Shown: positions 1-64,000 of the stretch, piece after piece
Layout: each line of letters opens with the position of its first letter
How positions within the stretch are numbered: the first letter of the stretch is position 1
From: Ornithinimicrobium sp. CNJ-824
GTDB lineage: Bacteria > Actinomycetota > Actinomycetes > Actinomycetales > Dermatophilaceae
Reading direction: 5' to 3'
Assembly (NCBI RefSeq): GCF_001942405.1
Contig: NZ_MKKA01000010.1
Location: forward strand, 1-64,000
Length of the DNA: 64,000 nt
Position numbers and translations under genes: made by a program
Notes under the pieces: model-generated
Databases searched by the model: none
What the model saw: the letters and a program-made list of their open reading frames with translations, nothing else
What the model was told of the DNA's origin: nothing

Positions 1-2
1 AC

Positions 3-77
3 CTGAACCACCTGAACATGCTGTTCGCCTCGGCGAACTGGCTGATGCGCGGTCGTGCCCTCGCCCTGACCGGGTGA
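3..77 (+). CDS. C-terminal end of an unidentified protein (partial)
   Basis: The first open frame of the window gives the last 24 residues of a protein that begins outside it, ending at TGA 75-77. The end is moderately hydrophobic and basic (NMLFASANWLMRGRA then LALTG). The other two forward frames are less convincing: one stops at once and one runs on with arginine- and proline-rich shadow-like sequence. I do not recognise the family. A GC-rich hairpin follows 37 bases downstream, which fits a gene end. Confidence 0.4.
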   Translation: MNHLNMLFASANWLMRGRALALTG

Positions 78-113
78 GGGCCAGGCGCCAGCCTGCCCCG
101 AACCGGCCCTGAG

Positions 114-130
114 GCCCCCAACCAGGGGGC
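114..130. terminator. short GC hairpin after the first partial gene
   Basis: GCCCCC at 114-119 pairs with GGGGGC at 125-130 around an AACCA loop. No T run follows, so it is a terminator-like hairpin rather than a classical intrinsic terminator. Confidence 0.35.
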
Positions 131-229
131 ACAAGGACAGTTCCAGCGTCGCTCCCGCGGCCTCATCGGGCTTCAGCCCCCCTGCGGGCTGGCCTCACAC
201 CCGCAGACGCCCCCAGATCAGCGATTCCC

Positions 230-235
230 TAGGCT
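230..235 (+). promoter_or_regulatory. -10 element TAGGCT for the ankyrin gene
   Basis: TAGGCT ends six bases before GTG 242. Transcription could start at that GTG (leaderless) or give a 48-base leader to ATG 290, which has its own GAGGAG ribosome site at 278-283. Confidence 0.4.
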
Positions 236-289
236 GACGGTGTGCCGGCCGCAGCCCGTCCTGCGGCGCCCCGCGACGAGGAGCGAGCC

Positions 290-727
290 ATGCCCACGGA
301 CCCCAGCGCCCAGCCACCCGACGGCGCCCCGCCGGAGGCGGACGGCCCTCCCCCCGAGGCCGTCGACCTCGCGCACGCCCTCTTCGACCTGGCCCGGCAC
401 GGCCGGACCGAGCAGCTGACGGCCTACGTCGACGCCGGCGCCCCGGTCGACCTCACCGACCCGGACGGCAACACCCTGCTCATGCTCGCCGCCTACCACG
501 GGCACGCCGACCTGGTCCGGCAGCTGGCCGGGCGGGGGGCCGACGTCGGCCGGCTCAACGACCGCGGCCAGTCGCCCCTGGCCGGAGCGGTCTTCAAGGG
601 CGAGGACGACGTCGTCGGCGTCCTGCTCGAGGCCGGGGCCGACCCCGACGCGGGCACGCCCACCGCGCGCGAGACCGCGCAGCTGTTCGGCCGGACCGAC
701 CTGCTCCAGGACGGGGGTATGCCGTGA
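290..727 (+). CDS. ankyrin repeat protein
   Basis: This 145-residue soluble protein has a proline-rich acidic N-terminus (about 25 residues) followed by ankyrin repeats. The repeat signatures are visible as DGNTLLMLAAYHGHADLV, RGQSPLAGAVFKGEDDVV and LLEAGADPDA. Ankyrin repeats bind other proteins, and no enzymatic motif is present. ATG 290 is preferred because GAGGAG lies six bases upstream, although an in-frame GTG at 242 sits exactly where a leaderless start would be. The stop overlaps the GTG start of the next gene by four bases, so it is probably translated together with the downstream short-chain dehydrogenase. The binding partner is unknown. Confidence 0.85.
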   Translation: MPTDPSAQPPDGAPPEADGPPPEAVDLAHALFDLARHGRTEQLTAYVDAGAPVDLTDPDGNTLLMLAAYHGHADLVRQLAGRGADVGRLNDRGQSPLAGAVFKGEDDVVGVLLEAGADPDAGTPTARETAQLFGRTDLLQDGGMP

Positions 728-1562
728 GCGCGCCGGCGGGTGGGGCCCGCACCGAGGGCGCCGGGGCGCCGTCGCGGGGCGTGGTGGTCACCGGGTCCTC
801 CCGCGGTGTCGGCGCCGCGACCGCACGGGCCTTCGCCGCCCGCGGCGACCGGGTCGTCGTCCACTACCACGGCAGCGAGGACCTGGCCCGCGACGTGCTG
901 GGCTCGCTGCCGGGCGAGGGGCACGGCCTCGTGCAGGCCGACCTGGGCGACCCGGCCGCGGTCGAGCGCCTGGCCGCCGAGGCCGTCGGCGTGCTCGGCC
1001 GCGTCGACGTCCTCGTCAACAACGCCGCGATGATCGTCGCCCCGAGGAGGGGCGCGGCCGGCGCGGGACGCACCCGCTGGAGGAGACGTCATACCGGGAC
1101 TGGGTCGCGGTCTGGGAGCGCACCCTGGCGACCAACCTGCTCGGCCCGGCCCACCTGATCTGGCAGGTGGCGCGGCACATGATCGACGTGCCGGCGGCCG
1201 AGGGACTGCCCGCCGGCCGGATCGTCGACGTGGGCAGCAGGGGCGCCTACCGGGGCGAGCCCGACATCCCCGCCTACGGGGCCAGCAAGGCCGGGCTGCA
1301 CTCCCTGGGCCAGTCGATGGCCGTGCGGCTGGCGCCGCACGGCATCGCGGTGCTGGGGATCGCACCGGGGTTCATCGCCACCGAGATGGCCGGCTACGCC
1401 CTCGCCGGGGACCAGGGGGGGGCGATCAGGGCGCAGAGCCCCTTCCACCGGGTCGTCACCCCCGAGGAGGTCGCCGACGCGGTGGTCGCGCTCGCGGACC
1501 CCTGGTCGCACTGGGCCTCCGGCGCCGTGCTGGACTTCAACGGGGCCAGCCACCTGCGGTAG
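724..1562 (+). CDS. SDR family oxidoreductase (frame break near 1045-1065)
   Basis: This is a short-chain dehydrogenase/reductase of about 279 residues using NAD(P)H; the substrate is not predictable. The N-terminal cofactor site TGSSRGVGAATA and the NNAAM motif are in one frame. The YGASKAG active site (Tyr-x3-Lys) and the APGFIATEMAG segment are in the frame one base back. Between them the sequence reads sensibly only if one base is missing in the GC-rich stretch around 1045-1065, giving ...LEETSYRDW then VWERTLATNLLG. It overlaps the ankyrin gene by GTGA, and a large inverted repeat follows the stop. It could be a real pseudogene, but the same single-base defect occurs throughout the window. 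Confidence 0.8.
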
Positions 1563-1588
1563 GGGAGGCCGCTCCGTACCGATGTACC

Positions 1589-1640
1589 CCGCTGTGGTGT
1601 CACATCGGTCGTCCGGGTGACCCATGTGACACCACAGCGG
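1589..1640. terminator. perfect 17-bp inverted repeat, strong hairpin
   Basis: The arm at 1589-1605 is the exact reverse complement of 1624-1640, separated by 18 bases that themselves contain a GGTC/GACC pair. It lies 26 bases after the SDR stop and 67 bases before the epimerase start. It can act as a terminator, but 17 perfect pairs is unusually long, so a mobile palindromic element or a protein-binding site is also possible. Confidence 0.6.
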
Positions 1641-1695
1641 CTCCCGCCGCGCCCCGCACCCACCCGTCCGGGGTGAACGGGCGTCATCCTCGCCC

Positions 1696-1701
1696 TACCG
1701 T
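1696..1701 (+). promoter_or_regulatory. -10 element TACCGT, leaderless promoter
   Basis: TACCGT is followed by six bases and then ATG 1708, with no ribosome site between them. This places the transcript start at or next to the start codon. Confidence 0.5.
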
Positions 1702-1707
1702 GACCCC

Positions 1708-2498
1708 ATGACCACCAGCCCTCGCCGAGTCCTCGTCACCGGCGCCGGCGGCACCGTCGCCGGCGACGCCCTGCCGATCCTGCTCGACCGCACCCGCGAC
1801 GACTGGGAGCTCGTCCTCACCGACGTCGACGCGGACCCGGACGCCGACCCGCCCGTGCAGCAGCTCGACGTGCGCGACCTCGCGGCGTGCGAGCAGGCCT
1901 TCGCCGGGGTCGACACGGTCGTCCACCTGGCCGGGGCCGCCGCGCCCGACTCCCCGTGGGAGACCGTCCTGGACCTCAACATCGTCGGCACCCGCACGGT
2001 CCTGGAGGCCGCCCGCACCGCCGGGGTGCGCCGGGTCGTGCTCGCCTCGTCCAACCACGCGATGGGGATGTACGACCGGGACGAGCAGTGGCCGGTCTAC
2101 AACTCCCAGCCGCCGCGGCCGGACTCGCTCTACGGGGTGTCCAAGGTCTTCGGGAGGTGCTCGGCCGGTTCTACCACGAAGAGCACGGGCTGGACGTCAT
2201 CGCGCTGCGGATCGGCTGGGTCAGCGGCGACTACGGGGCGGCCGACCAGGACATCGTGCAGGCCATGTGGCTCAGCCCCGGCGACGCGGCCCAGGCGCTG
2301 CAGCGGGCGGTGGAGGCGCCGACCCGGTTCGGGGTCTACTACGCGGTCTCCGACAACCCCAACCGCCGGTGGGACCTCACCGACGCGATGCTCGAGCTGG
2401 GCTACCGGCCGCAGGACAGCTGGCACGAGGTCGCCGACGAGGATGAGCGGGTCGTGCCCGGCGGCGAGCACACGCCCGACTCCTGGCCGGAGGCGTGA
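1708..2498 (+). CDS. NAD(P)-dependent epimerase/dehydratase-like protein (frame break near 2153)
   Basis: This is an extended-SDR protein of about 263 residues. The nucleotide-binding motif TGAGGTVAGDA is at the N-terminus, VVHLAGAA follows, and the active-site YGVSK is near residue 146. The second part (ALRIGWVSGDYG, then DAMLELGYRPQDSW) continues one frame back. Restoring one G in GGG at 2152-2154 gives the smooth join KVFGEVLGRFYHEEH, so the break is probably a sequence error. Family members act on nucleotide sugars or uronic acids, and NAD-dependent uronate dehydrogenases are the closest type I recall. Start ATG 1708 is leaderless from TACCGT at 1696-1701. Confidence 0.8.
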
Positions 2499-2507
2499 GC
2501 ACCAGGG

Positions 2508-2539
2508 GGTACCGGAGGTACCACCGACACGGTACCGTG
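2508..2539. promoter_or_regulatory. vapBC operator with three GGTACC palindromes
   Basis: GGTACC occurs at 2508-2513, 2517-2522 and 2531-2536. The last is the centre of a perfect 12-bp palindrome CACGGTACCGTG (2528-2539) that also contains the likely -10 (TACCGT, 2533-2538) six bases before the vapB GTG. VapB antitoxins repress their own promoters, so this is the expected autoregulatory site. Confidence 0.6.
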
Positions 2540-2544
2540 GTGCC

Positions 2545-2814
2545 GTGGCGATCAACATCAAGAACGACCGGGTCTGCGACCTGATCCGCCGGGCCTCCGA
2601 GCTGTCCGGCAGGTCGCAGGTCTCCGTCGTGGAGGAGGCGCTGGAGCGCTACCTGGCCGACGCCTCCTCCGGGCCGGACGCGGGCCCGGGAGGGCCGGAC
2701 CCAGGGGTCGAACGGATCCTCGCCCGGATCGACGCGTCCCTCACGCCCACGGACTCCGACGCGGTGCGCGCCTCCCTGGACGACCTGTACGACGACGACG
2801 GCCTGCCCGCGTGA
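2545..2814 (+). CDS. vapB: VapB-type antitoxin
   Basis: This 89-residue protein starts MAINIKNDRVCDLIRR, which is typical of VapB antitoxins. The N-terminal ribbon-helix-helix-like part (first 45 residues, with the GRSQVSVVEEALERY helix) should bind DNA. The acidic C-terminal tail (SLDDLYDDDGLPA) should wrap the toxin. The GTG start sits six bases after a -10 inside the palindromic operator, indicating a leaderless autoregulated transcript. It overlaps vapC by four bases (GTGA), the standard arrangement that couples antitoxin and toxin translation. Confidence 0.88.
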   Translation: MAINIKNDRVCDLIRRASELSGRSQVSVVEEALERYLADASSGPDAGPGGPDPGVERILARIDASLTPTDSDAVRASLDDLYDDDGLPA

Positions 2815-3203
2815 TCGTCGACTCCTCGGCCCTGGTGGCGATCGTCCTGGGCGAGCCCGAGCGCCGTGACTTCCTCTCCCACCTCAGGTCCGAGCCGTCC
2901 CCTCGCATCTCGGCCGTCTCGTGGACCGAGGTGGGCGTCGTGCTGGACGGCCGCCGCGCCCCCGTCCTCAGCCGCGGCTACGACGCCCTCGTCGACGCCC
3001 TCCGGATCACGGTGGTGGACGTGACGGCTGCCGACGCGCGGGCCGCCCGGCAGGCCTACCGCGACTTCGGCCGGGGGTCGGGACACCGGGCCCGGCTGAA
3101 CTTCGGCGACTGCTTCAGCTATGCGCTCGCCATCCGGCTGGACGAGCCGTTGCTGTTCAAGGGGGACGACTTCGTCCACACGGACGTGCGTCGGGTCGCC
3201 TGA
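2811..3203 (+). CDS. vapC: VapC-type PIN-domain toxin
   Basis: This is a 130-residue PIN ribonuclease. The acidic metal-binding residues are all visible: Asp4 (MIVDSSA), Glu40 (SWTEV), Asp100 (NFGDCFSYALA) and Asp119/120 (KGDDF). VapC toxins cut structured RNAs, often initiator tRNA or 23S rRNA, in a Mg-dependent way and are blocked by the cognate VapB. The target here cannot be told from sequence. The length is normal and the gene is intact. Its 3' end faces the rhomboid gene on the other strand. Confidence 0.9.
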   Translation: MIVDSSALVAIVLGEPERRDFLSHLRSEPSPRISAVSWTEVGVVLDGRRAPVLSRGYDALVDALRITVVDVTAADARAARQAYRDFGRGSGHRARLNFGDCFSYALAIRLDEPLLFKGDDFVHTDVRRVA

Positions 3204-3237
3204 GCAGGGGTCGTCGGCACCGCCCGGGTGCAGGGGC

Positions 3238-3835
3238 TCAGCGCCTCCGCACGTCCGCACGGTCCTGGCGGCCCAGCCACACCGCCCAGCGCCACCCCGG
3301 CGAGCGCGCCGAAGAGGTGCCCCTGCCAGGAGACGCCCTCGCGCAGCGGCAGCACGCCCCACAGCATCGACCCGTAGAGCACGACCACGAGCACCCCGAC
3401 GAGCGCCCGCCAGGGGTGCCGGGAGACGAACCCGTAGACCGCCAGGAACGCGGCATACCCGTAGACCACCCCGCTGGCCCCGATGTGGACGGTGCCGGGC
3501 CCGCCCAGCAGCCACACCCCCAGGCCGCCGAGGAGCACGACGCCGGCGGTCACCAGCCACAGGTGCCGGGTGGTCAGGGCGAGCAGGCCGCCGAGCACGA
3601 GCAGCGAGACGGTGTTGGTCAGCAGGTGCCCGAACCCCAGGTGCAGGAACGGGCTGAGCACGATCCCCGCCAGGTGCCCCGTGTCGCGCGGGCGGATCCC
3701 GAACTGGTCCAGCGGCAGCGGCAGCAAAAGGTCGACCACCTCGACGGTCCACATGAGGGCCACGAGCAGCAGCACGGGCAGCAGCCGGCGGGCCCACGTG
3801 GGGGTGCCGGGCCGGACGGGGGTGCGGGAGGTCAC
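3238..3835 (-). CDS. rhomboid-family intramembrane serine protease
   Basis: This integral membrane protein of about 200 residues has roughly six membrane segments. The catalytic serine motif HIGASGVVYGY is present, and the partner histidine is in WQGHLFGALAG, so the Ser-His dyad is intact. The start chosen is GTG 3835, six bases after a minus-strand -10 (CACGAT, plus strand 3842-3847). As read, the frame runs on to 3119 and would overlap vapC by 85 bases with an atypical tail. Shifting one base near 3275-3290 instead gives a short basic tail (WLGRQDRADVRRR) ending at 3238, which is usual for this family. I favour the shorter end. Substrates are unknown. Confidence 0.8.
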
Positions 3836-3937
3836 CTCCCCATCGTGCCAGGGGACGGGCCGGGGGTATGCCGTCGTGCCGGGGTCGGGGCGGGGCTCGC
3901 GCAGGTGCCCCGCACCGTCGTCCACGACGAGCTGTCG

Positions 3938-3943
3938 TAGAAT
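3938..3943 (+). promoter_or_regulatory. -10 element TAGAAT
   Basis: TAGAAT lies 27 bases before ATG 3971 and upstream of a perfect AGGAGG site (3961-3966), so this SDR gene has a conventional short leader. Confidence 0.4.
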
Positions 3944-3970
3944 TGGGGTCATCACGACACAGGAGGAAAC

Positions 3971-4806
3971 ATGCAGGTCAACGACAAGGTCTTCGTCGTC
4001 ACGGGCGGCGGTAACGGCATCGGCCGGGAGGTCGTCCTGGAGCTCATCCGGCGTGGGGCACGGGTGGCCGCGCTCGACCTGCGGGCGGAGGCGCTCGCCG
4101 GGACGCAGGGTCTCGCGGCGGCCGGCGAGCGCCTCTCCGTGCACGTCGTCGACATCGGCGACCGGGAGCGCGTGGAGGCGGTCGCGGACGAGGTCGTCGC
4201 CGTCCACGGCCGGGTCGACGGGCTGCTCAACGTGGCCGGGATCATCCAGCGGTTCGTGCCGTTCGCCGAGCTGGACTACCCGGAGATGGAGAAGGTCCTG
4301 CAGGTCAACCTGTGGGGCACGATCCACGTGAACAAGGCCTTCCTGCCGCACCTGCGCACCGCCCCCGAGGCCTGTCTGGTCAACGTCTCCAGCATGGGCG
4401 GCTTCCTGCCGGTGCCCGGCCAGACGTTGTACGGCGCGAGCAAGGCGGCGGTGACCCTGCTGACGGAGGGGCTCTACGCCGAGCTGCGGGAGACGGACGT
4501 CGCGGTGACCGTCGTCTTCCCCGGCGCGATCGGCACGGACATCACGGCGAACAGCGGGGTCGCGGTCCCGGGCGGGGCGGACGCCGCCGAGGCGCGGGCC
4601 AACAGCCAGCGCCGGGTGACCAGCGCCGTCGACGCCGCCCGGACCATCGTGGACCAGGCCGTCGTCGAGGGACGCTTCCGGGTCACGGTCGGCAAGGACG
4701 CATGGTGATGGACCTCTTCTCCCGGGTGGCCCCGCGCCGGGCGACCGACTTCATCGCCCGGAAGATGGCCGACCTGCTGCAGCGCCCGGCGGTGCCCGCC
4801 GGGTAG
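3971..4806 (+). CDS. SDR family oxidoreductase (frame break near 4704)
   Basis: This is a short-chain dehydrogenase of about 278 residues. The cofactor loop TGGGNGIGREV, the LDLRAE acidic turn, LNVAG in place of NNAG, Ser in NVSSMGG and the YGASKAA active site are visible in order. As read it stops after VGKDAW. The following bases continue in the frame one base back as MDLFSRVAPRRATDFIARKM and end at TAG 4806, which is a normal tail for this group, so one G is probably missing in CATGGTG. Start ATG 3971 has AGGAGG four bases upstream. The substrate is unknown. Confidence 0.83.
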
Positions 4807-4883
4807 CCACGGGCCGGTCTGCCGGTCGGGGCGGCTCGGCCCCGCCCGGCGGCCGGTCGGAATGCCCGGCGCGCCCCTCGCGT

Positions 4884-4903
4884 TAGGATGATTGACAGAT
4901 CAA
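4884..4903 (+). promoter_or_regulatory. promoter and small inverted repeat before the flavin monooxygenase
   Basis: A -10-like TAGGAT (4884-4889) is followed by TTGA-CAGA-TCAA (4892-4903), a short inverted repeat in the untranslated leader. It could be a regulator site. It is too short to assign to a family. Confidence 0.35.
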
Positions 4904-4920
4904 CCAGCGAGAGGTGAGCC

Positions 4921-6063
4921 ATGCAGTTCGGTCTCTTCAGCGTCGGGGACGTCACGCCCGACCCCACCACCGGCCGCACGCCGAGCGAGCACGAGCGGAT
5001 CCAGGCGATGACCGCGATCGCGCTTAAGGCGGAGGAGGTCGGGCTCGACGTCTTCGCGACCGGGCAGCACCACAACCCGCCGTTCGTGCCGTCGGCGCCG
5101 ACCACCCACCTGGCCTACATCGCCGCGCAGACCGAGCGGCTGCTGCTCTCGACCGCGACGACCCTCATCACCACCACCGACCCGGTGCGGATCGCGGAGG
5201 ACTACGCGTTCCTGCAGCACCTCTCCGGCGGTCGCGTCGACCTCATGATGGGCCGTGGGAACACCGGCCCGGTCTACCCGTGGTTCGGCAAGGACATCCG
5301 CCAGGGCATCGCGCTCGCGGTGGAGAACTACCACCTGCTGCGCCGCCTGTGGCGCGAGGACGTCGTGGACTGGCAGGGCAAGTTCCGCACCCCGCTGCAC
5401 GGCTTCACCTCGACGCCCCGCCCCCTCGACGGCACGCCGCCCTTCGTCTGGCACGGGTCGATCCGCTCGACCGAGATCGCCGAGCAGGCCGCCTACTACG
5501 GCGACGGCTTCTTCCACAACCACATCTTCTGGAACATCGAGCACACCGCCCAGATGGTGGGCCTCTACCGGCGTCGCTTCGAGCACTACGGCCACGGCGC
5601 CGCCGAGCAGGCGATCGTCGGGCTCGGCGGCCAGGCGTTCATGGCCGGGACCGAGGCGGAGGCCAAGCGCTTCTTCCGGCCCTACTTCGACAACGCCCCC
5701 GTCTACGGGCACGGGCCGAGCCTGGAGGAGTTCACCCGGGCGACGCCGCTGACCGTCGGCACCCCGGAGATGGTCATCGAGCGCACCCTCGGGTTCGCCG
5801 ACGCCGTCGGCGACTACCAGCGCCAGCTGTTCCTCATGGACCACGCCGGCCTGCCGCTGGACGTCGTCCTCGAGCAGGTCGAGATCCTCGGCCGCGAGGT
5901 CGTCCCGGTGCTGCGCCGCGAGTTCGAGGCCCGGCGCCCAGTCTCCGTGCCCAGCGACCCGCCCACCCACGCCTCCCTCGTCGCCGAGGGTCCGCAGGCG
6001 CCGCACCACCTCGTCGCCCCGGCCCGGACCGCCGCCGACCGGGCCGCCGCCCGCGCGGGCTGA
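4921..6063 (+). CDS. LLM-class flavin-dependent oxidoreductase
   Basis: This 380-residue luciferase-like monooxygenase uses reduced FMN and oxygen. The (beta/alpha)8 family features are visible: the GLFSVGD first strand, FATGQHHNPPFVPSAP, LSTATTLITTTDPVRIAEDYAFLQ in pieces, and SGGRVDLMMGRGN before the flexible region. It matches the CE1758-type family. A strong hairpin follows the stop and the next gene is an FMN reductase, the usual supplier of reduced flavin, so the two form a two-component system. The start has a GAGAGGTGA-type ribosome site. The C-terminal 40 residues are proline- and alanine-rich and probably disordered. The substrate is unknown. Confidence 0.88.
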   Translation: MQFGLFSVGDVTPDPTTGRTPSEHERIQAMTAIALKAEEVGLDVFATGQHHNPPFVPSAPTTHLAYIAAQTERLLLSTATTLITTTDPVRIAEDYAFLQHLSGGRVDLMMGRGNTGPVYPWFGKDIRQGIALAVENYHLLRRLWREDVVDWQGKFRTPLHGFTSTPRPLDGTPPFVWHGSIRSTEIAEQAAYYGDGFFHNHIFWNIEHTAQMVGLYRRRFEHYGHGAAEQAIVGLGGQAFMAGTEAEAKRFFRPYFDNAPVYGHGPSLEEFTRATPLTVGTPEMVIERTLGFADAVGDYQRQLFLMDHAGLPLDVVLEQVEILGREVVPVLRREFEARRPVSVPSDPPTHASLVAEGPQAPHHLVAPARTAADRAAARAG

Positions 6064-6070
6064 CCCCGTC

Positions 6071-6097
6071 CGGGACCGCCCTCCGAGGGCGGTCCCG
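6071..6097. terminator. 13-bp perfect hairpin between monooxygenase and reductase
   Basis: CGGGACCGCCCTC (6071-6083) is the exact reverse complement of 6085-6097. It lies eight bases after one gene and 36 bases before its partner. It may stop part of the transcription or stabilise the upstream message, which would give unequal expression of the two genes. No T run follows. Confidence 0.55.
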
Positions 6098-6133
6098 GGC
6101 ACCCGCCCCACGTCATACCCCCGAGGAGCCTCC

Positions 6134-6805
6134 ATGACCCGCCGCATCGTCGTCGTCACCGCCGGGCTGTCCAACCCCTCGTCCACCCGTCTGCTCGCCG
6201 ACCGCATCGCAGACGCCGTGACCACCCAGGTCAGCGCGCGCGGCGAGCGCGCCGAGGTCGAGGTGGTCGAGCTCCGGGAGCTCGCCCAGGACCTGGCCAC
6301 CACCATGACCACCGGGGGGATGCCGACGCCGCGGGTCGCGCAGGCGCGGGACCTGGTGGCGTCGGCCGACGGGCTGGTGGCGGTGACGCCGGTGTTCACC
6401 GCCAGCTACTCCGGGCTGTTCAAGATGTTCGTCGACGTGCTGGACACCGACGCCCTGAACGGGGTGCCGGTGGTCGTCGCCGCCACCGCGGGGACCTCCC
6501 GGCACCAGCTCGTCCTCGACCACGCCCTGCGGCCGCTGTTCACCTACCTGCGGGCCGTCGTGGTCCCCACGGGCGTGTTCGCCGCGACCGAGGACTTCGG
6601 CGGCGGGGAGTCCGACCGGCTCGGCCGGCGGATCGCCCAGGCGGCCGCCGAGCTGGCCTCCCTGGTCGTGGCCGAGACCGGCGCGGTGGGCGGCTTCGTG
6701 CCGCGCGAGGACGACCTGGCCGCCCCGCGCCGCCGGTCCTCCGGCAACGGGGTCGACGAGGACGTGACCGACTTCGAGACGCTCCTCGGCGGGCTGGGCC
6801 AGTAG
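6134..6805 (+). CDS. NAD(P)H-dependent FMN reductase (CE1759-like)
   Basis: This is a 223-residue flavodoxin-like reductase. The N-terminal IVVVTAGLSNPSSTR forms the phosphate loop for FMN. TPVFTASYSGLFKMFVDVLD and ATAGTSRHQ are typical of the NADPH-dependent FMN reductase fold. It should pass electrons from NAD(P)H to free FMN for the upstream luciferase-like enzyme. The start is ATG 6134 with a GAGGAGCC site upstream. The acidic tail (DVTDFETLLGGL) is also seen in this subgroup. The two genes share orientation and are separated only by a hairpin. Confidence 0.88.
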   Translation: MTRRIVVVTAGLSNPSSTRLLADRIADAVTTQVSARGERAEVEVVELRELAQDLATTMTTGGMPTPRVAQARDLVASADGLVAVTPVFTASYSGLFKMFVDVLDTDALNGVPVVVAATAGTSRHQLVLDHALRPLFTYLRAVVVPTGVFAATEDFGGGESDRLGRRIAQAAAELASLVVAETGAVGGFVPREDDLAAPRRRSSGNGVDEDVTDFETLLGGLGQ

Positions 6806-6842
6806 TCAGGCCGCTGGCAGGAGCGTCCCGCACACTGGGACG

Positions 6843-7571
6843 GTGACGATGACCCCCTCGACGACCGACCGGGGCCGCGGAGGTTCCTGCGGCGGGGTGC
6901 TGGGCACCCTCGTGGTCGTCGGCGCGGTCATCGTCGGCACGCTCGTCGTCTCCCCCGACCTGCAGCTGGGCGACCTGCGGGACGCCGCGGTCGACCCGCT
7001 CCACGGGGAGCCCGGCTCGGGCGGCGACGGCTACACCTTCCTGCAGACGACCGCGCGGGGGGAGCCGCTGACCTGGCCGTGCGAGGAGACGGTCGAGATC
7101 GTGGTCAACCCCGAGGGGGCTCCGGAGGGGTATGCGGACATGGTCGACTCCGCGGTCGCCCGGCTCTCGACGGCGAGCGGGTTCGACCTGGAGGTGGTCG
7201 GCGAGACCGCCGACCGGGACTTCGCCGACCGCGGCTTCGGCCCGGTGCTGCTCGGCTGGGCCGACGAGGAGGAGGTGCCGGCGCTGGCCGGCCCGGTCGC
7301 CGGGATCGGCGGCTCCAGCTACGTCCAGGGACCGGGCGGGGGTGGGCATGCCGTCGGCGGGATGGTGGTCGTCGACACCGAGGAGACCGGCGGCTGGTTC
7401 TCCCGCACCGACCCCGAGGCGGTCCTCGTGCACGAGCTGGTCCACGTCCTGGGCCTGGGCCACACCGAGGACCCCACCCAGCTGATGGCCGCCCGCAACG
7501 ACGGGCAGAGCGAGCTCGGCGAGGGTGACCTCGCCGGTCTGGCCGCGCTGCGGGAGGCGGCCTGCTCCTGA
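6843..7571 (+). CDS. membrane-anchored matrixin-type zinc metalloprotease (paralog 1)
   Basis: This 242-residue protein has one membrane segment (about residues 19-37, GGVLGTLVVVGAVIVGTLVV) and an extracellular catalytic domain. The zinc site HELVHVLGLGH (HExxHxxGxxH) near residue 200 defines a metzincin/matrixin peptidase, with Glu as the catalytic base. GTG 6843 is chosen because CACACT (6831-6836) stands at leaderless -10 distance; ATG 6849 is an alternative. A longer paralog lies at 17962-19095 and shares the blocks NPxGAPEGYAD, ARxSxASG, LVGET-like and GWAxDEEVPAL. The substrate is unknown; cell-surface protein turnover is likely. Confidence 0.85.
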   Translation: MTMTPSTTDRGRGGSCGGVLGTLVVVGAVIVGTLVVSPDLQLGDLRDAAVDPLHGEPGSGGDGYTFLQTTARGEPLTWPCEETVEIVVNPEGAPEGYADMVDSAVARLSTASGFDLEVVGETADRDFADRGFGPVLLGWADEEEVPALAGPVAGIGGSSYVQGPGGGGHAVGGMVVVDTEETGGWFSRTDPEAVLVHELVHVLGLGHTEDPTQLMAARNDGQSELGEGDLAGLAALREAACS

Positions 7572-7674
7572 CCCCGCAGCCGCCCCCGTCCGGGCCGGTG
7601 ACCTGCGGTGTCGACCGCGTCACAGGGGTCGCGGATCCGTTGCCGCCGACCCCGACCCGTGGCAGGCTGAGGCC

Positions 7675-8289
7675 ATGGGCCCCTTCGAGATCTTCACCCG
7701 CGGCAAGGACAGCAGCGAGGAGCCCCCGACACCGGTGCCCCCGCCCGTCCGGCCCTCGGTCGGCGAGCAGCTCGGCACGCTGGCCCGGCTGGGCCTGGAG
7801 ACCCAGGACGGGGTGGGCGTCCAGGACATCGCCGACGACCCGGACGCCGCGGGCTGGATCAAGCTGCACCCCTACGTGGCGATCCTGCAGGTGATGGCCC
7901 GCGGCGAGGACGGCGCGCTCACGCGGCACCCCCGGGTGACGACGGTGGACCTCGACCACCTCGTGGGGCCCCAGTCCTACCCCGAGCTCGTGCGCAAGCT
8001 GGCCGACGCCGCCGGGACGGCCCACCTGCTCGAGGAGGTCGAGGGCGGCGTCGACGAGGAGCGCGGCCGTTGGGTCGTCCGGTTCACCTTCGACGACCTG
8101 ACCCGGGAGATCCACCCCCGTCGGACCCAGGACCGGGCCGACCCCGTGGTCATGCCCGAGTTGTTCGCCGCGGTGGCCGGGGCCGGGCAGCGTCCGGCCT
8201 ACGTGCGCCACGGGCGGTCGATGACCGTCGCCTACGTGCCGGCCCGGCACGCCGGCGAGCTGCAGCGCGTCTTCTCCCGCTGGGCCTGA
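7675..8289 (+). CDS. conserved hypothetical protein, soluble
   Basis: This is a 204-residue acidic protein with no membrane segment or catalytic motif that I recognise. A proline-rich linker (PPTPVPPPVRP, about residues 19-30) separates a short N-terminus from a compact domain rich in Val and Asp (AGWIKLHPYVAILQVMARG, VDLDHLVGPQSYPELV). The last part (VRHGRSMTVAYVPARHAGELQ) looks like a small alpha/beta fold. ATG 7675 sits six bases after CAGGCT, so the transcript is probably leaderless. Neighbours (matrixin protease, acyl-CoA synthetase) give no clear functional link. Confidence 0.75.
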   Translation: MGPFEIFTRGKDSSEEPPTPVPPPVRPSVGEQLGTLARLGLETQDGVGVQDIADDPDAAGWIKLHPYVAILQVMARGEDGALTRHPRVTTVDLDHLVGPQSYPELVRKLADAAGTAHLLEEVEGGVDEERGRWVVRFTFDDLTREIHPRRTQDRADPVVMPELFAAVAGAGQRPAYVRHGRSMTVAYVPARHAGELQRVFSRWA

Positions 8290-8335
8290 CGCACCCTCGG
8301 TGCGCGGCTCCGGCCGTGTGTAGTAGGGATGGACC

Positions 8336-10077
8336 ATGACGACGACGTCCGCCCCGAGCACCAGCACCGACCGCTACCGGGAGGCCCGCGACCTCCTGCT
8401 CTCCCTGCACGGGCAGCCGGAGCGGGCCCGGGCGGAGTTCCGCTACCCGGACGTGGGGGAGACCTTCAACTGGGCCGTCGACTGGTTCGACGCGATCGCC
8501 CGCGGCAACGACCGGCCGGCGCTGACGATCGTCGAGGAGGACCTGTCCGACACGACCCTGAGCTACGACGAGGTCGCCACCCGCTCCGACCAGGTCGCCG
8601 CGTTCCTGGCCGACCAGGGCGTCTCCCGGGGAGACAGCGTCATCGTCATGCTCGGCAACCAGGTCGAGCTGTGGGACACCATGCTCGGGGTCATGAAGCT
8701 CGGCGCCGTGGTCATGCCCACGACCACGGCCGTGGGCCCGGCGGACCTGCGCGACCGCATCGAGCGGGGGCAGGCCACGGCCGTGGTCGCCAACCCGGCC
8801 GACACCCCCAAGTTCGAGGAGGTGCCCGGCGACTACGTGCGCCTGTCCGTCGGGGAGGCGGACGGGTGGACCGACCTGCGCGCGGCATACCAGACCTCGG
8901 TCCCGCCCGCCGAGCACCCGGGCACGGGCGCGGACGACCGGCTGCTGCTCTACTTCACCTCCGGCACGACCAGCCGGCCCAAGCTGGTCGAGCACACCCA
9001 GGTGAGCTATCCCGTCGGGCACCTGTCGACGATGTAATGGCTCGGCGTGCGGCCCGAGACGTGCACCTCAACATCTCCAGCCCCGGCTGGGCCAAGCACG
9101 CCTGGAGCTGCTTCTTCGCGCCGTGGATCGCCGAGGCGACGATCCTGGTCTTCAACTACGCCCGGTTCGACCCGGCCGCGCTGCTCAAGGTGCTGCGGGC
9201 GCACCGGGTCACCACCTTCTGCGCCCCGCCGACCGTGTGGCGGATGCTCATCAACGCCGACCTCTCCGGCGGTCCGGGGGCGCTGCGCGAGGTCATCGGC
9301 GCCGGTGAGCCGCTCAACCCCGAGGTCATCGCCCAGGTGCAGCGGCAGTGGGGGCTGACCCTGCGGGACGGCTACGGGCAGACCGAGACCACCGCCCAGA
9401 TCGGCAACTGCCCCGGCGACCGGGTCAAGCCCGGCTCGATGGGTATGCCGCTGCCCGGCGTGCCCTCCGTGCTCGTCTCCCCGGAGGCGGGCGAGGTGGT
9501 GGAGGGCCCGGGCGAGGGCGAGATCTGCCTGGACCTCTCGGCGGCGCCGGTGGCGCTGATGACGGGCTACCAGGGCGACGACGGGCGCAACGCCGAGGCG
9601 ATGGCCGGCGGCTTCTACCACACCGGCGACGTGGCCGAGCGGGACGCGAAGGGCATGATCACCTACGTCGGCCGCACCGACGACGTCTTCAAGGCCAGCG
9701 ACTACAAGATCAGCCCCTTCGAGCTGGAGTCGGTCCTCATCGAGCACCCGGCCGTGGCCGAGGCGGCGGTCGTGCCGGCCCCGGACGAGGTGCGGCTGGC
9801 GGTGCCGAAGGCCTACGCGTCGCTCGTCGACGGGCACCAGCCGACGCGGGAGACCGCCCTGTCCATCCTGCGGCACGCCCGGGAGCACCTCGCCCCCTGG
9901 CAGCGGGTGCGTCGGATCGAGTTCTTCGAGCTGCCCAAGACGATCTCCGGCAAGATCCGCCGGGTCGAGCTGCGGGCGCGGGAGGACGAGCTGGCCAGCG
10001 AGGCGGTGCTGCCCGGCACGACCGGGGTGGTCCAGCAGGAGTGGCGCGACAGCGACTTCCCCGAGCTGAAGGGCTGA
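8336..10077 (+). CDS. AMP-binding acyl-CoA synthetase (stop at 9035 and frame break near 9055)
   Basis: This adenylate-forming enzyme of about 580 residues resembles medium-chain acyl-CoA synthetases. The P-loop-like YFTSGTTSRPK and the later DGYGQTETT, FYHTGDVAERD and KTISGKIRR motifs are all present, so the ATP, acyl and CoA steps are supported. Two lesions lie close together: an in-frame TAA (9035-9037) where relatives have Tyr in MYWLGVRPGD, and about 18 bases later one missing G, after which VHLNISSPGWAKHAW continues. One could be sequencing error, but two within 20 bases make a genuine pseudogene more plausible here than elsewhere. It has a leaderless ATG after TAGGGA (8324-8329). Confidence 0.8.
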
Positions 10078-10083
10078 CCTCGA

Positions 10084-10105
10084 AGCATACCCCCAGGGGT
10101 ATGCT
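10084..10105. promoter_or_regulatory. CsoR-family-like operator over the -10 of an MFS gene
   Basis: AGCATACCCC (10084-10093) and GGGGTATGCT (10096-10105) form a perfect 10-bp inverted repeat with a two-base centre. The right arm contains the -10 TATGCT, six bases before GTG 10112. ATACCC(C)...GGGGTAT is the operator style of CsoR/CstR/FrmR-type repressors. A similar site lies at 31431-31448. Confidence 0.55.
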
Positions 10106-10111
10106 GGGACG

Positions 10112-11384
10112 GTGAGCACGACCTCAGCGCCCGCGACGGCGGACCCGGAGGCCCAGGTCGGCCGGTCCCGGCCGGAGCGGCCGTTCTTCTGGCACGCCTT
10201 CTTCCTGGCGATGACGACGAGCTTCACCGAGATCAACACGGTGATGCCCGCCCTCGTCCTGGCCGCCGGGGGCGGCGTCGTGGCGGTCGGCGCCCTGACC
10301 GCGGTGATGATCGGGCTGCCCCTGGTCTCCCAGCTGCTCTTCGCCGGGTTCCTCACCACGCGGCCGCGCAAGCGGCCCTACCTGCTGCTGGGGATCCACC
10401 TGCGGGTGGCCGCCCTGGCCGGCGCCGCGTGGGGCATCGCCGCCCTGGGCACCGACCCGCGCGTCATCGGCGTCGTCTTCCTCGCGATGACCGTCTTCGC
10501 CATGAGCGGAGCCTTCGCGGGCGTGTCCTACACCGACCTGGTCGGCACCCTCGTGCCCTCGGGGCGCCGGCGGTCCTTCTTCGTCCGGCGCCAGGTGCTG
10601 ACGACCCTCGGGCTGCTCACCTCGGCCCTCGTCGTGCGCTTCCTGCTCGGGTCGACGTCCTTCCCGCAGGCTACGTCCTGCTCTTCGCCCTCGCGGCCGG
10701 GGTCCTCCTCGTGGCCTCCTGGGGGTTCTGGCTGCTGCACGAGCCCCGCAGCACCCCGACGGACCGGCCGCGGTCCAGCGTGCTACGCGCGGTGCGCCAG
10801 GCGCCCCGGATGCTCGCGGCCGACCCCAACCTGCGGGCGCTCGTCGGGGTGGCCAACCTCGCCGCCCTCGGGTTCACCTCCATTCCGCTGCTCACCGCGC
10901 TGGCCCACGGCCGCTACGAGCTGACCGCCACCGCCGTCGGCACCTTCGTGCTCGTGCAGATCGCCGGGACGCTGCTGTTCAGCCCGGTGTGGAACCGCGT
11001 CATCAGGGCCGGCGGCTACCGGCTGGTGCTGGGTGCCGAGCTCGTCCTGCTGGCCACCGTGTTCCCGCTGGCGCTCGTGCTCTCCGCGACGGCCCCGCTC
11101 ACGGTCTACGCCGGCGTCTTCCTCCTCTCCGGCGCGGTGATGTCGGCCCACAAGATCGGGCTCGAGGGGGCGCTGGTGCAGATCTCCCCCGACGGGGAAC
11201 GGGCGCTCTACGCGGGGCTCTTCGGCGCGGCCAACCTGGGGGCGGCCGTGCTGCCGCTGATGGCCGGCGGGGCCGTGGCGTGGCTGGGCTTCACCCCCGT
11301 GCTCGTGGCCGCCGCGGTGGTCGCGCTGGTCGCCTGGTGCCGCTGCGGACGCTGTCGTGCGGCGACTGGTACCGCGAGGCGTGA
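10112..11384 (+). CDS. MFS transporter (frame breaks near 10665 and 11336)
   Basis: This is a twelve-helix major facilitator superfamily carrier of about 424 residues. The N-terminal half (FTEINTVMPALVLAAGGG, FLTTRPRKRPYLLLG as the loop 2-3 basic motif) is in the first frame. The rest (GYVLLFALAAGVLLVASWGF onward) is in the frame one base back, and the last 15 residues are shifted once more to end at TGA 11384. One G restored in TTCCCGCAGG and one in CCTGGTGCC gives a continuous protein. Its start and -10 lie in a CsoR-like palindrome, so expression is probably de-repressed by a metal or reactive small molecule. The substrate is not predictable from sequence. Confidence 0.8.
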
Positions 11385-11433
11385 GCCCCGGGCCGGCCCC
11401 GACGACCGGTCCGCGGCCCTAGTCTGGTCCCTC

Positions 11434-12231
11434 GTGAGCACGATCGTCCTCCTCCACGCCCACCCCGACGACGAGGCATCCCAGACCGCGGGCACCATGC
11501 GGCTGGCCGCAGACGCCGGCCACCGGGTCGTCTGCGTCTACGCCACCGACGGCGACCACGGCACGGTGCCGGCCGACCTCGCCGAGGGCGAGACGGTCGT
11601 GGCCCGACGCCGCGTCGAGGCGGCCGCCTCCGCCGAGGTCCTCGGCACCGCCCGGGTCGCCTGGCTGGGCTACGCCGACTCCGGGATGACCGGGTGGGAG
11701 CAGAACGAGGGGGAGCGGGCCTTCGCCCGGGCCTCGACCGAGGAGGCCGCCGCCCGCCTCGTCGCCGTCCTCGACGAGGAGGACGCCGACGTGGTCGTCG
11801 GCTACGACTGGCACGGCGGCTACGGCCACCCCGACCACGTCAAGGTCCACGACGTGGTGAGGCGTGCCGTCGAGCTGGCCGCCCGGCGTCCCCGGTGGCT
11901 GCAGGCCACGATGAACCGCGACCACATCCGCCGCCTGGTCGTCGCCGCCCGGGAGGCCGGGCTGGAGGACGTCGGCATCGACCCGGACGCGCCCGCCGAC
12001 GACGGCAACCCGTTCGGCACCCCCGAGGACGAGCTGCACTGGCACGTCGACGCCCGCCCGGTGCTGGCCGCCAAGCGGGCCGCCCTGGCCGCGCACGCCT
12101 CGCAGGAGGACGTCGGCTGGATGCTGGGGATGCCGCAGGAGCAGTTCGCGATGGCCTTCGGCGACGAGTGGTTCATCGAGGAGGGTCGCCCCGCGGGGGT
12201 CGTCGACGGGCACCCGCTGCTCGACGGCTGA
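11434..12231 (+). CDS. PIG-L family deacetylase
   Basis: This is a 265-residue LmbE/PIG-L zinc hydrolase. HAHPDDE near residue 8 carries the His and Asp zinc ligand and the catalytic Asp, and GGYGHPDHVKVH supplies the third ligand. Family members remove acetyl groups from N-acetylglucosamine-type sugars; in actinobacteria this includes mycothiol biosynthesis (MshB) and mycothiol-conjugate amidase (Mca). The length and HPDDE context fit either, and the neighbourhood does not decide. GTG 11434 follows TAGTCT (11420-11425) without a ribosome site. Confidence 0.85.
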   Translation: MSTIVLLHAHPDDEASQTAGTMRLAADAGHRVVCVYATDGDHGTVPADLAEGETVVARRRVEAAASAEVLGTARVAWLGYADSGMTGWEQNEGERAFARASTEEAAARLVAVLDEEDADVVVGYDWHGGYGHPDHVKVHDVVRRAVELAARRPRWLQATMNRDHIRRLVVAAREAGLEDVGIDPDAPADDGNPFGTPEDELHWHVDARPVLAAKRAALAAHASQEDVGWMLGMPQEQFAMAFGDEWFIEEGRPAGVVDGHPLLDG

Positions 12232-12299
12232 GCCTCGGGAGGCCCTTCCACCCCGGCCCCGGCCCGAGGCGCCCGGTCGCGGGGGCCGGCGCGGCTGCA

Positions 12300-12305
12300 T
12301 ACCCT
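12300..12305 (+). promoter_or_regulatory. -10 element TACCCT, leaderless promoter
   Basis: TACCCT is separated by six bases from ATG 12312, with no Shine-Dalgarno sequence. The same arrangement, with the same hexamer, precedes the histidine kinase at 31514. Confidence 0.5.
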
Positions 12306-12311
12306 CGCTGG

Positions 12312-13547
12312 ATGGACCAGTCCCCCGCCCCGATGCCGGAGTCCGCGCGCGACCTGCCCGACGGCAGCGACCTCGGGAGGTCCCTGGGCACCGACTTCTT
12401 CGACCTGGACGAGCTGCTCACCGCGCGGGAGCGCGAGCTGCGCGACGGGGTGCGCCGGTGGTGCGACGAGGAGGTGGTCCCGCGGGCCGCGGAGTTCTGG
12501 GAGGCGGCCCGGTTCCCGCGCGAGCTGCTCGGGGGGTATGCCGCCACGCGCGTCGCGGGGGCCTCGATCGAGGGGTACGGGTGCGCGGGGGTCTCGCCGC
12601 TGGCCGAGGGGATGATGTGCGCCGAGCTGGCCCGCGGGGACGGGTCGGTGGCCACGCTCAACGCGGTGCACTCGGGCCTGGCGATGACGTCGGTGCACGT
12701 GCTGGGGTCGGAGGAGCAGCGGGAGCGGTGGCTGCCGGCGATGGCCCGGCTCGAGCTGCTCGGCGCGGTCGCGCTCACCGAGCCCACCCACGGCTCCGAC
12801 GTGGTCAGCCTGGAGACCACCGCCCGGCGGGACGGGGACGGGTGGGTGCTCGACGGGGCCAAGCGGTGGATCGGCAACGGGTCGGTCTGCGACCTGGCGG
12901 TGGTGTGGGCGCGCGACGACGACGGGAACGTGGGAGGGTTCGTCGTCGAGGCGCCGCAGGAGGCCGACGGCTGGGACGCGCAGGTCATCGAGGGCAAGGT
13001 CGGCAACCGCGGGGTGTGGCAGGCCCACATCCGGCTCGACGGGGTCCGGGTGCCGGCGGGGAACCGGCTGGCGGGGGCGCGCACGTTCGAGGACACCAAC
13101 CGGGTGCTGGCCCGGTCGCGGCAGACGGTGGCCTGGGAGGCGCTGGGCCACGCGGTCGCGGCCTACGAGGGGGCGCTCACCTACGCGCGGCGGCGCGAGC
13201 AGTTCGGCCGGCCGCTCGCGCACAATCAGCTGGTCCAGGACGACCTGGCCCGGATGGTCACGCTCATCACCTCGATGCAGCTGATGTGCACCCGGATGTC
13301 GCAGCTGGAGGAGCAGGGCCGGTGCACCCTCGAGCACGCGGCCATGGCCAAGCTGCACACCACGACCGCGGCCCGCGAGGTCGTGGCCACGGCCCGGGAC
13401 CTGCTGGGCGGCAACGGGATCCTCCTCGACCACCACGTGGGTCGGCACTTCGCCGACCTGGAGGCGGTCTACACCTACGAGGGCAGCCGGACCGTGCAGT
13501 CGTTGCTCGTCGGCCGGGCGGTGACGGGCGTGAGCGCCTTCACCTGA
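12312..13547 (+). CDS. acyl-CoA dehydrogenase family protein (glutaryl-CoA dehydrogenase-like)
   Basis: This 411-residue flavoprotein oxidises acyl-CoA thioesters at the alpha-beta bond using FAD. The expected blocks are present: ALTEPTHGSDV (FAD and substrate binding), GAKRWIGNG, RREQFGRPLAHNQLVQ, LLGGNGILLDHHVGRHFADLEAVYTYEGSR, where the Glu of the YEG motif is the catalytic base of glutaryl-CoA-type enzymes. The protein is intact and of normal length. A leaderless ATG follows TACCCT. No electron-transfer flavoprotein genes are nearby, so the pathway (lysine/tryptophan breakdown or another) is inferred only from similarity. Confidence 0.87.
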   Translation: MDQSPAPMPESARDLPDGSDLGRSLGTDFFDLDELLTARERELRDGVRRWCDEEVVPRAAEFWEAARFPRELLGGYAATRVAGASIEGYGCAGVSPLAEGMMCAELARGDGSVATLNAVHSGLAMTSVHVLGSEEQRERWLPAMARLELLGAVALTEPTHGSDVVSLETTARRDGDGWVLDGAKRWIGNGSVCDLAVVWARDDDGNVGGFVVEAPQEADGWDAQVIEGKVGNRGVWQAHIRLDGVRVPAGNRLAGARTFEDTNRVLARSRQTVAWEALGHAVAAYEGALTYARRREQFGRPLAHNQLVQDDLARMVTLITSMQLMCTRMSQLEEQGRCTLEHAAMAKLHTTTAAREVVATARDLLGGNGILLDHHVGRHFADLEAVYTYEGSRTVQSLLVGRAVTGVSAFT

Positions 13548-13568
13548 GCCCCTTGGGGGGCTCGATGG

Positions 13569-13574
13569 TAGATT
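13569..13574 (+). promoter_or_regulatory. -10 element TAGATT, leaderless promoter of the toxin-antitoxin pair
   Basis: TAGATT sits six bases before ATG 13581. It lies just after the preceding stop codon (13547), so the AbrB/PIN pair has its own promoter. Confidence 0.5.
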
Positions 13575-13580
13575 TGTGCC

Positions 13581-13826
13581 ATGAGGACGACCATCGACGG
13601 TGCCGGTCGCATCGTGGTGCCGAAGGCGTTGCGGGAGGCCATGAGGCTCCAGCCGGGGCAGCTCGTCGACATCGCCTTCACGGACGGTCGGCTGGAGATC
13701 GAGGTGGCCTCCACCCCCGTCACGCTGGAGGACGAGGACGGGTTCCCGGTGCTGGTGCCCCAGGAGGAGGTGCCCCCGCTCACGACCGCGACGGTGCGCG
13801 AGGTGCTCGAGGCCACCCGCCGGTGA
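13581..13826 (+). CDS. AbrB/MazE-type antitoxin
   Basis: This 81-residue protein starts MRTTIDGAGRIVVPKALRE, the SpoVT/AbrB swapped-hairpin DNA-binding domain, followed by LQPGQLVDI and an acidic, extended C-terminus (EDEDGFPVLVPQEEV) suited to wrapping a toxin. The downstream PIN-domain gene overlaps its stop by four bases (GTGA), so this is a type II toxin-antitoxin pair. It differs from the ribbon-helix-helix VapB at 2545. A leaderless start and its own promoter suggest autoregulation. Confidence 0.87.
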   Translation: MRTTIDGAGRIVVPKALREAMRLQPGQLVDIAFTDGRLEIEVASTPVTLEDEDGFPVLVPQEEVPPLTTATVREVLEATRR

Positions 13827-14226
13827 GGCCGACCTGCGACACCAGCGTCCTGGTGCCTGCGCTCCTGCCGTTCCACGACCGTCACCGGGACGCCCTGCGC
13901 CACCTGGCGGCGACCGAGCTCGACCTTCCGGCCCACGTGCTCCTGGAGACCTACAGCGTGCTGACCCGCCTGCCGGCACCGCACCGGCTGGAGCCGACGG
14001 TCGTGCTCGCCGCCCTGCGCCGCGTGACCGCATCGCCGTTGACCCTGCCCGCAGACGTGCACCTCGAGACCGTGGCCGCGCTGGCGGCGGTCGGGATCAA
14101 GGGCGGTGCGGTCTACGACGGACTGGTCGGGACGACGGCCAGGACGCACGGGCGGACGCTGCTGACCTTCGACCGGCGTGCGCTGCGACCTACGACGCCG
14201 TCGGTGCGGATCTCGCCGTCGCCTGA
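13823..14226 (+). CDS. PIN-domain toxin, VapC-like (frame break near 14187)
   Basis: This PIN ribonuclease of about 134 residues is the toxin partner of the AbrB-type antitoxin. The first Asp is in CDTSVLVPA, the Glu in VLLETYSVL, the helix Asp in GGAVYDGLVG, and the last Asp in LLTFDRRAL, so the four acidic positions are present. As read, the frame runs on into the neighbouring gene. Restoring one base in CTGCGACC makes the tail LRTYDAVGADLAVA followed by TGA at 14224-14226, the normal end of this family. It converges on the ABC transporter operon. Confidence 0.83.
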
Positions 14227-14280
14227 CACCACGCTGCCCGTCATGACGACCGCGGGTCGCAGCAGGCGTCACCGACCGGC

Positions 14281-15044
14281 TCAGTGCTCCGACAGCTGCT
14301 GCAGGAAGGCCTGGCCCCGCTCGCTCGTGGGGGAGTCGAGGACCTGCTCCGGCGGTCCCTGCTCGGCGATCCCGCCGTCGGCCAGCAGCACCACCCGGTC
14401 GGCGGCCCGCCGGGCGAAGCGCATCTCGTGGGTGACGACCATCATCGTCATGCCCTCGTCGGCCAGCGCCCGCATGACGTCGAGCACCTCGCCGACCAGC
14501 TCGGGGTCGAGGGCGGAGGTCGGCTCGTCGAAGAGCATCACCGCCGGGTCCATGGCCAGCGCCCGCGCGATGGCGACCCGCTGCTGCTGCCCGCCGGAGA
14601 GGTTGTCCGGGTAGGCGTCGGCCTTGTGCTCCAGCCCGACGCGCTCGAGCAGCTCGGTGCCGCGCGAGCGCGCCTCGGCCTTGGACCGGCCGAGCACGTC
14701 CCGCTGCGCCACGGTGATGTTCTCCATGACCGTCATGTGCGGGAAGAGGTTGAACGACTGGAACACCATCCGATCCGGGCGCGCAGGTGGTTCAGGCTCT
14801 TCTCGGTGTAGGACAGGCGCTCGCCGGCCACCTCGATGGTGCCGTCGGTGATCCGCTCCAGGCCGTTGACGCACCGCAGCAGGGTGCTCTTGCCGGCGCC
14901 GGAGGGACCGATGAGGGTGACGACCTCGCCCTCGGCGACGTCCAGGTCGATGCCGTCGAGGACCGTGGTGGTGCCGAACCGCTTGACGATGCCGCGCATC
15001 TGCACGATGGGCCGGGCGTCCGTGGGTGCTGGGTGCTCGCTCAT
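14281..15044 (-). CDS. amino-acid ABC transporter ATP-binding protein (frame break near 14771)
   Basis: This is a GlnQ-type ATPase of about 254 residues. The Walker [10 protein letters not shown] is in the first frame. [14 protein letters not shown] (Q-loop), [15 protein letters not shown] (signature), [15 protein letters not shown] (Walker B) and the VTHEM His switch are in the frame shifted by one. Adding one G in ATCGGATGG gives LRARIGMVFQSF, so the gene is probably intact in the cell. It powers uptake with the permease at 15041 and the binding protein at 15722. Its ATG overlaps the permease stop by four bases (ATGA). Confidence 0.9.
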
Positions 15045-15709
15045 GCCTGGGCCGGCCTCCTGTGTGCGCTCAGCCGGTGCTCGAGCCAGGCCACGAGGGC
15101 GGTCAGCGCGAGCACGATGACGAGGTAGTAGATCGCGACCACGATGTAGGCGGTCAGCGGCTCGTAGGTGGTCGCCGCCATGTTGCGCGACGTCTGGAAC
15201 AGCTCGGTCATCCCGATGAAGGAGACCAGCGAGGAGTCCTTCACCGCGATGATGTACTGGTTGCCCAGCACCGGCAGCGTGGTGCGCAGCGCCAGCGGCG
15301 CCTGCACCCGCCGCAGCGTCTTGACCTTGGACATCCCCAGCGAGCGGGACGCCTCGGTCAGCCCCTTGGGCACGGCCTGGAACCCGGACCTGACGATCTC
15401 GGCGATGTAGGCCGAGTTGTGGAAGGCCAGCGCCAGCGCCCCGGCCCAGAAGGCCTCGAGGGTGACGATGGCGGTGAGGCCGAAGTAGATGATGAAGATC
15501 TGGGTGATCAGCGGGGTGCCGCGGACCACCCCGATGTAGGCCGTCGCCAGCCAGCGCAGCGGTCGCACCTTGCTCATCGCGAGCGCGGCGACGACCGCGC
15601 CGCCCACCATGGCCATGAGGAGGGCGGCGGCGGTCAGCCGGAGCGTGACCGAGGTGGCCTCGAGGAAGAGCGGCGAGTACTCGGCGAACAGCTCCAGGAA
15701 GTTGGACAC
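15041..15709 (-). CDS. amino-acid ABC transporter permease
   Basis: This 222-residue inner-membrane permease has about five helices. The conserved EAA loop that contacts the ATPase is visible as [22 protein letters not shown], and [15 protein letters not shown] is the usual polar amino-acid permease signature. Only one permease is present, so it probably works as a homodimer. It starts at GTG 15709, 12 bases after the binding-protein gene, and overlaps the ATPase gene, consistent with a binding protein-permease-ATPase operon. Confidence 0.9.
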
Positions 15710-15721
15710 CGGAGTCGGTCC

Positions 15722-16594
15722 TCAGCCCTCGGTGGTCTCGGCGGCGTCGTCGCCGCCGGTCGTGGAGATGTCCTTGCCGAAGTACTCCTCGGAGATCTCG
15801 GCGTAGGTGCCGTCCTCCTTGATCGTGGCCAGGGCCTCGTTGAGGGCGTCGCGCAGGGCGGTGTTGCCCTCCTCGACCGCGAAGGCGGGCTCCTCGGTGA
15901 AGACGGGCTCGCCGCACTCGACGAGGTCCAGGCCGGACTCCTGGATCTGGTAGAGGCCGACGTTGCGGTCGGTCATGGCGGCGTCCAGACGCCCGGTCGA
16001 GACGTCCTGCAGGGCCGTGACGTCGGAGGAGAAGGTGCGGATCTCGCCGACCCAGTCCCCGCCGTTCTCGTTCAGCCAGTCCTGGTAGGTCGTGCCGCTG
16101 GCCACCCCGATCGTCGGGGAGTCCAGCTCGGCGATGTCGGTGCACTCGGTGCCCGGGGCGACGAAGGCCTGGGCGCCGGAGACGTAGTAGCTGTCGGTGA
16201 AGTCGACCTGCTCGTCCCGCTCCTCGGTGGGCGTCATCGAGGCGATGAGCACGTCGTAGCGGTTGGCGCTGATGCCCTGGATGAGGGTGTCGAAGGCGCC
16301 GGTCTGGGCGTCGACCTCCAGGCCCATCTCCTCGGCGATCGCCACGCCGATGTCGTGGTCGAAGCCGGTGAGGGTGTTGCCCTCGAAGTAGCTGAACGGC
16401 TGGAACTCGCCGCTCATGGCGACGACCAGGGTGCCGTCGTCGATGAGGCCGAGGTCGTCGCCGGCCGCCGCCTCCCCGCCGGTGTCGTCCCCGCCGTCGG
16501 TGTCGTCCCCGCCGCAGGCGCTCAGGCCGAGCGCGACGGCGGCGGCAGCCACGATGGTGGTGGAGCGGCGGGTGGTCCGGGTGGTGCGTGTCAT
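15722..16594 (-). CDS. amino-acid ABC transporter substrate-binding lipoprotein
   Basis: This is a 290-residue lipoprotein. The signal sequence has a twin-basic start and a lipobox ending LSAC, with Cys near residue 27. A Gly/Asp linker follows, then a type 3 periplasmic-binding domain: [56 protein letters not shown]. This is the classical polar amino-acid-binding family (glutamine, arginine, cystine). The exact ligand is not clear; the pattern is nearest to cystine/glutamine binders. It is the first gene of the operon, with GAGGAGATGAG upstream of ATG 16594. Confidence 0.9.
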
Positions 16595-16796
16595 CTCAAC
16601 TCATCTCCTCGGGAGTGGACGTCGTTCGACTGCTCCCACCATAGGAGCCGTCGGTCGCCCGGCCGGGGACCCTTGACCGCGTGCGGCGTCCGCGGTATCC
16701 GCGCGCGCGCCTTGGTCGGCCCCGTGCCCCGCGCAAGCCCCGACCGGGACCGTTACCCGATCGTTACGGCCGTCCACCGCAGGGCGGCCGGACGCG

Positions 16797-17832
16797 TCAG
16801 GAGGCGTCGTGCACGTGCCGCCGGAACCACTCCAGGCTCGCCGCCCACGGTCCGGACCGGTCGGCCAGGTCGGGCAGCAGGGGGGGTGAGCTCGGCGCTG
16901 AACGTCTCGGAGGACTCACGCGGCAGCAGGGAGGGCAGGTTGTCGATGGCGATGACGTCGAGGGGGTGCTCGTCCCCGCCGAACCGGCGCACCGGCTCGT
17001 CCCACGTGGTGATCTGCGTGTTGACCGGCAGCTTGTTGGCCTCGGAGGTCACGTCGCAGGTCACGTCGCCGACGACCCGCAGGCGCCGTGGCGCGTCGAC
17101 GTCCTCGGCGGTGACGAACGCCTCGCCCGCCCCGAGGCTGACGACGCAGTTGACGAGGATGTCCTGGTCGAGCAGGGCGGGCTTGTCCAGGACGAGCGTG
17201 TCGGCCCGGTCCCACCGGGTCAGGGCGCACCCGGCCACGGCCAGCGCCTCCACGGCACCGGTCCCGGAGCGCCCGCGCGAGCCGATGACCAGCGCCCGCT
17301 CGGGCTCGGCCGGGGTGCTGCCGCGCAGCCGCTCGTCCAGGTCCTCGCGGGTCATCGGGCCGACGCCGCCGTCCAGGAGCCCGCGGTGGCGCAGCACCGA
17401 CAGCGCCGCCCCCACGTAGCCGGCCCAGAAGCCGAACGCCACGACGCGCTTGCCGTCGACGGTCAGGTACTCCACGTCCAGCAGCTCGCCGCCGCCGCGG
17501 CGGAACCGCTCCAGCACCTCCTCGGCACCCTCCTGGCCCTTGTAGGCGTGCGCGAAGAACACGTGCGTGTGCTGCAGGTCCGAGGGGTCCTCCGGAAGCT
17601 CCTTGATCCCCACGACCACGGCCCCCTCGGGGGCGTCCACCCAGGAGCCGAACGGGGCGACCGAGCAGCCGACCTCGACGTACTCCTCCACCGGGACGAT
17701 CCGGGTCGGCGACTCCTCCACCGTCACGGTGAAGCCGTCGGCGATGAGCCGGGCCGCGTCGGCGGGGACGATCGGCACGCGCTGCTCGGTCGGGCGGGAC
17801 TCGGCGCGGATCCACAGGTGGGGGCGGGTCAT
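16797..17832 (-). CDS. saccharopine dehydrogenase-like NAD-dependent oxidoreductase (extra base near 16880)
   Basis: This protein of about 344 residues belongs to the Lys1/alanine dehydrogenase superfamily. RAESRPTEQRVPIVPADA at the N-terminus is the substrate-site signature and ALVIGSRGRSGTGAVEAL is the NAD-binding turn. Lys1-type enzymes interconvert saccharopine with lysine and 2-oxoglutarate. The tail is out of frame beyond a run of seven G at 16880-16886; removing one base gives LTPLLPDLADRSGPWAASL and a stop at 16797. This is the only break needing one base less rather than one more. ATG 17832 follows a minus-strand TACGCT (17840-17845), so it is probably leaderless. Confidence 0.82.
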
Positions 17833-17961
17833 GGGGCACAGCGTATGGAGTGGGGCGGGCGGTCCCCAACTCCGGCGGGCGGCCGGTCCGGCGCCGTCGG
17901 TCGGTGCCTCTGCCCGGTGCCTCGGCCCGGTGCCGTCGGTGCCGTGGGGCACGATGTCCCC

Positions 17962-19095
17962 ATGGGGATGTTCGAGGCCGCCGCCCGTCGCCGGAGGGCG
18001 GCGGAGATGCAGCGACGGCTGGCCGAGCTCGACGAGTGGGACCGGCGCTACGGCCTGGGCGGGAGTCCTCCGGGCAGCCCGCTCACCGGCGGCTCGGGAC
18101 CCTGGCGTTACCACTCGCCCGAGGGTGGTCCCCCGCCCGTCCCGGTCCTCGACCCGGTCCCTCCGCGGCCACCGGTGCGCCGGCGACGTCGGTCGTGGCC
18201 GGGGGTGCTGGTGGTGATCGGCCTGGTCGGCGCCGGGCTCACCTACCCCGACCGGGCCGTGCAGACCTGGTCCTGGGCGCAGGACACCGGTCGCTCCGTC
18301 CTCGGGCTGCCGGAGCAGGAGCCGGAGCTGCCGCTGCCGGACGCCTCACCGGTGCCCCCGGACGTCATCGGCGGCCGGCAGGAGGACCGCGCCCCGGCGG
18401 GCACGGTGGACCCGGCGGCGCAGGGGAGCGCGGGCGGGCGGTTCGACGACCTGGTGCCGGACTTCCTCCCCCGCTCCGACCCGGCCGGGTGGGGATGGGA
18501 ACCACCTCGCGGCGAGCGGCTGCTGCCCGCCGTCGCCCCGCAGACCGACGGTGCCTACGCCTTCCTGGCCACCCAGCCGCAGAGCGAGGAGCCGGTCGGC
18601 TTCTCCCCGTGCGGCCCGGTCGAGGTCGCCGTCAACCCGGCAGGAGCCCCGGAGGGCTACGCGGACCTGGTGCTCGCCTCCCTCGCCCGGATCTCCGACG
18701 CCAGCGGCCTGCACCTGGAGCTCGTCGGCGAGACCGATCGCACCTGGTCGGACGACCCCGCGTCCCGGGGCGAGCCCGTCCTGGTCGGCTGGGCGACCGA
18801 CGAGGAGGTGCCGGCGCTCGAGGGACCGAGCGCAGGGTTCGGCGGGCCGACGGTGGTGACCTTTCCCGACGGCCGGTCCTGGAACGCCTCCGGGCAGGTC
18901 GTCCTGGACACCGACCAGCTGCCGACGCCGGAGGCGCACGCGGCGGTGCTCGACCACGAGCTGGCCCACGTCCTGGGCCTGGGCCACGTGGACGCGCCGG
19001 GCGAGCTGATGACCCCCGTCAACACCGGCCAGACGCACTTCGGCCCCGGCGACCTGGCCGGGCTGGCCCGCCTCGGTGCCATCCCCTGCCCCTGA
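17962..19095 (+). CDS. membrane-anchored matrixin-type zinc metalloprotease (paralog 2)
   Basis: This is a 377-residue relative of the protease at 6843. The first 70 residues are cytosolic and rich in Arg and Pro. A membrane segment follows (about 78-94, WPGVLVVIGLVGAGLTY), then a long Pro/Glu-rich spacer, then the catalytic domain. The zinc site HELAHVLGLGH near residue 334 is intact, and LMTPVNTGQ supplies the Met-turn-like segment. The extra N-terminal and linker regions, absent in paralog 1, suggest a different position or partner. ATG 17962 follows CACGAT at leaderless distance; ATG 17968 is an alternative. Confidence 0.85.
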   Translation: MGMFEAAARRRRAAEMQRRLAELDEWDRRYGLGGSPPGSPLTGGSGPWRYHSPEGGPPPVPVLDPVPPRPPVRRRRRSWPGVLVVIGLVGAGLTYPDRAVQTWSWAQDTGRSVLGLPEQEPELPLPDASPVPPDVIGGRQEDRAPAGTVDPAAQGSAGGRFDDLVPDFLPRSDPAGWGWEPPRGERLLPAVAPQTDGAYAFLATQPQSEEPVGFSPCGPVEVAVNPAGAPEGYADLVLASLARISDASGLHLELVGETDRTWSDDPASRGEPVLVGWATDEEVPALEGPSAGFGGPTVVTFPDGRSWNASGQVVLDTDQLPTPEAHAAVLDHELAHVLGLGHVDAPGELMTPVNTGQTHFGPGDLAGLARLGAIPCP

Positions 19096-19116
19096 CGTCC
19101 GGACGGACGCCGCGGG

Positions 19117-20268
19117 TCACAGGGCCCGGGCCATCCTCCGCACCGCCTCGGCCATCAGCTCCTCGGAGGTGCCGATGTTGAGCCGGGCGAACCCGGCCCC
19201 GCCCGGGCCGAACGCCGGGCCGGGCGAGAGCAGCACGCGGCCACGCTCGAGGAAGGCCGCCGCCGGGTCGTCGCCCAGCCCCAGCTCCCGGCAGTCCAGC
19301 CAGGCCAGGTAGCTCGCCGACGGCCGGTGGTAGCGCACCCCCGGAAGGTGCTGCGCCAGCAGCCCCTCCAGCTGCGCGGCCCGCTCCTGGATCTCCCGGC
19401 GCACGTCCTGCAGCCAGTCGCGCCCGTCGGTGTACGCCGCCACCGCCGCGTACTGCCCGAGGATCCCCGAGCCCCAGTCCAGCCCGCCGGGCATCCCCTC
19501 GGGCCAGCGCGACCTGTCGGCCACGACGGCCACGGCGAGCTTGAGCCCGGCGAGGTTCCACGCCTTCGACGGCGACTGCAGCGCGACCCCGACCTCCCGG
19601 GCGGCGTCGGAGACCGCCAGGAAGGGGACGAACTGCTGCGCGCTGCCCGGGTGGACGAGCGGCGCGTGGATCTCGTCGGAGACCACGAGCGCCCCGTGCT
19701 CCTTGGCCAGGTCGGCCACCGCGGCCAGGTCCTCCCGCGGGGTCACCAGGCCGAGGGGGTTGTGCGGGGAGCACAGGAGAACGACCTTCGTCCCGCCGGC
19801 CAGCGACCGCTCCATCCCCTCCAGGTCCAGCCGCCCGCCCCGGTCCTGGTCGAGCATCGGCACGTCGTCCGGCTCCAGGCCCAGCTCGCGGATCCACGGG
19901 TAGAAGCTGAGGTAGACCGGGGGCGTGAGCAGCACCCGGTCCCCGGGCGAGGTGACCGCCCGCAGGATCTCCTGCACACCGACCCCGACGTCGGCCATCA
20001 CCCGCACGCTGCCCCCGTCGGCCACCGGGTCCCAGCCCCAGGTGTCCCGCGCGAACCCGGCGAACGCCTCCACCACCGGCCTCGGGTGCCCCGCGTAGCC
20101 GAAGTCCGACCGGTCGACCGCAGTGCGCAGCGCCTCCGCGATCGCCGGGGCGGTCCGCACGTCCATCTCCGCGGTCCAGGCGGGCAGGACGTCGGGCGCC
20201 ACCCGGCTCCACTTGGCGCTGCGGTGCTCCCGCATCTGCTCCAGGGTCAGGTCGAAGGGTGCTCCCAT
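19117..20268 (-). CDS. PLP-dependent aminotransferase, MalY/PatB-type C-S lyase
   Basis: This is a 383-residue fold-type I PLP enzyme. LPAWTAEMDVRTAPAI near the N-terminus is the MalY/PatB signature, LCSPHNPLG binds the substrate carboxylate, SDEIHAPLV contacts PLP, and SPSKAWNLAGLK contains the Schiff-base lysine. The C-terminal RLNIGTS carries the second carboxylate-binding Arg. Such enzymes split cystathionine or cysteine conjugates to thiol, pyruvate and ammonia; some act as transaminases. ATG 20268 lies six bases after a minus-strand CAGGCT (20275-20280). Confidence 0.88.
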   Translation of the reverse strand: MGAPFDLTLEQMREHRSAKWSRVAPDVLPAWTAEMDVRTAPAIAEALRTAVDRSDFGYAGHPRPVVEAFAGFARDTWGWDPVADGGSVRVMADVGVGVQEILRAVTSPGDRVLLTPPVYLSFYPWIRELGLEPDDVPMLDQDRGGRLDLEGMERSLAGGTKVVLLCSPHNPLGLVTPREDLAAVADLAKEHGALVVSDEIHAPLVHPGSAQQFVPFLAVSDAAREVGVALQSPSKAWNLAGLKLAVAVVADRSRWPEGMPGGLDWGSGILGQYAAVAAYTDGRDWLQDVRREIQERAAQLEGLLAQHLPGVRYHRPSASYLAWLDCRELGLGDDPAAAFLERGRVLLSPGPAFGPGGAGFARLNIGTSEELMAEAVRRMARAL

Positions 20269-20274
20269 GGCCCC

Positions 20275-20280
20275 AGCCTG
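20275..20280 (-). promoter_or_regulatory. -10 element CAGGCT (minus strand), leaderless
   Basis: On the minus strand CAGGCT is followed by six bases and then ATG 20268 of the aminotransferase, with no ribosome-binding site. Confidence 0.4.
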
Positions 20281-20313
20281 TCAGCAGCGCCCGCACCGGC
20301 GAGGATGGGGGGT

Positions 20314-20952
20314 ATGACGTCGCGCACCTGGACCTTCACCGGCCGCATCCTCGGGGTCGGCACGACGAGCGGGGTGCGGCTCGTCGTCGGGGTCTGGGAC
20401 ACCTCGCCGCTGGGCTCGTTCGCCGACGTCATGGTCGAGCGGGCCGACGGGCACCGGGTCCTGCTGGCCCCCACCCAGGAGGTCGCCGACTTCGTGACCG
20501 GTACCTACAGCTTCGACGAGACCCGGATCGAGCCGGTCGAGGTGGACCTCGCCGCCGGCGCACCGGCCCCGACGGACGGGCCGCCCGCGACCTTCTCCGT
20601 GGGCACGCCGTCCCTGACCCTCGCCGCGACCCTCGGCCGGCGCACCGTGCTGGGGTGGCTGCTGCGCGGCATACCCCGCCGGGTCGCCGCCAGCCCCCTG
20701 CTGGCCACGGTGACCGACCCGGTGGCCCGGGTCCTCCTGAGGGGCGTGCGGACCCGGGGCAGCGCCGGGCAGGGACGGCGGGAGTTCTACGGCGCGACCG
20801 ACCTGCGGACGGTGACCTCCGTGACCGCCCGGCTCGACGGCGTCGACCTGGGCACGCTGACCCCGGTCGACCCGCCGGCCCGCTTCGGCTTCTCCTCGAC
20901 GCCCCGCCGGCCGGCGCTGACCGAGGTGGTCACGACGATCGTCGAGCGCTGA
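20314..20952 (+). CDS. conserved hypothetical protein
   Basis: This is a 212-residue soluble protein that I cannot assign. The first 80 residues are beta-rich (TWTFTGRILGVGTTSGVRLVVG, VERADGHRVLLAPTQEVADFV), ending in YSFDETRIEPVEVDL. The C-terminal part has an Arg-rich stretch (GWLLRGIPRRVAASPLL, then RGVRTRGSAGQGRREFYGATD) and a final beta region. No metal or catalytic motif is obvious. ATG 20314 stands seven bases after GAGGAT (20301-20306), consistent with a leaderless start. It converges on the aldo/keto reductase. Confidence 0.75.
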   Translation: MTSRTWTFTGRILGVGTTSGVRLVVGVWDTSPLGSFADVMVERADGHRVLLAPTQEVADFVTGTYSFDETRIEPVEVDLAAGAPAPTDGPPATFSVGTPSLTLAATLGRRTVLGWLLRGIPRRVAASPLLATVTDPVARVLLRGVRTRGSAGQGRREFYGATDLRTVTSVTARLDGVDLGTLTPVDPPARFGFSSTPRRPALTEVVTTIVER

Positions 20953-20964
20953 CCGTCCGGCTCG

Positions 20965-21969
20965 TCAGGCCACCCGGGTCTGCGGGGCGTTCTCGGCCGT
21001 CTTGCCCGGGTCGCGCTCGACCGAGTCGCCCAGGACCTCGTCGATCTTCGCCAGCAGGTCGGCGTCCAGCTTGACGCCGGCGGCCTTGACGTTGTCCTTG
21101 ACCTGCTCGGGCCGGGAGGCGCCGACGAGCGCGGCGGCCACGTTGGGGTTCTGCAGCACCCAGGCGACCGCGAGCTGCGGCATGGTCAGGCCGGCCTCCT
21201 CCGCCAGCGGCTTGAGGTTCTGCACGGCCGTGAGGGTCTCGTCGGACATGAAGCCCTGCATGCCCTTGCCCATCCTCTCGTCGGCCGCGCGGCCCTCGGT
21301 GGGCTGCTGGCCGGGCAGGTACTTGCCCGAGAGCACGCCCTGGGCCATCGGGCTCCAGACGATCTGGGAGATGCCCAGCTCCTCGCAGGCCGGGACGACC
21401 TCGGGGTCGATGACCCGCCAGAGCATGGAGTACTGCGGCTGGGAGGAGATCAGCTGGAAGCCGAGCTCCTTGCTCAGCCGGTGGCCCTCGCGGATCTGGT
21501 CGGCGGTCCACTCGCTGACCCCGATGTAGAGGGCCTTGCCCTGCCGGACGATGTCGGCGAAGGCCTGCATCGTCTCCTCCAGCGGCGTCTCGGTGTCGAA
21601 CCGGTGCGCCTGGTAGAGGTCGACGTAGTCGGTCTGCAGCCGCTTCAGCGACCCGTCGATCGACTCCATGACGTGCTTGCGCGACAGACCGGTGTCGTTC
21701 TTGCCGCCCGGGCCGGTCGGCCAGTAGACCTTGGTGAAGATCTCCAGGCTCTCCCGGCGCTCGCCCTTGAGGGCCTCGCCGAGGACGCTCTCGGCCTTGG
21801 TGTTGGCGTAAACGTCGGCGGTGTCGAAGGTCGAGATGCCCTCGTCGAGCGCGGCGCGCACGCACTGGTGGGCCACCTCGTTCTCCACCTGGGACCCGTG
21901 GGTCAACCAGTTGCCGTAGGTGATCTCGCTGATCTTGAGCCCGCTGTTGCCGAGGTACCTGAATTCCAT
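20965..21969 (-). CDS. aldo/keto reductase
   Basis: This 334-residue NADPH-dependent TIM-barrel reductase is of the voltage-gated-channel beta-subunit-like class. The catalytic tetrad is visible in order: Asp and Tyr in DTADVYANTKAE, Lys in IFTKVYWP and His in LYQAHRFD. The C-terminal VGASRPEQVKDNVKAAGV binds the NADPH phosphate. It reduces aldehydes or ketones of unknown identity. It is intact and of normal size. ATG 21969 follows a minus-strand TACGCT (21976-21981) by six bases. Confidence 0.9.
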   Translation of the reverse strand: MEFRYLGNSGLKISEITYGNWLTHGSQVENEVAHQCVRAALDEGISTFDTADVYANTKAESVLGEALKGERRESLEIFTKVYWPTGPGGKNDTGLSRKHVMESIDGSLKRLQTDYVDLYQAHRFDTETPLEETMQAFADIVRQGKALYIGVSEWTADQIREGHRLSKELGFQLISSQPQYSMLWRVIDPEVVPACEELGISQIVWSPMAQGVLSGKYLPGQQPTEGRAADERMGKGMQGFMSDETLTAVQNLKPLAEEAGLTMPQLAVAWVLQNPNVAAALVGASRPEQVKDNVKAAGVKLDADLLAKIDEVLGDSVERDPGKTAENAPQTRVA

Positions 21970-21975
21970 CCCCCC

Positions 21976-21981
21976 AGCGTA
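21976..21981 (-). promoter_or_regulatory. -10 element TACGCT (minus strand), leaderless
   Basis: On the minus strand TACGCT is followed by GGGGGG and ATG 21969. There is no Shine-Dalgarno sequence with room to act. Confidence 0.45.
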
Positions 21982-22052
21982 CGGAGCCCGCGGGGGTGCT
22001 CGGTGCCGCGGGGCAGGATCCGCCGCAGCGCCGGGGAGTCCGCGGCGCCGAC

Positions 22053-22058
22053 TACGGT
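22053..22058 (+). promoter_or_regulatory. -10 element TACGGT, leaderless promoter
   Basis: TACGGT ends six bases before ATG 22065 of the LiaF-like gene and drives it divergently from the aldo/keto reductase. Confidence 0.45.
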
Positions 22059-22064
22059 GGGGGT

Positions 22065-22724
22065 ATGACGTACCGATCGGGGTGGCAGGACGACGACCGC
22101 GGGCAGGAGCCCCGCGAGGGTGACGAGCTGGCGGCACCGCCCGGCCCGGACCCGATGCTGCCGTCCCCGGGGATCGACCCCTCGCTGCAGCCCCCTCCGC
22201 TGCCTGGCCCGCAGACGCCGGGCGCGGGGATGCCCGAGGTGGTCCCCGGGGCGCCGGGCTCCTGGCAGCAGGCCGGCGGAGCGGCATACCCCTCGGGCGG
22301 TCCGGGAGACCTGCCCGCCCGGCGGGAGCGGGACCAGCCGATGGTGTCGGCCTTCGGCGACCTGGTCCGCACCGGGGCGTGGGACGCGGCGCAGAAGACC
22401 GTGTCCTACCAGGTGTTCGGCGACGTCAAGCTCGACCTGCGCCAGGTGCTGCAGCCGGGGGAGACCCTCGAGGTCGAGCTCTACAGCCTGTTCGGGAGCG
22501 CGAAGATCCTCGTGCCCGAAGGCACCGACGTGCAGATCCAGGGGATGACGCTGCTCGGCGACGCGCGCTCGGAGGTGGGGGCGGCCGCCACCGGCACCCC
22601 GCCGTCGGGCGGCCGGCTGGTCGTCACCGGGTGGTCGGTGTTCGGCGACGTGCGGGTGCGCTCGGTCGCGGAAGCGGAGAAGCTGCCCCGCGGGTGGCGC
22701 TGGGCGCAGCCGAAGCGGTCCTGA
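22065..22724 (+). CDS. LiaF-like cell-wall-stress domain protein
   Basis: This is a 219-residue soluble protein. The first 95 residues are Pro/Gly-rich and probably disordered. The rest (about 105-210) has repeated strands of the type VFGDVKLDLRQVL, ELYSLFGSAKILVPEG and GWSVFGDVRVR, the C-terminal LiaF/YvqF fold. In Firmicutes LiaF restrains the LiaRS envelope-stress system; here there are no LiaF membrane helices and no adjacent LiaS, so the role is unclear. The last 101 bases overlap the antisense end of the CtaG-like gene. Confidence 0.78.
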   Translation: MTYRSGWQDDDRGQEPREGDELAAPPGPDPMLPSPGIDPSLQPPPLPGPQTPGAGMPEVVPGAPGSWQQAGGAAYPSGGPGDLPARRERDQPMVSAFGDLVRTGAWDAAQKTVSYQVFGDVKLDLRQVLQPGETLEVELYSLFGSAKILVPEGTDVQIQGMTLLGDARSEVGAAATGTPPSGGRLVVTGWSVFGDVRVRSVAEAEKLPRGWRWAQPKRS

Positions 22725-23523
22725 GGCCCGTCCGTGGCCGGGTGGCGCGGTACCAGCCGAGCAGCAGCAGGACCATGAGCGTGACATCGACGACGTCGCC
22801 CCCGTAGTACATGAGCTGGGCGCCCGCCCGCGCGTCGGCCTGCTCGACCCCGGCCGGCGGGCGGACGTAGAGCCACTTGCCCAGCAGCGAGTGGGCCGCG
22901 ACGAAGAGCACGAGGACGGTCGCCCGCACGGTCACCGGGGACCGGTGGGGGTCCGGGTCCACCCCGACCACGGACGCGGTGAACACCCACCCGGCGAGCA
23001 GGACGTGCGCGTGGACCAGGGCGTGGACGAGCACGGACCCGTGCATGAGCCGGTAGAGGTCGGTCGTGTAGAGCAGCCACAGGCCTCCTGCGTTGAGCGC
23101 CGCCGCGACCACGGGGTGGGTGAGGACCCGCACGAACGGCGTCCGCAGGAGGCGCACGAGGCGGCGGGCCGACGGTGCCGGCAGGGCGCGCAGCGCCAGG
23201 GTGACGGGGGCGGCCAGGACCAGGAGCAGCGGCGCCACCATGCCGAGCAGCAGGTGGCCGGCCATGTGCGCGGTGAAGCTGGAGCGGGCGGCGTCGGCGA
23301 GCGGGCCGACCAGCGCGAGCCCGGCGCACAGCAGACCGGCGTGCCAGGCGAGGGTGCGCCACCAGGGCCAGCGAACCCGCGGGGCGGCGGCCCGCAGCGC
23401 CGCGACCTGGGCGATCGCGGCGGAGACCAGCAGCAGCACGACGAGGATCGCGAACGCCTCCCAGCCCAGGTCGGCCGCCACCCGGCCGGGGCCGTGTTCA
23501 CCGTGGGCGGGAAGGACGGTCAC
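22624..23523 (-). CDS. CtaG-like cytochrome c oxidase assembly membrane protein
   Basis: This is a 299-residue membrane protein with about seven helices of the caa3_CtaG family. Conserved histidines lie in membrane segments (WHAGLLCAGLAL, FTAHMAGHLLLGMVAPLLL, VHALVHAHVLLAGW, VAAHSLLGKWLY), typical of copper delivery to oxidase subunits. The basic tail of about 40 residues (TGLRTASAAPSATRG onward) overlaps the 3' end of the LiaF-like gene on the other strand. No frame gives an earlier stop, so the overlap is probably real. It lies four bases after DUF2243 in the same operon. Confidence 0.82.
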   Translation of the reverse strand: MTVLPAHGEHGPGRVAADLGWEAFAILVVLLLVSAAIAQVAALRAAAPRVRWPWWRTLAWHAGLLCAGLALVGPLADAARSSFTAHMAGHLLLGMVAPLLLVLAAPVTLALRALPAPSARRLVRLLRTPFVRVLTHPVVAAALNAGGLWLLYTTDLYRLMHGSVLVHALVHAHVLLAGWVFTASVVGVDPDPHRSPVTVRATVLVLFVAAHSLLGKWLYVRPPAGVEQADARAGAQLMYYGGDVVDVTLMVLLLLGWYRATRPRTGLRTASAAPSATRGAASPLPRPSAPARRRTPTTR

Positions 23524-23527
23524 CGGC

Positions 23528-24022
23528 TCACCCCGTCGCCCGTCCGCGGTCCGTCCCGCCGGGCCGGTCGGCGGCTGCTCCCGGGCGCTCCCGTCCGGCG
23601 CGGCGCGCGACCAGCGTCCCGATCACCACGGCGAGCAGCGCGGTGCCGATCCAGGTGAGGTCGTAGGGCCACAGCTCGACGTCGTAGCGGATCTGGTGGA
23701 TGCGCAGCACCTTGTGGAGGAACACCCCGTCCAGCAGCTGGAAGACGCCGATCCCGACGAGGACCGCCCCCGCCCACCGGACCCACAGGAGACCGCCGCG
23801 ACGGCGCACGTCCGCGAGCAGGAACAGCCCCCAGACCGTGATGAACCAGCCGAAGGCGTGGAAGAACGCGTCGGCCAGCAGGGCCACCTCCGGCGTGGAC
23901 AGGTCGTAGAAGTGGTGCCACTGAAGGCCCAGGTGGAAGACGAACAGGTCGATCATCGAGGCGGCGACGCCGCACCCGAAGAGGAACCCGGCGGCCAGCG
24001 TCCGGCGGTCGAGGTTGGGCAT
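23528..24022 (-). CDS. DUF2243 membrane protein
   Basis: This is a 164-residue protein with four membrane helices. The DUF2243 features are plain: [23 protein letters not shown] in pieces, [24 protein letters not shown] and [19 protein letters not shown]. The many His residues suggest heme or metal contact, but the function is unknown. Its pairing with a CtaG-like protein is common in actinobacteria and points to oxidase or copper biology. ATG 24022 follows a minus-strand CAGGCT (24030-24035) by seven bases. Confidence 0.85.
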
Positions 24023-24150
24023 GCGACCCAGCCTGGGACGGTCCGGCCGGTGCCGCACGTCAGGTCGACAGGACGAGCGGGCGCAGTCGTCCTAGCGTGG
24101 AAACCGCGTCGCCAGCGAGGGCGACGACGACGCGGACCTGGAGGACGACG

Positions 24151-26338
24151 ATGGCCAAGAACCAGAACGACCAGCCGGCCGTGGAGGCAGGCGGCCCCCG
24201 GCTCCCGGACTACCCGCAGGACCCGGCCCCGCCGCAGCCGCCGACGCCCCGCCACGCGGGTGCCGCGGCGGACAACCCGCGTTACACCGACGCGACCGAG
24301 CCCGGGGAGGGCGGCGAGCTGCACCAGCTGCCGGGCGACGGCATACCTCCGATGACGACCTCGCAGGGGCAGGTCCTCTCGGACGACCAGAACTCGTTGA
24401 AGGTCGGCGACCGCGGACCCACCCTGCTGGAGGACTTCGCCTTCCGCGACAAGATCTTCCACTTCGACCACGAGCGGATCCCCGAGCGGGTGGTGCACGC
24501 CCGCGGGTATGGCGCGCACGGCACCTTCACCGCCGCCGAGGACCTGTCCGACCTGACCCGGGCCTCGCTGTTCGCCGAGGCCGGCAAGGAGACGCCGGTG
24601 TTCGTCCGGTTCTCCACCGTCGCGGGCAACATGGGCTCCTTCGACCTGGCCCGGGACGTGCGCGGGTTCGCGACCAAGTTCTACACCGACGAGGGCAACT
24701 GGGACCTGGTCGGCAACAACATCCCGGTGTTCTTCATCCAGGACGCCCTCAAGTTCCCCGACCTGGTGCACTCGGTCAAGGAGGAGCAGGACCGGGGCTG
24801 GCCGCAGGCCCAGTCGGCGCACGACACCTTCTGGGACTTCGTCGGGCTGATGCCCGAGTCGACCCACATGCTGCTGTGGCAGATGTCGGACCGCGCGATC
24901 CCGCGGTCGTTCCGCTTCATGCAGGGCTTCGGCGTGCACACCTTCCGGTTCGTCGACGCCGAGGGGCGCAGCACGTTCGTCAAGTTCCACTGGGTGCCGA
25001 AGCAGGGGCTGCAGTCGGTGGTGTGGAACGAGGCGGTCAAGATCAACGGCGCGACCCGGACTTCCACCGGCGCGACCTGTGGATGGCGATCAACAACGGC
25101 GACTTCCCCGAGTGGGACCTGTGCGTGCAGACCTTCGACGACGAGTTCGCCGACTCCTTCGACTTCGACGTGCTCGACGCGACCAAGATCATCCCCGAGG
25201 AGCAGGTGCCGCTGCGGGTGGTCGGCACGATGCGGCTGGACCGGGTCGTCGACAACGTCTTCAGCGAGACCGAGCAGGTGGCGTTCATGACCCAGAACGT
25301 CGTGCCCGGCATCGACTTCACCAACGACCCGCTGCTGCAGGGGCGCAACTTCTCCTACCTGGACACCCAGCTCAAGCGGCTGGGGTCGACGAACTTCAGC
25401 CAGCTCCCGGTTAACGCGCCGCGCTGCCCGGTCGCCCACTTCCAGCGGGACGGCCACATGCAGATGGGCCGGCAGGCGGGCCGGGCGAACTACGAGCCCA
25501 ACTCCTTCACCGGGGCCGCGGCCGGGCCGCGGGCGGACCGGGAGGCGGGCTTCCGGACCGTCGAGCGGCCCGAGAGCGGGCACACCAGACGGGTCCGGGC
25601 CGAGAGCTTCGCCGACCACTACTCCCAGGCCGGTCAGTTCTGGCGCAGCCAGAGCGCGGTCGAGCAGGACCACATCCGGATGGCGTTCGTCTTCGAGCTG
25701 TCCAAGTGCGAGATCCCGGTGGTCCGCGAGCGGATCGTGGCCAACCTGCGCAACGTCGACGAGGAGCTGGCGGCCGGGGTCGCCGACGGGCTCGGGATGG
25801 AGCTGCCGGAGGCCACCACCCCGCACGTGCAACCGAACCACGACCTGCCGGCCTCCCCGGCCCTCAGCATGGAGTTCCGCGCGCCGGAGAGCTTCGCCGG
25901 CCGCAAGCTGGGGATCGTCGTCACCGACGGGACCGACGGGGCCGTGCTCGACGCCCTGACGAAGGCCTTCGAGGACGGCGGCGCGATGGTCGAGACGGTC
26001 GCCCTCAAGGTCGGTGGCGTCACCCTCGCCGGTGGCGAGCGCCGGCCGGTCGACCACAAGATCGACGGCGGGCCCTCGGTGCTCTTCGACGCGGTCGCCC
26101 TCCTGGGCGAGGGGGCCGGGGCCGAGGAGCTGGCCGGTCACCCGGCCACCCGCGACTTCGTCGCCGACGCGTTCTCGCACTACAAGTTCATCGGCTACGT
26201 GCCCGGCGCCCGCCCGCTGCTGGAGGCCGGCGGGATCGCGACCGGCTGGACCAGGCCTGCCTGGACCTGTCGACGACGACGCCGGAGGACTTCTTCACCG
26301 CCTGCGGGGCGATGCGCCGCTGGGAGCGCGACGTCTGA
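24151..26338 (+). CDS. katE: large-subunit catalase, HPII-like (frame breaks near 25054 and 26245)
   Basis: This heme catalase of about 729 residues dismutates hydrogen peroxide. The distal His is in [13 protein letters not shown] (about residue 116), [23 protein letters not shown] binds heme, the proximal Tyr is in [14 protein letters not shown], and the C-terminal flavodoxin/class I amidotransferase-like domain ([17 protein letters not shown]) marks the large clade. Two breaks are repaired by one G each: GCGACCC to GCGGACCC ([10 protein letters not shown]) and ACCGGCTGG to ACCGGGCTGG ([10 protein letters not shown]). It starts at ATG 24151 with GGAGG seven bases upstream and a likely -10 TAGCGT at 24093. 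Confidence 0.92.
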
Positions 26339-26356
26339 GCGGCGGCACGGCATACG

Positions 26357-26400
26357 CATCCCTGCACGACATTCCCATCCCTGCACGACATCCCCATCCC
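26357..26400 (+). repeat. 19-bp tandem direct repeat upstream of the stress SDR
   Basis: CATCCCTGCACGACATTCC (26357-26375) is repeated at 26376-26394 with one change and begins a third time at 26395. The core TGCACGACATTCC also occurs once between narK and the nar regulator (59697-59709). It may be a regulatory site array in the catalase-SDR gap. Confidence 0.55.
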
Positions 26401-26418
26401 TGACGGAAGGAGAACGGC

Positions 26419-27281
26419 ATGACCCGTCCCCAGCTGTCCGACATCCCCGGCCAGTCCCAGGAGTGGCCCGGCACGGTCGCCGACCTGGACCCCGCGCCCG
26501 ACCACGGCGAGGAGTCGTGGACGGGTCGTGACCGCCTCCCCGGCCGGCGCGCCTGATCACCGGCGGCGACTCCGGCATCGGCCGGGCCGTGGCCCTCACC
26601 TTCGCCAAGGAGGGAGCCGCGGTCGCGGTCGCCCACCTGCCCGAGGAGGAGGACGACGCCCGGCGCACCCAGGAGCTGGTCGAGGCGGCCGGCGGCACCT
26701 GCCACCTGTTCGCGGTGGACCTGCGCGAGCTGGCGGCCAACCGGCAGCTGGCCAAGGACGCCGTGCAGGCGCTCGGCGGGCTCGACGTGCTGGTGGCCAA
26801 CGCGGCCTACCAGATGACCCACGACACGCTCGAGGAGTTCCCGCTGGAGCAGGTCGAGCGCACGTTCGCGACCAACGTCTTCTCGCCCTACTGGCTGGTG
26901 CACGAGCTGGCCGGCGAGCTGGGGAAGGACGGCGGCAGCGTCATCGTCACCACCTCGATCCAGGCCTACGAGCCCTCGGACCACCTGCTGGACTACGCGG
27001 CCACGAAGGCGGCGCTGAACAACCTCGTCGTCAACCTGGCCGCCGAGCTGGGCCCGCGCGGGGTGCGCGTCAACGCCGTGGCGCCCGGGCCGATCTGGAC
27101 GCCGCTCATCCCCTCGACGATGTCGTCGGACAAGGTGGAGGGCTTCGGCTCGGACACCCCGCTGGGCCGCGCCGGCCATCCGGTCGAGGTGGCCGCGGCG
27201 TACGTCTTCCTCGCCTCCGACGAGGCCAGCTACGTCTCCGGGACGGTGCTGGGGGTGACGGGCGGCAAACCGGTCTTCTGA
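26419..27281 (+). CDS. SDR family oxidoreductase, general-stress type (frame break near 26553)
   Basis: This SDR of about 287 residues is of the YghA/GSP39 type. It has a 45-residue N-terminal extension typical of the group (MTRPQLSDIPGQSQEWPGTV ahead of GRDRLPGRRAL), then ITGGDSGIGRAVA (cofactor), VANAAYQ, TSIQAYEPSDHLLDYAATKAA (Tyr-x3-Lys) and a final GTVLGVTGGKPVF. One C is missing in GCGCGCCTGATC; adding it joins the extension to the dehydrogenase. The site AAGGAGA precedes ATG 26419. It lies 80 bases after the catalase, and the two plausibly belong to the same oxidative or osmotic stress response. Confidence 0.85.
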
Positions 27282-27330
27282 CGGCGCGCGCGGTAACGGC
27301 GGGGGCCGACGGTCGGCCCTGGGCTCTCCG

Positions 27331-27403
27331 CCCCCGGCGTGTCGCGCACTGTACGGAGCCGTCGCCCACCAGCCCCCGGCGTGTCACGCACTGTGCAGAG
27401 CCG
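27331..27403. repeat. pair of 31-bp intergenic direct repeats
   Basis: The 31 bases at 27331-27361 recur at 27373-27403 with three mismatches (42-base period), both starting CCCCCGGCGTGTC and ending GAGCCG. A partial GCGTGTCGCG copy follows near 27409. They fill most of the 256-base gap before the small membrane protein. The function is unknown. Confidence 0.6.
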
Positions 27404-27501
27404 TTGTAGCGTGTCGCGTGCCAGAGGCCCGAGGGTGCAGCACGTGACATGTCGCAACCGGCAGGGAGCCTCACCGCTGGTCGGCTATCTGTTGCACAGC
27501 C

Positions 27502-27530
27502 TTGCGGACGACCATGTCCTGTGGAACGGT
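27502..27530 (+). promoter_or_regulatory. promoter for the small membrane protein
   Basis: TTGCGG (27502-27507), 17 bases, then AACGGT (27525-27530) form a plausible -35/-10 pair, with GTG 27538 seven bases further on. Confidence 0.4.
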
Positions 27531-27537
27531 CGGGCCC

Positions 27538-27729
27538 GTGGATGACCTGGCGAGGGGGCGGAGCTCGACCTGGTGGCCCGTGACAGCGTCGGCCGTCGTC
27601 ATCGTGTCCGCTGTGGTCCTCGTCGCTGCCGGTGCCATCGCGTGGTGGCACGGGCTGATCACCGTGGTGCTCGGAGGTGTCTGGTTCGTGCACGAGCTGC
27701 GCCTCCACCGGCAGCGGCGGGGACGGTGA
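27538..27729 (+). CDS. small membrane protein
   Basis: This 63-residue protein has two predicted membrane helices (TASAVVIVSAVVLVAAGAIAW and GLITVVLGGVWFVHEL) and a basic tail RLHRQRRGR. I recognise no family. GTG 27538 is chosen from promoter spacing; ATG 27514 or TTG 27502 in the same frame would add 8 or 12 residues. Its stop overlaps the next gene by four bases (GTGA), so it is translated with the 2'-5' RNA ligase-like gene. Confidence 0.6.
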   Translation: MDDLARGRSSTWWPVTASAVVIVSAVVLVAAGAIAWWHGLITVVLGGVWFVHELRLHRQRRGR

Positions 27730-28306
27730 GCCCGCCCGACACCGGTGCGTCAGCCTGGCGCGGGCACAGCGTGCTCCAGGTGCCGGTCCCGCCGCTGGAG
27801 GGATGGGTCCGCGACCGGACCGCGGCCTACGACCCCGGCTTCGTCTCCGCCGACCCCCGCTTCGTCCACGCCCACGTCACCGCCCTCGGCCCGTTCGTCG
27901 ACGTGCTGGACGACGAGCTCGACGACGACGTGGCCAGCCGGGTCGCCGCCGTCGCCGCGCAGGTGGAGCCGTTCCCCTACCGGCTCGCGCGGGTGGCCAC
28001 CTTCCCCAACGGGATCGTCCACCTCGCGCCCGAGCGGCCGGGCCGTTCGCCCTGCTCACCGCCCTGCTCGTCGCGGAGTTCCCCGACCACCCGCCCTACG
28101 CCGGGGAGTTCGCGCCCGAGCCACACCTGACGCTCGACCTGGTCCACGGCGACGTCACCGAGGAGTCCACCCGGGGCCGGCTCGACGGTCTCCTGCCCGT
28201 CGAAGCCCGGGCGGACGCGCTCGACCTCGCCTGGTGGGAGTCCGGCCGCTGCCGTCTCGTGCGTCGGTGGCTGCTCGGCCGGGGGGCCCGCGACGTGACC
28301 AGCTGA
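27726..28306 (+). CDS. 2'-5' RNA ligase/phosphoesterase family protein (frame break near 28044)
   Basis: This 2H-superfamily protein of about 193 residues has the two HxT motifs HAHVTALGPF and EPHLTLDLV, which form the catalytic pair. The first half is in one frame up to ERPGR. Adding one C in GGGCCGTTCG continues as PGPFALLTALLVAEFPDHPPY to the stop at 28306. Family members ligate or cleave 2'-5' or cyclic phosphate bonds in RNA or nucleotides; the true substrate here is not known. Translation is coupled to the small membrane protein by a GTGA overlap. Confidence 0.8.
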
Positions 28307-28321
28307 GGCGTCCGGACGACG

Positions 28322-28341
28322 TATGATGGTTGCATCATGCA
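28322..28341. promoter_or_regulatory. MarR-type operator nested with the -10 and start codon
   Basis: TATGAT (28322-28327) is a good -10. ATGATG-GTTG-CATCAT (28323-28338) is a perfect inverted repeat, and it overlaps a second palindrome TGCAT-C-ATGCA (28331-28341). ATG 28337 lies inside. MarR repressors bind such sites next to their own start, so autoregulation with the exporter is expected. Confidence 0.6.
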
Positions 28342-28801
28342 CGTATCTGAGCAGCTCGCGCGCGCCTTCGCCTCGATGGGCCGCCTCCTCACCGAGTTCC
28401 AGGGCGACCTCTCGCGCCCGGACTTCTCGGTCCTCGTCCACCTGTCCCACCAGGCGACGGCGGGGAGCCCGTCCGCTCCCGCGACCTGGCCCGGTCGGAG
28501 GGGTTGGACCCCTCGACGATGAGCCGGCGGCTCACATCCCTGGTCGACCGGGGGCTGGTGGCCCGCGAGCCGGACCCGGCCGACGGTCGCGCCTCCCTGC
28601 TCTGCCTCACCGACGAGGGTCGCGATGCGGTCCGCCAGGAGCGGGCCCGACGGGTGGCCCTCGTCACCGACGCCTCGAGGGTTGGGACGACGACGACAGC
28701 CGTGACCTGGCCCGCCTGCTCGGGCAGCTCACCGACAGCCTCGAGACCCGCCGCTCCGAACGCCTCCGCCAGCACCACCGCATACCCCGAGGACCCCGTG
28801 A
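28337..28801 (+). CDS. MarR family transcriptional regulator (frame breaks near 28454, 28674 and probably 28780)
   Basis: This is a winged-helix regulator of about 155 residues. MHVSEQLARAFASMGRLL starts the dimer helices. The DNA-binding part (RDLARSEGLDPSTMSRRLTSL, GLVAREPDPADGRASLLCLT as the wing) becomes continuous when one G is added in CACCAGGCG. One C in GACGCCTCG then joins ALEGWDDDDSRDLARLLGQL. A third missing base near 28780 would end the gene at TGA 28799-28801, overlapping the exporter start by GTGA. It should repress the adjacent drug exporter and itself from the palindromes at its start. Confidence 0.82.
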
Positions 28802-30909
28802 CCACCACCGGAGCCGCGCCCACGGCCGCCACCCCCGAACCCGTTCCCTACCGGATGACGCCCGCGCACCGGCGGGTCTTCGTCGGGCTGATGCTCGGCA
28901 TGTTCGTCGCCTCGATCAGCCAGACGATCGTCGGCCCGGCCATCCCCCGGATCGTCGCCGAGCTGGGGGGTATGGAGCACTACAGCTGGGTGGCGACCGC
29001 GGCCATGCTGGTCTCGGCCATCGTCGTGCCGATCGTGGGCAAGCTGTCCGACATCTTCGGCCGGCGCGGGTTCTACCTTGGCGGGCTGGTCGTCTTCATG
29101 GTGGGCTCGGTGATCTCCGGGCTGGCGCCGAACTTCTGGACGCTCGTCCTCGGCCGGGCGGTGCAGGGCCTGGGCATGGGCACGCTGATGCCGCTGTCCC
29201 AGACCATCATCGGGGACATCATCCCGGCCCGGCAGCGGGGGAAGTACCAGGGCCTCATGGGGGCGGTGTTCGGCGTGACCTCGGTGGCCGGCCCCCTCGC
29301 GGGCGGGCTGATCACCGACGAGCTGGGCTGGCGGTGGCTGTTCTTCGCCGCGCTGCCGGTCGGTGTGGTTGCGGTGGTCGTCATCGCCCGCTTCCTGCAC
29401 CTGGACCACGAGCCGACGCGCGGCAGCATCGACGTGCTGGGCATCGTCACCCTGACCCCGGCGCTCGTGTCGATCCTCCTGGCCACGTCCTGGGGCGGCA
29501 CCACCTACCCGTGGACGTCGGCGCCGGTGCTGGGCCTCTTCGCGGCCGGTGCGGTCCTGCTGGCCGGGTTCGTCCTGGCCGAGCTGCGGGCGGAGAACCC
29601 TCTTCTGCCGCTGGGCCTGTTCCGCAACAGCATCTTCACCTGGGCCAACATCGCCGCCTTCGGCCTGGCGATGGTGATGTTCGGCGCGTTGATCTACGTG
29701 CCGGTCTACGCCCAGGGCGTGCTCGGCGCCGGGGCGACCGAGTCCGGCCTGATCCTCATGCCGATGATGCTCGGGATGATCGTCGTGGGGATCCTCTCCG
29801 GCCTGCTCATCACCCGGACCGGCCGCTACAAGGAGCTCATGCTGCTGGGCACGGTCGTCACCGGGGTGGGCCTGTGGCTGCTGACCCGGCTCACCGTGGA
29901 GTCCTGGGAGTGGACGATGACCGCGGCGATCGCGGTCATGGGCACCGGCCTGGGGATGGCGATGCAGCAGTACACCCTCGTCGTCCAGAACGCGGTCTCC
30001 CGGGCCGACCTGGGCGTCGGCACCGCGACCCTGCAGTTCTTCCGCAACGTCGGCAACACGGTCGGGATCGCCGTCTTCGGCTCGGTCATGACGGCCGGGA
30101 TGGCGTCGGCGATCGCGGGGCACCTGCCGGCCGAGATGGCGTCGCGGGCGGCCGAGCTGGGGCAGATCGACGCCGGGGCGGCGTTAGACCCGGCGGCGAC
30201 GGAGGGGCTGCCGCCGGAGGTGCTGGAGGCGGTGCGCCGGGGGCTGGCCGACCAGCTGCACGACGTGTTCGTCCTCGGCCTGCCGATCATCGTCGTGGTC
30301 TTCTTCGCCACCCTGGCCATCCGGGCGATCCCGTTGCGGGAGACGGTCGGCACGCCGGAGGAGGCCCAGCGGGAGTACCTCGACACGATGGCCCAGAGCG
30401 CGCCGTCGAAGGGCTACGTGCCGAGCCTGCGCGAGGGGGACGTCGGCGCCCGGACCCGGGAGCGGGTGCTGGGCCTGCAGCTGGCGATGATCGCCCGGCA
30501 GGCCGGTGCCGCGGAGCGGCCGCTGCTCACCCGGGCCGTGGCCGAGGTCGGCCAGGGCGACCTGGAGCGGGGCCGGTGCCTGCTCGACCGGGCGGCGCTC
30601 ATGCTGACCAGCGACGACCAGGAGGAGGCGGCCGCCGGCGAGCGGTTCGCCGTCGAGCTGGCCCGGCGGGCCGACCAGGAGGGCGGGCTGCTGAGCGCCG
30701 AGCTGCGGCAGGAGCTGGCGGTGCAGGCCGCGGCCGCCGCCCGCAACCGCGACGAGGTGCTCTCGACCATCGAGCCGAGCGTGGAGGAGCGGCACGCGGC
30801 CGTCGACCTCGACAAGGTGCGGCAGGCGGCCGCCGAGCTGTCGACCGCCCTGCTCGTGGACCTGGGCCGCCCGGTCGAGACCGTCGGCTCGTCCGGCCGG
30901 GGGGAGTAG
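28798..30909 (+). CDS. DHA2-type MFS multidrug exporter with long cytosolic tail
   Basis: This is a 703-residue, fourteen-helix MFS exporter. LDIFGRRG-like loop KLSDIFGRRGFYLGG, motif C GAVFGVTSVAGPLAGGLITD and GWRWLFFAALPVG are standard for EmrB/QacA-like pumps, which use the proton gradient to expel drugs. The last helix ends near residue 510. About 175 further residues (from IPLRETVGTPEEAQREYLDT to the end) are soluble, alanine- and glutamate-rich and helical, which is unusual for the family. It is paired with a MarR regulator by an overlapping GTG start and is intact. Confidence 0.88.
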   Translation: MTTTGAAPTAATPEPVPYRMTPAHRRVFVGLMLGMFVASISQTIVGPAIPRIVAELGGMEHYSWVATAAMLVSAIVVPIVGKLSDIFGRRGFYLGGLVVFMVGSVISGLAPNFWTLVLGRAVQGLGMGTLMPLSQTIIGDIIPARQRGKYQGLMGAVFGVTSVAGPLAGGLITDELGWRWLFFAALPVGVVAVVVIARFLHLDHEPTRGSIDVLGIVTLTPALVSILLATSWGGTTYPWTSAPVLGLFAAGAVLLAGFVLAELRAENPLLPLGLFRNSIFTWANIAAFGLAMVMFGALIYVPVYAQGVLGAGATESGLILMPMMLGMIVVGILSGLLITRTGRYKELMLLGTVVTGVGLWLLTRLTVESWEWTMTAAIAVMGTGLGMAMQQYTLVVQNAVSRADLGVGTATLQFFRNVGNTVGIAVFGSVMTAGMASAIAGHLPAEMASRAAELGQIDAGAALDPAATEGLPPEVLEAVRRGLADQLHDVFVLGLPIIVVVFFATLAIRAIPLRETVGTPEEAQREYLDTMAQSAPSKGYVPSLREGDVGARTRERVLGLQLAMIARQAGAAERPLLTRAVAEVGQGDLERGRCLLDRAALMLTSDDQEEAAAGERFAVELARRADQEGGLLSAELRQELAVQAAAAARNRDEVLSTIEPSVEERHAAVDLDKVRQAAAELSTALLVDLGRPVETVGSSGRGE

Positions 30910-31052
30910 ACGTCGTCGGGGGGTCTCGGCCGACGAGTCGTGGCCCTGGTGGGGGCCACAACTGGTCACGCGGCCGGGAGCGCCCCCCGGCCGACGCGCC
31001 CCCCGGCCGATGCGCCGGCGCCGGCCGACGCGCGGGCAGCGCCCCGGGAGGC

Positions 31053-31403
31053 TCAGGCCTCCTTGGCGCCGGAGAACTCCAGGAAGGCGTCCATCGCGCG
31101 CGGGCCGTAGACGGTCGCGGGGCCGCCGGCCATGAGGATAGCGACGCCGATGGTCTCGGCGGCCTGCTCGGCCGTGGCTCCGGCGCGGGCCGCACCGCGG
31201 GCGTGGCTGGCGATGCAGCCGTCGCACTGGGTGGCCACGGAGATGCCCAGGGCGATGAGCTCCTTGGTGGCGGTGCTCAGCTCGCCCTCGGCCAGGGCCG
31301 CCTTGTGGGTGGCGGCGAACCCGGCGTAGACGTCCGGGATGCGCGAGCGCAGGTCGCGGGCGGGGGCCTTGAGGCCGTCGAGGACGTGGGCGCCGTGGGA
31401 CAT
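31053..31403 (-). CDS. carboxymuconolactone decarboxylase/AhpD-like protein
   Basis: This 116-residue all-helical protein has the peroxidatic motif CDGCIASHARGA (Cys-x2-Cys-x3-His) preceded by KELIALGISVATQ, characteristic of AhpD-like alkylhydroperoxidases. Such proteins pass electrons through the Cys pair to reduce peroxides or adaptor proteins. ATG 31403 has a clear GAGGAG site. Upstream is a palindrome of the CsoR-family style at 31431-31448, so the gene is probably induced by a metal, persulfide or aldehyde-type signal rather than by OxyR. Confidence 0.88.
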   Translation of the reverse strand: MSHGAHVLDGLKAPARDLRSRIPDVYAGFAATHKAALAEGELSTATKELIALGISVATQCDGCIASHARGAARAGATAEQAAETIGVAILMAGGPATVYGPRAMDAFLEFSGAKEA

Positions 31404-31430
31404 GGAACTCCTCGTTGAACGGATTGACGT

Positions 31431-31448
31431 GATACCCCCAAGGGTATC
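31431..31448. promoter_or_regulatory. CsoR-family-like operator upstream of the AhpD-like gene
   Basis: GATACCC (31431-31437) and GGGTATC (31442-31448) are inverted around CCAA. On the minus strand the site contains TACCCT as a likely -10, about 35 bases before ATG 31403. It shares the ATACCC/GGGTAT pattern with the site at 10084-10105. Confidence 0.5.
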
Positions 31449-31501
31449 GCCCAGGTGAGTTCGCACCAAAGACGGCGGAGGCCGGGCCGGCCGAGACGGC
31501 A

Positions 31502-31507
31502 TACCCT
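31502..31507 (+). promoter_or_regulatory. -10 element TACCCT, leaderless promoter of the histidine kinase
   Basis: TACCCT lies six bases before ATG 31514 and no ribosome site intervenes. Confidence 0.5.
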
Positions 31508-31513
31508 CGCTCC

Positions 31514-32722
31514 ATGCAGGACTTCCACCTCCCCACGGCCATCGTCGTGGCGGGCGCCTTCCTCGTCCTGCACGTCGTGCTGTGGCTGCGCCGCCGGCGG
31601 GAGGCCCGGGGGTTCCTCTCCGAGGCGGACCGGATCACCTACGAGACGCTGCGGACCGGGTCCCAGGCGGGGCGGCACCTGCGGTCCGGCCTGACGGGCG
31701 AGCACGCCGGCCGGGCGGCCCGGCACCTGCGCCTCATGCTCGGGGCGTCCGGGCTGGCGCTGTGCGACGGCCACCAGCTGCTCACCTGGTCCGGGCACGG
31801 GGAGCACCACTCCGGCCAGGCGGTCGACCACTCCCGCCGGGTGCTGGACACCGGTGACGTCGTCGTCCTCGACCGCGACGACCTGCCCTGCGCCGACCCC
31901 GAGTGCGACGTCCGGGCCGGGGTGGTCGCCCCGCTCGTCGTCGAGGACCGGGTCGTGGGCACGGTCGCGGCCTACGCCGAGCGGCCCTCCGCCGGGCTGG
32001 CCCGCGCCACCGAGCAGCTCGCCACCTGGGTCAGCGGCCAGCTCGAGCTCGGCGAGCTGGACCGGGAGCGCACCCGGGCCATGGAGGCCGAGCTGCGCAG
32101 CCTGCGGGCCCAGATCAGCCCGCACTTCATCTACAACTCCCTCGGCGCGATCGCCTCCTTCGTGCGGACCGACCCCGACCGGGCCCGCGAGCTGCTGCTG
32201 GAGTTCGCCGACTTCACCCGCTACGCCCTGCGGCGCGGCGGGGCCTTCACCACCCTGGCCGACGAGCTGCGCAACATCGAGCGCTACCTCGTGCTCGAGC
32301 AGGCGCGCTTCGGCGAGCGGCTCCAGGTCCACCTCCTCGTCGCGCCCGAGGTGCTCACCGTGGCCGTGCCCTTCCTGGCCGTGCAGCCCCTCGTGGAGAA
32401 CGCCGTCCGCCACGGGCTGGCGGCCAAGGAGGACGTCGGCACGGTGACGATCACCGCCACCGACCTGGGCGACCTGGCCGAGATCACCATCGAGGACGAC
32501 GGGGTCGGCTCCGACCCCGAGCTGGTCCAGCGGGCGCTCGACGGCGACACGGCGGCCGACGGCAAGGACACCGACAGCGTGGGCCTGGGCAACGTCGACG
32601 CCCGACTCCGGCAGGTCTACGGCGACGACCACGGCCTCGTGGTCGAGACGGCCCCCGGGCTGGGCACCAAGGTCTCCTTCCGGGTGCCCAAGTACGCCCC
32701 CGGCGTGCACGTGGCCGGATGA
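31514..32722 (+). CDS. LytS/YpdA-type sensor histidine kinase
   Basis: This is a 402-residue kinase with one N-terminal membrane helix (IVVAGAFLVLHVVLWL), a GAF-like sensory domain (about residues 65-180, with Cys in LPCADPECDVRAG), and the His_kinase core. The phosphorylated His is in LRAQISPHFIYNSLGAI and the ATP site uses PLVENAVRHGL and IEDDGVGSD with GLGNVDARL. It overlaps the next gene by ATGA, and a LytTR response regulator follows. Close by is an acetate/pyruvate-type symporter, the usual target of YpdAB/BtsSR-like systems, so carboxylate sensing is a reasonable inference. Confidence 0.9.
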   Translation: MQDFHLPTAIVVAGAFLVLHVVLWLRRRREARGFLSEADRITYETLRTGSQAGRHLRSGLTGEHAGRAARHLRLMLGASGLALCDGHQLLTWSGHGEHHSGQAVDHSRRVLDTGDVVVLDRDDLPCADPECDVRAGVVAPLVVEDRVVGTVAAYAERPSAGLARATEQLATWVSGQLELGELDRERTRAMEAELRSLRAQISPHFIYNSLGAIASFVRTDPDRARELLLEFADFTRYALRRGGAFTTLADELRNIERYLVLEQARFGERLQVHLLVAPEVLTVAVPFLAVQPLVENAVRHGLAAKEDVGTVTITATDLGDLAEITIEDDGVGSDPELVQRALDGDTAADGKDTDSVGLGNVDARLRQVYGDDHGLVVETAPGLGTKVSFRVPKYAPGVHVAG

Positions 32723-33269
32723 GGCCCTGGCTGACGACCCTGATCGCGACCGTCCTCGCGGCGCTGGTGACGTGGGTGGCCGTCAGTCTCGACGTGGTGG
32801 TCGACCCGCGGGTCGACGAGGTGGCACCGGTGGACGCGGCCTACGTCATCGGTCCGGTGGAGACCCGGATCGAGGAGGCGCTCGCCGTCATGGACACCGG
32901 CGTCGCCCCCGTGCTGCTGGCCACGACCTCGGTCAACGCCGACACCGGCGAGCACTACGCGACCGACCACTGCCGCCTGCGCACGGCCACCTACCGGGTC
33001 GAGTGCGTCCTGCCCGAGCCGTACACCACCCGCGGGGAGGCCCGGGTCCTGGGCGCCCGGGTCGCGGAGCACGGCTGGGACCGGGTCGCGGTGATGACCA
33101 GCACGCCGCACGCGGCGCGCACCCGGATGCTCATGGAACGGTGCACCGACGCGACGTGCTCGTCTGGACGACCGACGCCGGCACGGACCGGAGCCTGCGG
33201 GGCTGGGCGCAGGCCGTGGTCTACCAGTCGGGCGCCTGGGTCAAGGCCCAGCTCCTGCGCGGCTGCTGA
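32719..33269 (+). CDS. YdcF/ElyC-like DUF218 domain protein (frame break near 33150)
   Basis: This membrane-anchored protein of about 183 residues has an N-terminal helix (WLTTLIATVLAALVTWVAVSL) and a Rossmann-like domain with DAAYVIGPVETRIEEAL, YTTRGEARVLGARVAEHGW and VMTSTPHAARTRMLMERC, the DUF218/YdcF pattern. One C missing in ACCGACGCGACG splits the C-terminal part; restored, it reads RDVLVWTTDAGTDRSLRGW. The exact reaction of the family is not established; relatives affect envelope precursor lipids. It lies between kinase and regulator, overlapping the kinase by four bases. Confidence 0.72.
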
Positions 33270-33319
33270 CACCGGCCCCGCCGCCCCGGTGCCTCCTCCG
33301 CCGCACGGAGGGCGCCTCC

Positions 33320-33325
33320 TACGAT
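33320..33325 (+). promoter_or_regulatory. -10 element TACGAT, leaderless promoter of the response regulator
   Basis: TACGAT is followed by six bases and ATG 33332, so the regulator can be expressed separately from the kinase. Confidence 0.5.
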
Positions 33326-33331
33326 GAGGTC

Positions 33332-34143
33332 ATGCGCGCCCTCGTCGTCGACGACGAACCGCCCGCCCTCTCCGAGCTGACCTACCTCCTCGAGCAGGAC
33401 GGCCGGTTCGACGTCGTGGTCGCCGCCTCCTCGGGCACCGACGCGCTGCGGGCGCTGGACGCCGGCGACGTCGACGTCGTCTTCTCCGACATCTCCATGC
33501 CCGGGCTCGACGGGATGGAGCTGGCGCGCATCATCGCCCGGTTCGCCCGCCGCCCGCAGGTCGTCTTCGTCACCGCCCACGAGGAGCACGCCGTCGACGC
33601 CTTCGCCGTGCAGGCCACGGACTACGTGATGAAGCCGGTCTCCCCGTCCCGGCTCGCCCGGGCGGTCGACCGGGTGGTGGAGGGTATGACGTCCGCGCCC
33701 CCGCGGACGCGCGCGCCGAGCCGGGGGCCCCCGGGGAGGTGGCCGTGGCCGACGGGCCGACGGCCTCGCCGAGGGAGACGGGTCCCGCGCCGACCGTCCC
33801 GGACGAACGGATCGCGGTCGAGCTCGGCGGGGTGACCCGGTTCGTTCTGCGGTCGACCATCCGCTACGTCCAGGCCCAGGGCGACTACGCCCGGCTGTTC
33901 ACCGCGACCGGCTCCCACCTGGTCCGGGTCCCGCTGAGCACGCTGGAGGAACGGTGGACCGACGCCGGGTTCGTCCGCATCCACCGCTCGACCCTCGTCT
34001 CTCTGGCCCACGTCGCCGAGGTGCGGCAGAGCCAGGGACGGGTGTCCCTCGTGCTGGCCCCGGACGGGACCGAGCTGCAGGTGGCCCGCCGGCACACCCG
34101 GGACGTCCGTGAGCGCATCCTCGCCCGCGGCCCCCGGCCCTGA
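33332..34143 (+). CDS. LytTR-family response regulator (frame break near 33703)
   Basis: This regulator of about 270 residues has a receiver domain (DDEPPALSEL acidic pocket, phospho-Asp in VVFSDISMPGLDG, Thr in VTAHEE, Lys in DYVMKPVS), a linker, and a LytTR DNA-binding domain (VTRFVLRSTIRYVQAQGDYARLFT, FVRIHRSTLVSLAHVAEV). The break lies in the linker; one G restored in CCCCCGCGGACG gives ADARAEPGAPGEVAVADGP. LytTR regulators bind paired direct repeats. Likely targets are the neighbouring symporter and acetyl-CoA synthetase genes, but I did not find a convincing repeat pair. Confidence 0.88.
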
Positions 34144-34146
34144 CGG

Positions 34147-35427
34147 TCAGCGCCGGCGCACGTCGACGAACCGGACCTTGCTCCCCGGTGCCGTCGGCAT
34201 CCGGTCCAGGGGGTAGGACAGGTCCTGCTCGGGCAGGTTCGCCTCCAGCCGGGACAGCTCGGCGGCGGTGAGCGCCAGCAGCCCCACCGTCACCAGCTCC
34301 CCGGGGCAGCGGTGGCCGGTCTCCGGACGGCCTCCGCCCTGGGGCAGGAAGTGGTCCGACCAGGCCAGGTCGGCGCCCTCCCCGGTGAAGCGCTCCGGGT
34401 CGAAGCGGTCCGGCTCGTGCCAGTGCTCGGCGTCGCGGTCGGTCCCGAAGATGTCGACGAGCACCCGGTCGCCGGCCGCGACCCGGGCTCCCTCGAACTC
34501 CAGGTCGTGCCGCGCGACGGCCGGCAGCACCGGCACGAAGGGGTAGTAGCGGCGCACCTCCTGGGCGACCGCCGTGGCGTAGGGCCCGTCGACCGTGGTC
34601 CCGCGGGCGAGGACCTCCTCGCTGACCCGTTCGCGCACGTCCGGGTGCTCGTGGAAGGCCAGCGCCAGGAACGCGGCGAACCGGGCGACCGCGATCGTCG
34701 GCCGGACCACGTTCTGGATCTCCACGGCGGCCAGATGGTCCGACAGCGGCTGTCCGTCCAGCTCGCGGTGGGCCAGGACCAGGTCGAGGGCGCTGCCGGG
34801 ACGCACCGGCACCTCGCCGGCCCGTGCCCTGCGCACGTGCTCCTCGAACCAGCGGTCGCACTGGCGCCGCCGGACCTTCTGCAGCACGTAGGCGGGCCCG
34901 AGCACGGCGAAGCCGTCGACGATCTGCGCCTCCCACCGGGACAGCCGGGTCAGGGTCTCCTCGTCGGCCTCGATCCCGGCCCAGCGCATGATCGACCGGC
35001 CGTAGACGTCCACCGCGGCGTCGTACACGGTGCCGCCCTCGCCGGCCACCCACTCCCGGTCGATGTATGCCGCCCACTCCCGCCGTGCGTCGGCCATCAG
35101 CTCGCGCAGCGCGTCGGGGTCCATCGCGGCCCGGACGAAGATCGCCTTGCGGTTGCGGTGCGCCTCGCCGTCCATCCCGTGCAGCGACCCCTTGCCGAAC
35201 AGGCCGCCGCCGATGATGGCCGGCATGGCACCGGTGCGCTGCATCCGGTCGGTGTCGTAGAACAGGCGCACCCCCTCCGCCCCGCGGACCACGAGGGCGG
35301 GCGAGCCGAGCAGCCTCATCGGGGCCCGCCGGGCCGAGCCGGGGCGCACCGCCGGCCCGAGCAGCCGGTCGGTGAAGCGGTAGCCCTTGCTCACGAGCCC
35401 GATCGTGCGGTCCTTGAGGTCTGCCAT
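34147..35427 (-). CDS. CYP152-like cytochrome P450 peroxygenase
   Basis: This is a 426-residue P450. The heme-ligand loop QGGGRPETGHRCPGE (Cys about residue 365) and the motif NVVRPTIAVARFAAF, where the Arg-Pro replaces the usual acid-alcohol pair, match CYP152 fatty-acid hydroxylases/decarboxylases. In that family the substrate carboxylate binds this Arg and hydrogen peroxide is used directly, so no reductase is needed. EEVRRYYPFVP-like QEVRRYYPFVPVLP carries the conserved Glu-x2-Arg. The large catalase is 8 kb away. ATG 35427 follows a minus-strand GACGAT (35434-35439) by six bases. Confidence 0.88.
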   Translation of the reverse strand: MADLKDRTIGLVSKGYRFTDRLLGPAVRPGSARRAPMRLLGSPALVVRGAEGVRLFYDTDRMQRTGAMPAIIGGGLFGKGSLHGMDGEAHRNRKAIFVRAAMDPDALRELMADARREWAAYIDREWVAGEGGTVYDAAVDVYGRSIMRWAGIEADEETLTRLSRWEAQIVDGFAVLGPAYVLQKVRRRQCDRWFEEHVRRARAGEVPVRPGSALDLVLAHRELDGQPLSDHLAAVEIQNVVRPTIAVARFAAFLALAFHEHPDVRERVSEEVLARGTTVDGPYATAVAQEVRRYYPFVPVLPAVARHDLEFEGARVAAGDRVLVDIFGTDRDAEHWHEPDRFDPERFTGEGADLAWSDHFLPQGGGRPETGHRCPGELVTVGLLALTAAELSRLEANLPEQDLSYPLDRMPTAPGSKVRFVDVRRR

Positions 35428-35470
35428 GGCCCCATCGTCGCCCACCCCACCCGGTGTCGCAGGTCGGGCG

Positions 35471-35476
35471 TAGCCT
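35471..35476 (+). promoter_or_regulatory. -10 element TAGCCT before the DUF485 gene
   Basis: TAGCCT ends seven bases before ATG 35484. That ATG opens a 24-codon frame whose stop overlaps GTG 35555, so it is either a coupled leader peptide or the true N-terminus of the DUF485 protein split by one missing base. Confidence 0.4.
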
Positions 35477-35554
35477 GCCCACCATGCCGACCCCGTCGTC
35501 CCCGCCCCCGGACGGACCGGCGCGCCGGCGCGACGGCATACCTCCCGGGTCCGG

Positions 35555-35902
35555 GTGACCTCCTCCCGCCGGGGTGCGCCGCCCGTGCGGCAGCGCACCC
35601 CCGCCACCGACCTCGTCGAGCAGACCGAGGTGGGCGAGCTCTACCTCCAGGGGCTGCTGCGGGCCCAGCTGCGCCTCGCGCTGACCGTGCTGGGCGTCTT
35701 CGCCGCCGCCCTGCTCGCCGTGCCGGTGCTCGTCACCCTCGTGCCGGCGACCGGTGCGGTGAGCCTGGCCGGCGTCCCCCTCGTCTGGGTGCTGCTCGGG
35801 GTGCTCGTCTACCCGGCGATGGTCGCGCTCGCCGCCTGGTACGCCCACCAGGCGGGCCGGCTGGAGACGCGGTTCAGCGACGTCGTCGGACGGGACGCCT
35901 AG
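35555..35902 (+). CDS. DUF485-like small membrane protein, symporter partner
   Basis: This is a 115-residue protein with two membrane helices (LRLALTVLGVFAAALLAVPVLV and LVWVLLGVLVYPAMVALAAWY) separated by a short loop, ahead of a sodium/solute symporter: the YjcH/ActP arrangement. DUF485 proteins are thought to assist or regulate the carboxylate symporter. The GTG 35555 start may be artificial. A frame from ATG 35484, preceded by a TAGCCT -10, ends by overlapping it, and adding one G near 35553 would fuse MPTPSSPPPDGPARRRDG to this protein. The stop overlaps the symporter start. Confidence 0.75.
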   Translation: MTSSRRGAPPVRQRTPATDLVEQTEVGELYLQGLLRAQLRLALTVLGVFAAALLAVPVLVTLVPATGAVSLAGVPLVWVLLGVLVYPAMVALAAWYAHQAGRLETRFSDVVGRDA

Positions 35903-37440
35903 TGTCCGGGGTGCTGCCCGGGCTGGCGGTCCTGGCCGTGTGCGTGCTCACGCTCGTGCTCGGCGTCTTCGGCCTGCGGCTGTCCCGGCGCACGAGCGAC
36001 TTCTACGTCGCCGGCCGCACGGTCACCCCCGGCCGCAACGCGGCGGCGATCGGCGGGGAGTACCTCTCGGCCGCCAGCTTCCTCGGGGTGGCGGGGCTGG
36101 TCTACGACACCGGGGTGGACGCCCTCTGGTACCCGATCGGCTACACCGCCGGGTACGTCGTGCTGCTGGTGCTCGTCGCCGCGCCGCTGCGGCGGTCGGG
36201 CGCCTACACCCTGCCCGACTTCGCCGAGGCCCGGCTCGAGTCGCGGGCGGTGCGCCACCTGTGCACGGTGCTCGTCGTCTTCATCGGCTGGCTCTACCTC
36301 GTGCCCCAGTTCCAGGGCGCCGGGTTCACGCTGCGCCTGGTCACCGGGGCGCCCGAACGGCTCGGGGCGACGGTGGTCCTCGTCGTCGTCGTGCTCTCGG
36401 TCGCCGCCGGCGGCATGCGCTCGATCACCCTGGTCCAGGCCGTGCAGTACTGGGTCAAGCTCACCGCCCTCGCCGTGCCCGCCGGGGTGATCGTCGCGGT
36501 CTGGTGGGCCACCCGCGGGCCACTCCCGCAGGTCGACAGCTCCTGGCTGCTGCCGCTGACCGGGGAGGTCCCCGACCGGCACCACCTCTACCGGACCTTC
36601 TCCCTGCTGGTGGCGCTGGCCCTCGGCACGACGGGGCTGCCGCACGTCGTGGTGCGCTACTACACCAACCCCGACGGCGCCCAGGCCCGTCGCACGACGG
36701 TGCGGGTGCTGTGGCTGCTGGGCATGTTCTACGTGGTGACAATCGTCTACGGCGTCCTCGGCCGCGCCTACCTCGCCTCCTCCGCCGAGGACTGGCGGGC
36801 CGACACGGTGGTGCTCCGGCTGCCCGCGCAGGTCGTCGACGGGGTGCCGGCCGACCTGCTCGTCGCCGCGCTCGCGGGCGGGGCGTTCGCGGCGTTCCTC
36901 TCGACGTCCTCCGGGCTCGCGGTCGCGGTGACCGGAGTGCTCAACCAGGACGTCGTCCGGCCGCTGCTGGCCAAGGTCACCGGGGGCGACCACTCCGAGG
37001 TCACCGGGTTCCGGCTGGCCGCCGTGGTCGCCGTGCTCGTCCCCTACGGGCTGAGCCGGTTCTTCCCCGAGGTGGGGCTGGCCGCCTTCGTCACGCTGGC
37101 CTTCGTCGTGGCGGCCTCGACCTTCTTCCCCCTGCTGGCGCTGGGCGTGTGGTGGCCCCGGCTCACCGTGCCGGGGGCCGCCGCCGGGCTGCTCGTCGGT
37201 GCCGTCCTGGCCACCGGTGCCATCGGCGTCACGGTGCTCGTCGGCGACCGCCCCGGGTGGGCCGGCGCGCTCCTGGCGCAGCCGGCGGCCTGGACCGTGC
37301 CGGTGGCCCTGCTCACCGCCGTCGGCGTCTCCCTGGCCACCCCGCACCGGATCCCCCGCGGGACCCGGCGCACCCTCGTGCGGCTGCACACCCCCGAGTC
37401 GATCCCGACCGGGGCGCTCGGCGTGCCCGCGCGGCGCTGA
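35902..37440 (+). CDS. sodium/solute symporter, acetate/monocarboxylate type
   Basis: This is a 512-residue SSS-family carrier with about 13 helices. [30 protein letters not shown] in pieces, [17 protein letters not shown] and [23 protein letters not shown] match ActP/MctC acetate-pyruvate-propionate carriers. It imports short carboxylates with a cation. The gene directly follows the DUF485 partner and precedes acetyl-CoA synthetase, which traps imported acetate as acetyl-CoA. The nearby LytS/LytTR pair probably regulates it. It is intact, with a GTG start overlapping the DUF485 stop. Confidence 0.9.
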
Positions 37441-37567
37441 CCTCCGTCGGCGCTGCCGCTCGTCGCACGGCACCGTCCGCTCGTCGCCCCGCACCCGCCC
37501 CGGCCCGCGCGCCCGCCGAGGTCACGGCATACTCGGGAGCACGCAGCCCAGACGCAAGGAGGCATCC

Positions 37568-39541
37568 ATGTCCGAAGAAGGACTGTCCAACCTGTTGCAC
37601 GAGGAGCGCACCTTCCCGCCGAGCGAGGAGTTCGCGGCCGCCGCCAACGGCAGGAGCGAGCTCTACGAGCAGGCGTCCGCGGACCGGGAGGCTTTCTGGG
37701 CCGACCAGGCGCGGAAGTTCGTGAGCTGGGAGAACGACTTCGACCAGGTGCTCGACTGGTCCGACGCCCCGTTCGCCAAGTGGTTCGTCGGGGGCACCCT
37801 CAACGCCTGCGTCAACGCGGTCGACCGGCACGTCGAGGCCGGCAACGGCGACCGGGTGGCGATCCACTTCGTCGGGGAGCCGGGGGACACCCGCGACATC
37901 ACCTACGCCGAGCTGCACCAGCAGGTGCAGAAGGCCGCCAACGCGCTCGCCGACCTCGGTGTCGGCAAGGGGGACACGGTCGCGATCTACCTGCCGATGA
38001 TCCCCGAGGCGGTCGTGGCGATGCTGGCCTGCGCGCGCCTGGGCGCCCCGCACTCGGTCGTCTTCGGCGGCTTCTCCGCCGAGGCCCTGCACAGCCGCAT
38101 CGACGACGCCGGCGCCAAGGTGGTCATCACCGCCGACGGCGGGTGGCGCCGCGGCAAGCCGGGCGCGCTCAAGCCGGCCGTCGACGCCGCCCTGGCCGTC
38201 GGCGACTCCCCGGTCGAGAAGGTCCTCGTCGTGCGGCGCACCGAGCAGGACGTGGAGTGGAACGACGACCGCGACCTGTGGTGGCACGAGCAGCTGGAGC
38301 AGGCGGCCGACACCCACGAGGCGCAGGCCTTCGACGCCGAGCACCCGCTGTTCATCCTCTACACCTCCGGGACGACCGGGAAGCCTAAGGGGATCTTCCA
38401 CGCCACCGGCGGGTATGTCGTGCAGACCGCCTACACCAGCTCGGTGGTGCACGACATCCACCCCGAGTCCGACGTCTACTGGTGCACCGCCGACATCGGC
38501 TGGGTCACCGGGCACTCCTACATCGTCTACGGGCCGATGACCCTCGGCGCCACCCAGGTGATGTACGAGGGGACGCCCGACACCCCGCACCAGGGCCGGT
38601 TCTGGGAGATCGTCCAGGACAAGAAGGTCAGCGTCCTCTACACCGCCCCCACCGCGATCCGGACCTTCATGAAGTGGGGCAAGGAGATCCCGGCGAAGTT
38701 TGACCTGTCCTCGCTGCGGCTGCTCGGGTCGGTCGGGGAGCCGATCAACCCGGAGGCCTGGATGTGGTACCGCGAGGTCATCGGCGGGGACCGGTGCCCG
38801 ATCGTGGACACCTGGTGGCAGACCGAGACCGGGGCGATCATGATCAGCCCGCTGCCCGGCGTGACCCCCACCCGGCCGGGCTCGGCCCAGCACGCGATCC
38901 CGGGCATCAGCGCCGCGGTCGTGGACGACATGGGGCAGCCGGTGGAGAAGGGCTCCGGCGGCTACCTCGTCCTGACCGAGCCCTGGCCCTCGATGCTGCG
39001 CGGCATCTGGGGCGACCCGCAGCGCTACAAGGACACCTACTGGAGCCGGTTCGAGAACGTCTACTTCGCCGGGGACGGCGCCAAGCTGGACGAGGACGGC
39101 AACATCTGGGTGCTCGGCCGGGTCGACGACGTGATGAACGTCTCCGGCCACCGGATGTCGACCTCGGAGATCGAGTCGGCCCTGGTGTCCCACCCCAAGG
39201 TCGCCGAGGCGGCCGTCGTCGGGGCCGCGGACGAGACCACCGGCCAGGCGATCTGCGCGTTCGTCATCCTGCGCGAGGAGGCCGTCCAGGAGGCCGACGA
39301 GGCGGGCGAGGGCTCGGACCTGGTCGCCGAGCTGCGCAACCACGTCGCCAAGGAGATCGGCCCGATCGCCAAGCCCCGGCAGATCATGATCGTCCCCGAG
39401 CTGCCCAAGACTCGCTCGGGCAAGATCATGCGCCGCCTGCTCAAGGACGTCGCCGAGCACCGGGAGGTGGGCGACGTCACGACGCTGGCCGACTCCTCGG
39501 TGATGAACGCGATCTCTGCGGGGCTCAGCAAGGGCGACTGA
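37568..39541 (+). CDS. acsA: acetate--CoA ligase (acetyl-CoA synthetase)
   Basis: This is a 657-residue AMP-forming enzyme: acetate plus ATP plus CoA gives acetyl-CoA, AMP and diphosphate. Key motifs: [11 protein letters not shown] (P-loop), the acetate-pocket Trp in [43 protein letters not shown] (hinge) and the C-terminal TRSGKIMRR whose Lys is the usual site of regulatory acetylation. The length is typical. AAGGAGG precedes ATG 37568. Together with the upstream symporter it makes an acetate-uptake module. Unusually for this window, it has no frame break. Confidence 0.95.
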
Positions 39542-39568
39542 CGCCGGTGGCACGCCCGGCCGGCTGCG

Positions 39569-40186
39569 TCAGCCGGTCGGGCGGCCGGTCCCCACGCGGC
39601 CGGTCCCCACGACGAACCAGGCCCAGGGACGGGCGGGCGGGAACCGCGTCAGGTATGCCTCGTCCGTCACCACCTCGAAGCCCGCCGCGCGGACCAGGCC
39701 CGGCACGTCCCGGGTGACGTGGCAGCCCCCGGCGACGGGGCCCCAGACGGGCTGGATGGCGTCCTGCACCCGCCGCACGCCCTTCTCCGGCGCGCGTGAG
39801 TGCTCGACGAAGTGCAGCGCCCCGCCGGGGCGCAGCACCCGACGCGCCTCGGCCAGCGCGGCCCGCACGTCGGGGACGGTGCACAGCGACCACGTGGACA
39901 CGACGGTGTCGACGCTGCCGTCGGGCAGGGGGATGCGGGCCGCGTCCGGGCTGACCCGCTCGACGGGCCGGCCGAACTCGGCGATCCGCTCGCCGGCGAT
40001 CTCCCAGGCGCGGTCGGAGGGCTCGGCCGCGAGCACCCGCTCGACCCCCGCCCGGTAGTGCGGCAGGTTGAGGCCGCTGCCGAAGCCGATCTCCAGCACG
40101 GTGCCGACGGCGTCGGCGCAGGCGCGCTCGCGCCACGGGCGGGTGACCCGCTCGGACAGGACGAGGTCGACGACCCGGGGCAGCAC
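39569..40186 (-). CDS. class I SAM-dependent methyltransferase
   Basis: This is a 205-residue Rossmann-fold methyltransferase. Motif I VLEIGFGSGLNLPHY binds S-adenosylmethionine, DAARIPLPDGSVDTVVSTWSLC is motif II/III, and LRPGGALHFVEH is motif IV, in the UbiE/Methyltransf_11 style. The acceptor is unknown; small molecules or lipids are usual. GTG 40186 is chosen because GGAG stands seven bases upstream; the frame stays open further. It follows the flavin-fold gene at 40216 on the same strand by 29 bases and may share its promoter. Confidence 0.82.
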   Translation of the reverse strand: MLPRVVDLVLSERVTRPWRERACADAVGTVLEIGFGSGLNLPHYRAGVERVLAAEPSDRAWEIAGERIAEFGRPVERVSPDAARIPLPDGSVDTVVSTWSLCTVPDVRAALAEARRVLRPGGALHFVEHSRAPEKGVRRVQDAIQPVWGPVAGGCHVTRDVPGLVRAAGFEVVTDEAYLTRFPPARPWAWFVVGTGRVGTGRPTG

Positions 40187-40215
40187 GCGCTCGCTCCAGG
40201 GTCCGGCGCCGGCGA

Positions 40216-40653
40216 TCAGTCCTCCGGCGGCATCATGTGCCGCCACGGGCGGGCCAGGTGGAAGTCGCGACCGCTGACCTCCTCGACGGTGATGGCCACG
40301 ACGTTGAACTTGGCCGAGCTGACCCAGGGCCGCAGCCGCAGGTTGTCGGCGTCGCGGGCCTCGTCGCCCTCGAGGATGCGCGCCTTGCCACGGGCGATGA
40401 CGCTCCAGGCCCGCTCCTCGTCCTCGAGGATGTCGTCCACCTCGAACGCCACGTCCTCGTTCATGGCGACCCCCAGCAGCTTGGACCCCTCGGCGGTCCG
40501 GAAGACGAGCCGGTCCCCGTCGACCGCGTAGTTGAGAGGGCTGATGTGGACCTCGTCGGCGAGGTGGTAGGCCATCCGGCCGAACTCGGTCTGGCGGAGC
40601 CGCTCCCAGCACTCGTCCTCGGACAGGATCGGCGTCGACCGCTGTTCGGACAT
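40216..40653 (-). CDS. pyridoxamine 5'-phosphate oxidase-fold flavin protein
   Basis: This is a 145-residue split-barrel protein. ILSEDECWERLRQTEFGRMAY at the N-terminus, INYAVDG-like PLNYAVDGDRLVFRTAEGSK in the barrel and VEVDDILEDEERAWSVIARGKA-type FEVDDILEDEERAWSVIARG fit the FMN/F420-binding PNPOx family common in actinobacteria. It lacks the residues of true pyridoxal-phosphate synthesis as far as I can tell. Likely roles are F420- or FMN-dependent reductions. ATG 40653 has AGGAGG upstream and a -10 TAGAGT at 40681-40686 (minus strand). Confidence 0.85.
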   Translation of the reverse strand: MSEQRSTPILSEDECWERLRQTEFGRMAYHLADEVHISPLNYAVDGDRLVFRTAEGSKLLGVAMNEDVAFEVDDILEDEERAWSVIARGKARILEGDEARDADNLRLRPWVSSAKFNVVAITVEEVSGRDFHLARPWRHMMPPED

Positions 40654-40680
40654 CTCATCCTCCTGTGGGTTCGTGCTTCC

Positions 40681-40686
40681 ACTCTA
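40681..40686 (-). promoter_or_regulatory. -10 element TAGAGT (minus strand) for the PNPOx-fold gene
   Basis: TAGAGT on the minus strand lies 27 bases before ATG 40653. It has the same hexamer as the opposite-facing -10 of the formate dehydrogenase operon at 40768-40773. Confidence 0.45.
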
Positions 40687-40767
40687 GTGAGGTGGGGACC
40701 CGCCGTGACGGGCGGGGTGCGCCGGTCGGAGCGGGCGACGGGGGTGCCCAACGTCGGTCCCGCGACC

Positions 40768-40773
40768 TAGAGT
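40768..40773 (+). promoter_or_regulatory. -10 element TAGAGT for the formate dehydrogenase operon
   Basis: TAGAGT is followed by a leader of about 25-30 bases containing AGGAGG (40792-40797) and then GTG 40806. Confidence 0.5.
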
Positions 40774-40805
40774 GGGCAGGACACGGCGACAAGGAGGTTG
40801 CGGAC

Positions 40806-41381
40806 GTGGACGAGCGCGAAGGCCCGCGCAGGCGCAGGCGAGGTCCGCGGCAGGACGGCGGCCCCGCCCCGGTGCCCGAGGGTGCCCGGGCCGACGCGGT
40901 GCGGGACCTGGCCCGGCGACGGGCCGGTGAGCGTGGCCCGCTGCTCGAGGTGCTGCACGACGTGCAGGACGCCCTCGGCTGGATCGACGAGCCCGACGTC
41001 CGGGTGCTGGCCGACGAGCTCAACCTCTCGGTCGCCGAGGTCCACGGGGTCGTCAGCTTCTACCACGACTTCCGGCGGATCCCGCCGCCCGCGCACACGG
41101 TCCGCGTCTGCCGGGCGGAGGCCTGCCAGTCCGTCGGGGCGGAAGGGGTGTATGCCGCTGCGCAGCAGGCGGTGCGGACCGCCGGCCCCGACGTCGAGCT
41201 GCAGCAGGTCTTCTGCTTGGGCAACTGCGCGCTCGGTCCCACGGTCGAGGCCGACGGCGTGCTGCACGGACGGGTCGAGGAGTCCCGGGTGCAGCAGCTG
41301 GTCGCCGAGCTCGCCGACCGTCCGCCCGCACCGGGGGTTCCCGAGACCCTGCCGACCGCCGACCAGGAGGCGCGCCGATGA
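40806..41381 (+). CDS. fdsG: NAD-dependent formate dehydrogenase gamma subunit (NuoE-like)
   Basis: This is a 191-residue thioredoxin-like [2Fe-2S] protein. The N-terminal 35 residues are basic and Pro-rich. Then LLEVLHDVQDALGWI and VHGVVSFYHDF lead to the cluster cysteines in CRAEACQS and CLGNCALGP, as in NuoE/FdsG. It relays electrons inside the soluble formate dehydrogenase toward the FMN subunit. GTG 40806 has AGGAGG nine bases upstream. It overlaps fdsB by four bases (ATGA) and is the first gene of a tightly coupled G-B-A-D operon. Confidence 0.9.
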   Translation: MDEREGPRRRRRGPRQDGGPAPVPEGARADAVRDLARRRAGERGPLLEVLHDVQDALGWIDEPDVRVLADELNLSVAEVHGVVSFYHDFRRIPPPAHTVRVCRAEACQSVGAEGVYAAAQQAVRTAGPDVELQQVFCLGNCALGPTVEADGVLHGRVEESRVQQLVAELADRPPAPGVPETLPTADQEARR

Positions 41382-42973
41382 CCATCGTCTGGGTCCCCAG
41401 GGACAGTTCCGCCCGAGCCGTCGGGGCCGACGAGGTCGCCGCCGCCCTGGCACAGCAGCCCGGGGTCACGGTGCGGCGCAACGGCACCCGCGGCATGCTG
41501 TGGCGCGAGCCGCTCGTCGAGGTGGAGACGCCCGCCGGGCGGGTCGGCTACGCCAACGTCGCCCCGACCGACGTGCCCGGGCTGGTCTCCGGCGGCATGC
41601 TCGAGGGCGCCCCCGTCGGGAACTCCCTCGGGCCCGTGGCGGAGGACCCCTGGCTGACCGCCCAGCACCGGGTCAGCTGCGCCCGGCTCGGTCTGGCCGA
41701 GCCCACCGACATCGCGGCATACCGCGACGCGGGCGGCTGGGCCGGCCTGCGCCGGGCCCTGGACATGGACCCCGCCGACGTCGTCGAGGAGGTCGTCACC
41801 TCCGGGCTGCGTGGCCGGGGCGGTGCCGGGTTCCCGACCGGGATCAAGTGGCGCACCGTGCTCGAGGCGCAGGCCGACCAGAAGTTCGTGGCCTGCAACC
41901 TCGACGAGGGCGACTCGGGGACCTTCGCCGACCGGATCCTCGCCGAGGGTGACCCGTTCACCCTGCTCGAGGGGATGGCGATCGCGGCCGTCGCCGTCGG
42001 GGCCACGGAGGGCTACCTCTACGTCCGCAGCGAGTACCCCGACGCCATCGCCACCCTCGGCGAGGCGATCTCGGTGGCGACCGCCGAGGGCTACCTCGGC
42101 GAGGACGTCCTCGGCAGCGGGCGGTCCTTCACCGTCCACGTGCGGCGCGGTGCCGGCGCCTACATCTGCGGCGAGGAGACCTCGATGCTCGAGTCGATCG
42201 AGGGCCGCCGCGGCGAGGTCCGCGCCAAGCCCCCGATCCCCGCGCTGTCCGGCCTGTGGGGCTGGCCGACGGTCGTCAACAACGTGCTGACCTTCGCCGC
42301 CGTGCCCGCCATCCTCACCGGGGGAGGCGAGACGTATGCCGCCGCGGGCGACGGCCGCTCCCGCGGCACCCAGGTCTTCCAGCTGGCGGGCAACGTCGCC
42401 CGCGGCGGGCTCGTCGAGGCCGACCTGGGCACCGACCTGCGCGAGCTGGTCGAGGGCTTCGGCGGCGGCACCCGCTCCGGACGCCCCGTGCGGGCCGTCC
42501 AGGTCGGCGGACCCCTGGGGGCCTACCTGCCCGCGGCCGGCCTCGACGTGGCCGCCGGCTACGAGACGCTGGCCGAGGCCGGCGGGATGCTGGGCCACGG
42601 CGGGATCGTCGTCTTCGACGACACCTTCGACGCGGCCCGGATGGCCCGGTTCGCGATGGAGTTCTGCGCCGCCGAGTCGTGCGGCAAGTGCACCCCCTGC
42701 CGGATCGGGTCCACCCGGGGCGCCGAGACGATCGACCGGATCCGGGTCGGTCCGCCGGCCGAGCGCGAGGCCGCCCTCGTCCTGCTCGAGGACCTCTGCA
42801 CGACGATGACCAGCGGGTCGCTGTGCGCGATGGGCGGCCTGACGCCCATGCCCGTGCGCAGCGCCCTGAAGCACTTCCCCGAGGACTTCGCCCCCGCCGG
42901 AGGTGGGGACGCCACCGGCCCCGACCCCCGCGCCGGGGCAGCCGCCGCCAGCACCACCAGGAGCGCGCCATGA
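41378..42973 (+). CDS. fdsB: NAD-dependent formate dehydrogenase beta subunit (NuoF-like diaphorase)
   Basis: This is a 531-residue flavoprotein. SGLRGRGGAGFPTGIKW binds FMN, CNLDEGDSGTFADR and GAGAYICGEETSMLESIEG form the NADH/FMN site, and SCGKCTPCRIGS plus DLCTTMTSGSLC supply the 4Fe-4S cysteines. An N-terminal thioredoxin-like portion (about 1-110) is present, as in FdsB. It reduces NAD+ with electrons from formate. Both ends overlap neighbours by ATGA, indicating strict co-translation. The gene is intact. Confidence 0.93.
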   Translation: MTIVWVPRDSSARAVGADEVAAALAQQPGVTVRRNGTRGMLWREPLVEVETPAGRVGYANVAPTDVPGLVSGGMLEGAPVGNSLGPVAEDPWLTAQHRVSCARLGLAEPTDIAAYRDAGGWAGLRRALDMDPADVVEEVVTSGLRGRGGAGFPTGIKWRTVLEAQADQKFVACNLDEGDSGTFADRILAEGDPFTLLEGMAIAAVAVGATEGYLYVRSEYPDAIATLGEAISVATAEGYLGEDVLGSGRSFTVHVRRGAGAYICGEETSMLESIEGRRGEVRAKPPIPALSGLWGWPTVVNNVLTFAAVPAILTGGGETYAAAGDGRSRGTQVFQLAGNVARGGLVEADLGTDLRELVEGFGGGTRSGRPVRAVQVGGPLGAYLPAAGLDVAAGYETLAEAGGMLGHGGIVVFDDTFDAARMARFAMEFCAAESCGKCTPCRIGSTRGAETIDRIRVGPPAEREAALVLLEDLCTTMTSGSLCAMGGLTPMPVRSALKHFPEDFAPAGGGDATGPDPRAGAAAASTTRSAP

Positions 42974-45900
42974 CCCTCACCCCGCACCGCCCGGCCGGCA
43001 CGGCCTACGCCCCCGAGCCCGACCTGGGCACGCCCGCCGTGGAGACCGACGTGACCGTCCGCGTGACGGTCGACGACCGCGACGTCGAGGTGCCGGCCGG
43101 CACCTCGGTGCTGCGGGCGGCCAGGGAGGCCGGGGTCGACGTGCCCAGTCTCTGCGCCACCGACTCGCTGTCGGCGTTCGGGTCCTGCCGGTTGTGCCTC
43201 GTCGAGGTCGACGGGGCGAAGGGCACGCCGGCCTCGTGCACCACGCCGTGCACCGACGGGATGGTCGTGCGGACCGGCACCGAGCAGGTGCAGCGGCTCC
43301 GGCAGGGCCTCATGGAGCTCTACCTGTCCGACCATCCCACCGACTGCCCCGGGTGTGCGCGCGGCACCTGCCAGGTCCAGGAGATGGCCCGGCGCACGGG
43401 GGTCGCGGAGGTCCGCTACGGGCTGCCGACCCCGCCCGGGCCGGCCGACCAGAAGGGCACCACCGAGGCGTTCGTCGACAGCCCGGCGACCGGACGGCCC
43501 GACGTGCTGGCCATGGCCAGGGCGGGGCTGGCCCACCACGTCGACGGGGGCGAGGGCCGGGACGCCTCCAACCCCTACTTCGACTACGACCCCCAGGCCT
43601 GCATCGTCTGCTCCCGCTGCGTGCGGGCCTGCGCCGACGTCCAGGGCACCTTCGCACTGACCGTCGAGGGCCGGGGATTCGGCTCGCGGATCGCCCCCGG
43701 ACCGACGGACATGCTCGGCAGCGAGTGCGTCAGCTGCGGGGCCTGCGTCCAGGCCTGCCCCACCGAGGCGCTGGTCGAGCGCTCGCTGGTGCAGCTGGGG
43801 ATGCCGACCCGGGTCGTGGAGACCACCTGCGCCTACTGCGGGGTGGGGTGCACCTTCCGGGCGGAGATCCAGGACCGGCCGGTGGACGACGACGCCGACG
43901 TCCTGCCCGGCTCGCCGACGACCGTTCCCGAGGTCGTCCGGATGGTCCCGGCCCGCTCCGGCGGGGCCAACGAGGGCCACTCCTGCGTCAAGGGGCGGTT
44001 CGCCTACGGCTACACCAACCACGAGGACCGCCAGCTGCACCCGATGGTGCGCGACTCCATCGACGAGGAGTGGCGGGTCGTGTCCTGGGACGAGGCGATC
44101 CGGCGGGTGGCCGACGGCTTCCGCGCCATCCAGGACCGCCACGGCGTGGGCGCCGTCGGTGGCATCTCATCCTCCCGGTGCACCAACGAGGAGGTCTACG
44201 TCGTCCAGAAGATGGTGCGGGCGGCCTTCGGCAACAACAACGTCGACACCTGCGCCCGGGTCTGCCACAGCCCCACCGGCTACGGGCTCAACCAGACGTT
44301 CGGCACCTCCGCCGGGACGCAGGACTTCGAGTCGGTCGATCACACCGACGTGGTCCTGCTCATCGGGGCCAACCCCACCGACGCCACCCGGTCTTCGGTT
44401 CCCGGCTCAAGCAGCGGCTGCGTCACGGCGCGCAGATCATCGTGGCCGACCCCCGCCGCATCGACCTGGTGCGCTCGCCCCACGTGGAGGCGGCCTCCCA
44501 CCTGCCCCTGCTGCCCGGCTCCAACGTGGCCTTCATCAACGCGATGGCGCACGTCGTGGTCACCGAGGGCCTGGCCGACGAGGAGTTCCTCCGCGAGCGC
44601 TGCGAGGACGTCGACCCCTACCTCGAGTTCATCCGCCGCGACGAGAACTCCACCGAGGCCACGGCAGCGGCCACCGGGCTGGACCCCGAGCAGGTGCGTG
44701 CGGCGGCCCGGCTCTACGCGTCGGCGCCCAACGGGTCGATCTACTACGGGCTGGGCGTCACCGAGCACAGCCAGGGCTCGACGATGGTCATGGGCCTGGC
44801 CAACCTGGCGATGCTCACCGGCAACATCGGCCGCAAGGGCGTGGGCGTCAACCCGCTGCGCGGGCAGAACAACGTGCAGGGCTCCTGCGACATGGGGTCC
44901 TTCCCGCACGAGCTGCCCGGCTACCGGCACATCTCCCGGCCCGAGGTGCGCGCGATCTACGAGGACCTGTGGGGCGTCTCCCTCGACCCGGAGCCGGGGC
45001 TGCGGATCCCCAACATGTTCGACGCCGCCATCGGCGGGACCTTCAGGGGGCTGTACGTCCAGGGCGAGGACATCGCCCAGTCCGACCCCAACCTGCAGCA
45101 CGTGCGGGCGGCGCTGACCTCGATGGAGCTGGTCGTCGTCCAGGACCTGTTCCTCAACGAGACGGCCCGCTACGCGCACGTCTTCCTGCCCGGCAGCAGC
45201 TTCCTGGAGAAGGACGGCACCTTCACCAACGCCGAGCGCCGCCTGGGCCGGGTGCGGCCGATCATGCCGTCGAAGGTGGGCAAGGACGAGTGGCAGGCGG
45301 TCTGCGAGATCGCCACCGCGATGGGCTTCCCCATGCACTACGACGACGCGGCGCAGATCATGGACGAGATCGCCGCGACGACGCCCACCTTCGCCGGGGT
45401 CAGCCTCGAGCGGCTCGACCGGGAGGGCTCCATGCAGTGGCCGGTCAACGAGGCCGCCCCCACCGGCACCCCGACCATGCACGTCGAGCAGTTCGTCCGC
45501 GGCCGCGGCCGGCTGGTGCCGACGGTGTTCGTGCCCACGACCGAGACCACCAACCGGCGGTTCCCGCTCATCCTCACGACCGGCCGGATCCTGTCGCAGT
45601 ACAACGTCGGGGCCCAGACCCGGCGCACGGCCAACAGCACCTGGCACCCCGAGGACGTGCTGGAGATCCACCCCTCCGACGCCGAGCTGCGCGGCATCCG
45701 CACCGGCGACCGGGTGGAGCTCTCCAGCCGGGTCGGCACCACGACGGTGACCGCCCAGGTCTCCGAGCGGATGCAGCCGGGCGTGGTCTACACGACCTTC
45801 CACCACCCGGTGACCGGCGCCAACGTGGTGACCACCGAGAACTCCGACTGGGCCACCAACTGCCCGGAGTACAAGGTCACCGCCGTCCAGGTCGCCGTGG

Positions 45901-45989
45901 CCAACGCCGGCCGGCCCGGCGACGCGGCCGACGGGGCGGCCGACGGCGCCGAGCTGGTCGGGTCCAGGCCGTCCGGGGCGTCGCGATGA
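42970..45989 (+). CDS. fdsA: formate dehydrogenase alpha subunit, molybdopterin enzyme (frame break near 44385)
   Basis: This catalytic subunit of about 1006 residues oxidises formate to carbon dioxide. An N-terminal 2Fe-2S ferredoxin domain (CATDSLSAFGSCRLCLVEV) is followed by 4Fe-4S motifs (CIVCSRCVRACADVQG, CVSCGACVQACP), the molybdopterin domain (CAYCGVGCTF; active-site Cys in ARVCHSPTG, so cysteine not selenocysteine), and the C-terminal cofactor domain (SWATNCPEYKV-type DWATNCPEYKV). One C is missing in GACGCCACCC; restored, TDAHPVFGSRLKQRLRHGAQI is continuous. It starts at ATG 42970, overlapping fdsB, and ends overlapping fdsD. Confidence 0.93.
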
Positions 45990-46387
45990 ACGGGCAGTCC
46001 GTGGACGACCCGAACCCGGCGGCCCCGGACCTGGCCGACCCCGACCTGGCTGACCCCGACCTGGACGCCCCGACGGACGCCGACCCGGTGCCCGACCAGG
46101 GACCACCGACCGGGGACGACGTCGACGCCCAGGAGCGCCAGCACCAGCCGGCCGACCTGCGCATGGGCCACGACATCGCCCGCGCCATGGCCCACCACCC
46201 GCCCGAGCGTGCCGCCGAGGAGATCGCCACCCACCTGCGCAAGTTCTGGGACCCCCGGATGCGGGCCACCATCCTGGCCCGGGTCGACCGCGGCGAACCG
46301 ATGGACGACCTGCTCCGGGCCGGCGTGGAGCTGCTGCGCGAGGGCGAGATCGACCCATCGGAGGTGCGCAAGCCCTCCGGCGGCTGA
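45986..46387 (+). CDS. fdsD: formate dehydrogenase delta subunit
   Basis: This is a 133-residue accessory subunit. The conserved FdsD part is the second half: GHDIARAMAHHPPERAAEEIATHL, RKFWDPRMRATIL and ELLREGEIDPSEVRK. The first 55 residues are an acidic, low-complexity extension with repeats of the type LADPDLADPDLD, encoded by near-identical 15-base units around 46026-46070, not usual for the family. FdsD is thought to help cofactor insertion or stabilise the complex. The sulfur-transfer partner FdsC/FdhD is not in this window. Confidence 0.87.
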   Translation: MNGQSVDDPNPAAPDLADPDLADPDLDAPTDADPVPDQGPPTGDDVDAQERQHQPADLRMGHDIARAMAHHPPERAAEEIATHLRKFWDPRMRATILARVDRGEPMDDLLRAGVELLREGEIDPSEVRKPSGG

Positions 46388-46425
46388 CCGAAGGGGGCCG
46401 GACGTCGGGGCAAGGACCTCGGCGC

Positions 46426-47643
46426 TCAGGCGCGCCCGGCCGCCCGGTGCCAGGCCCACATCGACGCCCCGGCCAGGCCCAGCCCGGCGCTGGCCAGCGC
46501 CGTCGTCAGCAGCGACGCGGTGACCAGCGGGATGATCGCCCCGGCCAGCACCGCGTTGAACGTCAGCGAGGCGAAGGTGGCCATCGAGGCCGCCGACCCG
46601 CGGTGCGTGGGGAACAGCTCGAGCATCTCCAGCTGCAGCATCGGGAAGACGACCCCGATGGCCACCCCCATGAGCGTGGGCCCGACGACGGCCCACGGCA
46701 GGGAGGGCACGACCGCGGCGAGCGTCACGTTGACCGTCCCCGCGACGAGCAGCCCGGCCATGGCCCCGTCGACGAGCCGCTGCGCGCTCAGTCGGCCGGC
46801 CAGCCGCCCGGTCAGCCACGACCCGAGCACGAAGCCGCCGATCTGCGGCACGAAGAGGACCCAGAAGTCCTGCTCGCCCAGGTCCAGCAGGTCCAGCACC
46901 ACGATCGGCGCCCCGACGACGTAGACGAAGTAGCCCGACATCGCGAAGGCCGCCGCCAGCGCCAGGCGCTCGAACACCCAGGACCGGGCCACGGTGAGCA
47001 GGCCGCCGACGACCGACCCCAGCCGCAGCGGCTGCCGGTCCTGCGGGGGCAGGCTCTCGGGCAGGACGAGCACGACGAGCAGCGCCGCCACGACCCCGTA
47101 GCCGCCGACGAACCAGAAGATCCACGGCCACGGGCCCCACTGCAGGATCCACCCGCCCACGACGGGGGCGAGCGCGGGCGCCGCGGCGAAGATCATCATC
47201 ACCTGGCTCATCAGGCGTTGGGCCTCGGCGCCGGAGAACAGGTCGCGGATCATGGCCCGGCTGACGATCGTCGCCGCGCCGGCGAAGAGTCCCTGCACCA
47301 CGCGCGCGACGAGCAGCCAGCCCAGGGAGGGGGCCAGCGCGCACGCGGCTGAGGCCAGGACGTAGCCGCCCAGCCCCAGGAGCATCACCGGCCGCCGGCC
47401 GAGCGCGTCGGACAGCGGCCCGTGCACCACGCTCATCAGGGCGAAGGACAGCAGGTAGACGCTCGTCACCTGCTGCAGCGCGGCCGGGCCGGCGTCGAAC
47501 GCCTTCCCCATCTGGGCGAACCCCGGGAAGATCGTGTCGATGGTGAACGGCCCGATCATCGACAGGGTCGCCAGCGTCAGGGTCAGCACCCACACCGGGC
47601 GGGTATGCCGTCGCGCGCCGCCGCCGGTCCCGCCGCGACTCAC
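46426..47643 (-). CDS. Bcr/CflA-family MFS multidrug exporter
   Basis: This is a 405-residue, twelve-helix drug:proton antiporter. PFTIDTIFPGFAQMGKAF at helix 1, SVVHGPLSDALGRRPVMLLG (loop 2-3 motif), QGLFAGAATIVSRAMIRDLF and APVVGGWILQWGPWPWIFW are typical of Bcr/CflA carriers for bicyclomycin-, chloramphenicol- or sulfonamide-type compounds. Its GTG start overlaps the stop of the YczE-like gene upstream by four bases (GTGA). It ends 38 bases from the convergent fdsD. Confidence 0.88.
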   Translation of the reverse strand: MSRGGTGGGARRHTRPVWVLTLTLATLSMIGPFTIDTIFPGFAQMGKAFDAGPAALQQVTSVYLLSFALMSVVHGPLSDALGRRPVMLLGLGGYVLASAACALAPSLGWLLVARVVQGLFAGAATIVSRAMIRDLFSGAEAQRLMSQVMMIFAAAPALAPVVGGWILQWGPWPWIFWFVGGYGVVAALLVVLVLPESLPPQDRQPLRLGSVVGGLLTVARSWVFERLALAAAFAMSGYFVYVVGAPIVVLDLLDLGEQDFWVLFVPQIGGFVLGSWLTGRLAGRLSAQRLVDGAMAGLLVAGTVNVTLAAVVPSLPWAVVGPTLMGVAIGVVFPMLQLEMLELFPTHRGSAASMATFASLTFNAVLAGAIIPLVTASLLTTALASAGLGLAGASMWAWHRAAGRA

Positions 47644-48329
47644 GCGGCGCGGGACCGGGGCGGCAGCTCGACGGTGAAGATCGGCAGGAAGAGCTGGGCG
47701 AGCGGACCGATGAGCACCGCGTAGAGCACGGTCCCCACGCCGACGATGCCGCCGAGCAGCCACCCGACGGCCACCACGGAGACCTCCAGGACGGTCCGGA
47801 CCAGCCGGATGGAGCGGCCGCTCACCCGCGCGAGGCCGGTCATCAGCCCGTCCCGCGGGCCCGGGCCGAACTGCGAGCCGATGTACATCCCGGTCGCCAC
47901 CCCGTTGAGCAGGATCCCACCGAGCAGCAGCAGGGTCCGCCAGCCCAGGTGGTCGGTCTGCGGGACGACCGCCAGCACCAGGTCGGCGGACGGACCGATG
48001 AGGAAGGCGTTGGCCAGCGTGCCCAGCCCGGGCTTCTGCCGCAACGGGATCCAGGCGAGCAGGACCAGGACCGAGGTGCCCACGACGATCGTGCCGAAGG
48101 TGAGCGGCACGTGCTGCTGGATGCCCACGTGGAGCACGTCCCAGGGGATCAGCCCGAGCACGCTGCGCACCACCAGCGCCATCGAGGCGCCGTAGAGGAA
48201 CAGCCCGAGCAGCAGCAGCGTCAGCCGGGGCGCCAGCCGCCCCGCCCGCAGCTGCTCCAGGGGCCCGATGTCGGCCAGCTCCCGGCGGGGGCGCGCGGGG
48301 CCACGAGGTGGACGGGTGCGGTCGGACAC
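47640..48329 (-). CDS. YczE/YyaS/YitT-like membrane protein
   Basis: This is a 229-residue protein with five or six helices. LGLIPWDVLHVGIQQHVPLTFGTIVV, GPSADLVLAVV and GMYIGSQFGPGPRDGLMTGLARVSG match the YczE group of membrane proteins, whose molecular role is unsettled; some are linked to antibiotic production or transport. The N-terminal 40 residues are basic and cytosolic. GTG 48329 lies six bases after a minus-strand CAGACT (48336-48341). It is cotranscribed with the exporter. Confidence 0.82.
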   Translation of the reverse strand: MSDRTRPPRGPARPRRELADIGPLEQLRAGRLAPRLTLLLLGLFLYGASMALVVRSVLGLIPWDVLHVGIQQHVPLTFGTIVVGTSVLVLLAWIPLRQKPGLGTLANAFLIGPSADLVLAVVPQTDHLGWRTLLLLGGILLNGVATGMYIGSQFGPGPRDGLMTGLARVSGRSIRLVRTVLEVSVVAVGWLLGGIVGVGTVLYAVLIGPLAQLFLPIFTVELPPRSRAA

Positions 48330-48335
48330 CCCCGC

Positions 48336-48341
48336 AGTCTG
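48336..48341 (-). promoter_or_regulatory. -10 element CAGACT (minus strand), leaderless
   Basis: CAGACT, six bases, then GTG 48329 on the minus strand; this is the promoter of the YczE-like/exporter pair. Confidence 0.4.
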
Positions 48342-48448
48342 CCCCACCCGCGTCCGGTGGCCGTCCCCGCCCGGTCCGCGGGGCGGGACCCGGGCGCCCA
48401 CGGCATACGATGTCGCTGGTCCCGACCCCTCGACCTGGAGGTTGCTGC

Positions 48449-50191
48449 ATGAGCTCGTCCCACCCCGGCATGGGTGCCATCGCCGTCGACGGGGGCTTCG
48501 CCTTCCGCGTGTGGCGCCCAACGCCGACGCCGTCTCGGTCGTCGGCGACTTCAACGGCTGGGACGACCAGGCGCACCCGATGGAGCCCGAGGGCAACGGC
48601 AACTGGTACGTCGAGGTGCCCGGCGCCGAGCACGGCCAGGAGTACAAGCTGCTGCTGACCAACGGCGAGCACACCTTCTTCCGGATCGACCCCCGCGCCT
48701 ACGCGGTGACCAACTCGGTCGGCAACGGGATCCTCTACGACCACGGCCGGTTCGACTGGGAGGGCGACGAGCAGTTCGAGACCCCCGGGCAGCACGAGCT
48801 GGTCCTCTACGAGACCCACATCGGCTCCTTCGTCGACGCCGCCGACGGCCCCGCCGACCTGCACGACCTCACCGGCAAGCTGGACTACCTCGTCGGCCTC
48901 GGCGTCAACGCCATCGAGCTGATGCCGCTCATGGAGTTCGCCGGTGACTACTCCTGGGGCTACAACCCGGCGCACATCTTCGCCGTCGAGCACACCTACG
49001 GCGGCCCGGACGCGCTCAAGGCGTTCGTCCGGGAGGCCCACCGCCACGGCATCGCCGTCGTCGTCGATGTGGTCTACAACCACTTCGGCCCCAGCGACCT
49101 GTCCCTGTGGCAGTTCGACGGCTGGAGCGAGGACGGCAAGGGCGGCATCTACTTCTACAACGACTGGCGCTCGGAGACCCCGTGGGGCGACACCCGCCCG
49201 GACTACGGCCGCCAGGAGGTGCGCGACTTCATCCTCGACACGCCCGGATGTGGCTGCGCGAATACCACGTCGACGGCCTCCGGCTGGACATGACGCCCTA
49301 CATGCGGCACGTCGACGGCTTCTCCGGGGACATCCCGGAGGGGTGGGAGATGATGCGCCAGGTCGGCGAGCTGGTCCGCACCGACTTCCCCGGCCGGCTG
49401 ACGATCGCCGAGGACCTGCACAACGACCCGTGGGTCACCTCCACCGAGGAGGGCGGCGCCGCGCTCCACGCGCAGTGGGACAACCAGTTCGTCCACCCGG
49501 TGCGCGAGGTGCTCACCGCGCCGGGGGACGAGCACCGGTCGATCCCGGCGGTGGCCAAGGCCGTCATGCACCGCTACCACCACGCCTTCGACCGGGTCGT
49601 CTACACCGAGTCCCACGACGAGGTGGCCAACGGCAAGGCCCGGATCACCTCCGAGGTGCAGGGGCACAATCCCTCCGGCTGGGACGCCCAGAAGATGGCC
49701 ACGCTCGGGGCCGCGCTGGTCCTGACCGCCCCGGGCATGCCGATGCTCTTCCAGGGTCAGGAGTTCCTCGAGGACGAGTGGTTCCGCGACACCGTCCCGC
49801 TGGACTGGGAGCGGGCCTGGGCGTTCCGGGACATCACCCAGCTCTTCCGCGACCTCGTGCGGATGCGCCGCAACCTCGACGGCGAGACGGCCGGCCTGTG
49901 CGGGCCCACCACCAGCCTCGTCAGCCTGGACGACGACGCAACGTCATCGCCTACGTGCGCTCCACCGACGACGGCCAGCACGTGCTCGTGGCCCTCAACC
50001 TCACCGCCCACGCCGTCCAGCGCGAGGTCGAGCTGCCCGGCGGTCGGTGGCGGGTGCGGTTCAACAGCGACGCCCGCCGCTACAGCCAGCTCTTCGGCGA
50101 CCACGCGACGCCGGACCTGGACGTCACCGACGGGACCGGCCTGCTGGACCTGGGCCCCTACTCCTGCGTCGTCTACCTGCCGGAGGGCTGA
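48449..50191 (+). CDS. GH13 alpha-amylase/branching-enzyme-like glycosidase (frame breaks near 48519, 49242, 49939)
   Basis: This enzyme of about 581 residues acts on alpha-glucans. An N-terminal CBM48-like domain (VSVVGDFNGWD, YKLLLTNGEH) precedes the barrel: VVVDVVYNHFGP, the nucleophile Asp in DGLRLDMTPYM, the acid Glu in LTIAEDLHNDPW, and the third acid in TESHDEVANGKAR. A C-terminal beta domain ends in GPYSCVVYLPEG. Three single-base losses (CGCCCAACG, GACACGCCCGG, GACGCAACG) split it; adding one C or G to each restores the frame. GGAGG precedes ATG 48449. Whether it hydrolyses or branches glucan is not clear. Confidence 0.87.
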
Positions 50192-50200
50192 GGCCCCTTC

Positions 50201-50925
50201 TCAGGCCCCGGCCCGCTGCGGGACGTCCGGGTCGGTCTCGCGCATCGTGTCCGGCGCCAGGCCGTGCTGCATGCCCCACCGGACCGCCTGCGAGCGGCGG
50301 GTCACCCCGACTTGCGGTAGGCGCTGCGGATGTAGGTCTTCACCGAGTTGATCGACAGGAACGCCCGGGAGGCGATGTCCACGTTGGTCAGGCCCTGGGT
50401 GATGAGGGCGAGGACCTCCGCCTCCCGCGGCGACAGCCCGTGGGGGCGGCCGGGCCAGTCGCCGGGCACCAGCTCCGGGCGCCGGTCCGGCGGGTCCTGG
50501 TCGGCGGTCAGCCCGGGCCGGGGCCCGATGGGCACGACGTGGGAGCGGGAGGGCGAGACGACCAGCTCGCCGGCGGCCACCCGTTCGAGGGCGGTCACCA
50601 GGTCGGCGGCCTCCAGGCCCTTGTCGAGATAGCCGCGGCAGCCCTTGGACAGGGCGACGTCCACGAGGCGGGGGTCGGTGTCCCAGGAGTAGACGCAGAC
50701 TGCGCCGAAGCCCTCGTGGCGCACGGCCCGGTCGAAGTCCGCGCTGTCGACCTGGGGCGCGGAGAAGGTGTCGTAGAGGACGACGTCGACGTCCTGACGC
50801 ACCGGCAGGCCCGCCGTCAGTTCGACGACCTCGACCCGGTCGTCGAACGGTTCCAGCATCGCGTGGACACCCCGCACGACCACCTCGTAGTCGTTGAGGA
50901 TCGCCACCGTCACGGGCACAGTCAC
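50201..50925 (-). CDS. LuxR/NarL-type response regulator (frame break near 50311)
   Basis: This regulator of about 241 residues has an N-terminal receiver-like domain (VAILNDYEVVVRGVHAMLE, candidate phospho-Asp in VVLYDTFSAP, SKGCRGYLDKG) and a C-terminal LuxR helix-turn-helix (LSPREAEVLALITQGLTNVDIAS, INSVKTYIRSAYRK). Adding one G in AAGTCGGGG continues the protein as VGVTRRSQAVRWGMQHGL to a stop at 50201. The receiver's acidic pocket is poor (LND instead of DD), so phosphorylation is uncertain. No partner kinase is adjacent. GTG 50925 follows a minus-strand TACTCT (50932-50937) by six bases. Confidence 0.83.
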
Positions 50926-50931
50926 GACCAG

Positions 50932-50937
50932 AGAGTA
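50932..50937 (-). promoter_or_regulatory. -10 element TACTCT (minus strand), leaderless
   Basis: TACTCT, six bases, then GTG 50925 of the LuxR-type regulator on the minus strand. The assigned start depends on this spacing. Confidence 0.45.
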
Positions 50938-51004
50938 CGCCTCATTCGTCGGGAGCGCGGCCCGAACCACCCCTCGGGGTGTAGCACCGGCCCCGCCGGG
51001 TCAC

Positions 51005-51010
51005 TAGGGT
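51005..51010 (+). promoter_or_regulatory. -10 element TAGGGT, leaderless promoter
   Basis: TAGGGT ends seven bases before GTG 51018 of the glycosyltransferase, with no ribosome site. Confidence 0.4.
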
Positions 51011-51017
51011 CACCGGT

Positions 51018-51887
51018 GTGACCTCCTCCCTGGCCGTGCTGACGATGACCCGTGGCCACCACGAGCAGCTGCTCGGCCAGGTCGACGGCATCTCGGTCGG
51101 CTCCAGGCCGGCTGACCTGCACGTCGTCGTCTCCATGGGGGACCGGGACCTCACCCGCAACCGGCTCCCTCTGGGCACCGACCGCTGGCGCACGGTCGTG
51201 CGCCCCGTGCAGACCGACCGTCGGGCGCTGCCCTACGCGGCGGCCCGCAACCTCGCGGCGCAGACGGCGATCGAGGAGGGGGCCGAGGTCCTCGTCTTCC
51301 TCGACGCCTCGGCCATCCCCGGCGGCCGGACCCTCGAGCGGTATGCCGAGGCCGTCACCGGATCCGGGCCGGGAGCGGCCGACCGGCCGGAGCCGGCCGG
51401 TCCGACCATGTGGTGCGGGCCCGTCCTGGAGCTGCCGCCGCCGGAGAACCCCGTCGTCGGCTACCCCTTCGGTCAGCTGCGCGACATCGCGGTGCCCACC
51501 CCCGGGGTGCCCGCCCTGGCGCCGGGGCAGTACGAGGTCGACCACCGCTGGGAGCTGTGCACCGGGTGCGCGTTCGCGATGAGTGCCCAGGACTGGCAGG
51601 CCGTCGGCGGCTACTGCACCGACTACGTCGGCCACGGCCTGGAGGACGTGGACTTCGGCCGGGCCGTGCACGAGGCCGGGGGCGCCCGCGTGTGGGTGGG
51701 GGGCGCGACGGCATACCAGCAGCCGGTGCCGCCGGCCGACGTCGCCGACGAGGTGCGGGCCGCGCTGCGGCACGCGGACGTGTGGCGCCGGCGGTGGGGC
51801 GTCGAGCCCGACGTGCCGTGGCTGCAGCGCCTGCAGGGGCAGGGCCACGTCCGCCGCGACGGGTCCGGCAGGTTCGTCGCCGCCTGA
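51018..51887 (+). CDS. family 2-like glycosyltransferase
   Basis: This is a 289-residue GT-A enzyme. The N-terminus (LAVLTMTRGHHEQLLGQVDG) holds the nucleotide-sugar fold, VLVFLDASAIPGG stands where the metal-binding DxD-like segment is expected, and the C-terminal CAFAMSAQDWQAVGGYCTDYVGHGLEDVDFGR matches the galactosyltransferase C-terminal domain. There is no membrane segment, so it is probably cytosolic. The acceptor is unknown, and there are no other cell-wall sugar genes nearby. It ends facing the nitrite reductase gene across a strong hairpin. Confidence 0.83.
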   Translation: MTSSLAVLTMTRGHHEQLLGQVDGISVGSRPADLHVVVSMGDRDLTRNRLPLGTDRWRTVVRPVQTDRRALPYAAARNLAAQTAIEEGAEVLVFLDASAIPGGRTLERYAEAVTGSGPGAADRPEPAGPTMWCGPVLELPPPENPVVGYPFGQLRDIAVPTPGVPALAPGQYEVDHRWELCTGCAFAMSAQDWQAVGGYCTDYVGHGLEDVDFGRAVHEAGGARVWVGGATAYQQPVPPADVADEVRAALRHADVWRRRWGVEPDVPWLQRLQGQGHVRRDGSGRFVAA

Positions 51888-51897
51888 CGGCGACGGA

Positions 51898-51945
51898 GCC
51901 GGCTCAGGGTGCCGTGCCACGGCGGGGACAGCACCCTGAGCCGGC
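51898..51945. terminator. bidirectional terminator hairpin
   Basis: GCCGGCTCAGGGTGC (51898-51912) is the exact reverse complement of 51931-51945. It lies between the converging ends of the glycosyltransferase (51887) and the nitrite reductase (51951), so it can stop both transcripts. Confidence 0.7.
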
Positions 51946-51950
51946 GTCCG

Positions 51951-54837
51951 TCAGTCGGTCACCCGCACGTAGCCGTGCGCACCGCGCTCGGCGTCGACCA
52001 TGATGTGCGACACGAGCGGGTAGTGCCCCGCCTCGGGGAAGGTCAGCTCGACGAACCCGCCCTGGGCCGCCTGCAGCCCGAGCGCCTGGGCCCCGGCGCC
52101 CTCGGCCGGGCCGTCGTCGTCGCCCAGCCGCCACGCCCCCTCCAGGTAGGTGCGGTCGAACTGCCCGCCGACGACGTGGAAGCTGGTCGGCCGGCTGGGG
52201 CCGGCGTCCAGCACCCAGATCCGGACCCGCTCGCCCACGCGGGCCTGGAGCATCTCGCCGGCGCTGCCGTACTGGTTGGCGATCCCGTTGAAGGTGACGA
52301 ACGCCGGCCGCTCGGCCGCGATCGCGTCCATGTCGACCTCCGCCGGGCCACCCTCCGCGCCGCCGCCGCCGACGCCGGAGCCGGGCTCCAGGTAGACCTC
52401 GGACTGGACCAGGACGTACTCCCGGTCGACCTCCGGCAGCCCCTCCTCGGGCTCGATGACGACGGCCCCGTGCATGCCGGCGGCGATGTGCGCGCTCATC
52501 GGCATGGTCGAGCAGTGGTACATCCAGATCCCGGCCCGCTCGGCGGTAAAGCGGTACTCCAGCGACTCGCCCGGCGCGATCGTGCGCATCGGCCGGTCCG
52601 GGGCGAGCGCACCGGCGTGGAAGTCGATCGAGTGGCCCATCGTGCCGTCGTTGACGAGGGTGATCTCGAAGACGTCGCCGACCCGCCCCCGCAGGGTGGG
52701 CCCGGGCACCTGCCCGTCGAACGTCCACCGGGTCTGGGTGATCCCCGGCGCGACCTCCAGCTCGACCTCCTCGGCGGTCAGGGTCAGCCGGTGCACCCGC
52801 TCCTGCGGCATCGGCGGCAGCACCGGGTCGACCACCTCCTCGACGCGGGCGTCCGGGTCGATCGCCGGCGTGGCCGGGGCGGGGTATGCCGTGCCGGCCC
52901 CGGGGGTGCCCCCGGCCGCGTCGCTGCCGTGCGCGGCGTGGCCGCCGTCCGGCGCAGCGCCGTCGGTCCCGTCGGCCGTCCCGGCCGCGTCCACGCCGTC
53001 CCCGCCGGCGACCGCGACGTCGAGCACCATCCCCATCTGGCGGTGGCCCACGATCGTGCACCAGCCTGGGTGGGACCGGTGACCACGCCGACGTCGATGC
53101 TCGCCGACTCGCCCGCGGCCAGGCGGGGGGTGCGTTCCCCGAGCAGCTGGAGGTCGTGGACGTTGGTGGCGTCGGTGTTGGTCAGCTCGACGACGAGCCG
53201 GTCGCCGAGCGGCACCTCGACGGTCGAGGGTTCGAACCGCATCCCCACGGCCTCGACCTGCACGGTCGTGGTCCGCCCGGTCGGGGTGACCTCCCCGCCG
53301 GCCGCCTCGCCCGGCCCCGCGCCGGCCACCTGGCCGGCCGCGGTCGTGCGCAGCCCGGCGGCCGCCGGGTCGATCGCCACGCCGACGGAGACGGCGAGCA
53401 GCAATGCCGACACGGCGGCGACGAGCTGGCCGCCGGACCAGACCGACGGCAGCCGGTCCGCCGCACCGGTCGCCAGGCCGGGGGTAGGGGTGGCGCCGGC
53501 GGGCCGTTCCCCGCGGGCCCGCGCCTCCTCGACCTCCCGCTTCGCCGCGACCGTCGCCCGGATCGCGCCGACCATGAGCGGGACGAACACGGCCAGCGCC
53601 ACGAGGACGAGGGCGGAGACGACCACCCGCACCCAGCTGGGCACCGGCAGCAGGGTCAGCGCCAGCCCGCCGTTGACGACGACCAGGCGGGCGGTGCCCC
53701 CCCGGTCGAACCACGCCTGGCCGGCCCGGACCACGGTCTTGCCGCCGCCCATGACCGAGGGGATGAGGTAGGACAGCGCCCCCGTCAGCAGCTGTGCGGC
53801 GAAGCGACGACGATCACGGCGCTCACCGGGCCGATGCCGTCGGCGAGCTCGGCCCAGGTCGACGTCGTCGCCAGCCGCCACAGCACCAGGCCGATGCCCA
53901 GCAGCCACCACAGCAGCGACAGGCCGACCGAGGCGGGGGCGAACTCCCGGGGAGGGGCGGTGCGCACGGGGGCGAGGGTCGCCGAGGCCCACCACAGCAG
54001 GGCGAGCGCGTAGCCCGCCAACCCCGCGAGGGTGAGCCAGCGCACGTCGGCCAGCGAGCCGGCGAGCAGGACCGCCAACGACCCCGCCAGCCCGGGCAGC
54101 GCCTGCCGGGCCCGCTGCTCGGCGCGCGGTCCGATGGGGGTGCGCAGCATCGTCGGCCACAGCGTCAGCAGGGTGCCGGTGACGGTGAGCCCCACCCAGC
54201 CGAGCACGTTGACGGTGATGTGCGCGAGGAGGAACCGGCCGTGCAGCCCGTCGTCCAGGCCGAGCGCCAGGGTGGCGCCCAGGGCGGCGCCGACGGGCAG
54301 GCAGACGGCGGCCGCGAGGTAGTAGCGCACCGTCACCCGGAACCGGCCGGGCAGGGCGGCCCGCAGCCGGCGCCACAGCTGCACGCCGTGCCAGCCGACC
54401 GCGACGGCCACCAGGGTCGCGCCGACGACGGTGAGCCACCAGGTGGCGGTGGGCACGCCGACGAGGGTGACGGTGGTGCCGACGAGCAGCAAGGTCAGCC
54501 GCCGGCTCTGGTCGCGCCGGTCGTCCAGGCCGGGCCGGGTCTTCAGCAGCGCCTGGGTGAAGTGGGTGCTCCACACCATGATCGAGTGGGTCAGCGCGCC
54601 GAGGAGCACGAGGTGCACCATGAGCCAGCGCGACCCGGGCAGGAACGGGTGCACCAGCGTCAGCAGCGCGGCCAGCGTCAGCCACAGCAGCCCGGGGTAG
54701 TCCCGCAGCGGCCACCGCCCGCGGGCCCCGGCGGGTGCGGGACGGCCCGGGGTGGCGGAGGGGTATGCCGCCGCCCCGGCGGGTGCGTCCGGCGCCGGAA
54801 CGGGCCGGGCGGGCTCGAGCTTCTGCGAGGGGGTCAT
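51951..54837 (-). CDS. nirK: membrane-fused copper nitrite reductase (frame breaks near 53072 and 53805)
   Basis: This fusion of about 962 residues reduces nitrite to NO. The first 510 residues contain roughly 12-13 membrane helices with several His (GALTHSIMVWSTH, LLAHITVNVLGWVG). A cupredoxin domain follows, with candidate type 1 copper ligands His (TNVHDLQ), Cys, His and Met (CTIVGHRQMGM). Then come two NirK cupredoxin domains: catalytic Asp/His in GHSIDFHAG, His-Cys-His-Met in MYHCSTMPMSAHIAAGMHG, and a type 2 copper His in LVSHIMV. One base restored at each of two points (GTCGTCGCTTCG, GGTCCCACCC) joins VIVVRFAAQLL and VTGPHPGWCTIV. ATG 54837 overlaps the upstream gene by four bases. Confidence 0.88.
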
Positions 54838-55969
54838 GGTCCTTCGAGGGTTCGGGCCGGGGTGCGGGTGGTCGGACGGGCGGGGCGACGGGTGGGGCGG
54901 CGGGCGGCCACCAGCGCCGTGGCCACCGCGGTGAGGACGAAGAGGAGCAGCGCGGCCACGTTGCCCGCGGCGCACCGGTCCAGGTCGCGACGGTACCCGT
55001 CGGGGCGGGGACGGTGCCGGAGAGCAGGGCGGCGGCCACCCGGACGAGCAGGGTGGCGTGCAGCAGGACGAGGGGGGCCCACATCCAGCCGCTGTAGGGC
55101 AGGCGCACGCGCAGCACGGCGGGCAGGATGACCGGCGCGTGGGCGAGCACCATCGACATGGCGTAGCCGAGGAAGACCGCGTGGACGACCACGTCGTAGA
55201 CGATGCCCTCCGGCCGGCCGACGACCAGCAGGAGCAGGCCGGCCAGGAGCAGCCAGGCGTAGCCGGCCAGGAGCGCGGCCGCGGCGAAGCGTGGCAGGCC
55301 GGTGGCGTGAATCGTCCGGCGGGCCACGTCGTGGCGCAGCAGCCAGGCCGTGAGCGCCAGCAGCAGCACGGCGGTGGCCCGGCCGCCCCACACCGGCCAC
55401 AGGAGGGCGGCCAGGCCCGACGCGGCGAGCGGGACGGTGAGCGCGACCAGCCGCCCGCCGGCCCCCGGGGGCATCGCCAGCCGGGCCAGCTCGACCCGCT
55501 CGGCCGCGATCGTCAGCACGACGAAGCCGACGAGGAGCAGGAGCACCTCGGCCACCGGCACCCGGGTCAGCAGCAGGGCCGCGCCGACGGCGAGCACCGC
55601 CCCCAGGGCCTGCACGGCGACGGTGGGGTCCTCGTTCCGGCGCCAGAGCACCGCATACACGAGCACGAGGACGAGCATCCCCTGGGCGAGCAGCAGGCGA
55701 CCCAGGAGCGGGTCGGCCAGCAGCACGAGGGCCAGCGCGCCAGCGCCCAGCAGCCCGGGGGCGAGCAGCCCCCAGGGGCGGCGCAGGGCCACCGCCCGCT
55801 CGAGGGCGATGACCGTGCCGAGGAAGCCGAGCACCATGAGCGAGCCGTGGAGCGCGGCGAGCCGGGCGCTGCCCGCCGGGGCCGGCACCCCGGCGAGGGT
55901 GAGGGCGGCGTCCAGCCCGGCCAGCAGGGCGAGCCCGCCAGGGAGCAGGAGCAGGGGGGCGGACCTCAC
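54834..55969 (-). CDS. NnrS-like multi-helix membrane protein (frame break near 54970)
   Basis: This is a membrane protein of about 378 residues with 11-12 helices. HGSLMVLGFLGTVIALERAVAL, HAVFLGYAMSMVLAHAPVILPAVL and the overall pattern resemble NnrS-type proteins that accompany denitrification genes and are linked to NO or metal stress. The conserved histidines in membrane segments suggest heme and copper binding, which is inference. The last helix is split by one missing G in GGTGCGCCGCGG; restored it reads TGAAGNVAALLLFVLT. Both ends overlap neighbours by four bases, so it is strictly cotranslated with the hemerythrin and NirK. Confidence 0.72.
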
Positions 55970-56400
55970 GGGGCGGGGGTGGCTCCGTCGACCTCGTCCC
56001 AGTCGGGACCGTCCAGGGCGATCGCCGAGGCGGGGAAGAGCCCGTTGTCCTCCCGGTCGATGTGGTGGCGCAGGTCGTGCCAGAACTCCTCGAACCGGTC
56101 GTGGTCCCCGGCGCGCACGGCCGCGAGCTGGTCGTCGAGGGTGGTGTGCTCGGCGCAGAGGCTGTCGATGTGCTCGGTGAACTCCTCCTGGCGGCGCATC
56201 ACCGAGAAGAGGCCGACCTCCTCGGCCTGCGTGTGCGGGGAGAGCAGCGCGGCGACCGCGTCGCACGCGCGCTCCACCCCCGCGTGGTCGCCGCCCTCGA
56301 CGGCCCGGCGCAGCCGGCCTGCGGCGTTGACGATCTCGGTGTGCTCGGCCATGAAGCGGCCGATCACCGCGATCGACTCGCAGCCGCAGTAGGTGCACAT
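55966..56400 (-). CDS. hemerythrin HHE-domain protein
   Basis: This is a 144-residue four-helix diiron protein. The ligand pattern is clear: FMAEHTEIV, LLSPHTQAEEVGLFSVM, LCAEHTTLDDQL and WHDLRHHIDREDNGLFP. Such proteins bind oxygen or NO, or repair damaged iron centres (YtfE/RIC type). The N-terminus MCTYCGCES has an unusual Cys-x2-Cys-x-Cys cluster, echoed by Cys residues in the preceding DUF2249 gene. It overlaps both neighbours by four bases in the nitrite reductase operon. Confidence 0.88.
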   Translation of the reverse strand: MCTYCGCESIAVIGRFMAEHTEIVNAAGRLRRAVEGGDHAGVERACDAVAALLSPHTQAEEVGLFSVMRRQEEFTEHIDSLCAEHTTLDDQLAAVRAGDHDRFEEFWHDLRHHIDREDNGLFPASAIALDGPDWDEVDGATPAP

Positions 56401-56705
56401 CAGGCGTGGCGGGTGAACCGCAGCGTCCAGGCCTCGGGGCCGCGCTCGAGGTACTCGTGCGCGACGGCTTTCCCCTCGCGCTCGGCGAGCTGGGCCAGCA
56501 GGGGCAGCGGGTCGTGATCGGCCACGAGGTCCATCTGCTGCCCGGGGCGCAGGCCGCCGATGGCGCCGAAGATGCTGGCGTGGCGGACGGCGTGCGGGAT
56601 GACGCGGACGTCCAGGGCGGGGATGCCCTCGTCGGCGCAGCCGCAGGCGCACCCGCCGTCGCGGACCTGGGTGACGTCGAGCTGGGTGCGAGCGGTGTCG
56701 CTCAT
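56400..56705 (-). CDS. DUF2249 domain protein (SirA/TusA-like fold)
   Basis: This is a 101-residue protein. After a short N-terminus with three cysteines (GGCACGCAD), the DUF2249 core follows: LDVRVIPHAVRHASIFGAIGGL in pieces, PGQQMDLVADHDPLPLLAQL and GPEAWTLRFTRHA. DUF2249 proteins occur with hemerythrins in denitrification clusters and are suspected to handle iron, heme or sulfur, but no activity is proven as far as I know. GAGGAG precedes ATG 56705. It is the first gene of the DUF2249-hemerythrin-NnrS-like-nirK operon. Confidence 0.85.
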   Translation of the reverse strand: MSDTARTQLDVTQVRDGGCACGCADEGIPALDVRVIPHAVRHASIFGAIGGLRPGQQMDLVADHDPLPLLAQLAEREGKAVAHEYLERGPEAWTLRFTRHA

Positions 56706-56747
56706 GGGGAACTCCTCTGCTGGCGGGGCTGTCGGTCGCCACCCCAT

Positions 56748-56781
56748 TTAGATGAATCAAGGGGTCGCAATCACCACTATA
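56748..56781 (-). promoter_or_regulatory. promoter region of the nirK operon
   Basis: On the minus strand TATAGT (plus strand 56776-56781) is a good -10, about 70 bases before ATG 56705. Downstream of it the AT-rich stretch TTAGATGAATCA (plus strand 56748-56759) resembles TTAGAGGAATGA before narK (59615-59626), a possible shared regulator site. Confidence 0.4.
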
Positions 56782-56785
56782 GAGC

Positions 56786-56826
56786 GTCGGAGCCCGGCCG
56801 TGCACCTTGCGCGGCCGGGCTCCGAC
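56786..56826 (-). terminator. narK operon terminator hairpin
   Basis: GTCGGAGCCCGGCCG (56786-56800) is the exact reverse complement of 56812-56826, an 11-base loop between. It starts 22 bases after the stop of narK2 and separates that operon from the nirK operon promoter immediately beyond. Confidence 0.75.
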
Positions 56827-56847
56827 CGGACGTCTGCGAGCAGCCGC

Positions 56848-58242
56848 TCAGCTGGGCTTCGGGGCCCCCGGACGGGCGTAGCGCCACCAGGTGATGCCCA
56901 CGCACATCACGGCGAAGACCAGGCCGATGACGTAGAAGATCGTCGGGGTCATCAGGGTCAGGCCGATGCCGAAGAAGAACGGGCCGAAGGCCGCGATCGC
57001 CGCCGTCCAGCCGATGACACCACCGGCCTGGCGCCGCTCGAAGATCATCGGCATCTGCTTGAAGGTCGAGGCGTTGCCGATCCCGGCGAAGAGGAAGATC
57101 GCCAGCATGCCCCACAGGAACCGGTCGAAGCCGGCATCCAGGGTCGCGGCCGAGGTGGTGTCGGGCACCAGGGCGGTGATGGTGAAGCCGATCGAGGCGA
57201 TCAGACCGATCCCGGAGATGAGCGTCCAGAGCGCGCCGCCCATCTTGTCGGTCAGCGGGGAGAACAGCACGCGGGCCCCGGCGCCGACGAGCGGTCCGAG
57301 GAAGACGAACTTGACCGCCTCGGGCACCTCGTAGTTCTCGATGAGCAGCTGGGCGCTCTCCCCGGCGCCCTGGACGATCTCCGGGTTGCCGGCGCCGTAG
57401 AGGTTCTTCATGAGGAGGCCGAACTGGGCCGACAGCCCCGAGAAGGTGCCGAAGGTCATGATGTAGAGCAGGGTCATGTACCAGGTGTCGGGGTTGGAGA
57501 AGATGTCGAACTGCTGCTTGATGTTGGCGGTGACCGGCACCGACTTCAGCGCCAGCCACGCCCAGCCGGCCCCGACGAGGACGAAGGGGATCCAGAAGAA
57601 GGCGGCGTTCTGGTACCAGACCTCCTGGTTGGCCTGACCGGCCAGCTCCATCATCTGGCTGTTGCCCAGGAAGCCCAGCATGGAGAAGCCGATGAGCCAG
57701 GGGGTCAGCAGCTGGACCAGGGAGACGCCGAAGTTGCCCAGGCCGGCCTGCAGGCCCAGGGCCGTGCCCTGGAGCCGCTTGGGGAAGAAGTAGGAGGTGC
57801 TGGGCATGAACCCGGAGAACGCCCCGCCCCCGATGCCGGCGAGGAAGGCCAGCACCATGAGCTCCCAGTAGGGCGCGGTCGGGGCCTGCACCCGCACGCC
57901 CCAGCCCAGCAGCGGGAAGAACAGCAGGCCAGTGGTCAGGGCCACCATCGCCCGGGTGCCCATGATCGGCGGCAGCACCATCCAGACGATCCGCAGCAGA
58001 CCGGCGGCCAGGCCAGGCATCGCGGCCATCCAGTAGAGCTGGGTCTGGGTGAAGGAGTAGCCGATGTCGTTGAGCTTGGGGATGATCGCGCTGGGCAGGA
58101 ACCAGGTGACGAAGGCCAGGGTCAGCGTGAACGTCGTGATCCACAGCGTCTGCCAGGCCAGGCCCTTGTCCCAGGTGTCCTCGTTCTCGGGGTCCCAGTC
58201 CTGCAGCCAGCGGCTGCCGATGCGGCGGGAGTCGGTGGTCAT
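56848..58242 (-). CDS. narK: NarK-type nitrate/nitrite transporter (second of a tandem pair)
   Basis: This is a 464-residue, twelve-helix MFS carrier. WLQDWDPENEDTWDKG before helix 1 is the NarK2-like N-terminal signature. GFMPSTSYFFPKRLQGTALGLQAGLGNFGVS in pieces is the nitrate signature, and a second nitrate signature appears as FAGIGNASTFKQMPMIF. The NarK2 type usually exchanges nitrate for nitrite. ATG 58242 overlaps the first narK by four bases, with AGGAGG inside its end. Fused NarK1-NarK2 proteins are known in Paracoccus; here they are separate but translationally coupled. Confidence 0.92.
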   Translation of the reverse strand: MTTDSRRIGSRWLQDWDPENEDTWDKGLAWQTLWITTFTLTLAFVTWFLPSAIIPKLNDIGYSFTQTQLYWMAAMPGLAAGLLRIVWMVLPPIMGTRAMVALTTGLLFFPLLGWGVRVQAPTAPYWELMVLAFLAGIGGGAFSGFMPSTSYFFPKRLQGTALGLQAGLGNFGVSLVQLLTPWLIGFSMLGFLGNSQMMELAGQANQEVWYQNAAFFWIPFVLVGAGWAWLALKSVPVTANIKQQFDIFSNPDTWYMTLLYIMTFGTFSGLSAQFGLLMKNLYGAGNPEIVQGAGESAQLLIENYEVPEAVKFVFLGPLVGAGARVLFSPLTDKMGGALWTLISGIGLIASIGFTITALVPDTTSAATLDAGFDRFLWGMLAIFLFAGIGNASTFKQMPMIFERRQAGGVIGWTAAIAAFGPFFFGIGLTLMTPTIFYVIGLVFAVMCVGITWWRYARPGAPKPS

Positions 58243-59602
58243 GCGCGGGCCTCCTGGACGGATCCGGTCGGGTGGGGGGCGGGCTCGTCGAGCTTGTCGG
58301 CGACCTCGGGGGAGCGCTCGTGCAGCATCCGCACGACCGTCAGGTGCATCCACAGGAGGCAGACGGCCACGAGGACGAAGAGCACGAAGAACGTGGACGT
58401 GGGGAACCCGGTCCACACCTTGGTGTAGGCGAACAGGGGAGGAAGAATGAACCCGCCCAGGCCGCCGAGCATGCCGACGAGGCCGCCGACCGGCCCGACG
58501 TTGCCCGGGAAGTACTCCGGGATGTGCTTGTAGACCGCGGCCTTGCCCACGCCCATCGAGCAGCCGAGGAGGAAGAGCAGGACGGTGAACGGCACGATGT
58601 GCATCGCGTAGGCCAGGTGCTCGGTGCTGGTGCCGTCGGCGTGGTTGATGACGATGTGCCCGTTGGGCATCATGAGGACGCCCGTCGTGGCGAGCATGAC
58701 GAAGAAGGTGCCGTACATCGCCTTGCGGGCGCCCCAGCGGTCGGAGAACCAGCCGCCGACCGGGCGCAGCAGCGAGGCCGGGAAGATGAACAGCGCGGTC
58801 AGCAGGCCCGCGGTCGTCAGCGAGACGTCGAAGTTGTCCATGTAGTACAGGGGCAGCCAGGCCGAGAGGGCCACGTAGGCGCCGAACACCGCGACGTAGT
58901 AGAGGCTGAACCGCCACACCCGCAGCTGGCGCAGGGGCGTGAGCATCTCGGCCAGGCTCTTGCTGGCGCCGGGCATCCGGTCGACCTTGGGGGTGAGGAA
59001 CCACACCGCGACGGCCATGAGCAGCAGCAGGACGCCGTAGACGACCGGGATGAGGCGCCAGCCGCCCTGCACGCCGAGGGCGTAGGTGGTGCCGGCGGTG
59101 GCCAGGATGATCGGCGGGCCGATGAACTTGGTCACCGAGGCGCCGACGTTGCCGGCCCCGAACAGCCCGAGGGCGAAGCCCTGCCGTTCGCGGGGGGCCC
59201 AGGCGGCGTTCCAGGCGATGCCCACGCTGAAGGAGTTGCCCGCGAAGCCGACGAGGAAGGCCAGGGCGAGCAGCATGCCGTAGCTGTCGGCGCGGCTGAC
59301 GAGGAAGGCCGGGATCGCGGTGAGGGCCAGCATGGCGGTGAAGACCTTGCGGCCGCCGATCCGGTCGGCCAGCATGCCCGCCGGCAGGCGCCACATCGAG
59401 CCGTTGAGGACCGCGACCGCCGAGACCCAGGACAGCTGGGTGTCGGTGAGCCCGAACTCGTCCTTGATCGGCTTGCCGAGGATGCCGAACATCAGCCAGA
59501 CGGCGAACATGAGGGTGAACGCCACGGTGGACGTCCACATGACCCGGTTGGCCCCGGACCGCTGGGCCGGGTCCGTCCGGCCGGCGACGCGGTGGTCGTC
59601 AT
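58239..59602 (-). CDS. narK: NarK-type nitrate transporter (first of a tandem pair; frame break near 59552)
   Basis: This MFS carrier of about 454 residues is NarK1-like, usually a nitrate/proton symporter. FTLMFAVWLMFGILGKPIKDEFGL is helix 1, FAGNSFSVGIAWNAAWAPRERQGFALGLFGAGNVG in pieces is the first nitrate signature, and GCSMGVGKAAVYKHIPEYFPGNVG contains the second. The start ATG 59602 with AGGAG upstream is separated from the main frame by one missing base near GGGGCCAACC; restored, ANRVMWTSTVAFT follows. Without this repair, the frame would begin at 59540. Upstream lies the shared control region with the nar regulator. Confidence 0.9.
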
Positions 59603-59614
59603 TTGGTCTCCTGA

Positions 59615-59626
59615 TTAGAGGAATGA
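59615..59626. promoter_or_regulatory. TTAGAGGAATGA box near the narK start
   Basis: This AT-rich element next to the narK ribosome site resembles TTAGATGAATCA at 56748-56759 in the nirK operon leader. Function is unknown. Confidence 0.3.
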
Positions 59627-59683
59627 TTCATCACAAAGGTGTCGTGGCAGACTTTACACCCGGGAGCACCCCCTGCGACAGTG

Positions 59684-59711
59684 CCGGAATGTGGCGTGCA
59701 CGACATTCCGG
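59684..59711. promoter_or_regulatory. palindromic operator between narK and the nar regulator
   Basis: CCGGAATGT (59684-59692) and ACATTCCGG (59703-59711) form a perfect 9-bp inverted repeat with a 10-base spacer. It is central in the 260-base divergent control region, which is clearly less GC-rich than its surroundings. The likely binder is the HTH regulator encoded next to it. Confidence 0.6.
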
Positions 59712-59800
59712 AAATAGCACACTACAGTCTGACGTAAATTGCCTCTGGCCTGCACAAAGACGGCTCTTCCGGACAGCGGGCGGCGCGCTGTCAGGGATGG

Positions 59801-59829
59801 TTGCGAGGGTGCACGTCCGGGGCTTAGAT
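59801..59829 (+). promoter_or_regulatory. promoter for the nar regulator and narG
   Basis: TTGCGA (59801-59806), 17 bases, then TTAGAT (59824-59829) make a plausible -35/-10 pair. ATG 59863 lies about 33 bases further, with AAGGACC as ribosome site. Confidence 0.45.
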
Positions 59830-59862
59830 TAGGCGGGCCAACTCCGATAAAAGGACCTGTCA

Positions 59863-60822
59863 ATGGGAGCAGCCGAGCACATGGGACGCGACGGGGCGTT
59901 CCTGCTCACCTCCGCCGTGCGACGCTCGATCGTCGACCACCTCGTCGGTCTCCCGCGCCTGGCCGTCGAGGGCCGTCCCACCCGCGACGGCGGGATGACG
60001 GCGGCCGAGCTCGGCACCGTGCTGGGCCTGCACAGCACCACCGTCCGCTTCCACCTCGACCAGCTCGTCTCCGCCGGACTCGTGGGCAGCCACTTCGTGC
60101 GCAGCGGGGGCGCCGGCCGGCCGGCCAAGCGCTACTTCGTCGTGGAGGGCGAGCTGGGCCCCGTGGCCCGGGGCGGCGGGGACAGCGGCCACTACAAGGT
60201 GCTCGCGACCCTCCTGGCCGGCGCTCTCGACCCCTCGGACGAGGGCCGGCTCACCCCGGAGGAGGCCGGTGCGGAGTGGGTCCGCGACCGGCTCGAGCAC
60301 GGCGACGACCACAGGCTGCTCGAGGATGGCGGACCGCCGCCGCCGGCCGGGACCTCCGGGGAGTGGATGGCCAAGGTCGGTGGCATCGTCGACCTGCTCC
60401 AGGAGTGGGGCTACACCCCCGACCTGTCCCTGAGCGGGCGCGAGGGGGACGTGACGCTCACCCTGCGCGAGTGCCCCTTCCTCGACCTGGCCCGCGTGCA
60501 CCCCGAGGTCGTCTGCGGTGTCCACCGCGGCCTGCTCAAGGGGGCCCTGGACGCGGCCGGCGAGCCGGACGCCGGGGTCAGCCTGCGCCCGTTCGTCGGA
60601 CCCGGGACCTGCCACGCCGTGGTGCTGCGGCACGCCACCCCGCCCGAGGAGCCGATCGTCCCCGGGCCCGGCCGCTGGGCCGCCCCGCCCCGTCCGGCCG
60701 CGGCCGCCCCCGACCCGCCGGGGCCCGTCCTCGACCCGCTGCCCGCGGCGGACGAGCACGACATACCTCCGCCCACGACCGACCGACCCCCGACCCCACC
60801 GCACCAGGAGAACCCCGCATGA
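59863..60822 (+). CDS. ArsR/SufR-like HTH regulator with conserved cysteines
   Basis: This is a 319-residue regulator. A winged helix occupies about residues 15-95 (MTAAELGTVLGLHSTTVRFHLDQL; wing GAGRPAKRYFVV). The middle domain carries Cys204 and Cys218 in ECPFLDLARVHPEVVCGVHRGL and Cys250 in GPGTCHAVV, a SufR-like arrangement that binds an Fe-S cluster in relatives. The last 60 residues are Pro/Ala-rich. Position between narK and narG, and the overlap of its stop with narG, suggest a sensor of oxygen, NO or nitrite status for this cluster; cluster binding is inference. Confidence 0.85.
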   Translation: MGAAEHMGRDGAFLLTSAVRRSIVDHLVGLPRLAVEGRPTRDGGMTAAELGTVLGLHSTTVRFHLDQLVSAGLVGSHFVRSGGAGRPAKRYFVVEGELGPVARGGGDSGHYKVLATLLAGALDPSDEGRLTPEEAGAEWVRDRLEHGDDHRLLEDGGPPPPAGTSGEWMAKVGGIVDLLQEWGYTPDLSLSGREGDVTLTLRECPFLDLARVHPEVVCGVHRGLLKGALDAAGEPDAGVSLRPFVGPGTCHAVVLRHATPPEEPIVPGPGRWAAPPRPAAAAPDPPGPVLDPLPAADEHDIPPPTTDRPPTPPHQENPA

Positions 60823-63800
60823 GTGAGCGCACCCAGTCCCGGCTCGACGGTCCGCTGAGCGACGCGCTGGTCGGCACCCGTCGCTTCTTCACCCGCGGGG
60901 AGGTGTCGGACGACAAGCGCACCCTCACCCTCGAGGGCGGGCGCAGCGGCGACTCCTTCTACCGCGACCGCTGGGCGCACGACAAGGTCGTCCGGTCCAC
61001 CCACGGGGTCAACTGCACCGGCTCCTGCTCGTGGAAGGTCTACGTCAAGGACGGGATCATCACCTGGGAGGCCCAGCAGACCGACTACCCCTCGGCCGGG
61101 GCCGACAAGCCCGAGTACGAGCCCCGCGGCTGCCCCCGCGGCGCGGCCTTCTCCTGGTACACCTACAGCCCCACCCGGGTGCGCTACCCCTACGTGCGCG
61201 GAACCCTCCTGCAGATGTACCGGGAGGCGCGGCAGACCTACGGCGACCCGGTCGTCGCCTGGGCCTCGATCGTCCAGGACGAGGAGAAGACGGCCGTCTA
61301 CAAGAAGGCCCGCGGCAAGGGCGGGCTGGTGCGCTCCACCTGGGAGGAGGCGGTCGAGATGATCGCCGCCGCACACGTCTACACGATCAAGCGCTGGGGC
61401 CCGGACCGGATCGCCGGCTTCTCGCCGATCCCGGCGATGTCCCCGGTCAGCTACGCCTCCGGGGCCCGCTTCCTCGAGCTCATCGGCGCGCCGATGCTCT
61501 CCTTCTACGACTGGTACGCCGACCTGCCCAACGCCTCGCCGCAGATGTTCGGCGACCAGACCGACGTGCCGGAGTCCGGCGACTGGTGGGACGCCGGCTA
61601 CCTCATCATGTGGGGCTCCAACGTGCCGCTGACCCGTACGCCGGACGCGCACTGGATGACCGAGGCCCGCTACCGCGGCCAGAAGGTCATCGCGGTGGCC
61701 CCCGACTACGCCGAGAACGTCAAGTTCGCCGACGAGTGGGTCGCCGCCGACCCCGGCACCGACGGTGCGCTCGCGATGGCGATGGGCCACGTGGTGCTCA
61801 AGGAGTACTTCGTCGACCGGCAGGTCGACTTCTTCACCGAGTACAACCAGCGCTTCACCGACCTGCCCTACCTCGTGACGCTCGACGAGACCGGCGACGG
61901 CAGCTACCGTCCGGGCAAGTTCCTCGTGGCCGGCGACCTCGAGGGCCACCCGGAGCAGTCCAGCGAGAACGCGATGTGGAAGCCGGCGCTGCTCGACGGC
62001 GCCACCGGCGAGGTCGCCATCCCGGGCGGCTCCCTCGGCCACCGCTACGGCGACGAGGGCGCGGGCCGCTGGAACCTCGACCTGGGCGACATCCGCCCGG
62101 TCCTGTCGCTCTACGGCGACACCGGGGAGTCGGTGGAGGTCGGGCTGCCCCGCTTCGACAACGTCGAGGGGCACCAGGTCACCGAGCGGCGCGGCGTCCC
62201 CGTCCGCCGGATCGGCGACCGCCTCGTCACCACCGTGCTCGACCTCATGCTGGCCCACTACGGCGTCGGCCGCGCCGGCCTGCCCGGCGCCTGGCCGCAG
62301 GGGTACGAGGACCCCTCGGTCCCGGCCACCCCGGCCTGGGCCGCCGAGATCACCGGTGCCCCGAGCGAGCAGATCGTGCGGATCGCCCGCGAGTGGGCGC
62401 AGAACGCGATCGACACCCAGGGCCGCGGCATGATCCTCATGGGCGCCGGCACCAACCACTGGTACCACTCCGACCAGATCTACCGCGCCATGCTCGTGCT
62501 CACCACGATCACCGGGTGCCAGGGGCGCAACGGCGGCGGCTGGGCGCACTACGTCGGCCAGGAGAAGGTGCGCCCGATCATGGGCTTCCAGCACCTGGCG
62601 TTCGCGCTGGACTGGATCCGTCCGCCGCGCCACATGAACCAGACCGCCTACTGGTACGTGCACACCTCGCAGTACCGCTACGACACCTTCGGCGCCGACG
62701 GCATCAACGGGGCGACCGGGGCGTTCGAGGGCCGGTCGACGATGGACCTGCTCTCGCAGTCGGTCCGGCTGGGCTGGACGCCTCCTACCCGCAGTTCGAC
62801 CGCAGCTCCCTGCAGGTCGCCGACGACGCGGCCGCGGCGGGGCTGCCGGCGGGGGAGTATGTTGCGCAGCAGCTCAAGGAGGGCGCGCTGAAGTTCGCGG
62901 TCGAGGACCCCGAGGACCCCGACAACTACCCCCGCGTGCTCTCCCTGTGGCGGGCCAACCTGCTCGGCTCCTCGGCCAAGGGCAACGAGTACTTCCTCAA
63001 GCACCTGCTCGGCACAGACAACGCCGTCAAGGCGCACCAGGCCGCCGAGGGGCAGCGCCCCGACAGCGTGGTCTGGCGGGAGGAGGCCGGCGAGGGCAAG
63101 CTCGACCTGCTGCTGACGCTGGACTTCCGGATGACCAGCTCCACGCTGTTCTCCGACGTCGTCCTGCCGGCGGCGACCTGGTACGAGAAGCACGACATCA
63201 ACACCACCGACATGCACCCGTTCGTGCACTCGTTCAACCCGGCCATCTCCCCGCCGTGGCAGGCCAAGAGCGACTGGGAGGCCTGGAAGGCGGTCGCCAA
63301 GCGGTTCTCCGAGCTGGCCGTCGACCACCTCGGCGTGCGCAAGGACGTCGTCACCAAGCCGCTGTGGCACGACACCCCGGAGGCGATGGCCACCGTCCAC
63401 GGCCGCGTGCTGGACTGGCGCCTCGGCGAGGTCGAGCCCGTGCCCGGCAAGACCCTCCCGGTCATCGCCGAGGTGGAGCGTGACTACCCGGCGACCTACG
63501 CCCGGATGACCTCCGTGGGCCCGCTGCTGGAGAAGCTCGGCATGCTCACCAAGGGCGTCAAGTACGACGTCGCCCGCGAGGTCGGCATCCTGCGCCAGCG
63601 CAACGGCGAGGTCCACGGCGGGCCGACCGACGGGCGGCCGAAGCTGGAGACCGACGTGCAGGTCGCCGACGCGATCCTGCACCTGTCCGGGGTGAGCAAC
63701 GGCCACCTGGCCACCCAGGGCTTCCGCTTCCTGGAGCAGCGCACCGGCACCCGGCTGGCCGACCTGGCCGCCGAGCACGAGGGCAAGCAGATCACCTTCG

Positions 63801-64000
63801 CCGACACCCAGGCCGCGCCGGTCCCGGTCATCACCTCCCCGGAGTGGTCCGGCTCGGAGAGCGGCGGGCGGCGCTACAGCCCGTTCACCATCAACATCGA
63901 GCGGTCCAAGCCCTTCCACACGCTCACCGGTCGCCAGCACTTCTACCTGGACCACGACTGGATGCTCGGGATGGGCGAGGGACTGCCGACCTACCGGCCG
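60819..64000 (+). CDS. narG: respiratory nitrate reductase alpha subunit, partial (frame break near 62776)
   Basis: The first 1060 or so of about 1240 residues of the molybdopterin subunit that reduces nitrate to nitrite at the membrane. The FS0 cluster ligands are exactly spaced: His62, Cys66, Cys70 and Cys105 (HGVNCTGSCSW ... GCPRGAAFSWY). ASPQMFGDQTDVPESGDWW includes the region of the Asp that binds molybdenum. One G missing in GGCTGGACG splits it; restored, LGWDASYPQFDRSSLQVAD continues to the window edge. ATG 60819 overlaps the regulator stop. narHJI should follow beyond 64000. Confidence 0.95.

Follow-up and report, generated by a model that had tools for sequence, protein, structure and literature searches.

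How may a copper nitrite reductase that shares one gene with a large membrane domain receive its electrons? The question is raised by a locus of Ornithinimicrobium sp. CNJ-824. The window, i.e. the whole stretch of 64,000 nucleotides analysed here (contig NZ_MKKA01000010.1), carries on its minus strand a unit of four genes encoding a DUF2249 protein, a hemerythrin-domain protein, an NnrS-like membrane protein and a fused NirK (Table 1). Since the gene junctions overlap (TGATG, GTGA and ATGA), translational coupling of the four genes is plausible; a scan for promoters and terminators found none. The compact four-gene unit described in the earlier note is seen in the window, but its make-up varies among loci: in the 4 kb preceding the fusion, the NnrS-like gene was found at 49 of 59 loci, DUF2249 at 28 and hemerythrin at 22 (the latter two counts, made with single-sequence profiles, are lower bounds), and all three neighbours at 17. 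The hemerythrin-domain protein, described earlier as Cys-rich, matches Pfam Hemerythrin and begins with MCTYCGCE. A helix-turn-helix regulator gene sits directly upstream of a nitrate-reductase-like reading frame, which we take to encode a nitrate reductase; relatives of this regulator adjoin stand-alone forms of the membrane module outside the window's class.

Table 1. Features of the nirK locus (positions of the window; residue numbers of the membrane module follow the reference L036).
Feature	Positions	Strand	Basis and remarks
Fused nirK gene: ~13-helix membrane module, cupredoxin, two-domain NirK; two frame breaks	51951..54837	-	ATG 54837; TGA stop ends at 51951
Membrane module, frame break near 53805	53369..54723	-	profile match to relatives; no Pfam family
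His77, outer end of helix 2; candidate heme ligand	54613..54615	-	fused 107/108 (one gap), stand-alone 28/28
His208, outer end of helix 6; candidate heme ligand	54220..54222	-	fused 108/108, stand-alone 28/28
His152, inner end of helix 4; mark of fused forms	54388..54390	-	fused 107/108
N-terminal cupredoxin copper ligands: His 53158-53156, Cys 53060-53058, His 53045-53043, Met 53030-53028	53028..53158	-	codons; 74/74 relatives
NirK catalytic part: type 1 (His, Cys, His, Met), type 2 (three His), Asp, His	51954..52799	-	codons
NnrS-like membrane protein gene; frame break near 55000	54834..55969	-	GTG start 55969
Hemerythrin-domain protein	55966..56400	-	ATG 56400; PF01814 2.4e-17
DUF2249 protein	56400..56705	-	ATG 56705; PF10006 3.6e-26
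Helix-turn-helix regulator	59863..60822	+	PF12840 1e-9

The nirK gene is interrupted twice. The own-genome profile search splits at 53806/53803, at break 1, while break 2 falls directly upstream of the cupredoxin Cys, between it and the first ligand His; the NnrS-like gene contains a third frame break. The broken nirK was searched as separate pieces, no base being restored. The NirK piece matches same-genus relatives at 60-83% identity, and at 23 same-genus loci the frame across the match extends from stop to stop over 917-1323 codons. The layout that is in pieces in the window (membrane domain, cupredoxin with a C-x4-H-x4-M motif, NirK) lies in a single frame, as one chain, in 73 of the 80 named loci, which bears out the claim of one fused protein across the two breaks. 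A true stop between the membrane part and the NirK part, named in the earlier note as the finding that would speak against fusion, is answered by these intact relatives, because they are one protein. The gene was probably broken in the window assembly by sequencing error. For alignment, 31 of 33 rows were kept (L058 and L059, with the membrane part partial or absent, were dropped), and the 74-row intact set comprises the 80 loci minus seven that had masked letters or lacked a complete three-module frame, with L036 added.

All seven NirK copper ligands, the catalytic Asp and His, and the His-Cys-His-Met set of the cupredoxin are encoded in the window, the roles of these positions being those that they presumably have in NirK and cupredoxins. 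Both the complete two-domain NirK and the extra cupredoxin with its full ligand set are therefore present as proposed. Twelve of the 13 copper-site and catalytic positions are invariant in the 74 intact rows, and the NirK type 1 Met position holds Met in 64 and Leu in 10. Against TIGR02376 the NirK piece of the window scores 188.8 bits, under the curated cut-off of 296.3, and the intact relative L075 from Ornithinimicrobium pekingense likewise remains below it (189.2 bits). Judged by its sequence, the window protein is a divergent NirK; it belongs to the long actinobacterial type of copper nitrite reductase and is anchored in the membrane.

A NirK that we take to be without a membrane module is that of Hyphomicrobium denitrificans. 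According to the available text of PMC4770552, it likewise carries an extra cupredoxin ahead of NirK. The complete fusion, presented as a novelty in the earlier note, is already in print as well: the same text (Decleyre et al. 2016, PMC4770552) reports it in actinobacteria, and the long actinobacterial NirK described there (Propionibacterium acnes type, about 900 aa) has, as in the window, a 400-residue membrane domain, an extra cupredoxin with C-x4-H-x4-M and a C-terminal NirK, with no essential difference between the two. The membrane part is given there as "of unknown function", and that portion of the paper does not mention a stand-alone form of the module. In another genus, the NirK of Corynebacterium pseudotuberculosis has 882 residues and an N-terminal region of about 500 residues with 13 predicted helices, as here; in the accessible part of the source (PMC5338063) this region is not analysed for cofactors. 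What is added here is the predicted topology of the membrane part, its conserved His residues, its apparent oxidase-like profile and a stand-alone form linked to NirK by genome comparison.

The membrane part of the relatives has about 13 helices, in agreement with the 12-13 proposed before; a single-threshold count gave 18 stretches, one spanning two helices, and the number 13 was settled by merging peaks by eye. Lys plus Arg amount to 3.5-6.3 in the inner loops versus 0.1-1.4 in the outer loops. Because of the helix number and this alternation of loop charge, an N-in/C-out topology is predicted, which places the cupredoxin and NirK outside. The intramembrane His residues noticed earlier proved to be conserved, His77 in 135 and His208 in all of 136 aligned rows (108 fused and 28 stand-alone; the fused set holds near-copies, as genomes of the genus recur in two collections). 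In the 28 stand-alone rows, the commonest residues at position 152 are not His but Leu, Ala and others. His conserved at 90% is confined to helices 1/2, 2, 4 and 6, and helix 10 has Gln351 in 133 of the 136 rows. Pfam gave nothing of weight for the module pieces of the window or for their relatives, nor did the membrane module find any such match in NCBIfam or among PDB sequences; ccoN was matched by one of 28 members at 0.0039.

Profile comparison suggests a link to heme-copper oxidase subunit I. The combined module profile reached a probability of 84.8 with oxidase subunit I and 80.7 with the NnrS-like protein, versus 0.1-1.6 for four controls; narrower module profiles gave 58.5 and 45.3 with the oxidase and 70.6 and 53.0 with the NnrS-like protein (controls up to 5.7), and an earlier, smaller profile pair gave 36.8. 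Wider control families yielded two usable clusters, with a probability of 0.1 each, and the NnrS-like profile compared with oxidases gave 6.4. With single sequences, which are weak in this comparison and whose rows are related, the best probability was 1.8 for 83 background membrane proteins, 10.4 for 44 oxidases and 20.6 for 23 NnrS-like proteins (medians 0.1, 0.3 and 0.7, respectively). Pfam scans of 48 module members returned no COX1; the COX1 profile matches two module loci (E 4.5e-6 and 2.0e-5), under its curated cut-off, and also an unrelated-looking membrane protein, G069 (1.8e-4). COX1 consists of three four-helix repeats, as the module probably does; in the latter, repeat 1 compared with repeat 2 gives 80.5 (reversed, 0.5). 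Of the three, only repeat 2 has a high probability with the oxidases (74.5, versus 2.6 for repeat 1 and 10.7 for repeat 3). In the repeat alignment His77 is two positions off His208, and His208 is aligned with the oxidase residue that we take to be the helix-II heme His. The module lacks the active-site His set of the oxidases, which belongs to helices 6, 7 and 10; unlike subunit I, it shows no His conservation in helix 7 or helix 10. With three repeats and 12 plus 1 helices, the module is likely related to heme-copper oxidase subunit I and to the NnrS-like protein, the profile link to the oxidases being moderate.

NnrS is a polytopic membrane protein linked to denitrification. As a label for the neighbouring gene it fails the Pfam test and is rejected, since PF05940 is matched by none of 20 relatives of this protein, which gave no other Pfam match of weight. 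The own genome had no match to Pfam NnrS (no control genome matched either), and the relatives of the module are also without a match to this model.

Outside the window's class the module is a separate protein. Searched for within Actinomycetota, it is present in 56 of 396 genomes; when the genomes of the fusion clade are left aside, NirK occurs in 32 of 47 genomes with the module versus 12 of 340 without it. Sixteen of the 56 module genomes have no long NirK match, and 12 genomes have NirK but no module. NirK lies within about 600 bp of the module in 7 of 36 stand-alone loci examined; at L189 and L201 the module, the cupredoxin and NirK are each encoded by a frame of their own, next to one another, and the partner NirK is above the TIGR02376 cut-off at L190 and L200. 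The fused rows form one clade (support 100/95). A plasmid search with the stand-alone module gave no match, and with the full fusion the best 15 of 776 records match in the NirK part only. By co-occurrence and neighbourhood, the stand-alone module is shown to be genomically linked to NirK.

We propose, with a probability of roughly 0.55, that a quinol-fed, probably heme-bearing membrane module passes electrons through the cupredoxin to NirK. Menaquinol would be oxidised in or beside the module, where a single heme b, or some other redox metal, would be bound by His77 and His208 close to the outer face, the pairing of the two being a guess. Electrons would then move from the heme to the cupredoxin copper and through the type 1 to the type 2 copper of NirK, where nitrite would be reduced to NO; compared with a heme-copper oxidase, the outer cupredoxin would act as an electron acceptor instead of a donor. 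A direct electron route into NirK is a sensible guess, and direct quinol oxidation is a matter of inference. A second site may lie at the extra His of the fused forms (152, together with 86 or 94), and the NnrS-like protein may pair with the module in the membrane. Families such as hemerythrin and DUF2249 are associated with the handling of NO or of damage to iron centres, a task that the two proteins of the unit may share. Against the cupredoxin route, the available text of PMC4770552, citing others, states that the extra cupredoxin is too distant to transfer electrons effectively and that activity was higher when its copper site was mutated.

The module is unlikely to be an anchor or scaffold only, with a separate cytochrome bcc complex or carrier feeding the extracellular cupredoxin: about 13 helices far exceed the need of an anchor, the conservation of two intramembrane His (135 and 136 of 136 rows) speaks against it, and the module occurs alone beside NirK genes. 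Membrane attachment is, however, common among the exported proteins of actinobacteria. Some actinobacterial NirK, moreover, have a cupredoxin and no membrane domain, as the available part of PMC4770552 states. The pairing of the module with another multicopper oxidase at L181 extends its link to copper proteins besides NirK, as would be expected of a copper transporter or loader supplying the cupredoxin and NirK. Intramembrane His can bind copper, but the membrane-part columns conserved at 90% include no Cys and one Met (232), and the profile similarity, among the oxidase, NnrS-like and control families compared, is to oxidase subunit I; we regard this role as improbable. Reduction of the product NO by the module, which would make a nitrite-to-nitrous-oxide enzyme, has very little likelihood, as the active-site His set of oxidases and NO reductases is missing and helices 7-12 have no His conserved at 90%; in its favour is a statement on the superfamily in the accessible text of PMC8756737.

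The quinol-fed route through the module to NirK can be extended to a bolder, rather doubtful scheme. The module and the NnrS-like protein may form an undescribed heme-copper oxidase branch without an oxygen- or NO-reducing site, reversed as a quinol:cupredoxin oxidoreductase; it would be a separate NirK subunit in Actinomycetota outside the window's class, fused once to cupredoxin-NirK within Actinomycetes to give a one-chain quinol:nitrite reductase. The module bears on how actinobacterial NirK gets its electrons, and its stand-alone relatives beside NirK offer a testable partner and small proteins for purification. Were the module to bear heme, the quinol pool and nitrite would be linked in a new way that requires neither cytochrome bc1 nor a soluble carrier, by an oxidase-like module that runs electrons outwards to a cupredoxin.

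The earlier note had read the nitrite reductase gene as encoding a single fused protein, and its relatives bear this out. In 23 same-genus loci fetched, the frame with the NirK match stays open for 917-1323 codons from stop to stop. A single open frame with the membrane part (the module), cupredoxin and NirK was found in 73 of 80 named loci, the best 80 of 462 relatives retrieved with the membrane part alone. The contig edge cuts the frame after membrane part and cupredoxin in L108 and L120, masked letters occur in L077 and L131 (in the latter, cupredoxin and NirK come next in a separate frame), and the frame of L134 ends after the membrane part. L118 (853-2106) and L127 (7288-8592) are membrane-only module genes with no NirK in the fetched stretch, each directly following a helix-turn-helix regulator of the family encoded at 59863 in the window. 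The cupredoxin ligands are kept in 74/74 fused relatives, as are the NirK copper ligands and catalytic residues, except for the type 1 axial Met (window 52475-52473), which is Leu in 10 of the 74; such a replacement shifts the potential of the type 1 copper. The window encodes every cupredoxin and NirK ligand and catalytic residue. Its NirK part scores 188.8 against TIGR02376, short of the 296.3 cut-off; the intact relative L075 (189.2) and the NirKs encoded separately in L180, L194 and L201 also fall below it.

In the window the gene closes a unit of four consecutive minus-strand genes, in which each stop overlaps the next start. The two frame breaks in nirK reported by the earlier note are both present (near 53805 and just upstream of 53060); a third, in the NnrS-like gene, had gone unreported. 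The breaks are probably sequencing errors, because relatives commonly carry unbroken copies; they were left as in the assembly (3.45 Mb, 62 contigs, 92.5% complete) and no bases were restored. The same genome holds a second fused copy (L005), and one nirK per genome is listed for 28 actinobacteria in the accessible text of PMC4770552.

Features of the nirK region and other features of the genome
Feature	Position	Strand	Remark
DUF2249 gene	56705-56400	-	first of four-gene unit
Hemerythrin gene	56400-55966	-	second of unit
NnrS-like membrane protein gene	54834-55969 (start 55969)	-	third of unit; broken near 55000
Fused nirK	54837-51951	-	fourth of unit; two frame breaks
Second fused nirK copy (L005)	G000 contig C59, 158955-161560		frame-broken in NirK part
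Membrane transporter reading frames	56848-59540	-	between nirK unit and nitrate-reductase-like frame
Helix-turn-helix regulator	59863-60822	+	near nitrate-reductase-like frame
tRNA of undefined identity, two-base anticodon	16554-16643	+	ARAGORN

Hydropathy averaged over the fused relatives, with peaks merged by eye, gives about 13 helices for the module. Lys+Arg counts are 3.5 to 6.3 in the loops that follow helices 2, 4, 6, 8, 10 and 12, and 0.1 to 1.4 in the distinguishable outer loops; the predicted topology is therefore N-in and C-out, with cupredoxin and NirK outside. Across 136 rows (108 fused, 28 stand-alone), His208 at the outer end of helix 6 is present in all, and His77 at the outer end of helix 2 in 135, with one gap. 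Arg167 (133/136), Tyr175 (134/136) and Gln351 of helix 10 (133/136) are nearly as constant. His152 is kept in 107/108 fused rows, other residues leading in the stand-alone rows; among fused rows His86 occurs in 97/108 and His94 in 94/108.

Sequence-library searches with the module returned nothing of weight. Pfam COX1, run over 60 whole genomes, matched module loci below the cut-off (G058, E 4.5e-6; G084, E 2.0e-5), as well as a four-helix protein in G060 (L265 1619-2032, minus strand; COX1 9.9e-8, module 6.3e-9) that may represent a lone repeat of the same bundle. It also matched an unrelated-looking membrane protein in G069 (1.8e-4), which counts against kinship with COX1. In profile-profile comparison, all module rows reached a probability of 84.8 (E 6.6e-6) against 44 oxidase subunit I sequences and 80.7 over 316 columns against 23 NnrS-like proteins, with controls (reversed oxidases, reversed NnrS-like proteins, a transporter family and its reverse) at 0.1 to 1.6. 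The corresponding values were 58.5 and 70.6 for stand-alone rows only, and 45.3 and 53.0 for a set of 63 fused rows only; the control maximum across the three row sets was 5.7. His208 aligns with the His of oxidase helix II in the best alignment, and with helix X in the second-best. Within the module, four-helix repeats resemble one another (1 vs 2, 80.5; 1 vs 3, 44.4; 2 vs 3, 16.4; reversed 0.1-0.5), and repeat 2 matches the oxidases (74.5), repeats 1 and 3 hardly (2.6, 10.7). The COX1 matches, profile comparisons and internal repeats combined favour an oxidase-like three-repeat bundle that lacks the catalytic His set.

The module profile matches 56 of 396 genomes sampled across the phylum. 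From these matches, which exceed 40, 40 loci were fetched: four are fusions, all in the class of the window, and 36 carry a module without NirK in frame, all in the same phylum outside that class. NirK lies within about 600 bp of the module in 7/36 (L180, L189, L190, L194, L197, L200, L201). Module, small cupredoxin and NirK form three adjacent frames in L201 and L189 (the L189 cupredoxin detected by six-frame search only), an arrangement that is the fused protein taken apart. The partners vary in kind, the cupredoxin lying ahead of NirK in L180 and L194, behind it in L190 and L200, or being separate. In L181 the stand-alone module (8100-9713, minus strand) adjoins a cupredoxin-multicopper oxidase, non-NirK by best family match, hinting that the module is used more widely than with NirK.

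A long NirK match occurs in 40/56 genomes with the module versus 12/340 without, and in 32/47 versus 12/340 when nine fusion-clade genomes are excluded. The sampled genomes are related to one another, so a Fisher p value for this contrast cannot be read as a real probability, but the 47 module genomes represent 18 families, 16 of which also have a long NirK; six families have NirK without the module. In a tree built from 73 rows (28 stand-alone and, after thinning, 45 fused), for which the program warns of long stand-alone branches, the fused rows form one clade (support 100/95) together with one stand-alone row, L214; a single fusion event is the simplest reading.

In the 4 kb that precede the fusion, scored in the 59 loci whose sequence was long enough, NnrS-like genes occur in 49, DUF2249 in 28, hemerythrin in 22, all three in 17 and none in 3; an NnrS-like gene also directly precedes the stand-alone module in L202 and L211. 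DUF2249 genes of one haloarchaeon, some close to nirK and nor, are induced in denitrifying conditions, and two Thermus DUF2249 proteins have been proposed as nitrate sensors, according to the accessible text of PMC11218638. The transporter frames of the window, in which 58239-59540 matches Pfam MFS_1, are by position likely nitrate/nitrite transporters. The window regulator may control nitrite respiration, because its family adjoins stand-alone modules, several of the 36 loci having a member nearby. Its C-terminus bears a Cys-containing motif, CPFLDLARVHPEVVC.

In oxidases, a cupredoxin copper domain sits over a low-spin heme. Anatomy and genomic linkage are what the sequences show directly; by analogy with the oxidases, we infer that the outer His pair of the module would hold a heme beneath the attached cupredoxin, and that electrons would pass outward from quinol through heme, cupredoxin copper and the type 1 and type 2 coppers of NirK to nitrite. 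Caution comes from the accessible text of PMC4770552, according to which the gap between the N-terminal cupredoxin and the core is too wide for effective transfer, and a mutant in the cupredoxin copper showed higher activity.

That text also describes, for Propionibacterium acnes, a NirK of about 900 residues with this architecture, and PMC5338063, as far as accessible, gives 13 predicted helices for a Corynebacterium NirK; our literature search, covering few subscription papers, found no published statement on the identity or cofactor of the membrane domain. The fused architecture is confirmed but already known, and the membrane module is the part worth testing.
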